The position numbers were made by a program, and so were the translations under genes. DNA of 64,000 nucleotides from Panorpa germanica (taxonomy: Eukaryota; Arthropoda; Insecta; Mecoptera; Panorpidae). A model generated the notes under the pieces. It did no database searches and had not been told where the DNA came from. It was given only the letters and a program-made list of their open reading frames with translations. Below are positions 1-64,000 of this stretch, in pieces. Numbering within the stretch: position 1 is the first letter of the stretch; the number at the start of each line of letters is the position of its first letter. The stretch covers positions 8,618,001-8,682,000 of the forward strand of contig OY783212.1 in the NCBI GenBank assembly GCA_963678705.1. Direction: 5' to 3'.

Positions 1-2272
1 TTCCATTCTGCGACATAGCTATACCATAAGTGATTGTTGTTTATTGATTCTTATTTTTCTATTGTACTCGTTTTATTTGATCTGTTCACTATATAATTAT
101 GACAGAACTAGGATCCGACAAAACCGGTCACGCCTACCTATCTACAACTTCTGCAAATAGTGAAATGCATATTGTTAAATTACACTATAATTATTCTCGC
201 AGCATGATTTAACATTTTATAATTATATTAAGTGTCTATAGAATTTTGTTCATAAAATAATAAATCATTTATATCATGAACTTATTTAGTTCTACGTGAG
301 GTACTTTCAAAAAATCAGGTTTTCAAACATAATAAAATTAAATAGTAATGATAGACTAAGATAAACCATACTAGTATTATTCAATCAGGGAGTCTCTATG
401 GAAAACTGGTAAACCTCAACCAACGCAACGAAGACGTGTAGGATTATTTTGTACAAACAACCTACGACTTGTCTGGATATGAAATACACCTACACGTTTA
501 CATTGCCTACATCAGTACGCGCGTAGGAGGACACCTTTGATAAAAGGGAACATTGGTAATTTCTAATAAGTTGAATAATTGATTACTTATAAAAATGTTG
601 ATGAGTTATAACTGATCATAGATATATTTAGGCGAAAATCTGTATTAAGATCGTCTTCTAGTATTAATAATATTCGTAAGTTAAATTTCAAATCTAGCCC
701 CGGATTCACGCTGAGGCTTTAAAGACTTAGCTACTGGTTTTCGAAAAGAAGATACAACTGAGTTTGACAGCAATTTCGAATAATCGCCGCTGGATAGAGC
801 AAATCATAATGCCACAAAATGAAATTTATTGTACTCTTATTAATTCAATTCATAATATAATAAATATACGTGGAACACACACTACCTAATAATAAAAACA
901 AATGTTTGCTTATATTTGCATATTATGTGTCAATTAAACAAAACAACAATTAAACCTGGTGAAGATATAACACTGTTGCTAAATTACCTTAACAACGAAC
1001 GTCAATATTTTAAGTTTATTATATTGTTTCAAATCTAGCGATTTTTAATCATTTACAGAAAACAATTTATTGACATTTCTTCACCTAGCAACTCGTTTCT
1101 TCGTTAGTGGTACAATTTATTTATCAATAAATTGAGAATTTTAGATGCTAGTCCACGCACATGATTTTAAATTCACAAGAAAAAAAACAAGGGAATTTTT
1201 CCGCGCAACTTTCAAAAATTAAAAATATGTTTTGTACATACCTTAATACAATGTAGCAAAAATTGTTTAAAAAGGAAAACTCACAAACTCTCTTTAATCG
1301 AAAAATGTATTTATTTATTTAGTATTTTTAGAATTCTTAAAGTCACTTGTATATTACAACAGATACAAGTTATTTAAAGTATTAAAGCTATTTGAATTAA
1401 TCACATAAAGGAGTATGCCTTTTTTAAATGCAGCACGTGAATGAACTGTGTAATCTGTCAGCAAATCGATTGACCTTGAGCGGTTCTTATCAGATAGCGA
1501 AGCGTAATTTATTGACATTTTGCCCTTTCATTATTGATTTAGTAATAACTGTAAATATGCAAAATATATGACATTATACAAGATATTTGAATGCAGTCCC
1601 GCATTGAGCATTCACCGGGCCTAGACTAAATACAAAATCCGCTAAATAAAGTAAACATATGTTGTGATATACGCTTAGTGCAAGCGGTAAAAAAAACAAT
1701 TGCATCTAGTCCCAACTATAATTCACCGTAATCAATTACAGTCACATTCGCTTCAATAAAGTCAGTTATAGCCACTCTAGATGTGTAGATATTTGTCTTA
1801 CTTCTCTATTGGTTAGTCCGGGCCTGTTTGAATGTGTGCATAATACTAATACATATCAATCACTTATCAGAAGTACTAATATAATTCTATACAAAAATGC
1901 AACGGAGAGTGACAATGAACAGTGTAAAAATTATATTTTATTTCGTCAATGGGAGCCCCCTTCACCTAAAAAGCACTAGCACTATATAATAAAAAATTGA
2001 GTGTAGAAAGTTGGAAACCTCAATTGCAGATCATATCACGACCCGCATCTTTGATCGCAGTATAACACCACATGTGCATGGCTTGAGTTTCAGTTTAAAG
2101 TAATCATTGATTATCGGAATTGTAATTCTAATTAATCAAAGCAATAAAATATATGAACTTAGCTCAGTGGATGATATTAATAGTTCTGTATTCTTAGAAT
2201 CATAGAGCAGTGTTTATCGATATTTTTTCTGGATATAAGAGTCGATTCATTTCATTGCAAAATTGTATAATA
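1..2272. other. AT-rich non-coding DNA, no feature recognised
   Basis: There is no open frame of useful length on either strand and no repeat structure that I could recognise. It is ordinary AT-rich intergenic or intronic sequence. Confidence 0.6.
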
Positions 2273-2490
2273 TAGTCTTTCAACAAGAGCGGCCTTTTTA
2301 CGGATGGTTCAATAAGAGCGGTCGTTTTAAATCAATAGAAAAACCCAAATCGCCAATTTGTAGATATTGTGGTTTAGAATTTGTACTTTAGACACCACTT
2401 TTCAGGAAAATATTGCGTTTTTATATTAATATAAATAGACCGCTCTTATTGAACCATCCGTAAAATGATCGCTCTTGTTGAAAGGACCTA
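2273..2490. mobile_element. Foldback MITE, TA-flanked (family A)
   Basis: The two ends form long terminal inverted repeats of about 50 bp. The left arm runs from 2273 to about 2322 and the right arm from about 2438 to 2490. The arms differ at only a handful of sites. The outer end reads TAG-(G)TC(C)TTTCAACAAGAG, followed inwards by a block containing ACGGATGGTTCAATAAGAGC. Both outer ends abut TA, which suggests a TA target duplication of Tc1/mariner type. The roughly 110-bp centre has no coding capacity. A 65-bp remnant of the same family lies at 23477-23541, so this is a dispersed family and not a chance palindrome. Confidence 0.75.
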
Positions 2491-2589
2491 TATTTAGTAT
2501 ACATATATAATGGAATTATATAATATTTAGTCAGTAATGTAGTATGCATAGAGGATGCTTCAACACCTGAAAATTGCCACTATTATAAG

Positions 2590-2665
2590 CGTAAGCGTCC
2601 ACAGGTTGGCATTACCGTATCGGATTTGTCATTCAAGCATATAAGAGAAGACATTTTAGTGATAT
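2590..2665 (+). repeat. Single end of MITE family B
   Basis: This stretch matches the terminal repeat of the element at 36269-36524. Shared blocks are GCGTCCAC-GGTTGGCATTACCG, then CGGATTTGTCATTCAA, then AAGAGAAG. A matching opposite end was not found nearby, so this is probably a truncated copy. The motif GCGTCC near 5248 may be another short remnant. Confidence 0.5.
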
Positions 2666-3956
2666 TTGAATGGTTCGCCGTATAAATATAATATCGCCGG
2701 CATTTCCAAACTTTCATGATCTTCCAAACCGATCGGAAATTGCACTAAGTAGTAGTGTCTCGCTTAAATTCTCTCCTTTTTTTATCGATAAGATTTTAAT
2801 ATGACGGTAATGTCGATTTTTGGATAGAATGTCATCGGCAATAGGACTTAACATCGGATATAAACAAACATTACACAAATTTAAAAAGAGTTTGGTTAGA
2901 AAAAGTACTGACAAAAATCTTTTACAAACAATTGTTTAAAATGAATTCTTCTTTAATTAAAGGAAGTTTCTGCGAGTATAAATGCCACCTGTAATTCTCG
3001 TGTTATTTATAGTCGTAGTTAATTTTCCCTTCGGTCTACTTCCTGGAACGCTAGTCATGTTTTTCATTACGGAAATGTCGTGAGTCTATTGTAGTTATAT
3101 ATATTTGATTATGGATAGATGTCTCTGGTTGGTCTCCGCTTGTCTCTGGTTTTGCTGTTGATTCTGTCAGTTCATTTCATATAATTGTAATTGTCCTAGC
3201 GTTCTGCCCGTCCCGTTTATTACCACACTAACTCGTTACAATGGTACATCGAAAGCAGTGGCGTTGGCACGTATATCGTCCCGGGTATAATCAGGCTTGA
3301 CATATGCTTTATAAACTTGACGAACTGTACAGTAAATAATAATTAAGTCGGTTGCATAAAAAGAAGATTCAGTAATTTTCTTTGAATAAATGTATTTAGA
3401 AGCATTCACTATTCTGAAAATTTATATATGATATAGATTTACAATTTGGAAAAAAACTCTTATGAAGTAGAAACTAGAAGCTTTTGTGGTGCTAAGAAAA
3501 AAATTCTCGCTGAACACATACGTTTTATTACTTAACGCAACATAATTTTGTTAAAATATCATGAAATAATAATTTAATATGTATTATTGTATAATCTTAG
3601 CAAAAACTTCTATGAACGTCATAGCTAACATAAATTTATGTAAAAGATAAAATGTTTATGTAAAAGGTAAACTTTGTTAAATGTAAATGATATATGTAAA
3701 TGTGTAAATATTATTAACGGGACGTTATAAGCGCTTTATATTTAATCACATCTAATGTAAATAAGAATACCTTTTCTTTTTTTATTTTCGTTCCGAAATG
3801 TATTCACTGTAGTATTTTCAAAATTGAGCGGCTCTGTAAAAGCAGTCTCTCTCTGGAGACACAACAAATAACAATTTTCAAAATATCAACACGTGAAGTA
3901 AATAAAAAATTCTTTAACGACATTATACTGCACGTTTTTTACAGTATTCGATTTTA
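2666..3956. other. AT-rich non-coding DNA with short TATGTAAA-type repeats
   Basis: No gene is visible. Between about 3630 and 3710 the sequence drifts through imperfect tandem copies of a (T)TTATGTAAAAG/GTAAA motif. The rest is featureless. Confidence 0.55.
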
Positions 3957-4342
3957 AACGTATAATCAGCGGGATGTTCACACGAAAAATTTGTATTTGT
4001 AAAAACGTTTTTTTATGATACATTAGCACTAAACAATTGTTCAGTTACTATTCGATAAAACTCAGGCCGTGTGAAAGATACCGTATAACACTATGCGTCA
4101 CTGCAAACCGAATACGTTCATTAAAGTTCATTCGGTTTTGCTTGACAAGTCCGGTGAGTATTCGATAAACATGTTTAGCTGTGTACGCTTTTTTGCAGTA
4201 CAAACGTCGTGTGAATGGTCTATATCTATATAAAAGTGTCTATGTAAAAAGTATGTGTCACTATTTATTCGATAAGATTTATACTGCAAAAAAAACGTGA
4301 AGTACAATGCCGTGTGTACCTAGCCTTAGAGTAACGTATAAT
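3957..4342. mobile_element. hAT-like non-autonomous element with flanking direct repeat
   Basis: The direct repeat AACGTATAAT (3957-3966 and 4333-4342) brackets a 366-bp insert that begins CAGCGGGATGTTCACACG. Its right end, read inwards, carries CTAAGGCTAGGTACACACGG. The ends are degenerate inverted repeats sharing the GG...T.CACACG core. The interior is itself partly palindromic: GCAAACCGAAT at about 4103 pairs with ATTCGGTTTTGC at about 4131. Two ATTCGATAAA boxes lie on either side of that palindrome. A CAG-type end and a target duplication of 8-10 bp fit hAT best, but the inverted repeats are too decayed to be sure. There is no transposase. Confidence 0.55.
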
Positions 4343-7300
4343 GCAAGTATTATATAATGGTCTGGGATGTACATGCAGTACCTCTCCACACCGCTCGACA
4401 CTATGTACTTCAATGAATCATCTGGTTAAACGCTTGATTAATTTAATTATTTGAAGGTCACGCTTTGCATTCATCTGCTTCTAGTAAGAACTAAGCTGTA
4501 CTAGATTCTAAAATTAAACTACTACATTACTTAGTATACTACGTTTTTATTTACGTGATTCAGTTTGCTGTTGGAGCACAAAAGATTTTACTCAGTCAAT
4601 TTAATTGACACTGAAGTTAAAAAGGCTAAAAGGGACTGATGTTAGAGATACAAGAACTACAAACATTGGCCCTATTTTTATAAATTAATCCACTGTGACA
4701 TTTTCAAATCGTTATTATCTTTAAAGTGAATGATTTGAAACTTTAAACGCGTTTTTCTCCATCAGGTATTTTCAAAACTCAACTAAGATTATTTCGAATG
4801 ACTATAATAATTGATGGATCGCCAAGTAAACTTCAAAAACATTTGGAATAGATTTTCATGACAAATATTCAAATGTAATTTAAACTCTATCTGATTTCAT
4901 AACTCGGTCATGTAGTCGGATCGTTAATAACAATACGCGATACAAAAACGGGTCACAGAGTCAGATATATAAAATACAGAGCCGGCTGGAGGATATGTTT
5001 CGACCATATACTGAACAAGTTTGGGTATCAGTCGCAACTTGTACCACTTTCAACTAAAAAGAATTTTTACCATAATTTTACACGTTTTTGAAACTTGCGG
5101 TACATTTCTGTACTTTATTTTCAAAATGAGTGTTGTCTTTCAAATGTTATCTTGTTCTACTGTAAAAATTTTGATCTGTTCTGCATTTATATGTTGTTTC
5201 AGATCAACCTTTTACACTAATACTTAAATATTATTACTTTTTAACTTTGTAAGCGTCCCTAGGTTGGTGCCTAGAGCCAGCCCTGAATATAAACTGCCAG
5301 CAGCTAGAGCAATGCATTGCACTTGATTAACTTTACTAACTACATCCGGTTCCTCTCTGAACGTTGTTCATAACACCGTCAGAGAGCATCATTATTGTGG
5401 CATCAAAACGCTGCTCGAACCTGACAAAGTTTGAAAGGCTTTTGTGCTGCGGTTGGCGGTTTAGAGCGCGACTGAACTGTGGACATTTGCTAAACAACAT
5501 TTTTTCAAAGGCTCTTCTATCGTCCCCTTTTATGTTCTAACTAAGAAGAGGGAATTGCAAAATAAATAGGTCTAATCCAAGAATGAAGTTCATATCTAAA
5601 TTACAAAGTGGTGGGAATGGGATGCTTTTAAGTCTTTTGTTTATTGTTTAATTTAGAAAGGACCCTTATTTGAGAGATTTTTTGAATAGATTTCTGTATT
5701 TTGTGTACTGTGTTAAGATTCTTTCTGGATGTAACTGAGATAAAATATCATTTTGTGTGTTATCTTGATTTTTTCTTAAATTACTTTTAAAAGTACTGCT
5801 CGATATTTTGTATTTAATATACGAGTATATTTTGCATCACTGTTACTTTAATCCGTACATATCTTGTTGAATTGTTTATAATATTGTTACCAAATAATTA
5901 AAAAATATTAGTTAGTCATTTGAGGTCTTAATCGCCATCTTTAGCCACAATTAGCAAGTAGTACGTTTCTTAAGATTTGCGAAAGTCCTTCACAGCACAT
6001 TCATTATATTATTACTACAATCTAATTTATAGATGTTACAAAAAACCCGCGCAATGAATAGTAAAATTTCTTTAAGTGACTCTAAATCAAGTGAGATATT
6101 TAAATTATTCCTACATTATTCCTACGAGAGACAAAATTAATAAATAAAATATAGATATAATATATAGGATAAATGATCCATGAAATTAAACATCCTTAAA
6201 CAAAATTGAAAAAAAAAATTAAAAATTTTATATGATGTAAAAGTACCATTGCAAGGTATGGTGCAATAACTTCCCAAGTCATGGCAAAATAAAAATTTTA
6301 AATTAAAAAAAAAAACAATCCAATTTGTCTTGCATTTTCCTGAAGACCACTTTACTCTCGAGGCGATTTCTTTTCGATTCTGAACTTCTACAGGAACTAA
6401 CTTTACACCTGTAATAAGTATTATTTACTATTCTATTGTTAGTGTAAAATATTTACATTTTTATGTTTTACTATGAATATACTTTTTATTCAAACATTGT
6501 GATTATGCAAATAGAACAATAAACTTTTCCCGGGGGTTGTCCGCCCTAGTTTCTCAGTTTTCCCTGGTTTACTTCCCTACTACTCTCTTCATCTTACCAC
6601 ATTGTTTCCTTTGTACTTTCTCAGCGAAAAAGCTAACATATATAATCCATATGTAAAATGAAAACGACTTTTTAGAGGGTAAAGGACGAAAACCTTTTGT
6701 TGAATACAAACACAAAAAATGAATTTGAAAATATTTTACATTTAAAAAGATGAATACTTCTTGAGAAAGACAAGATTGTACATGACATGTAAGTTAACAT
6801 GGGAATAATACCAAACTTTTGGGACATTTATAAGGAAATTCTTGGTATCACTTTTAATTCTTCTTATATTCAACTGGGATATTATGGAAAAAGGGAAATG
6901 TAATTTTAAATTAGTTTCTTGGATTTTCTTTGATAAAAATGTAGGTTAAAAAGTCCGGAGGCTTCATACGCTTAGATCAAAGTATATCATATAATTGGAA
7001 AGTGAAATTTATAAAACAACTTCTTGTTTGTGGTTTAACATGTTTGTGACATAATTATTAAAATGGAATATGATAGGCAAAATAAAACTACATACAATAA
7101 AATTAAAAAATTGAATATAAAAATAATGTCAAGTTGATTTAAAAAAAAATATTTTGTAATAGGTATGTGCAACGCATATTATAGTTTACTGAATTGAATT
7201 TAATATTATGTTTGGCTTCTAGTTTCATTGAAACTGTGACATTTAAACCGACAGCAGCTGGTCTAAGCCGGTTAGTATAAATAGACGGTATTGTTGTACA

Positions 7301-10300
7301 TTCCGACATTCTCATAACTTATAGCGTATTTCCAATATAAATATTAATTATTAAAACCATGGAATATACATGTGCATTGCATGTGGTTTCCCTTGTTACT
7401 GATAAGAAGGTATTTCTTTTAGAAAAAACAACTTGTTGTTTAGCTGGTTTTACTGTTACATCAAATGAATCTTCAATGTTGCGCTAAATTCGCCATTTTG
7501 TTGTTTGTGAAAGGACTAATTCTTGTGGACATTTACAATTTTTGAATTTTTGCCATGAGAGAGTTTGAATTGCTCCAAATTCATTCATTCATAAAAAATG
7601 AATCTGTCTGACGAAATTGTTTATGCGAAGTGACTTTTAATATGATTACGTCCACCAAAGGATGAGCTTTTCCATTCCCGCTGAATTTCACTTGTGCTAC
7701 TTATGATACTTGCACCGGCTAGGGCATTTACAGTTTATATGTATGTCAAACTGTGATAGCTGTGTTCCCATAGTTGGACAATAAAGTGTAATTTTAATCT
7801 TTTGTTCATTTTCCAAAAGAGTTTAGGAGTTTTCTACATCTTACTGGTTATGATTCTGTTTGTTAATTTAAGTTCTTGTAATTCTTCTTTTATTGTTGGT
7901 TTTATCTCATTGTCTTGCTGAATATTGTGTGCTGAGTATTATACTGATTCTATTACACTAAATTTTCATAGATTTTAACCAATATAATTTAGAATTCAGT
8001 TTAAATTGTTTACAGGGAAAATGTAAGGGAATTCAGGAATTACGTAATTTACAAAACACCTCTTGATGTGAATGAAACTTGTTAGTGTTTTATTATGGGT
8101 ATATTTTTAAATACAAATTGTAGTGTTTGTAAAGAAGACGTACTTAACGAGTTAACTGGTCTATAGAGTAAAAGTGGTGCATTATTTACTGCAATATAAA
8201 CTTTGCATCTCAGTAGTTTTTAATGCAAAATTCTAACTAATGATACAGCTTAGTGAATTTAAAATTATGTCATATATAATGAATGAACTTGCTTTGAGTA
8301 ATATGCGATGAATAAACAGATTTCATGGGTGTCCCTAAAACATTTTGCAAGAGGGAGCAAACATATTTTAAAAACTATCTGTTGACCACAATAATTCAAG
8401 TGGCAGGTTAACTCTATCAGAGTAATTTTTTATATTTCTGTATCCCTTCCTCTGCATACGCCTATGTCTCTACTTTATATATTCATTCACTATATTCCAT
8501 CTCTTTTTATAACTGCAGGCATTTTACAATCTTCACATCTACCAATTACATGCATAATGTAATGCTCACACATTGCAAACACAGCATCATAATTGTAAAT
8601 GAATAAGAAGCTGAATAAACGAGTACGCTTTAATTTAAAATATCCTCAGTGTATACATATATTACATATGTAAAACGATTCTTATACAGAATAAACCTAG
8701 TTTAGACATACTTTTATCGTTTGACATTTCTTTACCCTTCATAATAAAAAGAGATAAACAGTCATCCCTTATTCCGGGTTTTATAGACGCAATGTTGGTA
8801 ATTTAATATGCATATCACTTAAGAAGGGTGACTTGAAAGGATCTCTAAGCTTATTTCGAAAATGTATAGAGGTAAAAAAAAGGATATTCAACACATTTTT
8901 CTTTATACACAAATAATGAGAAAGAAAAACAGAATATGTGATAAGAAATATTTCAAAATGGGTTTATTAGATTCGATAAAATGTGGCCATTTTCTAAATT
9001 TGTTTTGTATCTTTTATATTTTAACAATACCAATGTATTGTTACAACGACTTTTCTTTAAGAAAAAGATCATTGTTAAGACGAGTGTATGTACAGGAGGT
9101 ACTTTGTTGTTAACAACCTGTATATACCCAGAACACATTTGGATATACATACTATATTCAAGGTATATACATTCATATTTATTGCATATCCTATGTATAT
9201 GCTGTTGTGATGTAAAACCCACACTGTATGTCATATGTATGTGCAAAAGCAAAGGTATGTGCATATTTAAACATTACATAGATTGCATGTACATAGTATG
9301 TACTGTCATTTTTATTAATTTTATGTATATGCAATATATACGCAATACTTATACAGGACATTATTTTCACATTACGGAGCATATATTAATATACAGGGAA
9401 TATCTAATGTTATCTAAGTATTTTCGAATATATTTTCTATTCCCAATTATATACAGAAATTGGATTAGAGTATTGTTCTGTTATTTAATTATGTGTCAAA
9501 TATAATCATACATTAATAATGATCTGTCGAGATTATAAATCTCTAAATATTAGTAAAGTGTCTTTAATATAAAATAGTTAATTGATTTTGCGTGATAGAT
9601 AGAAGGATCCCATATTTAGTGCATGCTTTGTCTGCAAACGCAACCAACTTTAAACAGTTCAAGATTAATCCATAAGCTGATTAAAACAAAACTGGTGCCT
9701 GAATTGCAAAGAAGTTCTGAATAAATGCCGATTAGATAGAACTGAATTTTATTGTAGAAAAATAAATATATTTCCACCTACGACGTTTAATAGCGCAATT
9801 CGACTATGATCTTAAAAATTTAATAATTAATTTTATAAAATAATAATTTATCTTTGTAGTAACCATTTGCTAAACATCTATAAATACAACTATAAATATA
9901 AAAGTAGACCAAACATAATTTTAAAATTGTCAGACGCAAATTGTTTGTCTACGAATATTTTTGCTCCAATTATTTTCTTTTTTAACTTTCTGCGATATAA
10001 ATATTTTGTTTCAACATCTTAACGACATATTTTATAAATTGTCTTTAATGTGACGCATTAAAATAAGCAACGTCTTAAAATTATTATTATTAGGTTCTCT
10101 GTTGGTTCTATTAATACATTATTCACCTAGCTCAGATGCTTATTTATTGTGGAAACTTTCCAAAATATTTAAATTTATTTTTGATATCCTTGTGTGTATA
10201 AGTGGACAATACTAATATTGTTTAATATGTGATATGTTCTATTCGCCAACTATTGTGTTACTAGCACCTTAGATGGCGCAGGATTGGGTTGAACTAGTGT

Positions 10301-10784
10301 AGTATAACGAAGAGGTCACTCTAAGCATAAATTAGATGTATACATCAAATATAATAAAGAGTAATCCAAGATTTTATTACAAGACAATTTATATTAACCT
10401 TTAAATGAGTTCTTTGAACCTTTTCTCTTTTATATTTCGAACACGATCTTACGATTCTAAACACTATAACTCTCGTGATCTTATTATGTCAAGTACGTTG
10501 ACAAAATATTTGTCTTGCGAAATTTTAATTTAATGGAAATTTCAGATAAACTTATAAACATCATTTCTATAGAATTTTTCCGTTATTTATATTGAGTAAT
10601 CTGTCCGCAGGTTTTTCCAATTATAAAATATCTTGAAATAAATTTTGCAAAATATATAAGCCAAAGATTATGTTAACAGTAACCGAGAGGATTTATGCTT
10701 GAAGCCAAACTGCCATACGGGTAAAATCCAGCGCTATCAAAGTTAAATTGATTATATGCTCATATAATTATAAAAACTTATTAG
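4343..10784. other. AT-rich non-coding DNA, no gene recognised
   Basis: This is a long stretch without a recognisable gene or clear repeat boundary. The longest open frame (8981-9505) is built from TATGTATA-like low-complexity sequence with an open antisense frame, and I do not regard it as a gene. A short GC-richer patch at about 6528-6600 has no coding pattern. Confidence 0.55.
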
Positions 10785-10930
10785 CCTACGGTGCTGTGCA
10801 CATACATGAGGTCACCATTAACACCGCTAACATAGCAGAAGGTCGTCGGTGATAGAACTAGATATTGGAAATAGTTTAACTTTAAATAAATTGAATTTTA
10901 AAAAATATATAGTAAAATTAAATACAGGTA
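10785..10930 (+). repeat. Dispersed repeat, copy 1 (second copy at 14895-15035)
   Basis: It shares blocks with 14895-15035, including ACATACATGA/ACATATATGA, CACCAT-AA, AACAT-GCAG-A-GTC, GTGATAG and ATTGGAAATAG, followed by an A-rich run. The second copy lies inside the hAT-like element at 14665-15173, downstream of a SINE-like segment. This copy may therefore be a truncated relative of either. The family is not identified. Confidence 0.5.
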
Positions 10931-11076
10931 AACTTTTAATTAAGTTTTAATGGAAGTTAAAAGGGAAAAAATAAGAGGCGGGGATTAAATGATGTTTTTA
11001 TATTTTAGCACATTTTCAAAGATAGCTAAAACAATTTTTATAAATCATACAAACACATTAGAAAATACATATACCC

Positions 11077-11283
11077 TGATTTTTTTGTCATCATAGAGTT
11101 CATTTACAACTCAGTTTCTCACAGTTGTTCATATGAAATGTCTATTTTATCGGTTACAAATGGTGAAACCACTCCACCTGTCGGAATACAAATGAAGATA
11201 AAGTTGATGCGAACTATAATTGAAGTGCAATAGTGATAGAAACGTCGCAAAACAGCTCACTTCGCCAAATTGTTTACTGGGTA
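11077..11283 (+). repeat. Dispersed repeat C, copy 1 (inverted relative to copy at 32383)
   Basis: Its reverse complement matches 32383-32586 over about 200 bp with few differences. The longest identical blocks read AATTATAGTTCGCATCAAC and TTTATCTTCATTTGTATTCC in the orientation of the second copy. No terminal inverted repeat and no coding frame are obvious. A C15-(TC)n-(TA)n tract begins just beyond the right end. Confidence 0.75.
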
Positions 11284-11291
11284 CTCTACCT

Positions 11292-11340
11292 CCCCCCCCC
11301 CCCCCCTCTCTCTCTCTCTCTATATTTATATATATATATA
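11292..11340. repeat. Compound microsatellite C15-(TC)7-(TA)n
   Basis: A run of 15 C is followed directly by about seven TC units and, after a short TATATTTA spacer, a TA run. The C-run is long for such AT-rich surroundings and is likely to vary in length. Confidence 0.9.
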
Positions 11341-13241
11341 CAACTAGAATATTGTTTTCGTCGTTATCATGATATAAAAAGTCATTATTCGGAAATATCT
11401 CATTAATGATTTAGACGATCGATATTCAAGGCTATAAACAACCAGCATAATAACGAAATAAATTTTAGAAAGTAATTTTTTTTTTAATAATAATTTCGGG
11501 CTTCCTAGGAATACGGTCCTTTTTTCGCTCTTCTTAATTCATTTTATTTACATTTTACATATTTACATTTCATTTATTATTACACCTATACTTTTAAACC
11601 GGCTATATTCCATATTCTGTCTATCACTAAGCACACTGGCCACCTCGGATATCTCAGTAGAAAGTAATTTGAAACCAAAAAAAATATAATATAAATTTTC
11701 CAATTGAGGCACATGTAAGTAATTATTTTAATTACTGCAACAATGAACTACATACGAGTATATTCGTTATCTACAAATAAATGAACGAGTACGTATGAGT
11801 AAGCATTGTTGATTTAATTGTATATATTTATTCAAGCCAACCAAACAGGTAAACGTAAATAAAGCAGAGCCGCCTATCAACTTAACCTTGAAACACATTC
11901 AAACCATAATTAAATTTGCTCGTAAATGTAAATTCGTTACTAAGGGTATAAATCAAAAGACAAAATATGATGAAATATGGCTAGACGATATTATTAAATA
12001 TTCTGTATATAGCGAGGAATTTGTCGTATCAAGTCAGCCTTGGAATAACATGAAGTTGGTTATTTGAAATATTCGTAGGCAGGCCCGAATTTGAGGGAGG
12101 GCCGGCAGGGCTACGGTGCCGGGGCCTCCACAAGAAAGGCCCTCCCGCAATAGCAATAAATTTTTGAAAGACTTGACGAAAAAAATTGTTCTTTTTATTC
12201 GGAAAATAATTAAGGGGCTCCACACCTTCAAATGCGGTCCTGTTCGTAGGTACTGGAAAGTAGAGATAACTTCATGGTAGAATGGTACAGCCTACAGGCC
12301 TACAGGTGACATAGGTATTTACATTTTCATAAAAATAACTCTTCGTAATATGAGCAGTCGCTTGGAAGAGACACATATATTGAAGCTAATTTGAATTGAA
12401 GTACAAAGAACAAATAACAATATCTGGTTATACTCTCCACCATACAGCAAGATGCAAGGTAATTTTAATTTTGAATCACAAAGAAGATACAACGTGAGTT
12501 ATACTCGTAGATGAGTCCCTCGAAACCCAATATGGTTAAATCCGTTTTTTCATATTTACTGATTTTAATTTTTATGGAATATATAATATTCTTTTAGTTA
12601 CTTAGGAATTTATTCGTTCTTTTTATATTAGATACTAAAGGATTTACTCAGATTTTTTATAGCGTCTCAGTATGTATTAAAAAACATTAATTTTCTCGAT
12701 TTTCTTTTGTAGTTAACCGCCTTGGCTTCTGAATCATTCATATACAAGTTAAGTAAAAAAAAATAAAATTGTGATCGAATTAATTTAAATTTAAAAATGT
12801 TTCAAAAAATTTTGTTTCTTGAGAATGAAATTTAGTGTAAGCAAAATAAACGTTAAATAATGCGTTTGTAATACTATCAGTACGAAGCAATACTATATCT
12901 GCTCTACATGAACAGATCTGCGCATATTAAAATCCTGGGAATCCTGCTATTCTAAATCATCCATCAAAAACGTTCAAAACGGTCCAATAACGCCATTAAA
13001 ATCTCCAAAATTGAGACATGCACTTATTTTTTAATGATTAACCAAAAACAAAAATTCCGGGTTCAAGAACAGTAATTTTTATAATTTGTAACTGGATAGA
13101 ATTAGTTTACTTTGAATTAGAGTGAATAGTATAAACTTTTAGGAGAAATCATTTAGAAAACGTCGTTAAAACGTATAGTTTTTGTTTGACAATAAAATAC
13201 ATAATTCATACATAAATATAGTCCATGGTAATAAACGTGTT
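11341..13241. other. Non-coding DNA with a GC-rich repeat-like islet at 12085-12240
   Basis: No gene is seen. The islet at about 12085-12240 contains runs such as GAGGGAGGGCCGGCAGGGC and CCGGGGCCTCCAC. These resemble the GC-rich ends of decayed hAT-type elements in other insects, but I found no second end and no target duplication. Two overlapping antisense open frames across it (12029-12231) are out of register with each other and look fortuitous. Confidence 0.45.
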
Positions 13242-13254
13242 GGGGGGGGGGGGG
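13242..13254. repeat. Homopolymer G13
   Basis: An uninterrupted run of 13 G on the + strand lies in AT-rich DNA. Confidence 0.95.
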
Positions 13255-13319
13255 TCAGGTCCCTAAAATCCGGTTCAATTACAACTAAATTCAATTAAGT
13301 TCATGTAAGAGTACTTTTG

Positions 13320-13475
13320 TATAAGCTGGAAGGTAATTGTGACCAGATACAAATAATTTGACGATAATAGTAGCTAAAAGTAAGCTATATTTCAGATAAG
13401 TTGGAAGACACAACACAGGCCCCATGAACTCAGTTCAATTATGACTTGATACAATTGATTTTGAATGGGAGATAG
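13320..13475 (+). repeat. Degenerate repeat D, copy 1 (related to 18960-19110)
   Basis: It contains spaced copies of a unit like CAATTRTGACYWGATACAA followed by a TAATTT-type block. The same unit recurs two to three times at 18960-19110. It appears to be an old dispersed repeat with internal reiteration. The open frame at 18980-19216 follows from this repeat. Confidence 0.4.
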
Positions 13476-14746
13476 GAAAAAGGGTCGCCATATTGATTAC
13501 CGCACTAGCCTATATTAATATGGTATGCCATGGTATATGTAAATAGAAACAATTAATTTTAAATAATGAACAGGTAACAGAAATATGTTTCAAAAAGCGA
13601 TAGTAAAAAGCTATATCAAACTTTTCACGCTGATACTCACAAGGCTTTTTTGTAGCTCTACTGCCAGTAGCAGTTTTATCGGACTATTGATTATAATTTT
13701 ATAATACAAATAGTTGTTATAGTAATCATGAAATGTTAAATATTAAAACCATTACAAGTTAAATTTTGTTTCTGTTGTAGTATTGCAGCTGCTTTTAATT
13801 ATTGGATGCAAACCGAATAATTAATTGCGGACGTTACAAACAAACAGAAGTTAACCAGTAACTAATATTGGAACTGATGTGTTTGACATATGGTATTATT
13901 ATAATTTATAAACTAATATATGTCACTATAAATATTTACATAAATTAATTATTAATCTGTAACTAATTATTATACAAATAATAATAATAATAAAATACTT
14001 TGATGTTTCGATCTGGATAATTTTAGTTTTCCAGATAGATTTTTTTAATTCTACGTCTTGTTAGAAATGTTGTTAGATGGCATCCGTCCATAAAATTTGG
14101 CCACATGACAAGTGGGAGGATAACTCTTACCAAAAGAAACAAGAACAAAAAGCAAATAAGACAAAAAATAATAATTTTATTCAAACAAGTGCCGTCACGA
14201 CAGGAGCGGAGGTATCTACAATATGCGACAAAACTTGACAAGGATGAGGAACGGGGGTAATAAACCATGAAATTTGTGTATAGGTGGAACTGGTATTCAT
14301 CACATAATGAATAATACAACAATTTTAAATAAATAATTAATTAGTTATGTTTCAATGTTTTCATGCTTATTCATTGGCAGAATTTCTTTCAATATAGTTT
14401 ATCCTTTTCTATCTTACATATTTTGTTTCATTCTAGGTACTTGTTTTAACATAATCTAACCAGCTTCAAATATTAATTGTCATAATTAGTGATGTTTGCT
14501 TAACGCACGAATAGATAATAACAACATTCTCTGTGCCTGTGCCTGTGCATGTGTTAGAGTTCTTGTCATCACATCGCGCCACATCCCGACATTCAGTAAT
14601 ATAATGGTGGACGCATATTCCATTCGCCGACACAAATAATAATTTGAGCTGTAGCATACCCAACCAGTGACGGCTTGTCAATAATGAAAGATGCAAGGTT
14701 GTAACTCCAGTAGTGTAACATTTAGGTTTATTTTACCTAATTAATG

Positions 14747-14850
14747 ACGGCACTGTGGCCGAGAGTATTGATACGTAACGTGAAGCTTCTGTGTATTCGA
14801 GATCAATTCCAGAACCAGCCCCTTATTTTCTGAGTTTGGCAGTTACAAAA
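14747..14850 (+). mobile_element. tRNA-related SINE copy, nested in a hAT-type element
   Basis: TGGCCGAGAG at 14756 fits an RNA polymerase III A box. TTCGAGATCAATTCC at 14796-14810 fits a B box about 40 bp later. After the B box comes the family's shared 3' block (CCAG, TATTTTCTG, GTTTGG), also seen at about 20999-21030, 44475-44500 and 63580-63605. It is shorter than a full SINE and somewhat degenerate. Confidence 0.55.
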
Positions 14851-14894
14851 TCAAGTTTCTCAATATTACTCATTACCTTCTCAGACAGCTATAT

Positions 14895-15035
14895 AATTGA
14901 CATATATGACACCATAAATACTGACAACATCGCAGGACGTCCGTGATAGGATTCAGCATTGGAAATAGGTAAACGTTAAAAGTAAATTATAAAAAAATTA
15001 AATTCAGTCTGTAAGTGCTGGAAAAAGATATTAAA
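14895..15035 (+). repeat. Dispersed repeat, copy 2 (pair of 10785-10930)
   Basis: It is similar to 10785-10930 over about 135 bp and lies inside the hAT-type element at 14665-15173. It probably represents internal sequence of that element or the 3' part of a SINE. Confidence 0.5.
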
Positions 15036-15173
15036 ATTCGGTATTAAAATTCGCTACTATCTAGTGAAAATTTCTAAATATTTCTTACTTTCGATATTTT
15101 TATATATTGTCATTTTCATTTTTACTATTATTTTTACAGTTCCACCTAATTAAAGTCTGATGAGCCGCCACTG

Positions 15174-17134
15174 CATTCAACTAATTGTAACATTTGTAAT
15201 TAAAAACATATCATTTTAGCAGCTATACCATATTATGCATACGTCAGTAAATAGTCAACAATTATTTTATTTTAATTTTATTGTAAAACAAATAACATTA
15301 AAATGTTTTCATACATTTTGAAACGAGATACCTGCTGCTAGATGAGACGTATTGGGATTTCACTTTTACTACACAACAAATGATTGTCTATTTAATTATT
15401 TGTTCTATAAACAGTGTACTTTCAATATAATACTTTTTTCAAGACGCTTGATAAAGTCACAAAGTTAAGGATTTGATAAACATTTTTTTGTTGTGATGTT
15501 TTCACCATGAGAAGGTTAGTGTCCACAGGTAAAGCCTGACTTTCATTAAAACCGGGAAGGCGTAAGCAACGAACACTACTGTCTTAGTGATATCAGTATG
15601 GTTAATCGTATAAATGTGTTACTGTGGACATTTTTAATGAGGTTACTTTGAAGAACAACCGATCAGGCATAAACTTCTTACTCGCTTCACTTCTATTTCT
15701 TGTTTGATACAATAAATCTAATGCCGAGGTGTGGAAAACTAATTTAAGACATAAAAAAGAGGTATAATGGAGCCCCGAAGCAGTCGGTTTTGCATAGAAG
15801 TTGTTAATTATCGGTTGTTTATAATAACAAATTAAGATCGTAAAACAGACATTATTGTGACTCTAATCTAATGTCAAAAATGTGTTTCAACAGAGCCATA
15901 TTACGACCAGGGGACAACTGTCTTAATCTGCCTCCGAAGAAAGAAAATATAAAATAAAGAAAATTGCTTTTCATACATATATTTTACATAGACGAGGACC
16001 TCGATAACAACTTATTTTATATATCCTAATGTTTCCGATTAATGAATTTTTAAACAACGTCACATGCGAACTCGGTCAATGTAACGGAAGTATTGAACGT
16101 TGGTGATAAAACATCTCGTACGAGGAAATTAAAATCAATAATTGATTGCAGATAAACAAATTTCCAAGTAAATTATTGATAAATGATAAAAATGATTATT
16201 TTCATATACATTATTTTTATACATTAACCATACATAACTTTTGTTGCCTTTCTGTAACAAACATATCAAAACTCAAACATTTAAATCAAAATGTTATTAG
16301 CTTTGTCTATTTTCGATGCTGAGTCTTATCACCGACAACGTCTCACTATTTTGTTATATATGTATATCAAAATAACCTGACCCAGAAGATTAATAATTTT
16401 GGTCCGGTCGAATTTGAAGACACAACAGTCTGTCGTCAGACATTTCGGGCTCTCGGCCATTGTGTCGTAATTAAAAGTTTTTTAAATTTGGAATTGCTAT
16501 TACTTTTCAACCTCTACAGAGATAGACATTTATCCCGTGTAAACATGACGCGATTTGAGTAGGACAACGCAATATGAGGACGGAACCCCTCTTGCTTACA
16601 CTCATATGTTAACAGAACGTGTACAAATCGGAATAGAATAGTATTTGTATATAAATAATATTTATTTCATTTGGTGCACCCTGTTTTATAAATTGTGGTT
16701 GACATACAGTTATTTATTTACAATGGATCGCAAAAGATTAAATGGATAAACATTGAAATCGCGTAAAACGAAGTCCGTGTAAACAGCTACCGATTGCGCT
16801 ATCTGTGATTAACTCATGCAAACTTCCGTGGCAAAGTTAAGTATTTAATTGACCGAACATAACCTAAATTACTGTAGAACTTTAAACTGATTTAACTTGA
16901 TTAAACGCTGTCGGTGGCAGGACCGCTACCGGTATAATTGACTTTATTTAATCTGTTTAATTTCTGTCAATTATTCTTGTCACATTCCATTTAGTAGATA
17001 TAGATAGTAGAAGATTTGATTTTGAGCATTGGAACAATTAAATGATTTGTATATTAACTTTTTCGATTGAAACTGACCGCTATATCTTCGGATTGAATCC
17101 CCGAACGATGTTAGTGGGCAAAAAGGTAGACTTA
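15174..17134. other. AT-rich non-coding DNA, no gene recognised
   Basis: No gene is visible. A short inverted repeat, TGTCCACAG at about 15524 with CTGTGGACA at about 15634, brackets some 100 bp. It could be the core of a decayed foldback element. The rest is featureless. Confidence 0.5.
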
Positions 17135-17637
17135 GGGCGTTCGCACATGGGGCGACTGGTGGCAAACCTTAGCCCCGAATCTGTCCGAACCAAATAAGAA
17201 TGCAACTGTGTTGTTAGTGAGAGAACTAACGTGTATACGAGTGAGAGAAACCACACGGCACGAACGGAACTAAACTGATTTCAAACTGGTTTTGAGTACG
17301 TTTGCAGCGAGTCTATTTCTCGGTTGCAGGGCATTGTTGATTGCATGCTTTTGATGATGACGTCATGAACAGAGATGTGCACGAATACTACTGAAAAGTA
17401 TTTAAATACACACATACAAACAAGTACGACACAATAAAATATCCTATTATGCTATTGGTAAAAATTCTATAGTTTCACGGAACACGGCTTGACTACCAGT
17501 TTAGTTTCATTCGTGCCTTGTGTTTTCTCTCACTCGTATACTCGAGACTCGAGAAATAGTTAACAAATACACAATTAAGTAAAATTGTTTACGTAACAGG
17601 TAACTTTTGTTAGACACCACTATCGCAAGTGTGAGCC
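17135..17637. mobile_element. PIF/Harbinger-like MITE, copy 1 (about 503 bp)
   Basis: It begins GGGCGTTCGCACATGGGGCG and shares most of its first 300 bp with the better-preserved copy at 53436-53844. The shared parts include the GTGTATACGAGTGAGAGAA segment, the GTTTTGAG-ACG segment and TGCATGCTTTTGATG. Here a long subterminal inverted repeat is also kept: the segment at about 17230-17275 pairs with about 17500-17545 (CGTGCC...TCTCACTCGTATAC). The right end (GGCTCACACTTGCGATAGTGG read inwards) is diverged, and its flank does not repeat the TTA on the left. No transposase is present. Confidence 0.65.
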
Positions 17638-18248
17638 TAGATCAATGAAAATATAGTTGGCCTGAGATTTGCTTCAAAAAACTGTACCTACCTGTCTTCA
17701 ATTTCAACTTTATAACTTCATCGACAACTAGAGAATTTTAGTGATAAATAGCTATAGTAGAAGAGCTGAAATATATGCCGTTGCAATTCTAATGCATGTG
17801 TGTGAACATGCTAAAAACCATGTGCTGGTCATACTCGTAATGCAATTGTAGACAATGTCATGAGCGGATTACCTAATAACGTATGCTGTGTAGTTTAGTA
17901 CAGTACTTTAATTAAAATGACAAAACGTACTTCATGCAATACAATCTGTGCTATACGGGTATCTATAGATACGTGTATTGATATATACGACACGTTATTG
18001 TATCTAGGCAATACCCGAATCTGTTTTAACTCGATCGAACTCGAACATATTTCAGTTTTTACTCTGTCGTCAACTGCGCCGTTCTCTTGTTACCTATTGA
18101 TAAGCTATTTTCTACTACATATGTGCTTTGATCGTCCAATTCATTAGTAAGACATCTCAGAATATTTACTTTTGAGATAACGACGAAAACAATACTTGAC
18201 TTCAATACTTTTAACCTGTATTCGACAAGTTTACGATGCGGTGAACCG
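17638..18248. other. AT-rich non-coding DNA
   Basis: No gene or repeat is recognised. The open frame at 17917-18147 has no family signature. Confidence 0.5.
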
Positions 18249-18511
18249 AATAATTTATTTATTTATTAATTTGTTGATATTATTAACACTGACGCTGCGT
18301 TTAACAAAAACTTTCAAGTAAATAAAGAAACTTTTAAGTATAAATCAACCTTTGTTGGACGATTCGTGCAGCAGTGCATGATATGTGGATCAAGTGTGTG
18401 GTGGGGGTAGAAAAATGCCTTTTGATCTACAACAGCCCGAACTTCTTTCAACATAAACGTTGGACATATTTAGTTCTAGAATTGAAAGGTGTTCGTAGCA
18501 TCGTTTGGAGC
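18249..18511 (-). repeat. Dispersed repeat E, copy 1
   Basis: It matches 20035-20318 in the same orientation, with long shared blocks such as CCTTTGTTGGACGATTCG, CAGCAGTGCATGA and AACAGCCCGAACTTCTT. Both copies show protein-like stretches on the - strand (each contains EVRAVV) interrupted by stops and frame changes. The repeat may be the 3' end of a DNA transposon gene, but I cannot name the family. Confidence 0.6.
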
Positions 18512-18959
18512 CGGCTTTATACGAATTGTTTTATTTGTTAACTGCATATTTAACTCAAATTTCGGTATTTCGGAGATGACTCACTAATTAACTGAATATA
18601 TATTATACAACGCATTTATCACTTATATATATAGTGGTATATATATATATATATATCGACATTCATTTTCAAAAGATTTCATAGAAAAAGGTCAAAAGGA
18701 TTACATTTAATTACTGAGATAATGCTTTGCTTAATTCGAATAAGACTTCTTACCCCTAATAAAGCACATTAAACAGAAATGTCTTTATATACAAAATATG
18801 TATGTAACATTTAAATAAATATGAGTTTTATGTAAAGAACGCAAGTCCTTTTAACGAAAACAAACAGAGATATAATGCAAAAACGCAAAACATGTTTTTG
18901 TACGTTATTTTATCGTTACACACCATTTTATGAAACGGTTGAACAGCAACGGATTTAAC

Positions 18960-19110
18960 AACAGGCGCCACAACTTTCAATGGGTTTTACCACCGCGGAC
19001 GTCAATTGCGACTTGATACAAATAATTTCGCCGAAAAGCAATTGTGACCAGAGACAGTTAATTTCGCCACAAGAAATTATGACAAATGATCTCGCAACGT
19101 GGAAGCTAAA
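18960..19110 (+). repeat. Degenerate repeat D, copy 2
   Basis: Three imperfect units of about 30-35 bp of the form CAATTGYGACYWGA-ACA--TAATTTCGCC run in tandem. Similar units are found at 13320-13475. The 78-residue open frame that spans them is a by-product. Confidence 0.45.
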
Positions 19111-19923
19111 AGTAAAGAATATTGTTATTTCTATAAAGAATATTTTTCCCTCCGACCTAAATCTGCCACTGTGGTTGAAGCTGCGTTGTTATAAGCTTTT
19201 CTTTAAGACAAAATGAGCTTTCACTACAAAACTAACAAGGGGCGAAATAAGAAAAGGATTGTTCCTTTATTTTCTTTACTTCTCTTTCGTGGTTTTGAGC
19301 GGTGATGCCATAACCTATACCGTAGTCCATTTAAAGACGCAGTTTCTACATAACCTTTGACATTTGACTTGGAGAATCAATAATAATTAGAATAGTACAA
19401 CTACAATAGGGAATGCGAAGTAACAAACAATAATAAACAACATCATACCATAATGTGCTTATACTCGTAGTATACTATACTACATTGAGCTGCCAATGCC
19501 ACACATTTATTACGCGCATTAATTTAAACGTAAATTTATTTAACATACTATTTAGAGCGATTAATTCATTGTGGAAGTCCCTCTTCCTGTACTCTTCCCC
19601 TTCGTTTGACAGTTTTTATTTCTTCGCCATTAATGACATGCATAATGGCTCGTAAACAAATATAGGCACGTATTATATGTAATAAACATTTAAATATTTA
19701 TGAATATTCATTATTTCATCGTTTTAACGCTCAACTCAACCTAATGCAAATCGATCATCAGATCCAGCTTTGTCCAGTACTTCGAGTTTATTGTAAACTG
19801 TAGCAGAACGTGTTCAAAATAGAAAATAATAAAGCCTTGCTCGTCTAATCAGAAAGGAAATTATTTAGTAAGGGCCATTCTGAGAGGGGGGATGATTATA
19901 GGTAATTCCCAGCGCCCCATATT

Positions 19924-19939
19924 CACACACACACACACA
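19924..19939. repeat. (CA)n microsatellite
   Basis: A short CA run of about eight units. Confidence 0.85.
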
Positions 19940-20034
19940 ATTGTTTCCATGAGCTAATTAATTGTAACCGTCAAATATTGTAAGATTGACATGGCAAGTT
20001 TCCTACTACACGGTGGAACGAATGTTTGATCCAA

Positions 20035-20318
20035 ATGATTTATTTATTTTACTGATTTGTTGATATTATTGACACTAACGTTTAACAAAAATTTTCTAGT
20101 AAATAAAGAAACTTTCAAGTATAAAACCTTCCTTTGTTGGACGATTCGGACAGCAGTGCATGACATGTGGATCAAGTGTGTAGTGGGGGTTGAAAAATGA
20201 CAACAGCCCGAACTTCTTGAACACATGACATTGGTACACTTAGTTCCAGTATCGGCCACACGATGCGTTCAACCATCAAGCGTCCAAAGTTGGAAGGTGT
20301 TCGTGGCATCGTTTGGTG
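20035..20318 (-). repeat. Dispersed repeat E, copy 2
   Basis: This is the second copy of the repeat at 18249-18511. It carries an extra segment at about 20230-20285 that is not clearly present in copy 1. The - strand has two partly overlapping open frames (20044-20259 and 20172-20399) in different registers, the pattern expected of a decayed coding region. The family is not recognised. Confidence 0.6.
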
Positions 20319-20974
20319 TTGACATAAGAAATCAGCGCGAGACGTTACGTTGGACACACAATCAAGCCAAAATGTTAATTTTATGATTACTATTCCCATA
20401 TCAACAAAATAAATACCTGCACATTACATATAAACAAATTTTTGATATTTCAAACTCAAATTAATTTTTTAAAGCTTAAACAATTATAAACATTCTTTTA
20501 AAATATTCAACTACATCACAATTACATACAAACAAGTTGAGAACAATTATATTTAACAATAACAATTTTGACAATGATATTTGTTCCATTAAATGCAATC
20601 AGGCAAGCAAACTATTCGTGGTATGTAATAACATTTTTCGTTTATATGTTATATTTCATTCAACATTTCACAATGCAATTGTTAAACGAATTTGATCGAT
20701 TTTAATTTGTTAATGTACTATTCAGTAAAAACAAGTATTGAGTTTCACATTTGTGTTAGATAATTGTTTGTTTTTGAGTTTTACATTTTTGATAAAAAGC
20801 ACATTGCTGTAACAGCTGGTTTGATGTAACGTTGTGGTTTATTTAGGCGATGCGTGCAAAGTAATGCAGTATGTTTTAGATTTTGATCTGTTATTATTGT
20901 TTTAGATAAAAATATATTATTTTTAGATAAATATGTATATTATGCTTTTAGGTTTTTAACTGATAAATAGCATA

Positions 20975-21060
20975 TGATGTGTCTTCGGGTTCGACCTCGT
21001 ACCAGAGTTATATTTTCTGGGTTTGGTTATTAATATTAATTATCAATATAATCATAATAA
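20975..21060 (+). mobile_element. SINE copy, 5'-truncated
   Basis: It has a B-box-like GGGTTCGACCTC at about 20987-20998, followed by the family block ACCAGAG-TATATTTTCTGG and then GTTTGGTTATTAATATTAATT. No convincing A box remains upstream. Confidence 0.55.
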
Positions 21061-21117
21061 TATAATATTAATCATAAATATATCAGGCAGCAGTGTAGAC
21101 AATTGGCACCAGTAGGC

Positions 21118-21120
<3 letters not shown>

Positions 21121-21180
<60 letters not shown>
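21121..21180. repeat. (TA)30 microsatellite
   Basis: Sixty uninterrupted bases of TA, the longest perfect simple repeat in the window. It is followed by TTTATTTATTATACC. Confidence 0.98.
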
Positions 21181-21185
<5 letters not shown>

Positions 21186-21309
21186 TTATTATACCTATTA
21201 TATTGTTATAACAAGTTTATATAAACTATCTAATAACATTTTTTCTAGTTAATTTAATAAAGGTGATATTTTTGAAGTCAGAGTATTAACCATTGTTGAT
21301 ACTCTTTTT

Positions 21310-21720
21310 CTATCGGACATCATACTAGCTCAAATGGCTTTGTTCTCTTTAATCGTCTTGTCAGTCCATCCGTGCGCTTCCACGTTGACATGGTGTTGGA
21401 GACGTTGCTCGTGTTTTCTTGCTATTTTCCTAATTTTTTCAGCTACTGTAGCTACTTTGAGATCCCTATATATATATCGCTATTGCGGACATACCATGGT
21501 GCATTCACTATGTTCCTCAGATCTTTATTTTGGAAAGTCTGAATGCATATGATGTTGCATTTCTTAGTACAGCCCCATAGCTGGATTTCATATGTCCAAA
21601 CTGGTTTCAATATTTGCTTATCCAGCATTAGCGTGTTATGTTATCCACATTATCCATGTGTATTTGCGTCCCATTAGCCAGCACATTTTCTTATATTTTA
21701 TTCCAGCAGGTAGATATGAC
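21310..21720 (-). pseudogene. Jockey-type LINE reverse transcriptase, 3' fragment
   Basis: Read on the - strand, the sequence encodes the thumb/C-terminal part of a jockey-clade RT, spread over more than one frame. From N- to C-terminal I can read KYKKMCWLMGRK, then LKPVWTYEIQLWG, then FQNKDLRNIVNAPWYVRN, then ATVAEKIRKIARKHEQRL and RRLKRTKPFEL. The motifs LKP-WTYGIQLWG and NAPWYV-N are characteristic of jockey-like elements. At least two frame changes and several stops break it. The catalytic part, endonuclease and ORF1 are absent, so this is a 5'-truncated, long-dead copy. The + strand open frames at 21334-21552 and 21592-21858 are its antisense shadows. Confidence 0.8.
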
Positions 21721-22256
21721 TCCGTATATTTTGCAAGACTATGGCTGACCTCCGTAGCCAAAGAAAACAAATTTACCATATTCTTGAGAGCTGAACCACA
21801 CAAAATGTTTTGTAAATCTAACATACCGCCTGAGTTCAAAAAATTGATTATATTCTGAATACTGTATGCTTGTATTATAAAAAATTATGACATTTTATGA
21901 CAAAATATCTGAAAAAAAAAAGGATTAACTAAAAAAGTTTAATATTTGAGTTAATACTCTTTTGATCTAAGTGTGCGATTTGGTGTTATTCTAATTTGCA
22001 ATACGCTGTTTAAATACAACTGAAAATAAAACATCAAAAGGTTGTTTTGGCATGTTATAATAATACGAAACATCTTTCGATAATAAAACAATAAGCAAAC
22101 ATAAAATTTTGAGCCAGTAGAATGCCACACACTAATTGTATGATGTCGTATGAAAACTGAAGTTGACATGAGTGTACATTATTAACAAAAATATACATAA
22201 TAAAATTATTATTACTACAGTATGTTGTACGTGGAACATAATGCGGTAATTACATA
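21721..22256. other. AT-rich non-coding DNA
   Basis: I found no clear continuation of the LINE fragment. The - strand frame at 21951-22169 is not recognisable. Confidence 0.45.
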
Positions 22257-22390
22257 ATGGCAGAACGCATCGTTGTTCCGCCAATTCGCGGATCCATGGA
22301 TTCTGCTACACAGTACCACGACCACCCGCACCCTCCGCTGGCCCGCTTCCTATCAAGGACACGCGAACCGCGGCGGCCCTGGACTTGTCA
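22257..22390 (+). other. GC-rich islet, candidate coding exon
   Basis: This is a sharply GC-richer patch in AT-rich DNA. An ATG at 22257 in good insect context (ATAATGGC) opens a frame starting MAERIVVPPIRGSMDS, proline- and arginine-rich until about residue 43 (REPRRPW). The frame then runs into AT-rich sequence and ends at 22466. The opposite strand is open as well, so GC content alone could explain it. No strong GT splice donor follows, and the family is not recognised. It could be a first coding exon, an old insertion or a promoter. Confidence 0.25.
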
Positions 22391-23094
22391 AATAATATTC
22401 ATTATTATTATTACATCCATATCAGATTATGACATACATAGAGATGCGACATTCGACATTCATTGAAAATATACAAATGCGAGTACAAACAATATAATTA
22501 TTGTATACGTAACATTTCATTGACGAATAAACACATACGGAATACACAGTTCCCACTTCGAGAGAGGAAGTTGCATGATCTTTTATATGTGTGTTTACAC
22601 AGCGTTACTCTACAAGCATAACATTGACATACATCGTAATAAAGTTAAGCCTCATTAAGGGGTAAGGCTTCAATTTTTTTTTAATTTATTTATATTAATA
22701 TAAAACATATTAAGTTTATTGTGTGAAAATTTGAAGTTGATTGGAGTAAAACTGTCGGAGATATAGAGTTTTAAGTCTTCACCTCTTTGGTCTGGTTTCG
22801 TCTTTCTTTGAAACTTTTAAATGCGTTTTTCTCACACTATTCTCTCTCTAGCTCAAAGTCGACTGCACCGATCCTTTTGAAATTTTGCACACTCTTTCTT
22901 TACATAAATGCCGAGGTAACGCTGTCGAGTTTTTTTTTATTCTAACGTATTTTAAAATAAATAAAAATTCTAAGTTTCTGATTTTTTTCATGAAAAATCG
23001 GTATTTTGACTTCTAAGTGCTGTAAAAAATTGAAAAATCAATAAATAAAAAAAACTCGATATCGTTACCTGCAGAAATTTATCAACTAATGAAA
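22391..23094. other. AT-rich non-coding DNA
   Basis: Near 22640 there is a small palindrome (AAGCCTCATTAAGGGGTAAG with its partner GGCTT). At 22868-22895 lies CACCGATCCTTTTGAAATTT followed by TGCACA, a motif often seen in insect repeat ends. No gene is recognised. Confidence 0.45.
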
Positions 23095-23632
23095 TCATCA
23101 TGTTTTTTTGATTTCAGATAATCCAGTGATGAGTTATGAGGGACACCGCTATGAGACTTTTTTTTGTAATGTCTGCGGAGATTCGCTGTCATTAATTCAT
23201 ATCTTGATATCTATTTATGAATATTTTACAAAGTATTCTTTAAATGTTATTTTATTATGGACTAATTATAAGAATAATTATATATTATTTGTGTCGTCAA
23301 AAAACATTATCGAAAATATGAAAATATTTATCGATTTGAAATCTGTTCTTTTAAATTTCGCACCATTACTAAATTATCAACATACAACCGTCATTGCAGT
23401 GACATTTGGCAGATATTGCATTCCATTACTAACCTCGGAGTTTGTACTTTGGATTAAAATTAACCTGTTCATCAATTTTTACGAAAATATTGCGTTTTCC
23501 TGTTGGTTTAAAATGACAGCTCTCGTTGAAAGACCCTATGTTACGTATTATGTACTTTACCAGCTGATACCAGCATACCAATGTAAATTCAAAGTATATC
23601 AACAGCACAATGTAAATATTTCAAAGCTGTGA
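23095..23632 (+). other. Open frame behind a good splice-acceptor sequence; FLYWCH-like start
   Basis: A pyrimidine tract ending TTTTTTTGATTTCAG (to 23116) precedes an open frame of about 170 codons ending at 23632. Its first residues, DNPVMSYEGHRYE, resemble the start of a FLYWCH zinc-finger domain (NP-L-YEGHRY). The W-C core expected some ten residues later is not present, and the rest is hydrophobic and AT-biased. Part of the frame (23477-23541) comes from a MITE remnant, which argues against one intact exon. At best this is the decayed start of an exon. Confidence 0.2.
23477..23541 (+). repeat. Remnant of MITE family A
   Basis: It matches the right part of the element at 2273-2490. AAAATATTGCGTTTT is followed, after an internal deletion, by AAAATGA-(C/A)GCTCT-GTTGAAAG-ACC-TA. 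Only this end is seen. Confidence 0.6.
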
Positions 23633-26600
23633 ACCAATACCATCATGTTAGCACTTTTAACAACTCACCAGCTTTAAACGTGCTTAATTTGCCTTTTCTG
23701 TCACATGAAAAATGTTTTGTTTTAAGTGCGATTTGCTTTTACGTGAAGATATAGAGAATAATGTGAGCTCATCCAAAGAAACAATTTTACCATTTGGTAT
23801 ATGTAAAAACAAAAATCTGAACGAGACGAATATCCGATCTGATCTGATAGTATTAGAACACCATATTGTCAGATTTTTGTTTGTAATCGAATCTTATATG
23901 TAAAAATATCTGATGTGTAAAAAAAAACGCCGCTGCGACCGATTTTAAGTTTTGATTTGTATAATTTCAATTTAAAAGTAATTTCAGTTTAAATAAAGTT
24001 TCAAATTTTTTATGAAAAATAGTACAGCCCAATTGACTTACAGCTGACATTCTCTCATAAGTGATTCGTCCAGTAACACAAATAGGTCATTTTGAACGAA
24101 TTACTTAAGTTCTGATCTCGGGATTCTATCGTTTACATAAATAAACAATTTTGCACAACTCCAATAGTTTCTATTAAGAAAAATGTTTTTTTACATTTTT
24201 TGGATTTATAATACAGTGCAGTTATTTTTGTGTCCTTTTGGAAAATGAGTATTACTCTCTAAATTTTATCCTATCATATTTTAAGAAATGTACCATCGTA
24301 TTGGCATTTAAATTTGGTTTTTGGGGCAATTAGTAAATAAAAAATAAAAATAGTTCTACACTCTTATGGAGTAAAAATAGACAACATTGAAACTTTCTTT
24401 AAAAGGAAATATTAAATAAAACATTATCAACTCTTTTTAACTAAAAATAAAGTATAATATTTTCAAAGTATTTATCAAAAAAACTCCTTTTAACTAAAAG
24501 TCAATACATTATCCTTAATTGGATACAGTAAAGTAAATAAAATTACTAAAGATTTCATTTAAAATACATAAAAAAAACTGTTAAGTGAAGTACTATAGAA
24601 AAAGAAATAAAAATAAAATTTTAAATATAAAAAGTCTTGTAAAATTATTTTACAGTCTATAAGAAAAATACAATATTTTTTAAAGAAACAGTAACATAAA
24701 TTGATTGAAATGCATATTACATCAAAAATATTGCTTAAAATTACTAATAATTATATTAATTAATTATATACATAATTATTTTGAAAGTTCTAGTTATATA
24801 TCAATTTTAAAAACAATAATAATAATAAACATTACAAAATCATCTAATGTTTTGAATAAAATTATAATACAATACAATACAAGCATATTATGATATCGAT
24901 ACTACTATAATATTAAAAAGTAACGTAACATTATTAATTACGTAAGACAATATAAAACAAATACAGTGTACAAAGCAGACAGTTGCAAAGGACGGACGAA
25001 CACATTGACAAAATTAAAATACGAGTAATTGTAAATTGACTTATCCTTGAAATGCGTTGTTAATTACGTATACAAGTAGTACACATACTTGTACAAAAAA
25101 CAATACGAAAATACCGGCTATCTTTATTTACTTGTGTATGTTTTGTATTGTATAATAGTAAATATGTATATAATATATTTGTGTCAACATTATTTAGACG
25201 TTTTGAAAGAGTTTAAGCCATACGCTGGCAATTATTTTATATTCATCTTTTATCGGTGTTTATTGAACAAGTAATTTTATCATCTTTTAACTTTACACTA
25301 CTATTATCGATTACAGAATATGGAGAATGTGTAAACGCCCATAAAATTTTAAATGAATATAGATTATGGATATATATAAGTATATATTGTTAAAAATTAA
25401 TTCTTTTAGGTTAGATTTGAACAATAATATTGAGTTTTCATTCGTGTTTAAATATGTTATTTTAAAGTAATCTAAACTCAAAACAAATTGTAATTTAAGT
25501 TTAGAAATATTACAATTTAATTCTATAATTTTATTGCATAGATAAAGGAGCAGTCGGTTAAGTAAGATGTAGGTTAACCGACTGTTAGTAATTTATTTCA
25601 TTGCTAAGTTTAGAAACTATTATTTATTGTATTAAATACAGCAGAATTAATAGTTGTAGATACGTTAAGAAGTAAATTATACGTAAATGTTACATATACT
25701 AGTGGGATAAGTTTGATATAATATCGCATATGTTCAGAAATATATAGATATATTTAACATTAATTATAGTACCTACAAACCCTAAACACATAAATCAGCT
25801 GTTTCCAAATAATTCTTAACATGCAAAGTAAAGAAAATATAAAATGCATAAAGTAAAATACTTACCAAAGTTATGTATTTACTAAACAGTTTCGAAAACA
25901 GGGTATATAATAATAACACCAAAAGATATATTTTAAAAATACTTTTAGAGAATATAAAAGAATAAAAACTATTAAATTACAAATATACAATTTATAAAAA
26001 AGTAGAAAAATATAAAAGAGTTTCGTAGAATATATGTATATGTAAGTTATTATTTTTATTACTTAATTTATTTGTTGTTTTTGCGTTGGTATCGGATCGT
26101 ACACGTGTGGATTATTCGTCACTTAACAAAACTTATTACACTATATATATTTATTGAAACTTCCTTCCTTTTGCAGCTTTGATGTTTGGAGCGAGATGTT
26201 AACTCGTCGCCGTTTCTTGCGACAGTGAAGCAGTTCCTATGTTTGTTAGTCGTATATATGGATTATAAAGCAGTGATGGTCAAGAGAATGTAACCACGTA
26301 CTGTATTATATTTTTACTAATTGTTGGGCTTGTTGACCTTATTTTGGATTTCACTGATTATATAATGAAAACAATTATTCTAATATTACTGAAAAATGAG
26401 GTTAACATTTTTGTAATTTATATTTAAGTTCTTTTTTCAATTTGCAACAACCTTCTAAATAAACATCGTGATTTAGATTACATGTACAGTTGCAGATTAA
26501 ACGTACCGTTTACGTAAATGCTACTTCGGTGTTTACACTGCAATTACTATTTGATTTTAGTAAAATTCATTATATACAACACTTCCTCTTTCTAATTCCA

Positions 26601-27539
26601 TTTCTATACAATACCATAGGCATACCATACCATATATATTAAAATAATAAATAATTCAAAGCGATCAAATTAGACGTAATCCTCAACATGAGTAAACTAC
26701 ATGAAATATTAACTAAGACCGAATGGAGTGCTTGCAGGTCTGACGCAAAAAGATAAAAAAAACGAAATAAAAAATAAATGAACTGAAATTATTATTTTTT
26801 AGCTCCTACGCTAAATTTATTGTATTTAGTCACAACTGTCTTCCAGCCTATCTGTAATTACTGTATTCACATTGTAGATGTGTAGAACATTGTTCACAAT
26901 CAAAGCTTTAGATTGTAGATTAACAATTCTTTTGTTAAAATAACATCAATTTCCAAAAAAAAAGTGCTACAAGATTGTAATTAAATTATATGTAAACTAG
27001 ATAAGTATTACTCAATATATTGATAGTCTGGTTCATTAATGAGACATTTCCAAATATTGTGGTTAGAGATAACGACGAAAAAAAGATGTAAGAGTTGTCA
27101 GACGAGTTGTATACATTATAATAATGTTTGGTTGCATTTATGAATTATCTGAGTATTGAATTAGAGCGTACACTTTTACATATAATTGCATATTCAGTTC
27201 AAATTACAATTTTTCAGAGATGTCTGACTAATGATCTACACGAACAATGTTTAGTGATTGTGATTAATATGTTTCGACAAAAAGCGAGCTCCTCTGCACA
27301 ATATGTCTGTGATTAAATAAGGCATTTATTATTAAGAGTATATTTTAAATCCTTTCGAATATAGTATATTAAATTCAAGAAAGTTTTTATAATTAAATTT
27401 TACTTATTAATATACGATTTCTAAATTCTTACGTCAATCTCCAGCAAATTGTAGATATTCAACTTGTTCTTAAAATACAGATACAAATATAATACCCTTT
27501 TTATTATTTATTTAACCCCTTACTTTACTGTCACTGTAA
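23542..27539. other. Very AT-rich non-coding DNA, no gene recognised
   Basis: About 4 kb of strongly A/T-biased sequence with only short chance frames. At 24280-24560 the motif TTTTAACTAAAA recurs loosely. A 10-bp-stem hairpin (CAGTCGGTTA at 25552, TAACCGACTG at 25576) is the one tidy secondary structure. Confidence 0.55.
25552..25585. repeat. Small hairpin, 10-bp perfect stem
   Basis: CAGTCGGTTA (25552-25561) and TAACCGACTG (25576-25585) are perfect reverse complements with a 14-nt loop. There is no T-run suggesting a terminator and no gene next to it, so its meaning is unknown. Confidence 0.6.
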
Positions 27540-27870
27540 TACAAGAGCTCCGTAGTTCGCGTAGACCCTGTCGTAGTACCCGCGTAGCCCCGTACACTGT
27601 ACTATAGTTCTAAGCTCTACGTTTGACGTCACAACTGACGTCATAGCTTATCGTTGTCAGGGGCAACCATTTTAACTTGCGTGTGGAGCGGAGCAGGCAG
27701 GCAGGCAAGCATTGAGGCAATTGGCTTGTAGAATGGGCTCATTCGTGGACCTTCCACAGCAGTGATGGTTGCCCGTTGCCCGCTACTTGATGCCTGCTGC
27801 CCCTTTCCGGGAGATACTCATACAGATATAAAGCTGGAAGCTGACTAGGACAGAAAAGTGGGACCAGTGC
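27540..27870. promoter_or_regulatory. GC-richer islet with paired CRE sites, candidate promoter or enhancer
   Basis: This patch is clearly GC-richer than its surroundings. It holds two perfect palindromic cAMP-response elements, TGACGTCA, at 27624-27631 and 27636-27643, exactly 12 bp apart. It also has CGCGTAG and CCGCGTAGCCCCG motifs and a GGCAGGCAGGCAAGC run at about 27697. CREB/ATF-type bZIP factors bind this octamer. No TATA box or coding exon is obvious, so the direction is unknown. It could be a host promoter or 5' exon, or a GC-rich insertion. Confidence 0.35.
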
Positions 27871-28371
27871 AAGTACGTCACTAGAGAAAGAGAACACATA
27901 AAGCCTGCTTTAATGCCATGTAATATTAAATATACCAATTAGATTTTAAATAAAACTAATAAGAGAGAAATGTTCTAATTATTAGTTAAACATATTAAAT
28001 TAATTGTTACCGCTAATCATAAAATATAAATTGTGTTTTATTTTACATCTAACATTACGTTTAGTTATTATTTACCGACACTTACTATATTTTTTTTTAG
28101 GTCATTAAATAAATGTAAAATAAAATGTAATAACGTTTACTAATATATTACTTTAATATAGAATATTCTATATTAAGGAGCGTTCACTTATGTGAAATGA
28201 TCATTTTATTTACGTAATCTGATTAAAGAAGTTTATGAAAAAGTAAACTTTTTTATGTTTAATAAATTCTAAATACATGTAACGGGTTTTACGACGAATA
28301 GGTATTAGTTTTAGGATTCTTTTGACCTTCTAATATTTATTGAGACATTTTCACAGTGACTTTGAATGTTT
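27871..28371. other. AT-rich non-coding DNA
   Basis: Nothing recognised. Confidence 0.5.
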
Positions 28372-28415
28372 TGATTCGAGTCTCGGACTAGTGTTATATT
28401 TTATTTATATGGATC
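28372..28415 (+). repeat. Short SINE-family remnant
   Basis: GATTCGAGTCTCGGACTAG followed by TGTTATATTTTATTTAT fits the B box and first part of the shared 3' block of the SINE family. It is too short to place with certainty. Confidence 0.4.
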
Positions 28416-28449
28416 ATTTGTTGTATTTAATTGTTTAAATATAAAATAT

Positions 28450-28602
28450 CAAAGTATTGTGGCACATATTATACTATACGGGCAGTTTTTGTTCTGTCGT
28501 AGCTTTATATATGTGGGCTACAGCACAATCAATATAACATTGATAACAACCAAACCCACAAAATATACCTCTGGTCCGGAGATCGAGCCAGGGATGTTAT
28601 TA
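28450..28602 (-). mobile_element. SINE copy on the - strand
   Basis: On the - strand, GGCTCGATCTCCGGACCAGA is followed by GGTATATTTTGTGGGTTTGG and TTGTTATCAA, closely matching the block after the B box in the copies at 20985 and 63560. The + strand open frame at 28459-28794 runs across it and is fortuitous. The A-box end is missing or diverged. Confidence 0.55.
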
Positions 28603-30719
28603 AATTATGTAAATACAAATTATCTTGTAACAAATTCTTATTTTTTTTTTTTGTTATTTCGACTACCTTATATTTCAGCATGTATTCTTCTATGTCAAAA
28701 TTTTTGTAAAAGAAATTGTTCTAAAATTTTGAAATATGTTCATTTGAACTACATGCACAAGTATGTTTCTTTTGACCTGATAATATACATATGATAATAA
28801 TTTATTATTTTTAATCAATTTTATGATTTTGACAGTAGAATCATATCCGCCATCGCATTGCTAACAATACTTTGCTTTTCTTTCTTTTTTGAACTAGATA
28901 TAAAAGTAATTCATGTATCAAAATAATTCATAGTTCATAGTTCTATTCTATATCGTGTATGCTGCTAATAGATACAATAGAGCTTGGATAGTCGTAAAGA
29001 ATAATATATTGATTTCTATTGCCGCTGCAGATGTTCTGGATGGCTATCTATATGGAATAGAATTCATTGTATTCACACAGAATTGTAGTATAAATATAAT
29101 CCTTTCTTGGAAATAATAATAGCTTAATAGTTTTCCATAAAACATTGTTAATGCATACACTGTGTTCTACAATGCACCTTCTCTTTTGTCATCACCACCA
29201 GGACCGCTTTTAAAGTAGTTAGGCCGTGACAATCGTACACAAAAGTATAGTTCGACAGTCAATACAAAAACTTGAAAATAGTTAATGGCAGATTAATTAT
29301 TTTTTGTCGGAGACTGTACTCGATACATACAAACTTCCATATATAGACACATACTAACATAATCACACTTTTAATGAAAATGAATGTGGCAACACTGGCA
29401 ATCTCAATGCCATATGTCATATAGAAGTACCATATATATAGGTATCCTAAAGTATAAGGTTCCAACTGTATGTTTATGTTTGTTTGTTGCTGAAATTCGT
29501 ATGGTAAAACGAAAACGGCTCCAGCGATGTTTTTGAAAATTTGCTATTTTGTAAAGAAAAAAATTGTATGACTTTTGGCGTTCTCGGATTTTCCCCTGAA
29601 TTCGTGGAATCCCGTAATTTTGGAAAAACAGAAAAAAAAAAATCACTTTTTCCTGTATAACTTTTAATTCGTAAAAGATAGAAAGTTAATTTTTCAAAAA
29701 TTCAATTTCAAAAATTAAATATTCAGAAATTCATAAGGGAACTTTGGAGAAAGTTCATATTTTGGATTGTAGAATAATTAAGTATATTATTAATAAAAGA
29801 AAATTCAAAATTACAAAATTTTTTTTGGGGGCACAGGGGCAGTTTTTGTCGAGAGTAAAAATTGTGCTCTAAAGTTGAAATTTTTGTATATAGGCTAACC
29901 TTCATAACTTATTTACGAATTGAAAAAAAAAAATTACAAATTACAAATTATTAGAAAAAAGTTGGTCAAATAACGAATGAATTGAAAATATTTTATATTT
30001 TGTTGAAAAAAATATATTTTTTAGTCATTTTATATGAAAAATTATTTGTTTTTATATGTAAAATTTATATAGAAAGTATTTAATATTTCAATTTGAAAAT
30101 GGAACTAAAATTTGAAATGAAATTACAAATTATTTTATTGAATTCAAATTATACACACTAAAAAGACGGAGGTAAACTCTAGTATTTATTATATTTTGTG
30201 TATGTAAATTATATATATATATTTCTTGCACCACATGCGATTTCAAAAGCGATCCTGTTCACCACTTTATCAAGGTTTACTTTAATAGTAATATACTTGC
30301 TCATGTTTTCTTGAACATAGTCATACTAATGCACACTTACAATTTAGGAGAAAGGGTTAAATAGTGTAATCAATAAACTATTGAGTAGCGCCTTCATATG
30401 AAGTAGTAAAGTAGGTGAAGAGTTTTATTCCCTATAACCCTTTGTTAGTAGTAAACAAACCCATTACATACATTTCCATTTTCCACTTTGAATTTACCAC
30501 AAACGGTCACATAACTACCGTATTGTGTTATAGAACAAAGCATTGAAACTACAGTATCATTCACATTTATTTAACAATTATTAACCTTTGACCTTTTTCG
30601 TTTATGCTTATCTGTAAACCCGCATACATCTATAGCAGAAATCATTGTGGTTGGTACCAGGTAAAATCTAATCCCTAAGAGAGAGTAGGGAGGTACAGAG
30701 AGAGAGGGAATCTGCCTGA
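28603..30719. other. AT-rich non-coding DNA
   Basis: No gene is visible. From about 29490 to 30150 the sequence is rich in AAAATT- and AAATTACAAA-type runs and has the look of a decayed repeat, with ATTACAAATT reiterated near 29930. No boundaries could be set. Confidence 0.45.
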
Positions 30720-30960
30720 TAACACTTTACCACTGTACCGCTATCGTCAAGTGCTGGTCTCCTGGATTTGTGACGTCAGAGGAAATGGGTGCACAGTGCA
30801 CTGTGCAGAGTGCAAATGCAGAGAACAGGGAGAAGGGGTGGAGTGGCCCCCATCTGGGTTGTGTGATGATGAGATATGTATGGCTGGGAAAACTGGGAAA
30901 ATGTCAGAGATGCATCGCATTCCCGGGAAGCACATCGATGTACGAGTTTAATTATAACTG
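30720..30960. other. GC-rich islet, three frames open, identity unknown
   Basis: The stretch from 30750 to 30940 is GC-rich and open in several frames on both strands. One + frame is cysteine-rich (CTVHCAECKC, then CDDEIC). It contains TGTGACGTCAG, a short palindrome GTGCACAGTGCACTGTGC, and CCCGGGAAGC. A pyrimidine-poor TGACGTCAG might act as an acceptor. I cannot decide between an exon, a regulatory islet and an old insertion. Confidence 0.2.
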
Positions 30961-32382
30961 CCATGGAAATATCTATTAACAAGTAAAAATGGTCGTTACA
31001 GATGAAGTAATTACCTCCAGCAATTATACAATGTAAAATAATGATACTTTTTTTTTATTAGTTAATAACAAATACTCAGTTTTAATTAGTTAACAACATA
31101 CAAATTTGTTACGTTGTTGAAGCAAGAGATAAATAATTTTTATAATTATTATAAGATAAAATAATGAACTCTACTATATATATATACTTCCTTTGTCCCG
31201 CATTAGTTGTCACATTTGATGGAAAACTTCTGTACCAATGCGTTGGACACTACTAGTTATTCTAATGTACTCGTAGTCTAAAATAAGAAAATTCAACATC
31301 CTACACAAACTGTAATTCTCACACAAACTGTTCAAAATTAAGTTGCCCAAAATTTCACGGGGAAAATTATGGGGCACAGCATCCGTTTAGGCTATAATTT
31401 TCGTAGACGTAGTGTCTTTCAAATAAAAGATTTCGATTATCTAATTTTTCTATCTTTAGAGAAACACTAACATTGACTGATACTAATCATGATACCGATA
31501 TCTCGACTGCATCTAATGCCGATATTTTAAGATGGCAGATAGGTTGGAAACTTTTCAGACTACCCTCGTAATATTAACACGTCATACAAGTGATTTGTTC
31601 TTTTACATTTTGTACAAAACCATACTGAAATATTTCATATTTCCTATTGAATTTATCTATTTAAGAACTCTACTTCTCTCTCTCTCTCTTTCTCTCTCGA
31701 TGGGTGACAACGAACATCTCTATTTGCTGATATACATGAATTATATTTTGTAATATTAGATAACAGAGCACTTAGCAGCTATCAGATTTTATATCTTCTT
31801 TTCGTTATTTTTCTTAATACTACTTACACTTAGTTTGTAGATGCTTCATTCTCGTTCTTTGCCCTAGCGCGATGCCCTTTGGTCTTTGTCAGTTACTAGT
31901 CGAGATTCCCAGTGCAAAAGATAGACATACCCAGAGTAGGTACTAGTAACATTTCAATTATTTGGCATCGAGCTTTTATTTCACTTGATTTGTCTTTACT
32001 ATTTAGTAATTAGGGGTCATACATAAATTACGTTACACAAATTACATGATTTCTTCACGTCTCCATTCACAAAATGTCAAAAAATTTATTATTTGGTCTT
32101 GAAATTACAATTTTAGATTATACTCGTATATGACACTACAAAGCTGAAGTTAAATCCTTTTTTACATCTCCCCGTTGCGTGTGACATAATTAATGGATGC
32201 CCACTTAGTGCCGAGAATATAAATTACACAAATGCACATATCTTTTAGAGGAGTAAGTCCTCCTGTTGCCATGAATGAGATGGAACGATTTTTTGTCCCT
32301 TTTTGAAAATGTTTCTCTTACATTTCGAAAATATGCAGTTATGGTTGAATTACTAATTAGCCGATAATACTCAATCCCATCC
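30961..32382. other. AT-rich non-coding DNA with (TC)n tract
   Basis: No gene is seen. A (CT)n tract at about 31674-31699 lies within a chance open frame. TACTTCCTTTGTCCCGCATT at 31188-31207 looks like a transposon end, but no partner end was found. Confidence 0.5.
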
Positions 32383-32586
32383 TAGTAAAGTATTTGGTGA
32401 AGTGCCCTATTTAGTGACGTTTCTATCACTATTTCACTTCAATTATAGTTCGCATCAACTTTATCTTCATTTGTATTCCGACAGGTGGAGTAATTTCGCC
32501 ATTTGTAGCCGATAAAGTAGACATTTTATATGAAAAAATGTGAGAAACTGAACTATAAATGAACTCTTTTATGACAAAAAAATCAT
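32383..32586 (-). repeat. Dispersed repeat C, copy 2 (inverted relative to copy at 11077)
   Basis: This is the reverse complement of 11077-11283 over nearly its full length, with scattered substitutions. The outer limits are set by loss of similarity to copy 1. It has no coding capacity. Confidence 0.75.
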
Positions 32587-32879
32587 GACGCATCTTCAAT
32601 ATGATGTCAAAGTGACTCCAAAATGTTTACTGTGATTGTATCCCAGTGCATGGATTTCTTTTGTATTTCCCATAAGCTTTATAAATTTCTTTACTATATT
32701 TCTATATACTATATACTAAATATTTTAAATAAGTATTCTCTTATTAAAATAAATTATTGCAATTCCGTAACTATTATGTTTCTACTTTTTTTGCTCTCTC
32801 TTCTTCTTCCTTTGCTTGATCTTTCAATCTGGTTTGTTACCTCAACGCTTTCATTCTATCAAATAAGATATACGTAATC

Positions 32880-33170
32880 TGGTTTGTCATTTGCGGTTCG
32901 TTTCGAAAGCTACGGAATCTCAATGAAACTGCACGCTCAGCGAATTGTGGTGGTTATCTCTCCGCACCCTTTACAGGCACTGGGGATGGTACTAATGGTT
33001 CGTTATACAACCCTCTGTAGTCTACAGTTACCAACAACGTCATCTACTACGTCATCCCCGGTGAATTCATTCTCTCTCTCCCACGCCGAGAGATGTTAGT
33101 TGACCGCTCACGCGGTGCTCGTTGCAATCTGTGAACCCCAGGATCACAGTAAAAATAAAACTCTAACCGA
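32880..33170. other. GC-richer islet, unassigned
   Basis: This is another islet of higher GC in AT-rich DNA, open on the + strand from 32884 to 33099 and serine/threonine-rich near its end. The frame shows no recognisable domain. It may be part of a decayed element together with the hAT-like end at 33232. Confidence 0.2.
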
Positions 33171-33231
33171 GTAAATGTTATAAAAATGAAGATGCCTTTA
33201 AGGAATACTACAGATTGTTGTGGTACACTAT

Positions 33232-33420
33232 CAGTGGCGGACTGGGTCTGGGAAAATATTGACTGTCCAATAGGGGTTCAGTATACACATTGAGTGCCGA
33301 CTCCAGCCAGTAGGCAAGCTGGGAGCTTGACTAGTTCGCTACTGTACGCGTAATGAGATTGCACTACGAGTACGTAATTTGCTGCAAGGCACATTTCATA
33401 ATCTGACTACTGTCAGGTCA
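33232..33420 (+). mobile_element. Truncated hAT-like element, left end only
   Basis: It begins CAGTGGCGGACTGGGTCTGG, a typical hAT terminal sequence, and is followed by GC-richer sequence with GCCAGTAGGCAAGC. I could not find a matching right end or 8-bp target duplication. Further on, TGCGTAAATGCAG occurs at about 33673 and again at about 33879, which hints at a composite or rearranged insertion. Confidence 0.4.
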
Positions 33421-34736
33421 AAACGATTACAAAGTACTTCACTAAACATCTCGGTTCAGATTGGTTCTACATCATCCAGAAATATTCTTACCTTTAATAG
33501 AATCATATAATAAAAAAACTATTTATAGAATTATCAGTTCCGTATTTAGCATCTAGCGGGCTCTAAGCACAATTAACATTAAGCCTGCTTTAAATAATCT
33601 CATATATTATTTTAGCTACTACACAAAATCAATTGTATCTAGTGCCCTCAATGTCTCAGCTTATGTAGCCTTTGCGTAAATGCAGGACCTGTCTGAGTGG
33701 CAGGTAAGAACATATAATTATGTTTCTTTACTATCGTTTAATTAGTCAAGGAACTCAGTACCGCTCAGGGATAAGTGGCGTCAAAGTCTGTACGGCAAAT
33801 CTTTCAAATAAAATGGATGAATCATCTTCACCCAAATCATCATCTGGCATCCACAATAAATTTGTTTCGGACCGGCTCTGCGTAAATGCAGCCCTCAGAA
33901 TCATTATAGTTTCTCAGAGTCTCCTTAAACTTTCTTTCTTTCAGAACCACATTCTTGCATGAATCAAAGGTAAATGCATACAACCAGCTAAATAACTCAA
34001 TTCTGTAATTAACTTAAGGATAAGCGTTATCGTCATCCATTCCGAACTCTTGCTTTTTAAAATTAACTTTTTTTTAACCCTTTCTTTAAAATTTAACTTA
34101 CTACACATTTCAAGTAGTACAATTTCTTTTATATTGCACCTCACGGAAAGTTGAACTTCTTTTTTTTACGAAATCACCTTTTTATATATTTTACACTGCA
34201 TGTGACGTCACAACGCTTCTAACTCCTTTCCGTGTGACCTAATCTATGAATGGCCCAATATTGAGATTTTCTATAAAATATATAATAAAAGTTATTGACA
34301 ATATCTACCTCTAACAATTTTTCGATGGTATAGTTATCGAACAGTATAGTTTAGTTATCAATATAGTTACCAGATAATACCAATACCAATATAAATCCAG
34401 ATGCAAACCAGATTTTGTTAAGTATTCCTAAAATTACCTAATAACCATTAGTAACAATTTGTTTTGGTTGAAACACCTAGCTTAATGGGAAATAATTAAA
34501 ATGATTATAATACCAACATAAAGAAAATCTTCTTGTACTGTTCAAGACCTCCTTCATCTTTAAACTCGGATATTATCTAGTCTATTGACATTGTTCAATG
34601 TAAATATTTAATTCGTTAATCCTCTTCAAATGATTTTTGTGAGCACAAAACACGAACATTATATTCTTAGTTTAATGTTACAGAGTTTAATTACTTTTAA
34701 TACGGAATCATTAGGTTACCTTAAATAATACTTTGA
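33421..34736. other. Non-coding DNA, possible old insertion remnants
   Basis: No gene is named. On the - strand around 33760-33900 a stretch reads like protein (MPDDDLGEDDSSILFERF) but is not recognised and is short. The rest is AT-rich. Confidence 0.4.
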
Positions 34737-34979
34737 TTAACATCTCTCTAACTCCTTCCTCTCCCTTCCGTCTACCCCTATTATCTTTCCCCTAACATAC
34801 TCATAGTCTTTAAAAGTTATTTTAGCTTTGTAAAGTGAACCCTTGTACCTAGCACTGGTGTAGCCATTCTGGCACCGGTATATCCGGGGGTTGGTGGGGT
34901 TGGAGGTGATACGGGGGTCAAGAGGGCACACTAGAGCTTTATCATGGTTTGTTTTGTTTGTATGTTGTGCGGTTTTCAT
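34737..34979 (-). other. Unidentified 80-codon open frame
   Basis: This ATG-to-stop frame on the - strand has balanced amino-acid use, unlike most chance frames here. It runs from MKTAQHTNKTNHDKALVCPL through NPTNPRIYRCQNGYTSARYK to a charged end with KAKITFKDYEYVRGKIIG. The underlying DNA is GC-richer than its flanks. I recognise no domain, and no neighbouring exon was found. It may be a piece of a transposon gene or of a host gene. Confidence 0.25.
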
Positions 34980-35404
34980 ACATAGTTATTTGGTTTAGTT
35001 AGAAACGGACTGAGCTTTTGTTTGGTATTGAAGCTTTTAGCTTTGTATAAGTTTTGTTTGAATATAATATAAAAATGGGATAAAGAATAACAGTTCTGTG
35101 TATGTTTCTTTTAGCTTATTTTGCATGTATTAGCATTGTATTTTTATATTATAATGCAAAATTATTTATGAGAAATAATTTCAATACATTTTCTTTCTTT
35201 GACTTTTCTTTATTCTAATACCGCTGTAACTGAGAGGTGGGTTCTTTCTTATTAAAGTTAAGAATTGAATAAATTTATATTTAAGTGATATTGGAGAATT
35301 ATAATTTAAAATTGTATGAACAATTTATTTTCATATAGGTAATGTTCATCTTTTGCATATTTGTCTGTAACCATGTTTTTATTTCATATGACTCTATGGT
35401 ATAA

Positions 35405-35644
35405 AAAGGTTATGAGGCAAATTCAAAACCAGTGCAAAACCACAACATCAGTGGTGAACTAAAGGACATACTTTCAGACAATACAGAAAAAATTCAAACA
35501 CTGCTGGAATTCCTTAATGATATAAATATAATAAAGTAAACTTAATTAAAATAAATTAATTTCAGACGAGTATGACCTTGTCGTTGGAATCGCCTCAAAA
35601 ACTAAAATGAAAAAAGGTTTATGTTTACATTCAAAACTAGATAA
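35405..35644 (+). other. Two short protein-like frames, possible gene or retrocopy fragment
   Basis: From 35408 a frame reads GYEANSKPVQNHN then ISGELKDILSDNTEKIQTLL and stops at 35539 (TAA). It has the composition of a real helical C-terminus. Twenty-seven bases on, after ATTAATTTCAG (a plausible splice acceptor ending at 35565), a second frame reads EYDLVVGIASKTKMKKG. The two frames are not in register, and the gap of about 30 bp is too short for an intron. I do not recognise either peptide. They could be fragments of one decayed gene. Confidence 0.25.
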
Positions 35645-36268
35645 AATATAGGTTGGGAAAAATCATTAGGAAACGAAAATTTATCGCGATAAAATTGCAT
35701 AAGAGTATATATATAAAAATGATTTCTTTCTCAGGAAGAACAAAAACACAATATTAGTTTTTGATCTGTCCAAAAACAAATAAGGAATTTTAGAAATTAT
35801 AATTCGGATATAATTCTACTTCTTTGTGATCTGTTTTTTTGCTGTCAAATCAAATTCAATTCTATTTACTCAGAAGTTACAATCAGGAATCAAATCATTT
35901 GTGCTGCCTACTTCTCTGTCTCTGGCAGCTCATGTATATAGGTACATATGTACATCTCGCTAAAGACACTTTCGTGTACTTAAGGTTACTTTAACATAAA
36001 ATTTTTTACCTTTTTACAACGATAAAATGATATAGTTTTGAAGAAATAAATTATTTTTCTTTTTTGGATTACAAACTTCGTAAAGAGTTAAGGATTTATA
36101 AAGAGTAAAATATTATAAATTGTATTTCGAATTGTAAAACAATACGATTTTAGAAAAAGATTGAACGCTTTTTAATTAAATATTACGAAGTTTCGCAAAA
36201 GTAAAATGTTGCATGGATTTAAGTTAATCTCCAAGCTTTGTGATAAAAATAAATACTGCATATGAGAA
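35645..36268. other. AT-rich non-coding DNA
   Basis: Nothing recognised. Confidence 0.5.
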
Positions 36269-36524
36269 AGCGCCCACTGGTCAACATTACCACCTCGAAT
36301 TCATCATTCAAACATGGAAGAGAAGGGAAATGGAGAGGAAAGGAAACACAAATTCACAAAGATAACAACTCAATTCTGATTGGTGTCTTCTATTCTTCTA
36401 TTTGACATTGATACCATGTAAATGCCTGCGATTATGTGTATGCCTAAATCCCGTCCCCTCTGCACTTCCTCTCTGACATAATTGAACAATAAATTCGATG
36501 CGGTAATGCCAATCAGTGGACGCA
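36269..36524. mobile_element. MITE family B, about 256 bp, long inverted repeats
   Basis: The left end (GCGCCCACTGGTCAACATTA and on) and the right end read inwards (GCGTCCACTGATTGGCATTA and on) match for nearly 60 bp with moderate divergence, including CGAATT, ATT-TTCAA and AGAGA(G)G. A related end occurs at 2590-2665. The flanks do not give a clear target duplication. No coding frame is present. Confidence 0.65.
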
Positions 36525-36844
36525 TAACTTAATAAATTTATGTGTATGTTTTCGTCATATATAATTAAATAAAGCTACTTTTTCGGTTCTTTTACCACTG
36601 AAGCAAGGCTACTCAAATGTACAACATATACATTTAATATTAACAAAAGTATTGATTTTACAATTAGGCTTCATGAACCATAATCCTAGTATATATAACA
36701 TAATAATAAATATTCCATTCCAGTTAGCGTCTCTCATTTAAAACCGTGTTATATAAATACATCTGTATGTGAGATATTTATTTTAATTATAGATTAACCC
36801 AATTATGGTTTGGATATAATTTCCTGTGCTAAAATTATGTTTCC

Positions 36845-36857
36845 TAAATAAATAAGA
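36845..36857 (+). repeat. Target-site duplication, 5' copy
   Basis: TAAATAAATAAGA, identical to 42611-42623 on the far side of the LINE. The last three bases (AGA) match beyond the simple TAAA pattern, which supports a real duplication. Confidence 0.75.
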
Positions 36858-37062
36858 CACAGTTTACATCGAGTCTTCTTGGTGAGCGCACGTATTTACA
36901 ATAAACAAAACAATAAAATAAATAGTTATCTTTTTTTTTGCAAATTATAATATTTTTTTTTCGTGATTTATTTTTTTTTAAATTATAATTTATATTATTA
37001 TTAAGTGTTATTAATTAGAAGTGAAGTAACTTCTATTTAATTATCACTGGTTAATTAACAAT
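36858..37062 (+). promoter_or_regulatory. LINE 5' UTR with likely internal promoter
   Basis: These are the first 205 bp of the element. I- and jockey-type LINEs carry an internal RNA polymerase II promoter starting at or near base 1, with an initiator (CA at +1) and downstream elements in the first 30-40 bp. Here the start is CACAGTTT, followed by a relatively GC-rich stretch GGTGAGCGCACG, after which the sequence turns extremely AT-rich with T-runs. The promoter role is inferred from the family. Confidence 0.55.
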
Positions 37063-38490
37063 ATGGATATGGAGGTTGAACCTCCCGATAAAAATCCGAT
37101 CAATAAAAACAACTCTGTGACTAACAAATCAATTCCTACAGATAAAACATCCAGTGATATAACAGAAAACTTAAATAACAATAGTGACAATGTTAAAAAA
37201 ATATTTAATAATTTATACAACACAGAAACAAAATATGACTCGTATAAAGTAATGATAGTTAAAAATAATAGTGATGGAAATACATTTTTTAGTTCTCTTA
37301 AATTAGCAGAAATAATATGTAAAATTAGCAATAAATCTAATATAATAGAAATTAAAAAAGTGGGAAGAAATAGAGTAATCGTTCAATGTGCTAATGCAGT
37401 ACTAGCTAACGAAATTACCAAATCAACATTGCTGAAAAACAATGGGTATGAAGCGTTTATCCCATTTTACTGGTGCACAAAAGTTGCTATTATAAAAGGT
37501 GTTGATATTGAATATTCGGAAGATACAATTTTAAATAATATAGAGTGTCCACCTTTTAAAGTAACGAGAGTGCAAAGGTTAAATCGAAAACTAAGAGTTG
37601 ACGGAGCTATTAAATATGAACCCAGTACAACAGTGAAATTATTCTTTGAAGGACTTGCTATTCCTGCTTATGTTTACATGTGGAGAGTGAGACGAGCATG
37701 TGAACCATTTGTACAACAGACGATACAATGTTATAATTGTTTTAAATTTGGACATGCAGCCACAAAATGTAGAGCAAAAGTAGCAAAATGTAAATTCTGC
37801 GGAAGTGAAGATCATTTACGTACTGCATGCACATCTCCTAATCCGACATGCATAAATTGTAAACTTAACCACGAGGCTACAGACAATGAATGTCCTGAAA
37901 AAAAAAGACAAATCAAGATAAAAGATCTCATGGCCCAACACAATCTCAGTTTTTATGAAGCAAAATTAGAATTAACAGAAAAAAATACAGACTATTTATA
38001 CTCAGTAAGAACTCAAAACTCTTTTGAAGCTCTAAACTACAATGAGACTTTTCCCAATATCACTAATAAATACAATAGTATCAACATAATTCCAACATAC
38101 AAACCAAACCCTTTAACCAGAAGAACTAATACCAGAGTGAATAAATCAAATACAGGTAACTCGTTACAAAGATCTTACAGTCAACCACAACCTACGACAT
38201 CCACTAAAGAACCAATTCCAAAAAGAAGAAGAGAAGAAAAGAAACCTAACAATGAAGAAAGCGACACATACCTTAAGATAACTAATCAAGGAAAAAACAG
38301 AAAGCAAATCAACCAAGAGACACCTGATATTACAATGGAAAACAATGATAATGATACCTGCTATACATCAATATATAATAAAAATAATGATGACAAAATT
38401 AAAAATACAAACAAAGACCCAAATATTACATCCCAATCCCTTAGAAGCTACAAGAAACAAATATCTAGTGTACAATGGTTAAACTCGTAA
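37063..38490 (+). CDS. LINE ORF1 protein, nucleic-acid binding, three zinc knuckles
   Basis: The 475-residue protein coats the element's RNA and helps form the ribonucleoprotein that returns to the nucleus. Three zinc knuckles lie in a row. The first is C223-X2-C-X4-H-X4-C236 (CYNCFKFGHAATKC), the second is C243-X2-C-X4-H-X4-C256, and the third is C263-X2-C-X3-H-X6-C277. This set is typical of I/jockey-type ORF1. Residues about 60-210 form a region with RRM-like character and a W-rich end (YMWRVRRACEP). The N-terminus is Asn/Lys-rich, and the last 130 residues are polar and probably disordered. The ATG at 37063 is the first in frame after the T-rich leader. The frame is intact to TAA. Its length suits the family. 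Confidence 0.93.
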   Translation: MDMEVEPPDKNPINKNNSVTNKSIPTDKTSSDITENLNNNSDNVKKIFNNLYNTETKYDSYKVMIVKNNSDGNTFFSSLKLAEIICKISNKSNIIEIKKVGRNRVIVQCANAVLANEITKSTLLKNNGYEAFIPFYWCTKVAIIKGVDIEYSEDTILNNIECPPFKVTRVQRLNRKLRVDGAIKYEPSTTVKLFFEGLAIPAYVYMWRVRRACEPFVQQTIQCYNCFKFGHAATKCRAKVAKCKFCGSEDHLRTACTSPNPTCINCKLNHEATDNECPEKKRQIKIKDLMAQHNLSFYEAKLELTEKNTDYLYSVRTQNSFEALNYNETFPNITNKYNSINIIPTYKPNPLTRRTNTRVNKSNTGNSLQRSYSQPQPTTSTKEPIPKRRREEKKPNNEESDTYLKITNQGKNRKQINQETPDITMENNDNDTCYTSIYNKNNDDKIKNTNKDPNITSQSLRSYKKQISSVQWLNS

Positions 38491-38696
38491 GAAAACATCG
38501 ATATATAAATTAAGTTTATTTTTAAAAAAATCTATTCACATCACTAAACCTAATCGTTTAATAAATTTACTAAAATATTAAATCAACAATAATTATATAA
38601 ACTGAGAGAAAATAAAATAAAATAAAATATATAAATAAATCTAACAACAAGACCAAGGACAGATATAAAAATCAATAATTAATTAAAACAGTTAAA
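38491..38696 (+). other. ORF1-ORF2 spacer of the LINE
   Basis: A 206-bp A-rich gap with stops in all frames. Spacers of this kind are known in I elements, where ORF2 is thought to be translated by reinitiation or internal entry. No fusion or overlap is possible here. Confidence 0.7.
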
Positions 38697-40139
38697 ATGA
38701 TAAATTTTATTCAATGGAATTGCAGAGGAGTCAGATATATTAAAGAGGAACTACAACATATGTTACAGAAGCATAACATACATATATGCATACTATCAGA
38801 AACGTTTTTAACAAAAAATATCAATTTCAACATCAAAGGTTATTTTATTGAAAGAGAAGATAGGATACAGAATACAAACTATAATCCCCACGGGGGTGTT
38901 GCTATCTTGATTCATAAATCTATAAAATATAAACGAGTAATGCTAAATAACCCATTTAATTCGGTCGAAATAGTTGGAATAATTTTAACACATAACGAAA
39001 CTGATGTAATATGTATTTTATCAATCTATGCTAAACCGAATCATAAACTATCTAATTCTAATTGGTCACAGATAAAACAACAAATAGATGTTCCTGTTAT
39101 ACTTGCTGGAGATTTTAACGCGACTAATCTTGCTTGGGATATAAATTGTCCAGGTAGTCAGTATGAAGGTAACGAATTGTTAGATTTCATAGAAAACGAA
39201 AATCTAAATATTATCAACGATAATAAACCAACTAGAGTAAGCAATCTCAGTACAAGGGACAGTATATTGGATCTCACATTGGTATCAATGACGTTAACAC
39301 AACAAATTACTTCGTGGCAAGTTCTTGCAGATAGCTTAGGTAGTGATCACTACCCAATTTTTTTCTGTTTGAATGACTATAATAAAGACCGTTACCGTAC
39401 ATCTGAATATTTAACGAGGAGAAATTTCCGAAAAGCAGATTGGGAGAAATATAGCCTTGAAATAGAAAGCAGAATTTCAAACCTTAGCACAAATGGAATC
39501 ACAAGTAATCCCCAAGATGTTGAAAACAAATACAACCAATTTAGAGATGTTATTAATAATTCGGCAGACATACATATCCCATCTACCAGATTGTATAATA
39601 TAACTCCTAATAAAATAAAACCGTCTTGGTGGGACACTGAGTGCAATAAAATGATAGCTCAAAGAAAATTAGCACTAACTATTTTTAATAAAAACATGAC
39701 AATGGCGAATTATTTAAATTATAAAAAACATCAAGCTAAAACCAGACGATATTTTAGAGCCAGAAAAAAAATAGAATGGCAAAATTTCTGCGAGAATTTA
39801 AACCCAAATACAACAACCAACATTGTCTGGAATAATATAAGAAAAATTAACAATAAAAGCTATAGTACTAAAAGGATAAGTGATAATGAAAATTTAATAG
39901 AAGAATTCATTAAAAAAAAATTTCCACAGAACAACAATTTAAATATTACTACCACCACCATCGTAAAAGATAATTTTCTAGATAATAACATAAATAAAAA
40001 TGAAGTAAAATTCGCGTTAAATCATAATAAAAACAGTAGCACAGGATTTGATAGAATAAATTACAAAATGATACAAAACTTACCTGACAATGCAATAAAT
40101 CATCTTACACAAATACAATCTGTCATTAAACACTGCTGA
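38697..40139 (+). CDS. LINE ORF2, N-terminal part: apurinic-type endonuclease
   Basis: These 480 residues open ORF2. The endonuclease nicks the target DNA so that reverse transcription can be primed there. The exonuclease-endonuclease-phosphatase fold is clear. N8 lies in QWNCRG, E35 in ILSET, D139 and N141 in LAGDFNA, and S216-D217-H218 in the final SDH motif, so all key catalytic residues are kept. From about residue 225 to 440 comes the linker, with a conserved WWDTEC segment near 312. The RT domain then begins (SSTGFDRINYKMIQNLPD). The frame ends at a TGA caused by a frameshift around 40107-40116; the conserved continuation is in the next entry. Originally this was one polypeptide. Confidence 0.93.
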   Translation: MINFIQWNCRGVRYIKEELQHMLQKHNIHICILSETFLTKNINFNIKGYFIEREDRIQNTNYNPHGGVAILIHKSIKYKRVMLNNPFNSVEIVGIILTHNETDVICILSIYAKPNHKLSNSNWSQIKQQIDVPVILAGDFNATNLAWDINCPGSQYEGNELLDFIENENLNIINDNKPTRVSNLSTRDSILDLTLVSMTLTQQITSWQVLADSLGSDHYPIFFCLNDYNKDRYRTSEYLTRRNFRKADWEKYSLEIESRISNLSTNGITSNPQDVENKYNQFRDVINNSADIHIPSTRLYNITPNKIKPSWWDTECNKMIAQRKLALTIFNKNMTMANYLNYKKHQAKTRRYFRARKKIEWQNFCENLNPNTTTNIVWNNIRKINNKSYSTKRISDNENLIEEFIKKKFPQNNNLNITTTTIVKDNFLDNNINKNEVKFALNHNKNSSTGFDRINYKMIQNLPDNAINHLTQIQSVIKHC

Positions 40140-42423
40140 TATACCATTAGACTGGAAAAAACATATCGTTGTTCCTATATTAAAAACAGGAAAAGATCCA
40201 AACAAAGAAGAATCATTCAGACCAATTACTTTACTATCATGTATGGGCAAAACTATGGAATCCATCATCAAAAACAGACTGGAGTGGTATCTCGAACATC
40301 ATAAAAGATTACCTGAGTTACAATTTGCGTTTAGAAAAACAAGAAGTACACAGCATAACTTAAACATATTGAATATCGATATTCAAAGAACATACAGTAA
40401 AAATCATTATATGATAGCTGCTTTCATTGACATTGAAGCTGCTTATGACAATGTTAATCTAAAAATATTAAAAGAAAAAGTAGAAAACATAGGTATATCT
40501 TCCAAAATATCCAACTGGATTATAAACTACTTCCAAAATAGAGAAATAACAGTTAGATACAATAATAAGTTAACTGGTCCTATACTATGTAATCACGGAA
40601 TTCCACAAGGCTCAATATTATCTCCCTTATTATTCAACATATACACAGAAAAGTTAACAACATTATCAGATAACAACACAACAGTACTGATGTATGCAGA
40701 TGACATGGTTATTTATAGTATGGGTCATACACAAGATATAGCTCAAAACAGATTACAATCGAAATTAAGAAAACTAGATATTTTATTAAAGGAAATCAAA
40801 TTAAATATATCGTCAGAAAAAAGTAAAATAGTTATATTTACAAGGCATAGAATAAACTGCAGTCCAAAAATAACCATCAGAAATAAAAATATAACTGTTA
40901 CTTCAAATACCAAATTTCTGGGTATATTCTTTGATACGAAAAGCACTTGGGCGAAAGAAATTGCACATATTATTAACAAATGTCAAAAAGGCTTAAATTT
41001 GATGCGATGTATAGCAGGATACAAATGGGGCGCACACCCAACAACCTTAATAAAAATATATAAAGCTATTGTTAGACCGCATATTGACTATTCTAGTACT
41101 ATGATCTGTACCGCAAATAACTCAAGATTAAAAAAAATTGAAATTATACAAAACAAATGTTTAAGAATAATATTAGGTGCAATGGTTTCAACACCAATCC
41201 AAATCCTCAACTATCAAACTAATATTCCTCCGGTAAATATCAGAATACAACAAATATCAGACAGTTTCTTTTGTAAAAACAGACATAACTCATGTGGCCC
41301 CTTAAATACAAGATTATCTAAACTATATGTTCTTTATAATAAACCATATTGGACAACTCATAAAAAACCGGCACTTTTAACTAGTTTTGATAGATATAAT
41401 AACTTGAACTTAGAGGTACACAACATTATACCTTTTTTCAAATTTCCATTAGAAATAAGCATGACAACAATACATACAGAAATAAATTTGTTCAAGAAGA
41501 ATGACAGTAAGGAAATAACTTATCAAAAATATATGGAATATATAACAAAAGATGATATAAACTGGAGTATATGGTTTACCGATGGTTCATTCGAAAAAAA
41601 CTCTAAAACTGGAGGAATTGGCATTTTCAATTATAATACAGATCAACAGTACAAATACAAACTTAACAACATCACAAATTCTTATAATACAGAAATAACA
41701 GCAATTATGAAATTACTAGAAATAATACAAAAAACTGACAATAAAAATATATTAATCTTCACAGATTCTCGTAGTGTTTGTGTATCTTTAAATAACAATA
41801 AATTCAAAAACAATAATAATAACAAAATATGTTCAATTAAAGAATATCTTTTAAAAATGGAAAAAAATGATATCAATGTTAAACTTATTTGGATTCCTGG
41901 ACATGTAGGCATAAAAGGAAACGAAATGGCTGACAAACTGGCCAAAGAAGCTTGTGTAGATGGGGAAATAATCGAAATAAATTGGTCAATAAATGATTCC
42001 AAAAAAATAATTAAAGAAAATTGTATGGCAGAATGGCAGAATATATATAATGAGAAAAGTCAAAGTACTGGAAAATTTTTTTTTGCAGCGAATCAAAAAA
42101 TTCCAACAACCACATGGTTTAATAAAAATCATTCACGGAGATATATTTCAACAAATTGTCGAATGAAATCTGGGCATTCTAGATGTCCAGCTCATCTATA
42201 CAAAATAAATATAAAAGACACACCAAATTGTAGATGTGGAGAAGAAGGGTCTTTGGACCATATAATTCTAGGGTGTCATCTTTTAACATCAAAAATTGAT
42301 AGACTTTTAAATGATTTATGTAATGTAACACAGTTCCCAGTCAATATGTCCTGTTTAATGACAAGTGAAGCAACGGCGGAAATATTAACAAACTTTGTGA
42401 TAGAAAATAATATAGAAGTGTAA
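40114..42423 (+). CDS. LINE ORF2, C-terminal part: reverse transcriptase, RNase H, CCHC
   Basis: This is the rest of ORF2, in a shifted frame. The first ATG is 40243, but homology begins at about 40114 (YNLSLNTADIPLDWKKHIVV). Positions below count from that ATG. RT motifs present are FIDIEAAYD (D63), GIPQGSILSPLLF (119-131), YADD (151-154) and LGIFFD (226-231). RNase H follows with D447 (WFTDGS), E484, D508 (IFTDSR) and D564 in the GHVGIKGNEMADKLAKEA block, so the catalytic set is complete. A C-terminal zinc motif is CRCGEEGSLDHIILGC (663-678). The RT copies the element RNA at the nicked target, and RNase H removes the RNA. The long frame is uninterrupted to TAA. Confidence 0.93.
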   Translation, partial: YNLSLNTADIPLDWKKHIVVPILKTGKDPNKEESFRPITLLSCMGKTMESIIKNRLEWYLEHHKRLPELQFAFRKTRSTQHNLNILNIDIQRTYSKNHYMIAAFIDIEAAYDNVNLKILKEKVENIGISSKISNWIINYFQNREITVRYNNKLTGPILCNHGIPQGSILSPLLFNIYTEKLTTLSDNNTTVLMYADDMVIYSMGHTQDIAQNRLQSKLRKLDILLKEIKLNISSEKSKIVIFTRHRINCSPKITIRNKNITVTSNTKFLGIFFDTKSTWAKEIAHIINKCQKGLNLMRCIAGYKWGAHPTTLIKIYKAIVRPHIDYSSTMICTANNSRLKKIEIIQNKCLRIILGAMVSTPIQILNYQTNIPPVNIRIQQISDSFFCKNRHNSCGPLNTRLSKLYVLYNKPYWTTHKKPALLTSFDRYNNLNLEVHNIIPFFKFPLEISMTTIHTEINLFKKNDSKEITYQKYMEYITKDDINWSIWFTDGSFEKNSKTGGIGIFNYNTDQQYKYKLNNITNSYNTEITAIMKLLEIIQKTDNKNILIFTDSRSVCVSLNNNKFKNNNNNKICSIKEYLLKMEKNDINVKLIWIPGHVGIKGNEMADKLAKEACVDGEIIEINWSINDSKKIIKENCMAEWQNIYNEKSQSTGKFFFAANQKIPTTTWFNKNHSRRYISTNCRMKSGHSRCPAHLYKINIKDTPNCRCGEEGSLDHIILGCHLLTSKIDRLLNDLCNVTQFPVNMSCLMTSEATAEILTNFVIENNIEV

Positions 42424-42610
42424 TTTAAGTTAAAATATTTTATTTAGTATGTATTTAATTTTAAGTTTAATTTTTTAAAAGAATCATTTTGTTTTGTATT
42501 TATTAGAACAATTATAATTTATATGTAAATTTTTATATAATTTTACAAATAAAAGCAATGGCAAGAAGGCTGAATAAGCCAAAGCCTAAATAAAAAAAAA
42601 AAAAAATAAA
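42424..42610 (+). other. LINE 3' UTR, hairpin and A-rich tail
   Basis: The stretch has AATAAA-type signals at about 42548 (CAAATAAAAG). Near the end, GGCTGAATAAGCC (42569-42580) can fold into a GGCT/AGCC hairpin and is followed by a second AAGCC. LINE enzymes often recognise such a 3' structure on their RNA. The tail is a 13-15 A run followed by TAAA units. The junction with the target cannot be fixed to the base, because the duplicated target is also made of TAAA units. Confidence 0.7.
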
Positions 42611-42623
42611 TAAATAAATAAGA
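42611..42623 (+). repeat. Target-site duplication, 3' copy
   Basis: TAAATAAATAAGA, identical to 36845-36857. After it the sequence returns to ordinary flanking DNA (GAAACATC). Confidence 0.75.
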
Positions 42624-42722
42624 GAAACATCTATTAATAAATGTACAAATTTATAAGCAAACGCATTAGTGATGTAAGAGGGGGAAAGGAAGAGTAAGAC
42701 AGAAGAGCTCTTAGACTTTTAT

Positions 42723-42862
42723 CCTATGTCTACACATGCGTGTTCGTGCTATTTGACGATTGTAAGATTGTAAAACGTTCGTGTTCGTGTATATGAATCT
42801 CTGCACTGTAAACACGAACTATATCTGAACATTCGTACCCGAACACGCATGTGTGGTTTAGG
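42723..42862. mobile_element. Small foldback MITE, about 140 bp
   Basis: The inverted ends share CCTA and, after a few variable bases, a perfect 15-bp block ACACATGCGTGTTCG (42732-42746, inverse at 42840-42854). The interior also holds GTTCGTGTTCGTGTAT and its partial inverse AAACACGAAC. No target duplication is clear. Autonomous relatives are unknown to me. Confidence 0.6.
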
Positions 42863-44410
42863 TCTTACAGTGTAGTCAGCTCAGACATTATGAAATTATA
42901 TTGTCTTAAGTGTTTGGTTAGAGGAATGCAGAGATTACATGGTGAATAGTATTTAATGGTGTAAATTAATTATTAATAAGAATTGAAGTTGTATACTAAA
43001 ACATTAATTATCAATTTTTAAATTGTTTATAATATTAACACAGGTGTAACACAGGTAGTACTAATAGCTACATTAGATGTCACCTTCAATACTTGTTTAT
43101 TAGCAGACGATGAAGTACAACATGCGCTAGTGACAACAAAGACGTCTACCAGCAATTCTTATAACAGTAGGGTCATTACTGATCCACTTAGCAGATGATG
43201 ATCTTGGAAATGATTTTATATGATTTAAAATCGCTCATCTAGCACTTTCTCGCAAAGGAGTACTAGGTGAATGACTGATGCTATACTGTTATCAAATTTT
43301 TTGAAATATTTTTAATCAATAAAATTGCTTATTACTAGATACTGAGGAGAAGAGAATTTTTATTTGAATAAGCATTAAATGCTTTAAAGCATTAAATGCA
43401 TACTGCTTACATATTTTCTTTTTATTCGCGATGGAAATTAATTATGTTATTAACGAGCCATTCATAAATTTTATATTTCTTTGTTGTCAAAATTTTAATT
43501 TCCTCCTAAAAAGACACGTAGAATTTCTTTTAGATCTCTTCTTTTTAACTCTAATTGTTATTATTATTAATTAACTACCATAATTTTGAGTTAAAGCTCT
43601 AAAAGCACACTTATTGAAAAAATATAAATACTATAAAGAAGACTCCGACTCCTAAGAAGCTCTGGTTTTCACATCTGGTAAAAGGGTCAAAAGGTCAAAA
43701 GTCTAAAGTTAACAATGTATAACGTATTGGATATAATGGAATGTATGACGTTGGTTTCGACCCTCATAAAAAATGAACACCAAATCAATCTTTTATAAAG
43801 TCATTACCAAACTATATGATTTAACTACCCCTCAAATTTCAACTTGATCAGGGGCCCTGAAACCCATAATGCTCCACTACAGCTTCGTTGTTCATTAAAT
43901 ATATTTGTAACAGACATAAAGTGTTAGTGTAGAAAATTTTTTCAGCTAAGGTCACTTATCATGGTCACTGCATATACTAAAGTTTCTGTAATGCCAAATG
44001 CTGAATATATTGATTCAATAATCACTATTCACAAATAATTTTATATAGGTTAGTAAAAATAAACCTTCAAACTTCAATGATTGTTGGCTTTATGTTATGT
44101 ACTCGTAACTATTTATATGTTGAAAGTTTTAAGTTATTTGGCATTTTGGCAGATAGTTTATAAATGTTTGAAGGATTCTTGTTACATACCTTATGTTTAA
44201 CTCAGACTCTTTCCTAGAGAGTTGATTTGCTGTCGACCCTGTACTGACTACACTGCGCCTCTTGTCAGCAGCCAACACTCAACAAATCAAACTTTAACAG
44301 AAATTCATTTGTTTTGTTTGTTAAAAATGTAACATTGATGAAATGACAGTTCCATTTTTATTCAAGGAGAAGGCCTGTTAATAATGTACACTGCAATGTA
44401 TAATGTGACA
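42863..44410. other. AT-rich non-coding DNA
   Basis: No gene or repeat boundary is recognised. TAAAGCATTAAATGC repeats briefly at about 43370-43400. Confidence 0.5.
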
Positions 44411-44540
44411 ACATAGTGGCCTAGAGCATTGAGGCGTTGACTCCAGGCTTATATGTCTTTGAGATCGATTCACGGAGCAACGCTATATTTTCTGAGCAAG
44501 TTATTTTGTTTAATAGAATTATTATGAAATATTATTAAAC
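44411..44540 (+). mobile_element. tRNA-related SINE, best-preserved 5' part
   Basis: The A box TGGCCTAGAGC starts at 44417 and the B box GAGATCGATTC at 44461. The spacing of about 44 bp suits a tRNA-derived polymerase III promoter. The segment between (GAGGCGTTGACTCCAGG) is tRNA-like. It is followed by the shared 3' block TATATTTTCTG, here diverged. With the copies at 14747, 20975, 28450 and 63540 it defines a family, probably mobilised by a LINE. Confidence 0.6.
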
Positions 44541-45014
44541 TTTATTTAAGTGTTAATTTTGAGATATTTTTACTGTTTATTATATTACATACTTTTTTGT
44601 TGAATTTTATCTTGTATAAGAAAAAGTAAAAAAAAAAATTACAAACGAAATAGTAGACTTCAAGTTGTAGTCTTTCTAGGAAAATCTTTAACTTAAATCG
44701 AAAATAATGAGCCTTTGTTTCTTTTTGATATTTTTACTTGATTATTTTTATTGAAAATATTTTTCCTAAATATCTGCATACCCTATTAGTAATATGATAT
44801 TCTTATTTTACAATATTTACTTATGAGAATAATAACCTTCATTTTATTTCCTCCGTGCGCGATAGCAACGCCAAAAAATTTAAGAACTAAAGGGGATACT
44901 TTTTACTTTATAGCAACGCAGTTAAATGTAATTTAAGATTTTAATTTTTTTTTTTTAATTATTTTGTTGATATGTAAGGAAACATAACCAAATAAATTAG
45001 GGGCTTATTTTGTA
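44541..45014. other. AT-rich non-coding DNA
   Basis: Nothing recognised. Confidence 0.5.
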
Positions 45015-45190
45015 ACTGCTTACCTGACGTCTGTTATGGTAACTTCTGACGATTTTTCAATGGCCTATATTTTCTAAATTAGCCATCAGAAGACTTTGTA
45101 TAAAGAGCAAAATGAATCCCATACCTTGAAACTAATTTGTAAATTATTGGGCTTTGAAAAATCGTCAGAAGTTAACGTCAGGCATTAATA
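45015..45190. mobile_element. Foldback MITE, about 175 bp
   Basis: A perfect 21-bp inverted repeat (45040-45060 and 45154-45174, core CTTCTGACGATTTTTC) lies inside weaker outer matches (CTGACG near 45024 against CGTCAG near 45176; GGCC against GGGC on the inside). The left arm has about 10 extra bases between its outer and inner parts. It has no coding capacity and its family is unknown. Confidence 0.6.
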
Positions 45191-48183
45191 ATAATTTTAT
45201 TATTTATCATTTTCTTATATTTCTATTTTAATAATTTGTCATCTTATTATACCATTGAAAAATCAATATATAATTTTTTTGTACGAAAAACCCCGCATGT
45301 CAACGTTGTACCGCGCCCCGTATTTTTTCGGGCCGGCTGTGTATATATGTATTAAAAAATCTGTGATCGAACTGGCACAGCAAATATTGAAAATCTCGGT
45401 TATGAGGTATTCAAACTAAAGCTGTGACTACACCTATTTTTCATATTTGAAAGTTAGTGATATAATTTGAAATAAGAAATGTACCGGTTAAATAAAAGAT
45501 GTGTTCTGAATTCTTTTTTAATGTCAGTCCAAATACTAATTAAATATTCAAGTCCTAAGTTTTATTTACGAGACACTGCTAACTTTTCTAAGGTTGCTGA
45601 TCAAGTTTTCATGGGGTTAATGTAACCAACCACTGAACTACCCCTTCCACGATACTTCCAACTGATTTATGGTATCGAATAATGATGAATAATGGTTCTT
45701 GAAGATCCGGATGGCCCTAAAGAGAGTATGCTATACGTTATTCTGAACCAACATATGTGTACCAACAAAATAACAAGAGGGATGAAAAAATGTAATGTAT
45801 GTGGAACAAGGAGAAAGACATTTTGAGCCGCAGGATGTCGCCAGGACAGTTAAGTTGGGGACAAATAAGGATCATAACATATAATTTATTTTAGTTGTTT
45901 TATTTTTATTTATACATTTGTTTTATGATGTTATGTTATATAAGTATTATACACCCCTCTTACTTGCGTCTTTTTCAGTATGATGTAGTCGCATTAGCAC
46001 ACTTTATCATGAGAAGAAGTATCTATTTTAACGTCTATTAATACACCATTGTATGTATATCGTATGTCCGTATTCATAATAAAGTGTATAGGTCACATAT
46101 TTCTGAACCATGCGTATCCGTAAATAACGTGAGCAGTGCCAAGGCTTTTACTTGCGCTTGATAGTTGAAAACGATATAGATACACAGTGCTGACAATACA
46201 GTACAGTTGAACAGTGGTGTATCCATAAATATTAAAGTATGTAGTACAGATATAATAACGCGAAAGATGCCGAATACACCCTACTCAAATATTCGTTGTT
46301 CCAAATGATAGATAACGGTGTGAGATCGATCTTAGGTTTATCAATAAGAGGTTGTGTAGGGTGTGGCTAGAGTATCTGAAGTTAAACACAGAAATATGTT
46401 ATAGTTTTGATATGTTTGATAACGGGCGCTTAAATAGGTGAATTTTGTGTACAGTAGACGTAGGAAATAAGTAAGAAGAGGGGGAGAGCTTTCGTAATAG
46501 ATGCTTATGACTGAGTAAAAGATAAAATCCATTCTCTCTGTTTTTGATTGTGTTTTGTGTTCGCAATATGCGGTGCGATGCGATGGCGAACGTTTAAATC
46601 ATTATTGATTATACATTCTCCTTTCCATACGAATCTATTATAACATTATATGTCGAACATATGTGCCAAGTGTATTGATCTAGAACTAATGAACACTTTA
46701 TTTTTCTTTTCCTTCACTTTTGAGACGGAACTACAACCATTTGATTCCCTTTTGAACCATTCACATACTTTTTGATCTTTACTTACATTGCTCTCTTTAT
46801 TTATATGCTGTTGTCTGTATATATTGGTTTAGTTATATATTGACTTAGATAAAAGCTTTAAAAAGACGAGAGATGACGTTTCTAGGGAATTGCTTTAGAA
46901 GTCTTGAACGAAGTTGTAAAACATGACCTAAAATGTCAACATCAAGATGAATTTATAAAATTATAAAAGAACATTCAAAAATACATACATTTCTGCTTCA
47001 AAGATAATATAGTTTTCTTGAATATAAGTTTATAAATAATATACATATCACTAAAATGGAAGTACGAGTATAAAATAAATCTGCCCTATATACTGAGTTG
47101 CTTTAAAAAGTTTATCAGAATTGTCACTATGAACACAGTTCCATATTATAAAGATTACCTTTTATATACATTTTATAGGTTATTATAATGTAGGATTACA
47201 TTACATCATTTATCTTTTGAATTAAATTTATGTTTCCTAACATAAAAAAAACGTTTCATGCAAAATTATGCAATTGGTACAATGAATAATCGGATAGTAA
47301 AAAATATTAGATGTTAATATATGTATTTTAATTAGATCTACAACTTTTGAATACTAAGTTTTAGCATAAAATTAATATTTCGCAAGATATATGAATTTTA
47401 AAAGAAAAGTCTGGGATTTTTCAATTTTCAAGGCTCTTGGGGCACGTTTTCCTGTTATCCGATTGACCTAAAATTTTACACAGATCATTTTTTTTTGGCA
47501 TTGGCACCAAATGGGAGGAAGCCTCAAAAAAAAATTTAACTTTGAAAATAAGGACCACTCTATTATACATATTAAATCATTAAAAGATTTTTAACTATTG
47601 ATATTTTATGAGTTTAATGATAAAGCATGCTGATGTATTAAGTTTCATGCTACTCTGGTTTGGATGTTAAATGTTGGAATAGCACTAGTTTGGATGAAAC
47701 ATAATATTTTAAAATATTTTCAATCAATTTTGCTTAAATAACGAATTTAAAAAATGCAATTATTTCTATTTTGTATACTGTAATAAAACAATATCACAAT
47801 TATTTGATTAATTTGTGCAACGCACGGCGTAGCGAAAGAATAATACTCGTATGTTCATAAGATTTACAACAGCAATAAAGAGCTGGGAGTAGGCTTATCA
47901 GTTCAGCTAATGTAATAAGTCATAAGATTTTAATAAAACAACAAACTGAACAATATACAATATTTATCGTAACTGATATTGCGTAGTTGCAACGTCATAT
48001 GAACAATAGAATTTTAAATAGTTTTATGTATATAAAATTCCACTTACAAAATTTGATAATTAAACAGAGATTACAATTATAATTTAAGGCATAGTTTTTT
48101 CTTAATATATTTAATTTATTTATTCTTATTTATTTATGAAATCATCGTATTTATTTCCCAATTAAAAATACACTGTTAAGAAT
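45191..48183. other. AT-rich non-coding DNA
   Basis: No gene is recognised. At about 47440-47540 a repeat-like stretch contains ATCCGATTGACCTAAAATTT followed by TACACA, similar to a motif inside the Helitron at 62897. No boundaries were found. Confidence 0.5.
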
Positions 48184-48259
48184 GTTCTTAAATTTAATTA
48201 CCAAATGCATATTAAAATTTAGTTCTTAAATTTAATAAGCAAATGCATATTAAAATTAA
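48184..48259 (+). repeat. Tandem repeat, 38 bp x 2
   Basis: Two adjacent 38-bp units (48184-48221 and 48222-48259) begin GTTCTTAAATTTAAT and share AAATGCATATTAAAATT. They differ at only a few bases. Confidence 0.85.
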
Positions 48260-48284
48260 GAATCTTTTATATTAATTATTTGTA

Positions 48285-48536
48285 AAGGCCCATTGCTATT
48301 CACTGAGGTTTAATGTTAATTTAAGGTTTTAGTTTAAAATGTAAGTTTCAGTTTTTGAAATATAAAGAAATAAAATTAATTATAATAAAAACAATAATTT
48401 ATATTAAATAAAGATAGTAACTATTATAAAATAATATCTATCACTGACGCATGACGCATGATTTCACTTGTTTACAATTACATTTAAGGTTAAAACCTTA
48501 AATTAAAACTAAAAACAGTGAGAGGAAATGTGGCTT
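48285..48536 (+). mobile_element. TA-type MITE family F, copy 1 (252 bp)
   Basis: It begins AAGGCCCATTGCTATTCACT and ends with the inverted counterpart (ACAGTGAGAGGAAATGTGGC then TT), giving inverted repeats of some 55 bp that continue into TTAATTTAAGGTTTTA. The centre holds GACGCATGACGCATGA. Copy 2 at 60430-60681 is the reverse complement and has the same length. The left flank is TA; the right flank (AT) has changed. Confidence 0.8.
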
Positions 48537-51500
48537 ATTGTAATTTTTGTTTTAAATTTATACTGTAATTCCCTTAAAATGCACCGGCATGTTATGAAAA
48601 TTAATACACCGCTCGGATTTGTGCATCAATACACTGGGTATAAAATATACCTCAGACATATTATTAAAGTTTTATTAAGATTATAGTTACGTGTAGTTAA
48701 GGTTTACTTAACGTAAAAAATTACCTATTACGTAAATAACTAAATAATATTTATGGTTTGCACAGAATTAGTGCTAGTCAGAGGAGCGCGCTTAATACTT
48801 TAAGCTAATTCATCGGTAATGTGATGTATGGAATAAAAATGCAAAAAGTACCGCTAGTGTTGGCTCCTACCAACATGGTAAACTAATCAAATCTTTACGT
48901 TAATCCATTAGGTTATGTAACTTTAATAAAATAGAATCAACAATAGTGTCAAATTTACAGTACATATTAACACAGGAAGGTCAAACTTATCGCTTGAATT
49001 TGTATAATTGAATTTCAAAATTTGAATTTGAATTTTTTGAAGAAAGTCATAAGGAATACTGACTACATGATATGTAAACCGGAGCCATCAACATAAAAGT
49101 TGCCCAAAAGTGAGCAAGAAAAAGTATTGGAAGAAAAAATAGAAAAAGGAAAGGGAAAAAATTCCAGTTTCTGAACAACTACGGAAGTCCTGGCGTCTGT
49201 CGCATATAAATTTGTCATAACACACGACTTACACAAGTGCTTAATAGCTTTATTAATGTCAATTTCTAATTTATTCACCATTAAACAGCTTTTATTACTT
49301 TTCCTTCCGCGAATGCTGTTACTATTTATATATTTGTTCGTGTTTAAAGGAAACTATTATACAATACTTTTGTAGGTGAATTACTCGATGTTCCTCAATT
49401 AAAATTCCTCTGAATTATGCAAGGATTATTATAATGAGTTTATTTATTGCCTAAATCGATGTTAAGTACTAGAACTAGATCTAGAGTGTTACATCCACAA
49501 CAAAAACTACAGCTGTATTGCGTGTGAGCTAAGTCACCTTGATATTTAAATATAAAACCGCTACAAGCTCAAACATGAATGCTCTATTATCAGGGGTGTA
49601 TAAACTGCAGCACACGTGCTTAAGGTTTCAAAAGTTGGCTAACTTTATAAAGTATATAAATCATCTTGATATTTATTTATAAAATATAGTTATTAGCAAA
49701 TTATATATAGTTTTGTTTTGTGTTCTTTTAACCACGTGATTCTTGCTCTTTTTAAGGAAAATTCTTTATTTCTAGAAAACATTACGTGTAACAATATGAA
49801 ACTTCTTAGTATATTTTACCAAATAGTGAAAGCCGGAAAGCCAGAGGAAACAATTACAGGACATCTTGAAATCTAATATCATAAGATATTACTAATACAA
49901 ATTTCTATGAAACTAAAATAAATGATTCTGTATTCTTAAAAAGTAAGGAAGAAATAAAAGTTAAATAAAAAATTATACGTTTTAGTTGAGATTACATTGC
50001 AAAAAAAAGTTAATTTAATATTTCAACCACCATGCATGGGTACTATTTATTTCTTCAGTATCTTTCTGGAAAATTTCAAAAACATAGTTTTCAAAAAATC
50101 ACTTAACGCTAACTTTAAAATTGACGTTGTAAAGTGATGTCGCTTTTATGACCTATACTAACAAAAGTAATTTTCACTCCTTTTAAACCAAAAAGTGTAA
50201 CTCATATGTATTTAACGTAATATATTTTACCTTATCATTTACCGAAATGTAACATAATTCTATTTAATTGTCCTTAACTAAATTTAAAAGAGATTAAAAA
50301 TGTTTTAATGATATATTAATTTAAAATGTTACGTTAAATAATCAAGCATAAATAGTTTTCAATCAGAAAATGAAAATCTATGTCAAAATATAACCTGAAA
50401 AATTGTATGTAATATGTAAAGTTATGTAAAGTTTTTATGTTAAATAAACCTTAAATATATGTATAACTGTGTTTTCGGTGCTATGAGGTTAAAAACTTTA
50501 ATTTAAAATTAACTTAAATTAAAATGTATTTTGCTAAAAATATTTCTTTGAAGTACGAATGACTCCTTTATTAAATAAGTTGTCTAATACGCTTACTTAG
50601 TGAAGGTAGTCGTCTATTGGCAGATAAAAACGTACATGACTTTTTAAATATCAATTAAGTTAATATACAAAGGTGATAGCTATTCAATTGTAAACAACAA
50701 TTTCGTTTTGCTCTACCATTACAAAGTTTGTCCATCCCTGAGATAGTTCATGTTGTCCGCAGAGTCCAGTTCGCTTTTATACATATTAGTAAAAACATAA
50801 TTTACATACACTTAAAAATATATTTTTTACAAAATAAAACGCCATTCGTGGCGTGTTGTCCTGGTGGATGTCCGACACCGGCATAGTCCATACGTTCCGT
50901 ATGAACAGATTTATATTCCACGCGACTATTTATGCGTAAAATATTTTGTGTATAATTACGTGGAGATAAAGTTCACGTGCAGCTCAATTCATTTCATATT
51001 ACTTTCTTATAATTTATGTATGAAATTTACTTTATAATTTATTTTTGTTTTTATTTATTGTTTTTGTTTTCCTGGTAACTTTGGAAGTTCGCGTGCAGCG
51101 GGTTGCCATTGTCGTTATGTAATAATGAATGCTAAGTAACCCATAATTACCACTGACATTTTCTTTTTGTATTCTTTGATTCTTTTTGTATTCTTTAAAC
51201 TTTATTATCAGGGATTAAGATAAAAGCAAAGTTAAAATGTATTAAAAATGCATAATGTTAAAGTATTGGAAAATATATTAAAATTTGTTTTGAAAATTTC
51301 ATTTATATTTATTAAAATTCAATTAGTGATTAGAGATCTTATTTTCTCATATCTCTTATGACCTCCTATGACATAAGAATCCTTAATACACGATTTTCAT
51401 TTCATTTGAAATTATATTTCTTAATACTCGTGTCTATGAATTTTTGTTAGGCAACAATTGGCAAAACTACTTCATCTGTCAAAATCTAAGAGGAAAAGTT

Positions 51501-51733
51501 GATATGAGTTACAGTTTAAGTGAGCAAGTGACGAAAATTGTTTGACGGATTGTTTACTACGTTTGCTAACCATGTGAAAATTAACTTTTTGCGCAACGAT
51601 ATTCAAATAAAACTATATTTTGTGAAAATACAAAAATAATCTCCGCAGATTTTTCCCTAAAGTTAATTTTATCCACTGTGAATTTGGATAATCTTCAGGT
51701 GGTAGTTTTATTATTCAAAATTTCATATTACTA
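48537..51733. other. AT-rich non-coding DNA
   Basis: No gene is recognised. Around 50150-50530, TTTAACGTAA- and ACCTTAAAT-like strings suggest old relatives of family F, but no ends are visible. A GC-richer patch at 50840-50930 shows no clear coding pattern. Confidence 0.45.
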
Positions 51734-51782
51734 AGACTAATCCTACTTAGACTAATAGACTAATAGACCTTAGACTAATTAC
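51734..51782 (+). repeat. Imperfect AGACTAAT minisatellite
   Basis: Five or so degenerate copies of (T)TAGACTAAT lie in a row. Confidence 0.7.
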
Positions 51783-53435
51783 ATATACTAATTCTGTCAA
51801 AATTCTAAGTCTATTTGTTTATTTAGCAAAGCTTGAACATACATGTGAGTTATAATTATTTAGATTATTTTTTTATTTTGTTATGAAGGATATGTTACGA
51901 ATTTTGCCTGTTACTGTTCTAGTATATAATAATCACCTTTCATCAGGACGGGCATTAAAAATACGAAATAGAAACGGGTTCACTTCGGGCCGCATTAAGC
52001 ACTTGATCAAACTTATAGTGTATAAGCATAATTCTGCATGTTACGTTTTCACATATCAAACTTCAAAACTATTCGAGTAATCACTGAGTTGGGATAAATA
52101 ATTAACGGAATTAAAACAAATTTGTTGAAAAGTTACACAGACATTTTATACATCAAAATTAAATAACATAATTAAAATTTTAATGAAACGATTTCAATCC
52201 TGTAGGGCTTAAAGCACAACTAAAGTTAATTATACGTTTATACATTTACATTCAGATGAAATCATTTACACAAAAACATATTTCATTATCTGTTTGTTTT
52301 AATGAAAAGTTAATTAATTTTCACACAATAGCAAAAGAAAAGTTTTCTTTTTATGCCTGTATTCAGTGGCTTTCCACCTCATTTCAGTTCTATTCATTTG
52401 GCTTCAATTCATCTTGTATTTTCCGCTATATTACCTTCTATAAAGTTATATATATATACGTATATGTATATGTATATTGGGATGTATATACATATAATAT
52501 AATATTTATGTAATATAAAAAGTTTCCATATTACTATTTTTTTTAGGTTAATATAATGTTAAATTACATACTGAGTAGGTAATCGAACCTTTTTCTTGAG
52601 ATCACATTCAAACTCACAATCCTTTTAGAAGTACCGCCGAAGCATTGAACAATTTTTGTTTTATAAAACTAATACCAAGAATTATTAGAGTTATACCTTA
52701 TTAGTGTCGCATGTTTAAGTCGCACTCATGTCTAAATATTATATTATAAGTCGTAAATAATATATTTAAGTCGTAGTAGTGTGTATAACACATTATATAT
52801 CTTATTTTTTATATCTTTATATATAACTTCATTAATTACTTACTGCAATAACATTTGATTAACTTTAATTTAAGTTATTTTAGATTCAGGGTGGAGGAAA
52901 TGTGAGATTGTAATGCCAAAAGGCAAAAGCAATTATGATAAATAGTAATACTAATTACTTACTACAAAATTAGCGACTGGTAAATGTTTTATTTCATAAC
53001 AAAATAACAATTGTGAGTTCTTGAAAACAGATTCTACGACATTAATTATAAAATAACAACGCATGTCATCTGTCATGGCATATATCAACAAGACATATTC
53101 GTATTATAATATTCGCCATATCCCTCTAATTTATGTACAAGTGGCTCCATCTGTGTTTCAACACTCATGTATACATGAAGGAACCTGTATCAACATTGGA
53201 GGGATAAGAATTCGCTCTGCGTTGAGTTATACTCATGCATGTACCGCAAAATCCCTATGGATTGTACAATATGTGTAACTAGAAACATTACAGTTTGTAA
53301 AATAAATATTTAGATATGTTTAAGAAATATTTATAGGTTAAATAATTAATGGATTGTGGGAAATGGCAAACATAAGGAAACAAGTTCACCATATTACGGA
53401 AGTTCCTGTAGGTATAAATAATTTGTGGTCTGTAA
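51783..53435. other. AT-rich non-coding DNA
   Basis: No gene is recognised. The open frames at 51883, 52256 and 53063 have no family signature. Confidence 0.5.
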
Positions 53436-53844
53436 GGCCCTCTGCACATGGGTCGACTGATTGCAAACCTTAGCTTCGAATCTGCCCGAACCGAATGAGA
53501 ATGCAACGCACGTGTATACGAGTGAGAGAACACACACGACACGAACGAAACTGAACTGATTTGATATTGGTTTTGAGCACGTTTTGAGCGATTATGTTTC
53601 TTGGTCGCAGGGCAATTACATTGCATGCTTTTGATGGTGACATCATGAGCAGAGATGTGCACATATACTATTCAAAAGTATTTAAATAGATACATACATA
53701 CAAATACCTCATAATACGACATAATAAGATCCCTTATTATGCTATTGGCTATTATACACGGCTCGACATGGCTCGTTTTTCGTTTTCATTGGCAACTACG
53801 TTGCGTGACTAGTTTGCAATCAGTCGACCCGTGTGCAGACGGCC
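53436..53844. mobile_element. PIF/Harbinger-like MITE, copy 2 (409 bp), with TAA target duplication
   Basis: Terminal inverted repeats of 33 bp (53436-53468 and 53812-53844) begin GGCC-TCTGCACA-GGGTCG and differ at two positions. TAA flanks both sides (53433-53435 and 53845-53847). A 3-bp TWA target and GG-starting ends are the hallmark of PIF/Harbinger. Inside are CACGTGTATACGAGTGAGAG and TGCATGCTTTTGATG, shared with copy 1 at 17135. There is no transposase; the antisense frames at 53288-53664 are accidental. Confidence 0.85.
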
Positions 53845-54040
53845 TAAAAGAAGTTCTATTACACAGTTTATTAACATAGCGCGGTTAATTCTCAGACCTT
53901 TTTATATGACCGTGGTCCTATGACAGTTTTAATAGGACTTTGATCATTGTTGATTTTTAGTCCACCAGGATTCCGTCAAGTACTGGTTCCGTTTAGCACA
54001 TGAACATGCTTATAATTTTTACCGAAGTTTTAGTAAAACT

Positions 54041-54152
54041 GCTTTACAAATAAACCTGTTATAAAATTTATACCAGGTATAAAGACCGTCCGGACAAGCT
54101 TACTATCAGTTTATACCTGGTATAAATTTTATAACATGTTTATTTGTAAAGC
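54041..54152. repeat. Near-perfect hairpin, 43-bp arms
   Basis: The left arm 54041-54083 (GCTTTACAAATAAAC...) and right arm 54110-54152 are reverse complements at 42 of 43 positions, with a 26-bp spacer containing CCGTCCGG. Such freshness in neutral DNA implies recent origin or constraint. It could be a very small foldback element or the source of a hairpin RNA. No target duplication is seen. Confidence 0.85.
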
Positions 54153-57100
54153 GGAAAGTGTTTTTAATAAATGTTTATCGATGTAGTAAAGTTTTTAACA
54201 TTTTCATTTATACAACAATATTAAAAATACAACTTTTAAGCCAAGAACTTTAATTTAAATATTGTTTTTTTTATATGTTCTTTTATTTGTTACTGTTGTT
54301 TTTAATGCGTTTTTAGTGCGTTATTTTATTCATCAAGCACGTTCCATCGTTGTCAAACCTGACTACAGGATTAGGGTTAAACCTTTTATAAATTTGCAAT
54401 CAATATAAAATCAAAATTACTTGAAAAGGCTTAGATGTTACTTCCTTATTGCCACGTTTTGTGTTCTCAAAATATATATTTCTTATCAATATCTCGAAAT
54501 TCTTTTATCTCTTTGCAGTTAATAGTGTAGTTTAGTAATCAATAAGTTAGGTAATCCGTTGTTTGTTCCGTCAATTATTTATTGGTAAAATTGGTATTCT
54601 GGACCTTTTTAAATATAATGTAATGGCAAAGGACTTTTCTAAATGTAATCTCTGTTCTTCTGTTATTCAATTAAATGTAATAAAGAATTGCAACCCTTGT
54701 AAATTTAATTCAAAATTCTCCATGACAACTTTCAATTACATATAAAGAAGAGAGAGAGAAAGGGAATATGGAGAAACACTTAAGACCCCAATATACGGGA
54801 GAATGATTGATTAGTTTATAGTGAAAGAAAATCAATAAATGTTAGAAAAAAGGCGAAAAGTTCAGGATCCTAAAAACTTTTGAAGGAACTCAATGTTTAG
54901 ATTTTTAAATATAGTATGATATAAGCAAAATAACTCTGATTTTAAAAGCAGTTCATGATTAAACCGATAAAAAAGATTTGATTATATCAAAAATTTTCTG
55001 CTATGGTATATGCGAATCAATTGTCTAAAATTAATGAATAAACACTTGTTACTGTTTTATGCGGTATGCTATTACTAACTTACTATCTGGTTCTCTTGGG
55101 GGTTTACGTATATTTAACGTCCATTTGGCGATGTACCCATGTTCACCACCCACGATGGACGATGCTGACGAAATAATTTCACAGCAACATGTATTTATAC
55201 ATAACCGTTTGAAATCTATGCCAGCTAGAGCATTTTTTGTGTTTACTGTAAACTTTTTTACGTTAAGTAAACATTAAATACATTTAACTGTGATTAGAAG
55301 AATTTAATACAAATTTGTATATATAGTAGCTACTATTAGCTGAATCCAACCTAATGGCCACTAGTTATAAATTTGTACTTGAATATTCAATTCATTTCAA
55401 TACTTTATCAAAAATTCATAAATCTCAACACACACACACACACACATATGAGCACATACACAATCATGTACAATATCAACATTGAGGAAGTAAAAACATT
55501 TTAATGAATTACAAACAAATAACAAAACCAAACCATCGATATTAAAGTGTATAGTGTATAGTACTACTACAATACAATATTTCATGTACATAGGAATTAT
55601 TATTTATGCATGAGGCCAATACGGCCTTGTCAATGTTATCATTAGGTTAATTAAATTGACACAATATAGAAAAACGTTGCCTAGCGATATGTTGTTTTCG
55701 TTGGCTACACTGCTTTATATTTATGACATTTCATCAATAGTCGTCGAAGTTGTAATATATGTATAGATAATTGAATTTAAAAATTGTACCCTGAAGATAG
55801 TGGAACTAAGACCAGACCCGTATATTAACAATTGGTTTAAGAGTTGGTTTAAAGTCCTTAAACCTCGTTAATATAAAGAAATTAAAAACATGTTTTACTG
55901 TTAAAGTAACTCAAAAGCAAACAAAACAATTTTGGGTTTTTTCAATTTCTGATTCAATTTTTCAATTGAAAAATTTTCTCAAATTCTGTAAATAATTTTA
56001 ACACATACGTGTTAAAATAAACTTTTTCCAGAATTGGAAAACTATTAATCCACTTTTGTGGTGCAGTTAACTAGCTTGAGAATGCTATATAAATACACTC
56101 AGTTCCGTTCGAAAGTTTTATTCCATATGGTTACAAATTGTGGACATGACCAAGAAGGAAATATACGGATTTCATATTGTGTCCGATGTGGGACTTAAAT
56201 AACAATAATTAACGAAAATAAATTCAATTCTAAATTGATACAAATGATTATTACCTTTATTTTAGCTTTATTCCTTCCTCAGTCATCTGTGGTACTCCCA
56301 ATTAACTTTTAAAATATGAACCAGTAGCATCAAAAATAAAACAATCTCGTCGAAATCTTGGACCTCTAACACATTTCTGAAACAGACTCCAATATCTTTC
56401 AAGATTAATAATCATTTTCGTATTGTAAATTGATAGTGGGGCGAGGCCATGCTTAAAAATAGGTTCCACTTACTTAGGGCTCATTGTTACAGCTGTAGGA
56501 ACCTGATGTGAGCCTGAAACAAGAAGAAAAAATCGTTAAGATTACATTAAGTTTATTACCATATAAATAGATTAAATATTAATTATCTATATATGAGATT
56601 AATTGAGAAAATTACCTTGTTTTTAAGATCCTAAAGCCGGATGCCTCTACGCGTGTTCAGGAACTGTTATATCCTTCCTGATTTAAATATAGCACATAAC
56701 ATGTAAAGTCGTATTCTGAAATTTAAAAAATTAATTAAAGTAATAATATATATGGAGTTTTCTGCAATGAGCTATGCTATTAGCTATATATGTTAATGTA
56801 TTATTACGATGTTATAAATCCAACGTCCAAAATACCTAGTTTAACACTATCGTTCCTATTACACAAGTATACTATAAGTATATTACGTTTTTGTTAATTG
56901 ACGTTTCGCGGAATAAATAATGGTTTTAATCAATTTATTCATATAACATTTGCTGAACACTTATTGATATCCTGCAAATTATAATATGAACTCATCCGAA
57001 AAAATATAGCATCAAAAATGAATTGGTGGATGTCATCGCAGATGATCCAGTTAAGGTTGTAGGAGTTTCTCTTTGAGCAAACTCTCGTTTCTCAAATATG

Positions 57101-58690
57101 ACCCGCTAGTTCGAAAGCGATATCTGTCACCTACTAATTTCATTGATCCACTCTATGTGATTCTTGATACGCAAAACGATGAGTAGGTACTAATGCAACA
57201 TTTGTTTGTGGTTTGTGGTACTGATGAGAAATACAAACACAATACTGGTTTAGTGTAATATAGGTAATATTAAATTACCTGAACAGGTGTTTCTAAAATC
57301 ATAGCACATCTCATACTGCTAAATATATATGTCCACAAAGATTGGAGGCCATATTGAAATTAGTATTGATTATTTATCAGGAAAAAAAACATTTTGGAAC
57401 ATTGCTGGTGGTTGTTTCCTATATTAATGTTTTGGAAGCGATAATCAATGCAAAATTTTTAGGAATACTTCTACTCTTTCATCATTATTTACTATTTGGT
57501 TATTTCCATTAATGTAAGAACTACAAGTGCCACAGTTAAAAATTTCAGGATAAATTAATTTGAATAATGTATTGAATTTAATAAATAAATATGAGTTGAA
57601 CTAGAATGTGAAGTATTAGTCGAAGAGATGCAAAAAAGCATATCTTTGTCTTCTTAATTAACACAAAGCTTATAAACGCGTAGATGTTCACGACGTCGTT
57701 ATATAACAGCGATGGTTGATGTATACTTAAAACTACGGTAATTAGATTTTGTTTCCTAGTCTGTAACTTTTAATTTGTTTCGTGGCTAAAGTGTCTATAC
57801 AGCACATAAACACTGTTTGCGTCGGTACTAAACGTTTACAAGCTACATATGTTTTACAAAATAATTTCATCCTTTATGGTTCCCCTTATCTTTGTTATTT
57901 CTATCTTTTTTTTAAATCACTTCCTTCTTTTTCTTTTCTCCTACACGTTTATTACAATCTGTTATTTCTCTCCCATTTATCACGAAATCAACTTTCTTAT
58001 TTTCCATATCCATTACATTAATACTCAATTTAATGCAACTTATTATAACTTATTCTTTTCCTCTATCTATCCTTTGCTTTCTATTTATCGAACTCGTACC
58101 TGAATAGGCATCATTACATCCATTGTTCTCGTCATCTATGACGTGTTCTATGCGTTCAAAGCAAGATGCTTAATTAATACTCGTATATCTGTCACACACA
58201 TTCAATATTAGTTGGACTTCAACATATTGACGTAATTAAGCAATGAAGCACAAAACAAGTGATGTCAAAACCGAAATTGTAACGGTAAATTTCCGAAGTA
58301 GTCGAAATTAAAAACAATAATATCAATTTTCAATTCATTCTTTAATTCATTAATGATAGCTTTAAAGTTTTCCAAATATTCATTTTCCAAATTTTTATTA
58401 AAGAAGAAAATAAACCTTTGTTTCTCTAAATCGACAATCTTAATTAATCTCTATCCGATACTTCTATATATTTCAAAATTCTTGATTTAGATCCACGGGA
58501 GTTACCCGGTTTATTATTAAAAAGAAATTTTATGAATAAAAATACATAGAAAGGTTTTATATTTTGACTTGTAATTTCCAACGCTCTTATTTGCGTTAAA
58601 ACGAATATGCAAGGTAATGCAAGTAAGTTCAAATATACATTTAAAAAATCTACATGAATATTTACATATTTTAGGTTCTTAGGATGAAAA
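54153..58690. other. AT-rich non-coding DNA with a (CA)n tract
   Basis: No gene is recognised. A (CA)n microsatellite of about 10 units lies at 55427-55446. A slightly GC-richer, balanced-codon stretch at 55080-55230 is open on both strands but unidentified. Confidence 0.5.
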
Positions 58691-58942
58691 CCCCACGTCA
58701 GTATGGTAGAAAATTAGTACAACGACTGTATGGTGGGTCAAGATGACCCGGATATTGTACGGTTGATTTCTACCGTTTCAAGGAATTTCAGGATGTATCT
58801 GTGTAAAGAGATAAATAATTCCTAACTTATTATATTTTAGTGAAAAAAAATATAAAAAACGAATCATATTAGGAACTTGTTATGTATTCACGAGTTTGTG
58901 AACTATCACAGGTCATTATGACCCAACATGACTGACGCCGGG
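58691..58942. mobile_element. piggyBac-like MITE, 252 bp
   Basis: The left end starts CCCCACGTCAGTATGGT, and the right end read inwards starts CCCGGCGTCAGTCATGTTGG. TTAA (58943-58946) follows the right end, and the left flank is AAAA where TTAA is expected. Subterminal palindromes GGTCA-GATGACC (about 58737) and GGTCATTATGACC (about 58912) lie near both ends, as in several insect piggyBac-derived elements. The CCC-start with TTAA target is the diagnostic feature. No transposase is present. Confidence 0.65.
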
Positions 58943-59540
58943 TTAAAATCACGTGCACTGTAAAAATAAAGAACAAAAGCTTTATTTTTACGATATCCAA
59001 GCATATGTTAGTGCTCTAAAATAAAGCGGAAAATATTTCCGTTTTATAAAACACAAATATACTCGTATATACATCTACATCAATAAACACACTCTGACGT
59101 ATGTGTGCGTATGTCAGTACTTATGTATTGGTGCACGCTGCACATATTCCTCTGACGTCATAAGTTTTAGCACAGCATTAACTGGGTCAGTGCTACGAAT
59201 CTGGATCTGGGGTCTAGGTATGAACTAGTTTTCGATTTAGGGTTCAACCCCAACATTTAGCTGCACCGACACCGAGACCGACACGGCAAGGGAAACAAGG
59301 GGAATATCGAGATCAACGAGATGCTGAGCGGGTGGGTGGGTGTTAGATACACTAAGAAGCCATTACAAAGTTCCAAAATGGCTGCTTAGTGCTTCAACCA
59401 GGTCACATAGGTCACACGGGCCACGCTGCTACCGTAGAAGTAGTAAAACGTTGCGAGTACTACAAAACAGTAATATAGGTTAAAATTCTGATTTCCCGTC
59501 TAGTTTTATTCGTTGCTGGGTTTTTAGGTCAATAGGTCAC
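58943..59540. promoter_or_regulatory. GC-richer islet with nuclear-receptor half-sites and a CRE; candidate regulatory region
   Basis: From about 59100 the sequence becomes GC-richer than its surroundings. It has a CRE-like CTGACGTCATAA at about 59152. A DR3 of perfect half-sites, AGGTCAcatAGGTCA, lies at 59400-59414, and a DR2, AGGTCAatAGGTCA, at 59526-59539. AAAATGGCTGC at about 59376 fits a Pho/YY1-type core. Insect nuclear receptors bind direct AGGTCA repeats. No exon is recognised next to it, so the gene it might serve is unknown. Chance is possible, but two spaced pairs within 140 bp are notable. Confidence 0.35.
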
Positions 59541-59988
59541 ATGATATTTAATACTCCTACGAATTTTGTTTGTTTAATTGTTTATGTTTGTAGAAATAGA
59601 GTATTTCAACTATAATATAACATATAGAATATATGTATATTATTATTGTGTATCACATAATATTTGTATAGTAGAGTAAATGATAACTGTTTTTCCCAGG
59701 ATTCCTTGTTTACCTTCAAAAGTAGGTTATACACATGTGTAGATACTAACAGCAACTACGTAAAACCATTAATGTTATAAATACATATAATTATTAAAAT
59801 GTTAGTACAGCTATGATTACATTGTATAATATCCTACGTATCTACATGCTTACACGTGGATTAATTAACAAAAACAAAGTTTCCTTTTACGTAATATTTC
59901 ATTATATAAATATAATTTTCAAGGCATAATCAAAAAAAAAATATTTTGGATTGACAGAATCTTAGAACATCCTTTTTGGAGTGGATTG

Positions 59989-60142
59989 TAGATAAAACGA
60001 CCTTAATGGGTTATTAAAATCAAAAGAAGACCTTTACAAGTATTAGTAAATCATAAAATGGCGTTCGTCCTGGATAAAGCGACCTTATTAGATTATTAAA
60101 AAACACAAGAAGACCTTTTCAAGGTTTTGTGAAAAATTAAAA
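59989..60142 (+). repeat. Diverged tandem repeat, about 75 bp x 2
   Basis: Two adjacent segments share GGAT-----AAA-CGACCTTA, GATTATTAAAA, AGAAGACCTTT and a final AAAATG. They differ by substitutions and small indels. Confidence 0.65.
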
Positions 60143-60429
60143 TGTTTTAAGTTAACTTTAAATATTTTTAAATAAAATATTACGATGTTTCAATTATGTA
60201 AAATGTTTTGCCAATTTTTTATATGTTTCTATTAACTTCGCCCATGGGGTTTGCTTATCGCTATGATCAGAATAAGCTATCGAGCTCAAATTTTGTCAAG
60301 GACACTATACCATTTTTTGTTGTAAATTATTTGTTATCTTTCTTTAATTATACTTTCTTTAGCTTTTGTAGATGTAAAGTCAACGCTGATATTTTTAAAA
60401 TTAAAAAAATGCTCCTTGTTAGCATTGTA

Positions 60430-60681
60430 AAGCCCTATTCCTACTCACTGTTTTTAGTTTTAATTTAATGTTTTAACCTTAAATGTAATTTTTAACTTGT
60501 GATATCATGCGTCATGCGTCATTAATATAAATTGTTTTGAAATAATTACTATCTTTATTTAATATAAATTATTGTATTTATTATAATTAATTTTATTTCT
60601 TTATATTTCAGAAGCTGAAACTAACATTTTAGATTAAAACCTTAAATTAACACTAAAACTCAGTGAATGGGAATGGAGCTT
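60430..60681 (-). mobile_element. TA-type MITE family F, copy 2 (252 bp)
   Basis: This is the reverse complement of copy 1 at 48285-48536, with identical length. Here TA flanks both ends (60428-60429 and 60682-60683), giving a clean TA target duplication of Tc1/mariner type. Ends read AAGCCCTATTCCTACTCACT and, inwards from the right, AAGCTCCATTCCCATTCACT. The centre has ATGCGTCATGCGTCAT. Confidence 0.85.
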
Positions 60682-60683
60682 TA

Positions 60684-61672
60684 GAAATTCTATTATTATT
60701 CTATTCTAATTCTATTATTCTAGTCTATTTATTTAGAACATTGAAAATGCACAAAAAAAAACAAGTTATTTCAAATTCTAATTGCACTGGGCTATAGGTA
60801 TTAGACACCATCTATTACAAATTGTGACAAGATGTGAAAAATATAAAGAGTAATAAATATTGTTCAAAATGAAGGAGAGCCGATCTCTGAGAACCATTAT
60901 TCAAAACATGAAATTCGGAATATATTTATGTACATAAATTTAAAATATACCGTACACTTTTTATAGCATAACTTTATGCAACGCGAAATACATTAACCGC
61001 TTTCTAGGAAAGTCTACTATAACGTCTACTTTATATTAAGTGCAATCCAAGGAAACATTAACTTAGTATGTAATACTTAGTAATACTCAGTAAACATATT
61101 GATTCAACTGTGTTGTATTTATAAATATCCCACGTGCATTATCTTTCGTACGGTATCATCCCATTAAGTTATTGATACAGGTAGCTTACAAATTTCCTTC
61201 AAAAATTCCATTAACTGCGTCGATTTGAATACATAACCAACAGACGTAAAGAGATTTCCTACTGTGATCCATCGCATTTCCCTTTTTTCTAAAGTTGCCT
61301 TCTTTGCTACTGTGCTGCTTTACTCGAAGTGTTTGCGTGTTACGCTATACATACAAGATTTCTTCTTTCAACCTTTCACCTTTATTCTCTATTTCTACTA
61401 TAACCCAATATATTTTGGAAATATATAAGAAAACGTGATTCAATATATTTTGAACGGGAACTGATGAATAAGCAAAAATCAAACAACATGCTGGAGCTGC
61501 TTCGGAGAAATCTCGTCAGTATCTTTGGAGGAATAAGAAGAAGACATATATTACTTTGGCCACTAAAGATACAATCTATACATATTGCCACATTTAGAAA
61601 AAAATCGTCCATGAAATTAAAAGCAGGTTACATAAAATGTCAATAGTATTTAAAATAACCAAAAATAAAACG
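60684..61672. other. AT-rich non-coding DNA
   Basis: No gene is recognised. The 60-codon frame at 61464-61646 (LELLRRNLVSIFGGIRRRH) has unusual Arg content but no family match that I can name. Confidence 0.45.
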
Positions 61673-61960
61673 GCGTAGTTATTTAAAATGTAATAAAGTA
61701 GTTTTCTATTTTAAAGCGTAACGAACAAAACTTTATCAAAATATTTATAATTGTTTAAATACATGTATTTAAAAAAGGTCGTATAAAAGCCAGACATGCG
61801 AGGGTATTTAAAATGAATGAAGCAGTTCTTTTATTTCTAAGTTATTTCTAAAATCTAAGTGTTCTTATTTTTAAATTGTCCGTGAATTTGGAATTGGAAA
61901 TCCAGATTAGTACCTATAGTTATTTAAAATGTAATGAAGCAGTTCTTTATGTCAGAGCAT
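61673..61960 (+). repeat. Loose tandem repeat, about 120-bp period, three copies
   Basis: GTATTTAAAATG/GTTATTTAAAATGTAAT followed by GAAGCAGTT(C)T recurs at about 61678, 61802 and 61918, with some similarity in between (AACAAA/AACAAAG, ATCAAA). Confidence 0.5.
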
Positions 61961-62896
61961 AACAAAGAAAAATTCATCAAATTTTCATTTAGCAATTTGG
62001 AAATTCAACTCAACGAAAACTCAAATGAAACTCAATGAAAAAATTACACACATTCAAAATATTAATTATTATATATAATCTTTGTCGCAGTGCAGCCTTG
62101 GCCTAAGAAAAAGGCGTCTAAATCATTTTCGACTATTTTTTTTACATTGTACTTAAGTGGATTGAAACAAATTAGAATTGTTTTAAAACTAAAGTATATG
62201 GTAGGTAGCAAGACTGAAAACAAATGAGCTCAAATTTATTCCGAATAGAAACGAGGTAGCAGTTCATACAACTCACAGAGCTCATACAATTTCTATATCC
62301 TGTCGTTTGTGTGCTTCACTTTCGATGGGGTTTAGTGGTTTCCCGTTAAACACTGTTAAGGGTGGTTAAAGTCAGCACACCGCATTACTGAATGTCTCAG
62401 GGCTGGAGAAATAGAGAGAATGTCGGCTGGTTGTGTACTACAACCATCCATCTTAATTTATATTGTTGTATGTAATGGATACGGTTGCGATCTAGACGTG
62501 CAAATGCCCGTCAATTTATTACGACTGGCACTTGGCGATGTTCTAAATGGGTTCTATCCGCTAAACACAGTTAAATGTATTTAACGTTTATTTAACATAA
62601 AAAACTTTAACTTTTACATACATTTTTTTAGATTACATAGAAAAATTATCGATTTACAGAAATACAAAACGTTTCTGAATCTTCTTTTAAATCGTGTTTT
62701 TATTTATTTCAATATCCTAAACTTGACGGAGTTATATCTGTATCTATATCAAATTTAAATTTCACTTGTAATAATACATATATTTATAAAATAAGTAATC
62801 GATTTTTCACAATCATCATAATATAATACTTGATGGAACACACAACCCAGCTGTTAGTAGTAAATGTAGTATTTGACACATACTCGTATGCCATTA
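61961..62896. other. AT-rich non-coding DNA
   Basis: Nothing recognised. A slightly GC-richer patch lies at 62300-62450. Confidence 0.5.
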
Positions 62897-63230
62897 TCTT
62901 AATATATATAAATTACGTGTCACGTTGTTCCTCCGCGATGGACTCCTAAACTACTTAACCGATTTTAATGAAATTTGTACACCGTGTGCAGTTTGACCCA
63001 ACTTGAAAGATAGGATAGCTTACATCTCAATTTATTTATCTTATTGCTAATTATTTGTCTATTAATTATCTGTATATGACATATGACATCGGGCGACGAT
63101 GATGGCGACATCTGTTGACTAGATTGAGTAAATACTCTGTTGAGTAAATCGAAATCTGTTGACTAGATTGAGTAAATATTCAATAGATGGCGCTACGTTA
63201 GGCACAGCAACGCGTGGCCGGGACAGCTAG
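62897..63230 (+). mobile_element. Non-autonomous Helitron, 334 bp
   Basis: It begins TC (TCTTAATATATATAAATTAC) after A at 62896 and ends CTAG before T at 63231. This is the A^T insertion and TC...CTRR pattern of Helitrons. The 5' part has ACTTAACCGATTTTAATGAA, and the 3' end has GCAACGCGTGGCCGGGACAG followed by CTAG; both resemble ends common in insect Helitrons. An imperfect hairpin (CACGTT-type stem: ACGTT with AACGCGT) lies just before the end. A 25-bp segment (ATCTGTTGACTAGATTGAGT...) is repeated at 63110-63134 and 63154-63178. No Rep/helicase is present. Confidence 0.8.
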
Positions 63231-63539
63231 TGTTATATAAAACAGATGTCAAATCTGTGCGCGTAACGTAGTATGCATTGGAATTTTCAATAACGCTGGC
63301 TCCCTTTAATTATTTATAGACACAAAATTTATAGAGATTTTTTTAATAGTTAATATCTCCTAAAATATAAGGAGCGATTAAAAATTATTGGATATTTGAG
63401 GTTCTAATAGATAGTCAACTTTAGAAATATATAGTACACTTTTATAGAAATTAAGAGATGGTTCACAGGCCCATTGAATAGTAAGAATCATAACTTTAAA
63501 TATAATTTTTTATATAAACTACAAACTTGGCGATAACAT

Positions 63540-63640
63540 TGATGCAGACTGCTGTATCTTCGCGTTCGATCTCCGGACCTGAAATACTTTTTCTGGGTTT
63601 GGTTGCTATCAAGTTAAATTTATGTACATATGTAATCATA
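63540..63640 (+). mobile_element. SINE copy, 5'-truncated
   Basis: The B box GCGTTCGATCTCC is at about 63562. It is followed by GGACCTGAAATAC, TTTTTCTGGGTTTGGTTG and CTATCAA, matching the copies at 20975 and 28450. The A box is unclear. Confidence 0.55.
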
Positions 63641-64000
63641 AAATTATCAGTCCATATATATTAGGCTAAAACATCATCTGCCAAGTATATATACATATTT
63701 TTTGGTTTTACGTATCCAGTCTTCTTTTGGGCACAAATAATTAGATAATGTTAAATACTTTACATCAGCAAAAATTGTATAAAATACCATACGCATTAAA
63801 TATGTAATTTATCAAATAATATTTTAAGTGACAGATTTGTGTATAAGAGTATAAGTATGTATTAAAGTATACGAGTGAAACATACATGTACGTATGCGTA
63901 TGCCGTGTGTGTATAAGTAAGTAAATAGTATCCAGACTTATAAAAAACGAAATTTTTTATCACGCGATTAAAGACGACGTGCGTGCAATATTTTTATTGT
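63641..64000. other. AT-rich non-coding DNA
   Basis: Nothing recognised up to the window end. Confidence 0.5.

Follow-up and report, generated by a model that had tools for sequence, protein, structure and literature searches.

A young family of I-superfamily LINEs in the genome of the scorpionfly Panorpa germanica

Chromosome 9 of Panorpa germanica carries, within a 64,000-nt stretch that was analysed as a whole (positions 8618001-8682000, hereafter the window), a full-length LINE of 5.7 kb ending in a poly(A) tail. Is this copy a recent insertion, and does it belong to a family that has lately been active in the lineage? The original prediction held both to be likely. The assembly examined here has 464,208,970 bases in 249 contigs, and the genome paper describes 464.2 Mb in 254 scaffolds, with 20 autosomes and the X (PMC11464959). 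Mecoptera (scorpionflies) are close to flies and fleas, and a literature search on their LINEs turned up no study devoted to any one LINE family of the order.

Anatomy and classification of the element

The coordinates of the element and of its parts are given in table 1. The first two zinc knuckles of ORF1 have the pattern CX2CX4HX4C (37729-37770 and 37789-37830) and the third CX2CX3HX6C (37849-37893), bearing out the three knuckles proposed originally; they fall under the Pfam cut-off (zf-CCHC, E 0.34), and single-sequence structure prediction of ORF1 gave a mean pLDDT of 31.5. ORF2 has the endonuclease motifs WN.RG (38715), LSET (38793), GDFN (39108), LDL (39267) and SDH (39342), the reverse transcriptase (RT) motif YADD (40693), the RNase H motifs FTDGS (41575), TEITA (41689), FTDS (41758) and GNEMAD (41917), and a C-terminal CX1CX7HX4C (42229-42276). 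All the residues named beforehand, namely the endonuclease N/E/D/SDH, YADD, the RNase H D-E-D-D and the C-terminal CCHC, are therefore in their places. Sequence matches in the PDB were to R2 and to HIV RNase H; the search with the endonuclease half returned 0 matches.

Table 1. Features of the LINE insertion and its borders (window coordinates)
Feature	Position	Strand	Basis
5' copy of 13-nt target-site duplication	36845..36857	+	exact repeat of 42611-42623
Whole LINE insertion (5' UTR, ORF1, spacer, ORF2, 3' UTR, tail)	36858..42610	+	ends match 17 other full-length copies
Possible internal promoter: CAGTTT start, GCACGT at +28 to +33	36860..36893	+	motif match; weak
ORF1, 475 aa, three CCHC knuckles at 37729-37893	37063..38490	+	ORF list, motif search
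Block separating young subfamilies A and B	38127..38677	+	26 of 32 fixed differences
Spacer between ORF1 and ORF2	38491..38696	+	ORF coordinates
ORF2 first part, APE-type endonuclease, up to frame break	38697..40139	+	Exo_endo_phos_2 2.4e-20
2-base deletion breaking ORF2 frame (approximate place)	40112..40112	+	alignment of 18 copies; genome pattern search
ORF2 second part from first ATG: RT, RNase H, C-terminal CCHC	40243..42423	+	RVT_1 9.5e-34, RNase_H 7.1e-22
Predicted 3'-terminal hairpin, two stacked stems	42560..42586	+	fold prediction; exact in sister family L038/L039
TAAATAAA + poly(A) tail with one extra TAAA	42587..42610	+	same tail type in 17 other copies
3' copy of 13-nt target-site duplication	42611..42623	+	exact repeat of 36845-36857

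The deletion near 40112 is the only frame lesion of the window copy, in agreement with the single lesion noted earlier. The accompanying claim that both ORFs are kept holds for ORF1, which is open, and for the domains of ORF2, which are all present, but not for the protein, as this copy is unable to make the full ORF2 itself. The deletion is private to the window among the 18 aligned copies, and a genome-wide search with an exact 37-base pattern spanning it matched a single place, the one in the window. The deletion thus dates from the insertion event or later, and no descendant retaining the exact 37-mer has received it from this copy.

An RT without LTRs, a 3' tail and target duplications of variable length identify the element as a non-LTR retrotransposon (LINE). 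The APE-type endonuclease, RT and RNase H of ORF2 and the CCHC knuckles of ORF1 agree with the proposed membership of the I superfamily, an assignment by domain architecture rather than by RT tree. The family is not filed in the I clade proper because its 3' end does not consist of TAA repeats, the full-length copies ending in TAAATAAA units and poly(A). Nor does it use a single fixed target of the R1/R2 type, such as rDNA, since 18 different AT-rich duplications were found in the 18 full-length copies, window included.

The Drosophila I element has two ORFs, with CCHC knuckles in ORF1 and endonuclease, RT and RNase H in ORF2, and the window LINE is like it in this layout and in inserting with variable target duplications. 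Nimb/Nimbus elements also have the same broad layout. The Drosophila element is set apart from the window LINE by its 3' end, which is described as TAA repeats (PMC3747384), whereas the window LINE ends in TAAA units and poly(A), the comparison being one of descriptions only. Nimb/Nimbus elements are listed in the I superfamily, beside Ingi (PMC11203168).

Terminal signals and the insertion site

The element begins at or near CAGTTT, and the downstream GCACGT fits the DPE consensus DSWYVY. Because 2.9% of the 6-mers in the window fit this consensus, the promoter is a weak lead, and transcription from an internal promoter is possible on the strength of the motif. At the other end, the predicted hairpin folds at -9.0 kcal/mol for 39 nt, with a z score of -1.39 against shuffles (-2.09 with more flank and -0.58 for 146 nt), modestly better than the shuffled sequences. 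The last 30 bases are identical between the window family and a diverged sister family (L038 and L039). This match was found by searching with 27 of those 30 bases, and the informative point is its survival in so diverged a family, not its length. Since the hairpin is kept there, it suggests a candidate signal for the RT, of the kind used in 'stringent' template recognition. LINEs of the stringent type, such as zebrafish ZfL2, eel UnaL2 and silkworm SART1, are described as having a 3'-terminal stem-loop, and SART1, which likewise ends in poly(A), as requiring its 3' UTR (PMC3747384, PMC4176376). The window LINE has a predicted stem-loop in common with these three; they belong to other clades (L2, R1), and recognition of the 3' end by the ORF2 of the window family would be an extension from them. 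No SINE with this tail was present among ten exact chromosome 1 tails that could be paired with no 5' end and no RNase H site.

The same 13-mer, TAAATAAATAAGA, stands at both junctions of the window LINE, as had been reported. Repeats of 11-18 nt occur at the same two junctions in all 17 other full-length copies; 15 of these are not simple repeats, and the remaining two are a TA run and an A run. The duplications are 11-15 nt long, apart from one of 18 nt in an A run. On this evidence the window 13-mer is a real target duplication. One additional TAAA unit sits between the poly(A) tract and the duplication on the 3' side, which leaves it uncertain where exactly within the TAAA run the element ends. 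In the genome the 5' flank occurs once, whereas the 3' flank matches itself in full and 37 other places in part, so no paralogous empty site was available to a search with both flanks.

A perfect inverted repeat of 15 nt, with 93 nt between its arms, lies just 3' of the LINE (42732-42854). The 37 partial matches of the 3' flank around it are 68-97% identical and lie elsewhere in the genome, which makes an old, dispersed repeat of MITE-like or fold-back type its probable identity. Neither an Rfam scan nor a tRNA scan of the window gave any hit. Elsewhere in the assembly, the mitochondrial contig (C249, 16,386 bases) carries COX1 and has the tRNA order Ile-Gln-Met. Nuclear pieces matching COX1, with mitochondrial-code TGA codons, were seen on C1, C3, C5, C16, C21 and others, including one pair of equal score on C5, about 100 kb apart. 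These are probably nuclear copies of mitochondrial DNA.

Copies, subfamilies and age of the family

Pattern searches of the genome counted 459 5' ends, 567 RNase H sites and 997 3' ends, allowing up to three, three and two mismatches, respectively; controls with reversed patterns gave 0. The 40 matches scored among 650 candidates in a search with the 5' piece, and the 40 scored among 711 with the 3' piece, were all at 100% (rounded). From the 39 other places found with the 5' piece, the 20 best-matching regions were selected by similarity to ORF1. Seventeen are full length and 99.37-99.77% identical to the window copy, and both ORFs are open in 14 of them (ORF1 of 475 codons, ORF2 of 1241-1242), ORF2 being broken in L018, L030 and L032. 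The other three of the 20, L022, L027 and L031, are near-identical too but break off abruptly before the 3' end (at element positions 3464, 4483 and 3342, respectively), unlike the usual 5' truncation, and L022 is additionally without the first 133 bases; these were left out of the alignments.

On chromosome 1, the exact-match lists contain 36 5' ends, 45 RNase H sites and 53 tails. A 5' end lies 5209-5715 bases away from 33 of the 53 tails, ten have an RNase H site only and ten have neither; 3 of the 36 5' ends have no exact tail within 6.5 kb. Approximately 62% of the exact tails thus belong to copies having a 5' end, a high share for a LINE. Ten of the 33 pairs were picked by eye, spread along the chromosome and not at random. 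They are 98.69-99.83% identical to the window copy (substitutions only), and both ORFs are open in seven, the broken ones being L052 and L055 (ORF2) and L058 (ORF1). Old copies are under-sampled in both sets, since one was drawn from exact end matches and the other as the best 20 by ORF1 similarity.

These copies uphold the view that the family was recently active, which had called for many relatives above about 98% identity and for an unshifted ORF2 in some of them. With hundreds of near-identical relatives, many with undamaged ORFs, the family has spread in recent times and may still be active. The open-frame copies are not necessarily all active: of 14 motif strings taken from the window (three in ORF1, 11 in ORF2), all are letter-identical in 24 of 28 aligned copies, and L050, L051, L052 and L054 each lack one or two, in L051 including the string that holds YADD.

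The 28 aligned copies (the window, the 17 best matches and the ten picked by position) fall into two groups. Group A has 25 copies, with a mean pairwise substitution of 0.304% (maximum 0.646%), and group B has three, with a mean of 0.642%; between A and B the value is 1.24%. Most of the fixed differences are concentrated in a block of about 550 bp, a tenth of the element, in which diversity within A and within B is not proportionally raised. As the groups differ mainly in this one replaced block, recombination is suggested, and the simplest reading is that the block passed into one group from another lineage, through recombination or template switching; with only three B copies, this reading is provisional. 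The dN/dS of shared variants is 0.18 in ORF1 and 0.16 in ORF2, and that of singletons 0.42 and 0.50; low values for shared variants are as expected if the source copies were under purifying selection at the protein level.

Private substitutions per site amount to 0.051% for the 17 best matches, rising to 0.070% for the window copy and 0.095% for the seven A copies picked by position. At 2.9e-9 per site per generation, the rate given for Heliconius melpomene (PMC8742016), these correspond to about 0.18, 0.24 and 0.33 million generations, respectively, and at 1.0e-9 (Anopheles coluzzii) to about 0.5 to 0.95 million generations, both being rates of other insects. Older relatives came to light among the ten exact chromosome 1 tails that stand apart from any 5' end or RNase H site. 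Six are older copies (92-97%), two are short truncations (253 and 75 bases), and two belong to the sister family, which over its last 860 bases has 26 to 43 matches per 50 bases, roughly 52-86%, where fully aligned. Old copies therefore exist, and the youth of the family withstands them, as not all other copies are old.

Origin of the insertion and its meaning

Near-identity among so many copies could also reflect a founder that arrived recently by horizontal transfer, and the very low divergence is what such an arrival would leave. We consider this very improbable: the six tails at 92-97% and the sister family, in the same genome, imply a longer residence, and one scan of viral contigs found no relative. 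Taken together, the older subfamilies and the sister family point to a lineage long established here that has burst recently, rather than to one newly arrived. Even less credible is that the copies owe their likeness not to recent insertion but to gene conversion or a collapsed assembly. Exchange between copies does seem to occur, given the single block by which A and B mainly differ; nevertheless, flanks and duplication are individual to each of the full-length copies checked, the copies carry private substitutions, the window copy is flanked by single-copy DNA on its 5' side, and the assembly is reported as HiFi with a QV of 59.9 (PMC11464959). The extra TAAA unit on the 3' side would suit a third possibility, that a TAAA repeat already stood at the site and supplied both 13-mers, the element having come there by another process. 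We give it next to no weight, because duplications of like length that are not simple repeats sit at these junctions in 15 of the 17 other copies; the duplication proposed at the outset has in this way outlasted the objection raised beside it.

Almost certainly, then, the window LINE inserted recently and at full length, as a member of an autonomous I-type family that spread within the P. germanica lineage by target-primed reverse transcription. The ORF2 endonuclease would nick AT-rich DNA and the RT would copy the polyadenylated element RNA from the 3' hairpin and tail, with ORF1 binding the RNA and RNase H removing it; resolution would leave the target duplications of 11-15 nt (one of 18 nt in an A run). 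On this reading the family has long been resident and burst recently from a few source lineages, with purifying selection acting on their proteins. The window copy moved either as an intact element or with the help of one, and the two bases of ORF2 were lost while it inserted or afterwards, which leaves it dead in cis for ORF2.

This kind of element is well known, and the window family is a newly found young family within it, of interest as a resource rather than a surprise. Its many full-length copies with open ORFs could serve as polymorphic markers and as an I-type test case outside Drosophila. More tentatively, and with the balance somewhat against it, the family could be mobile now in wild P. 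germanica, with many insertions segregating and new mosaic subfamilies arising by recombination near the ORF1-ORF2 junction. If so, a stringent 3' hairpin and the high share of full-length copies would turn it into a mecopteran equivalent of the Drosophila I factor that lends itself to experiment.
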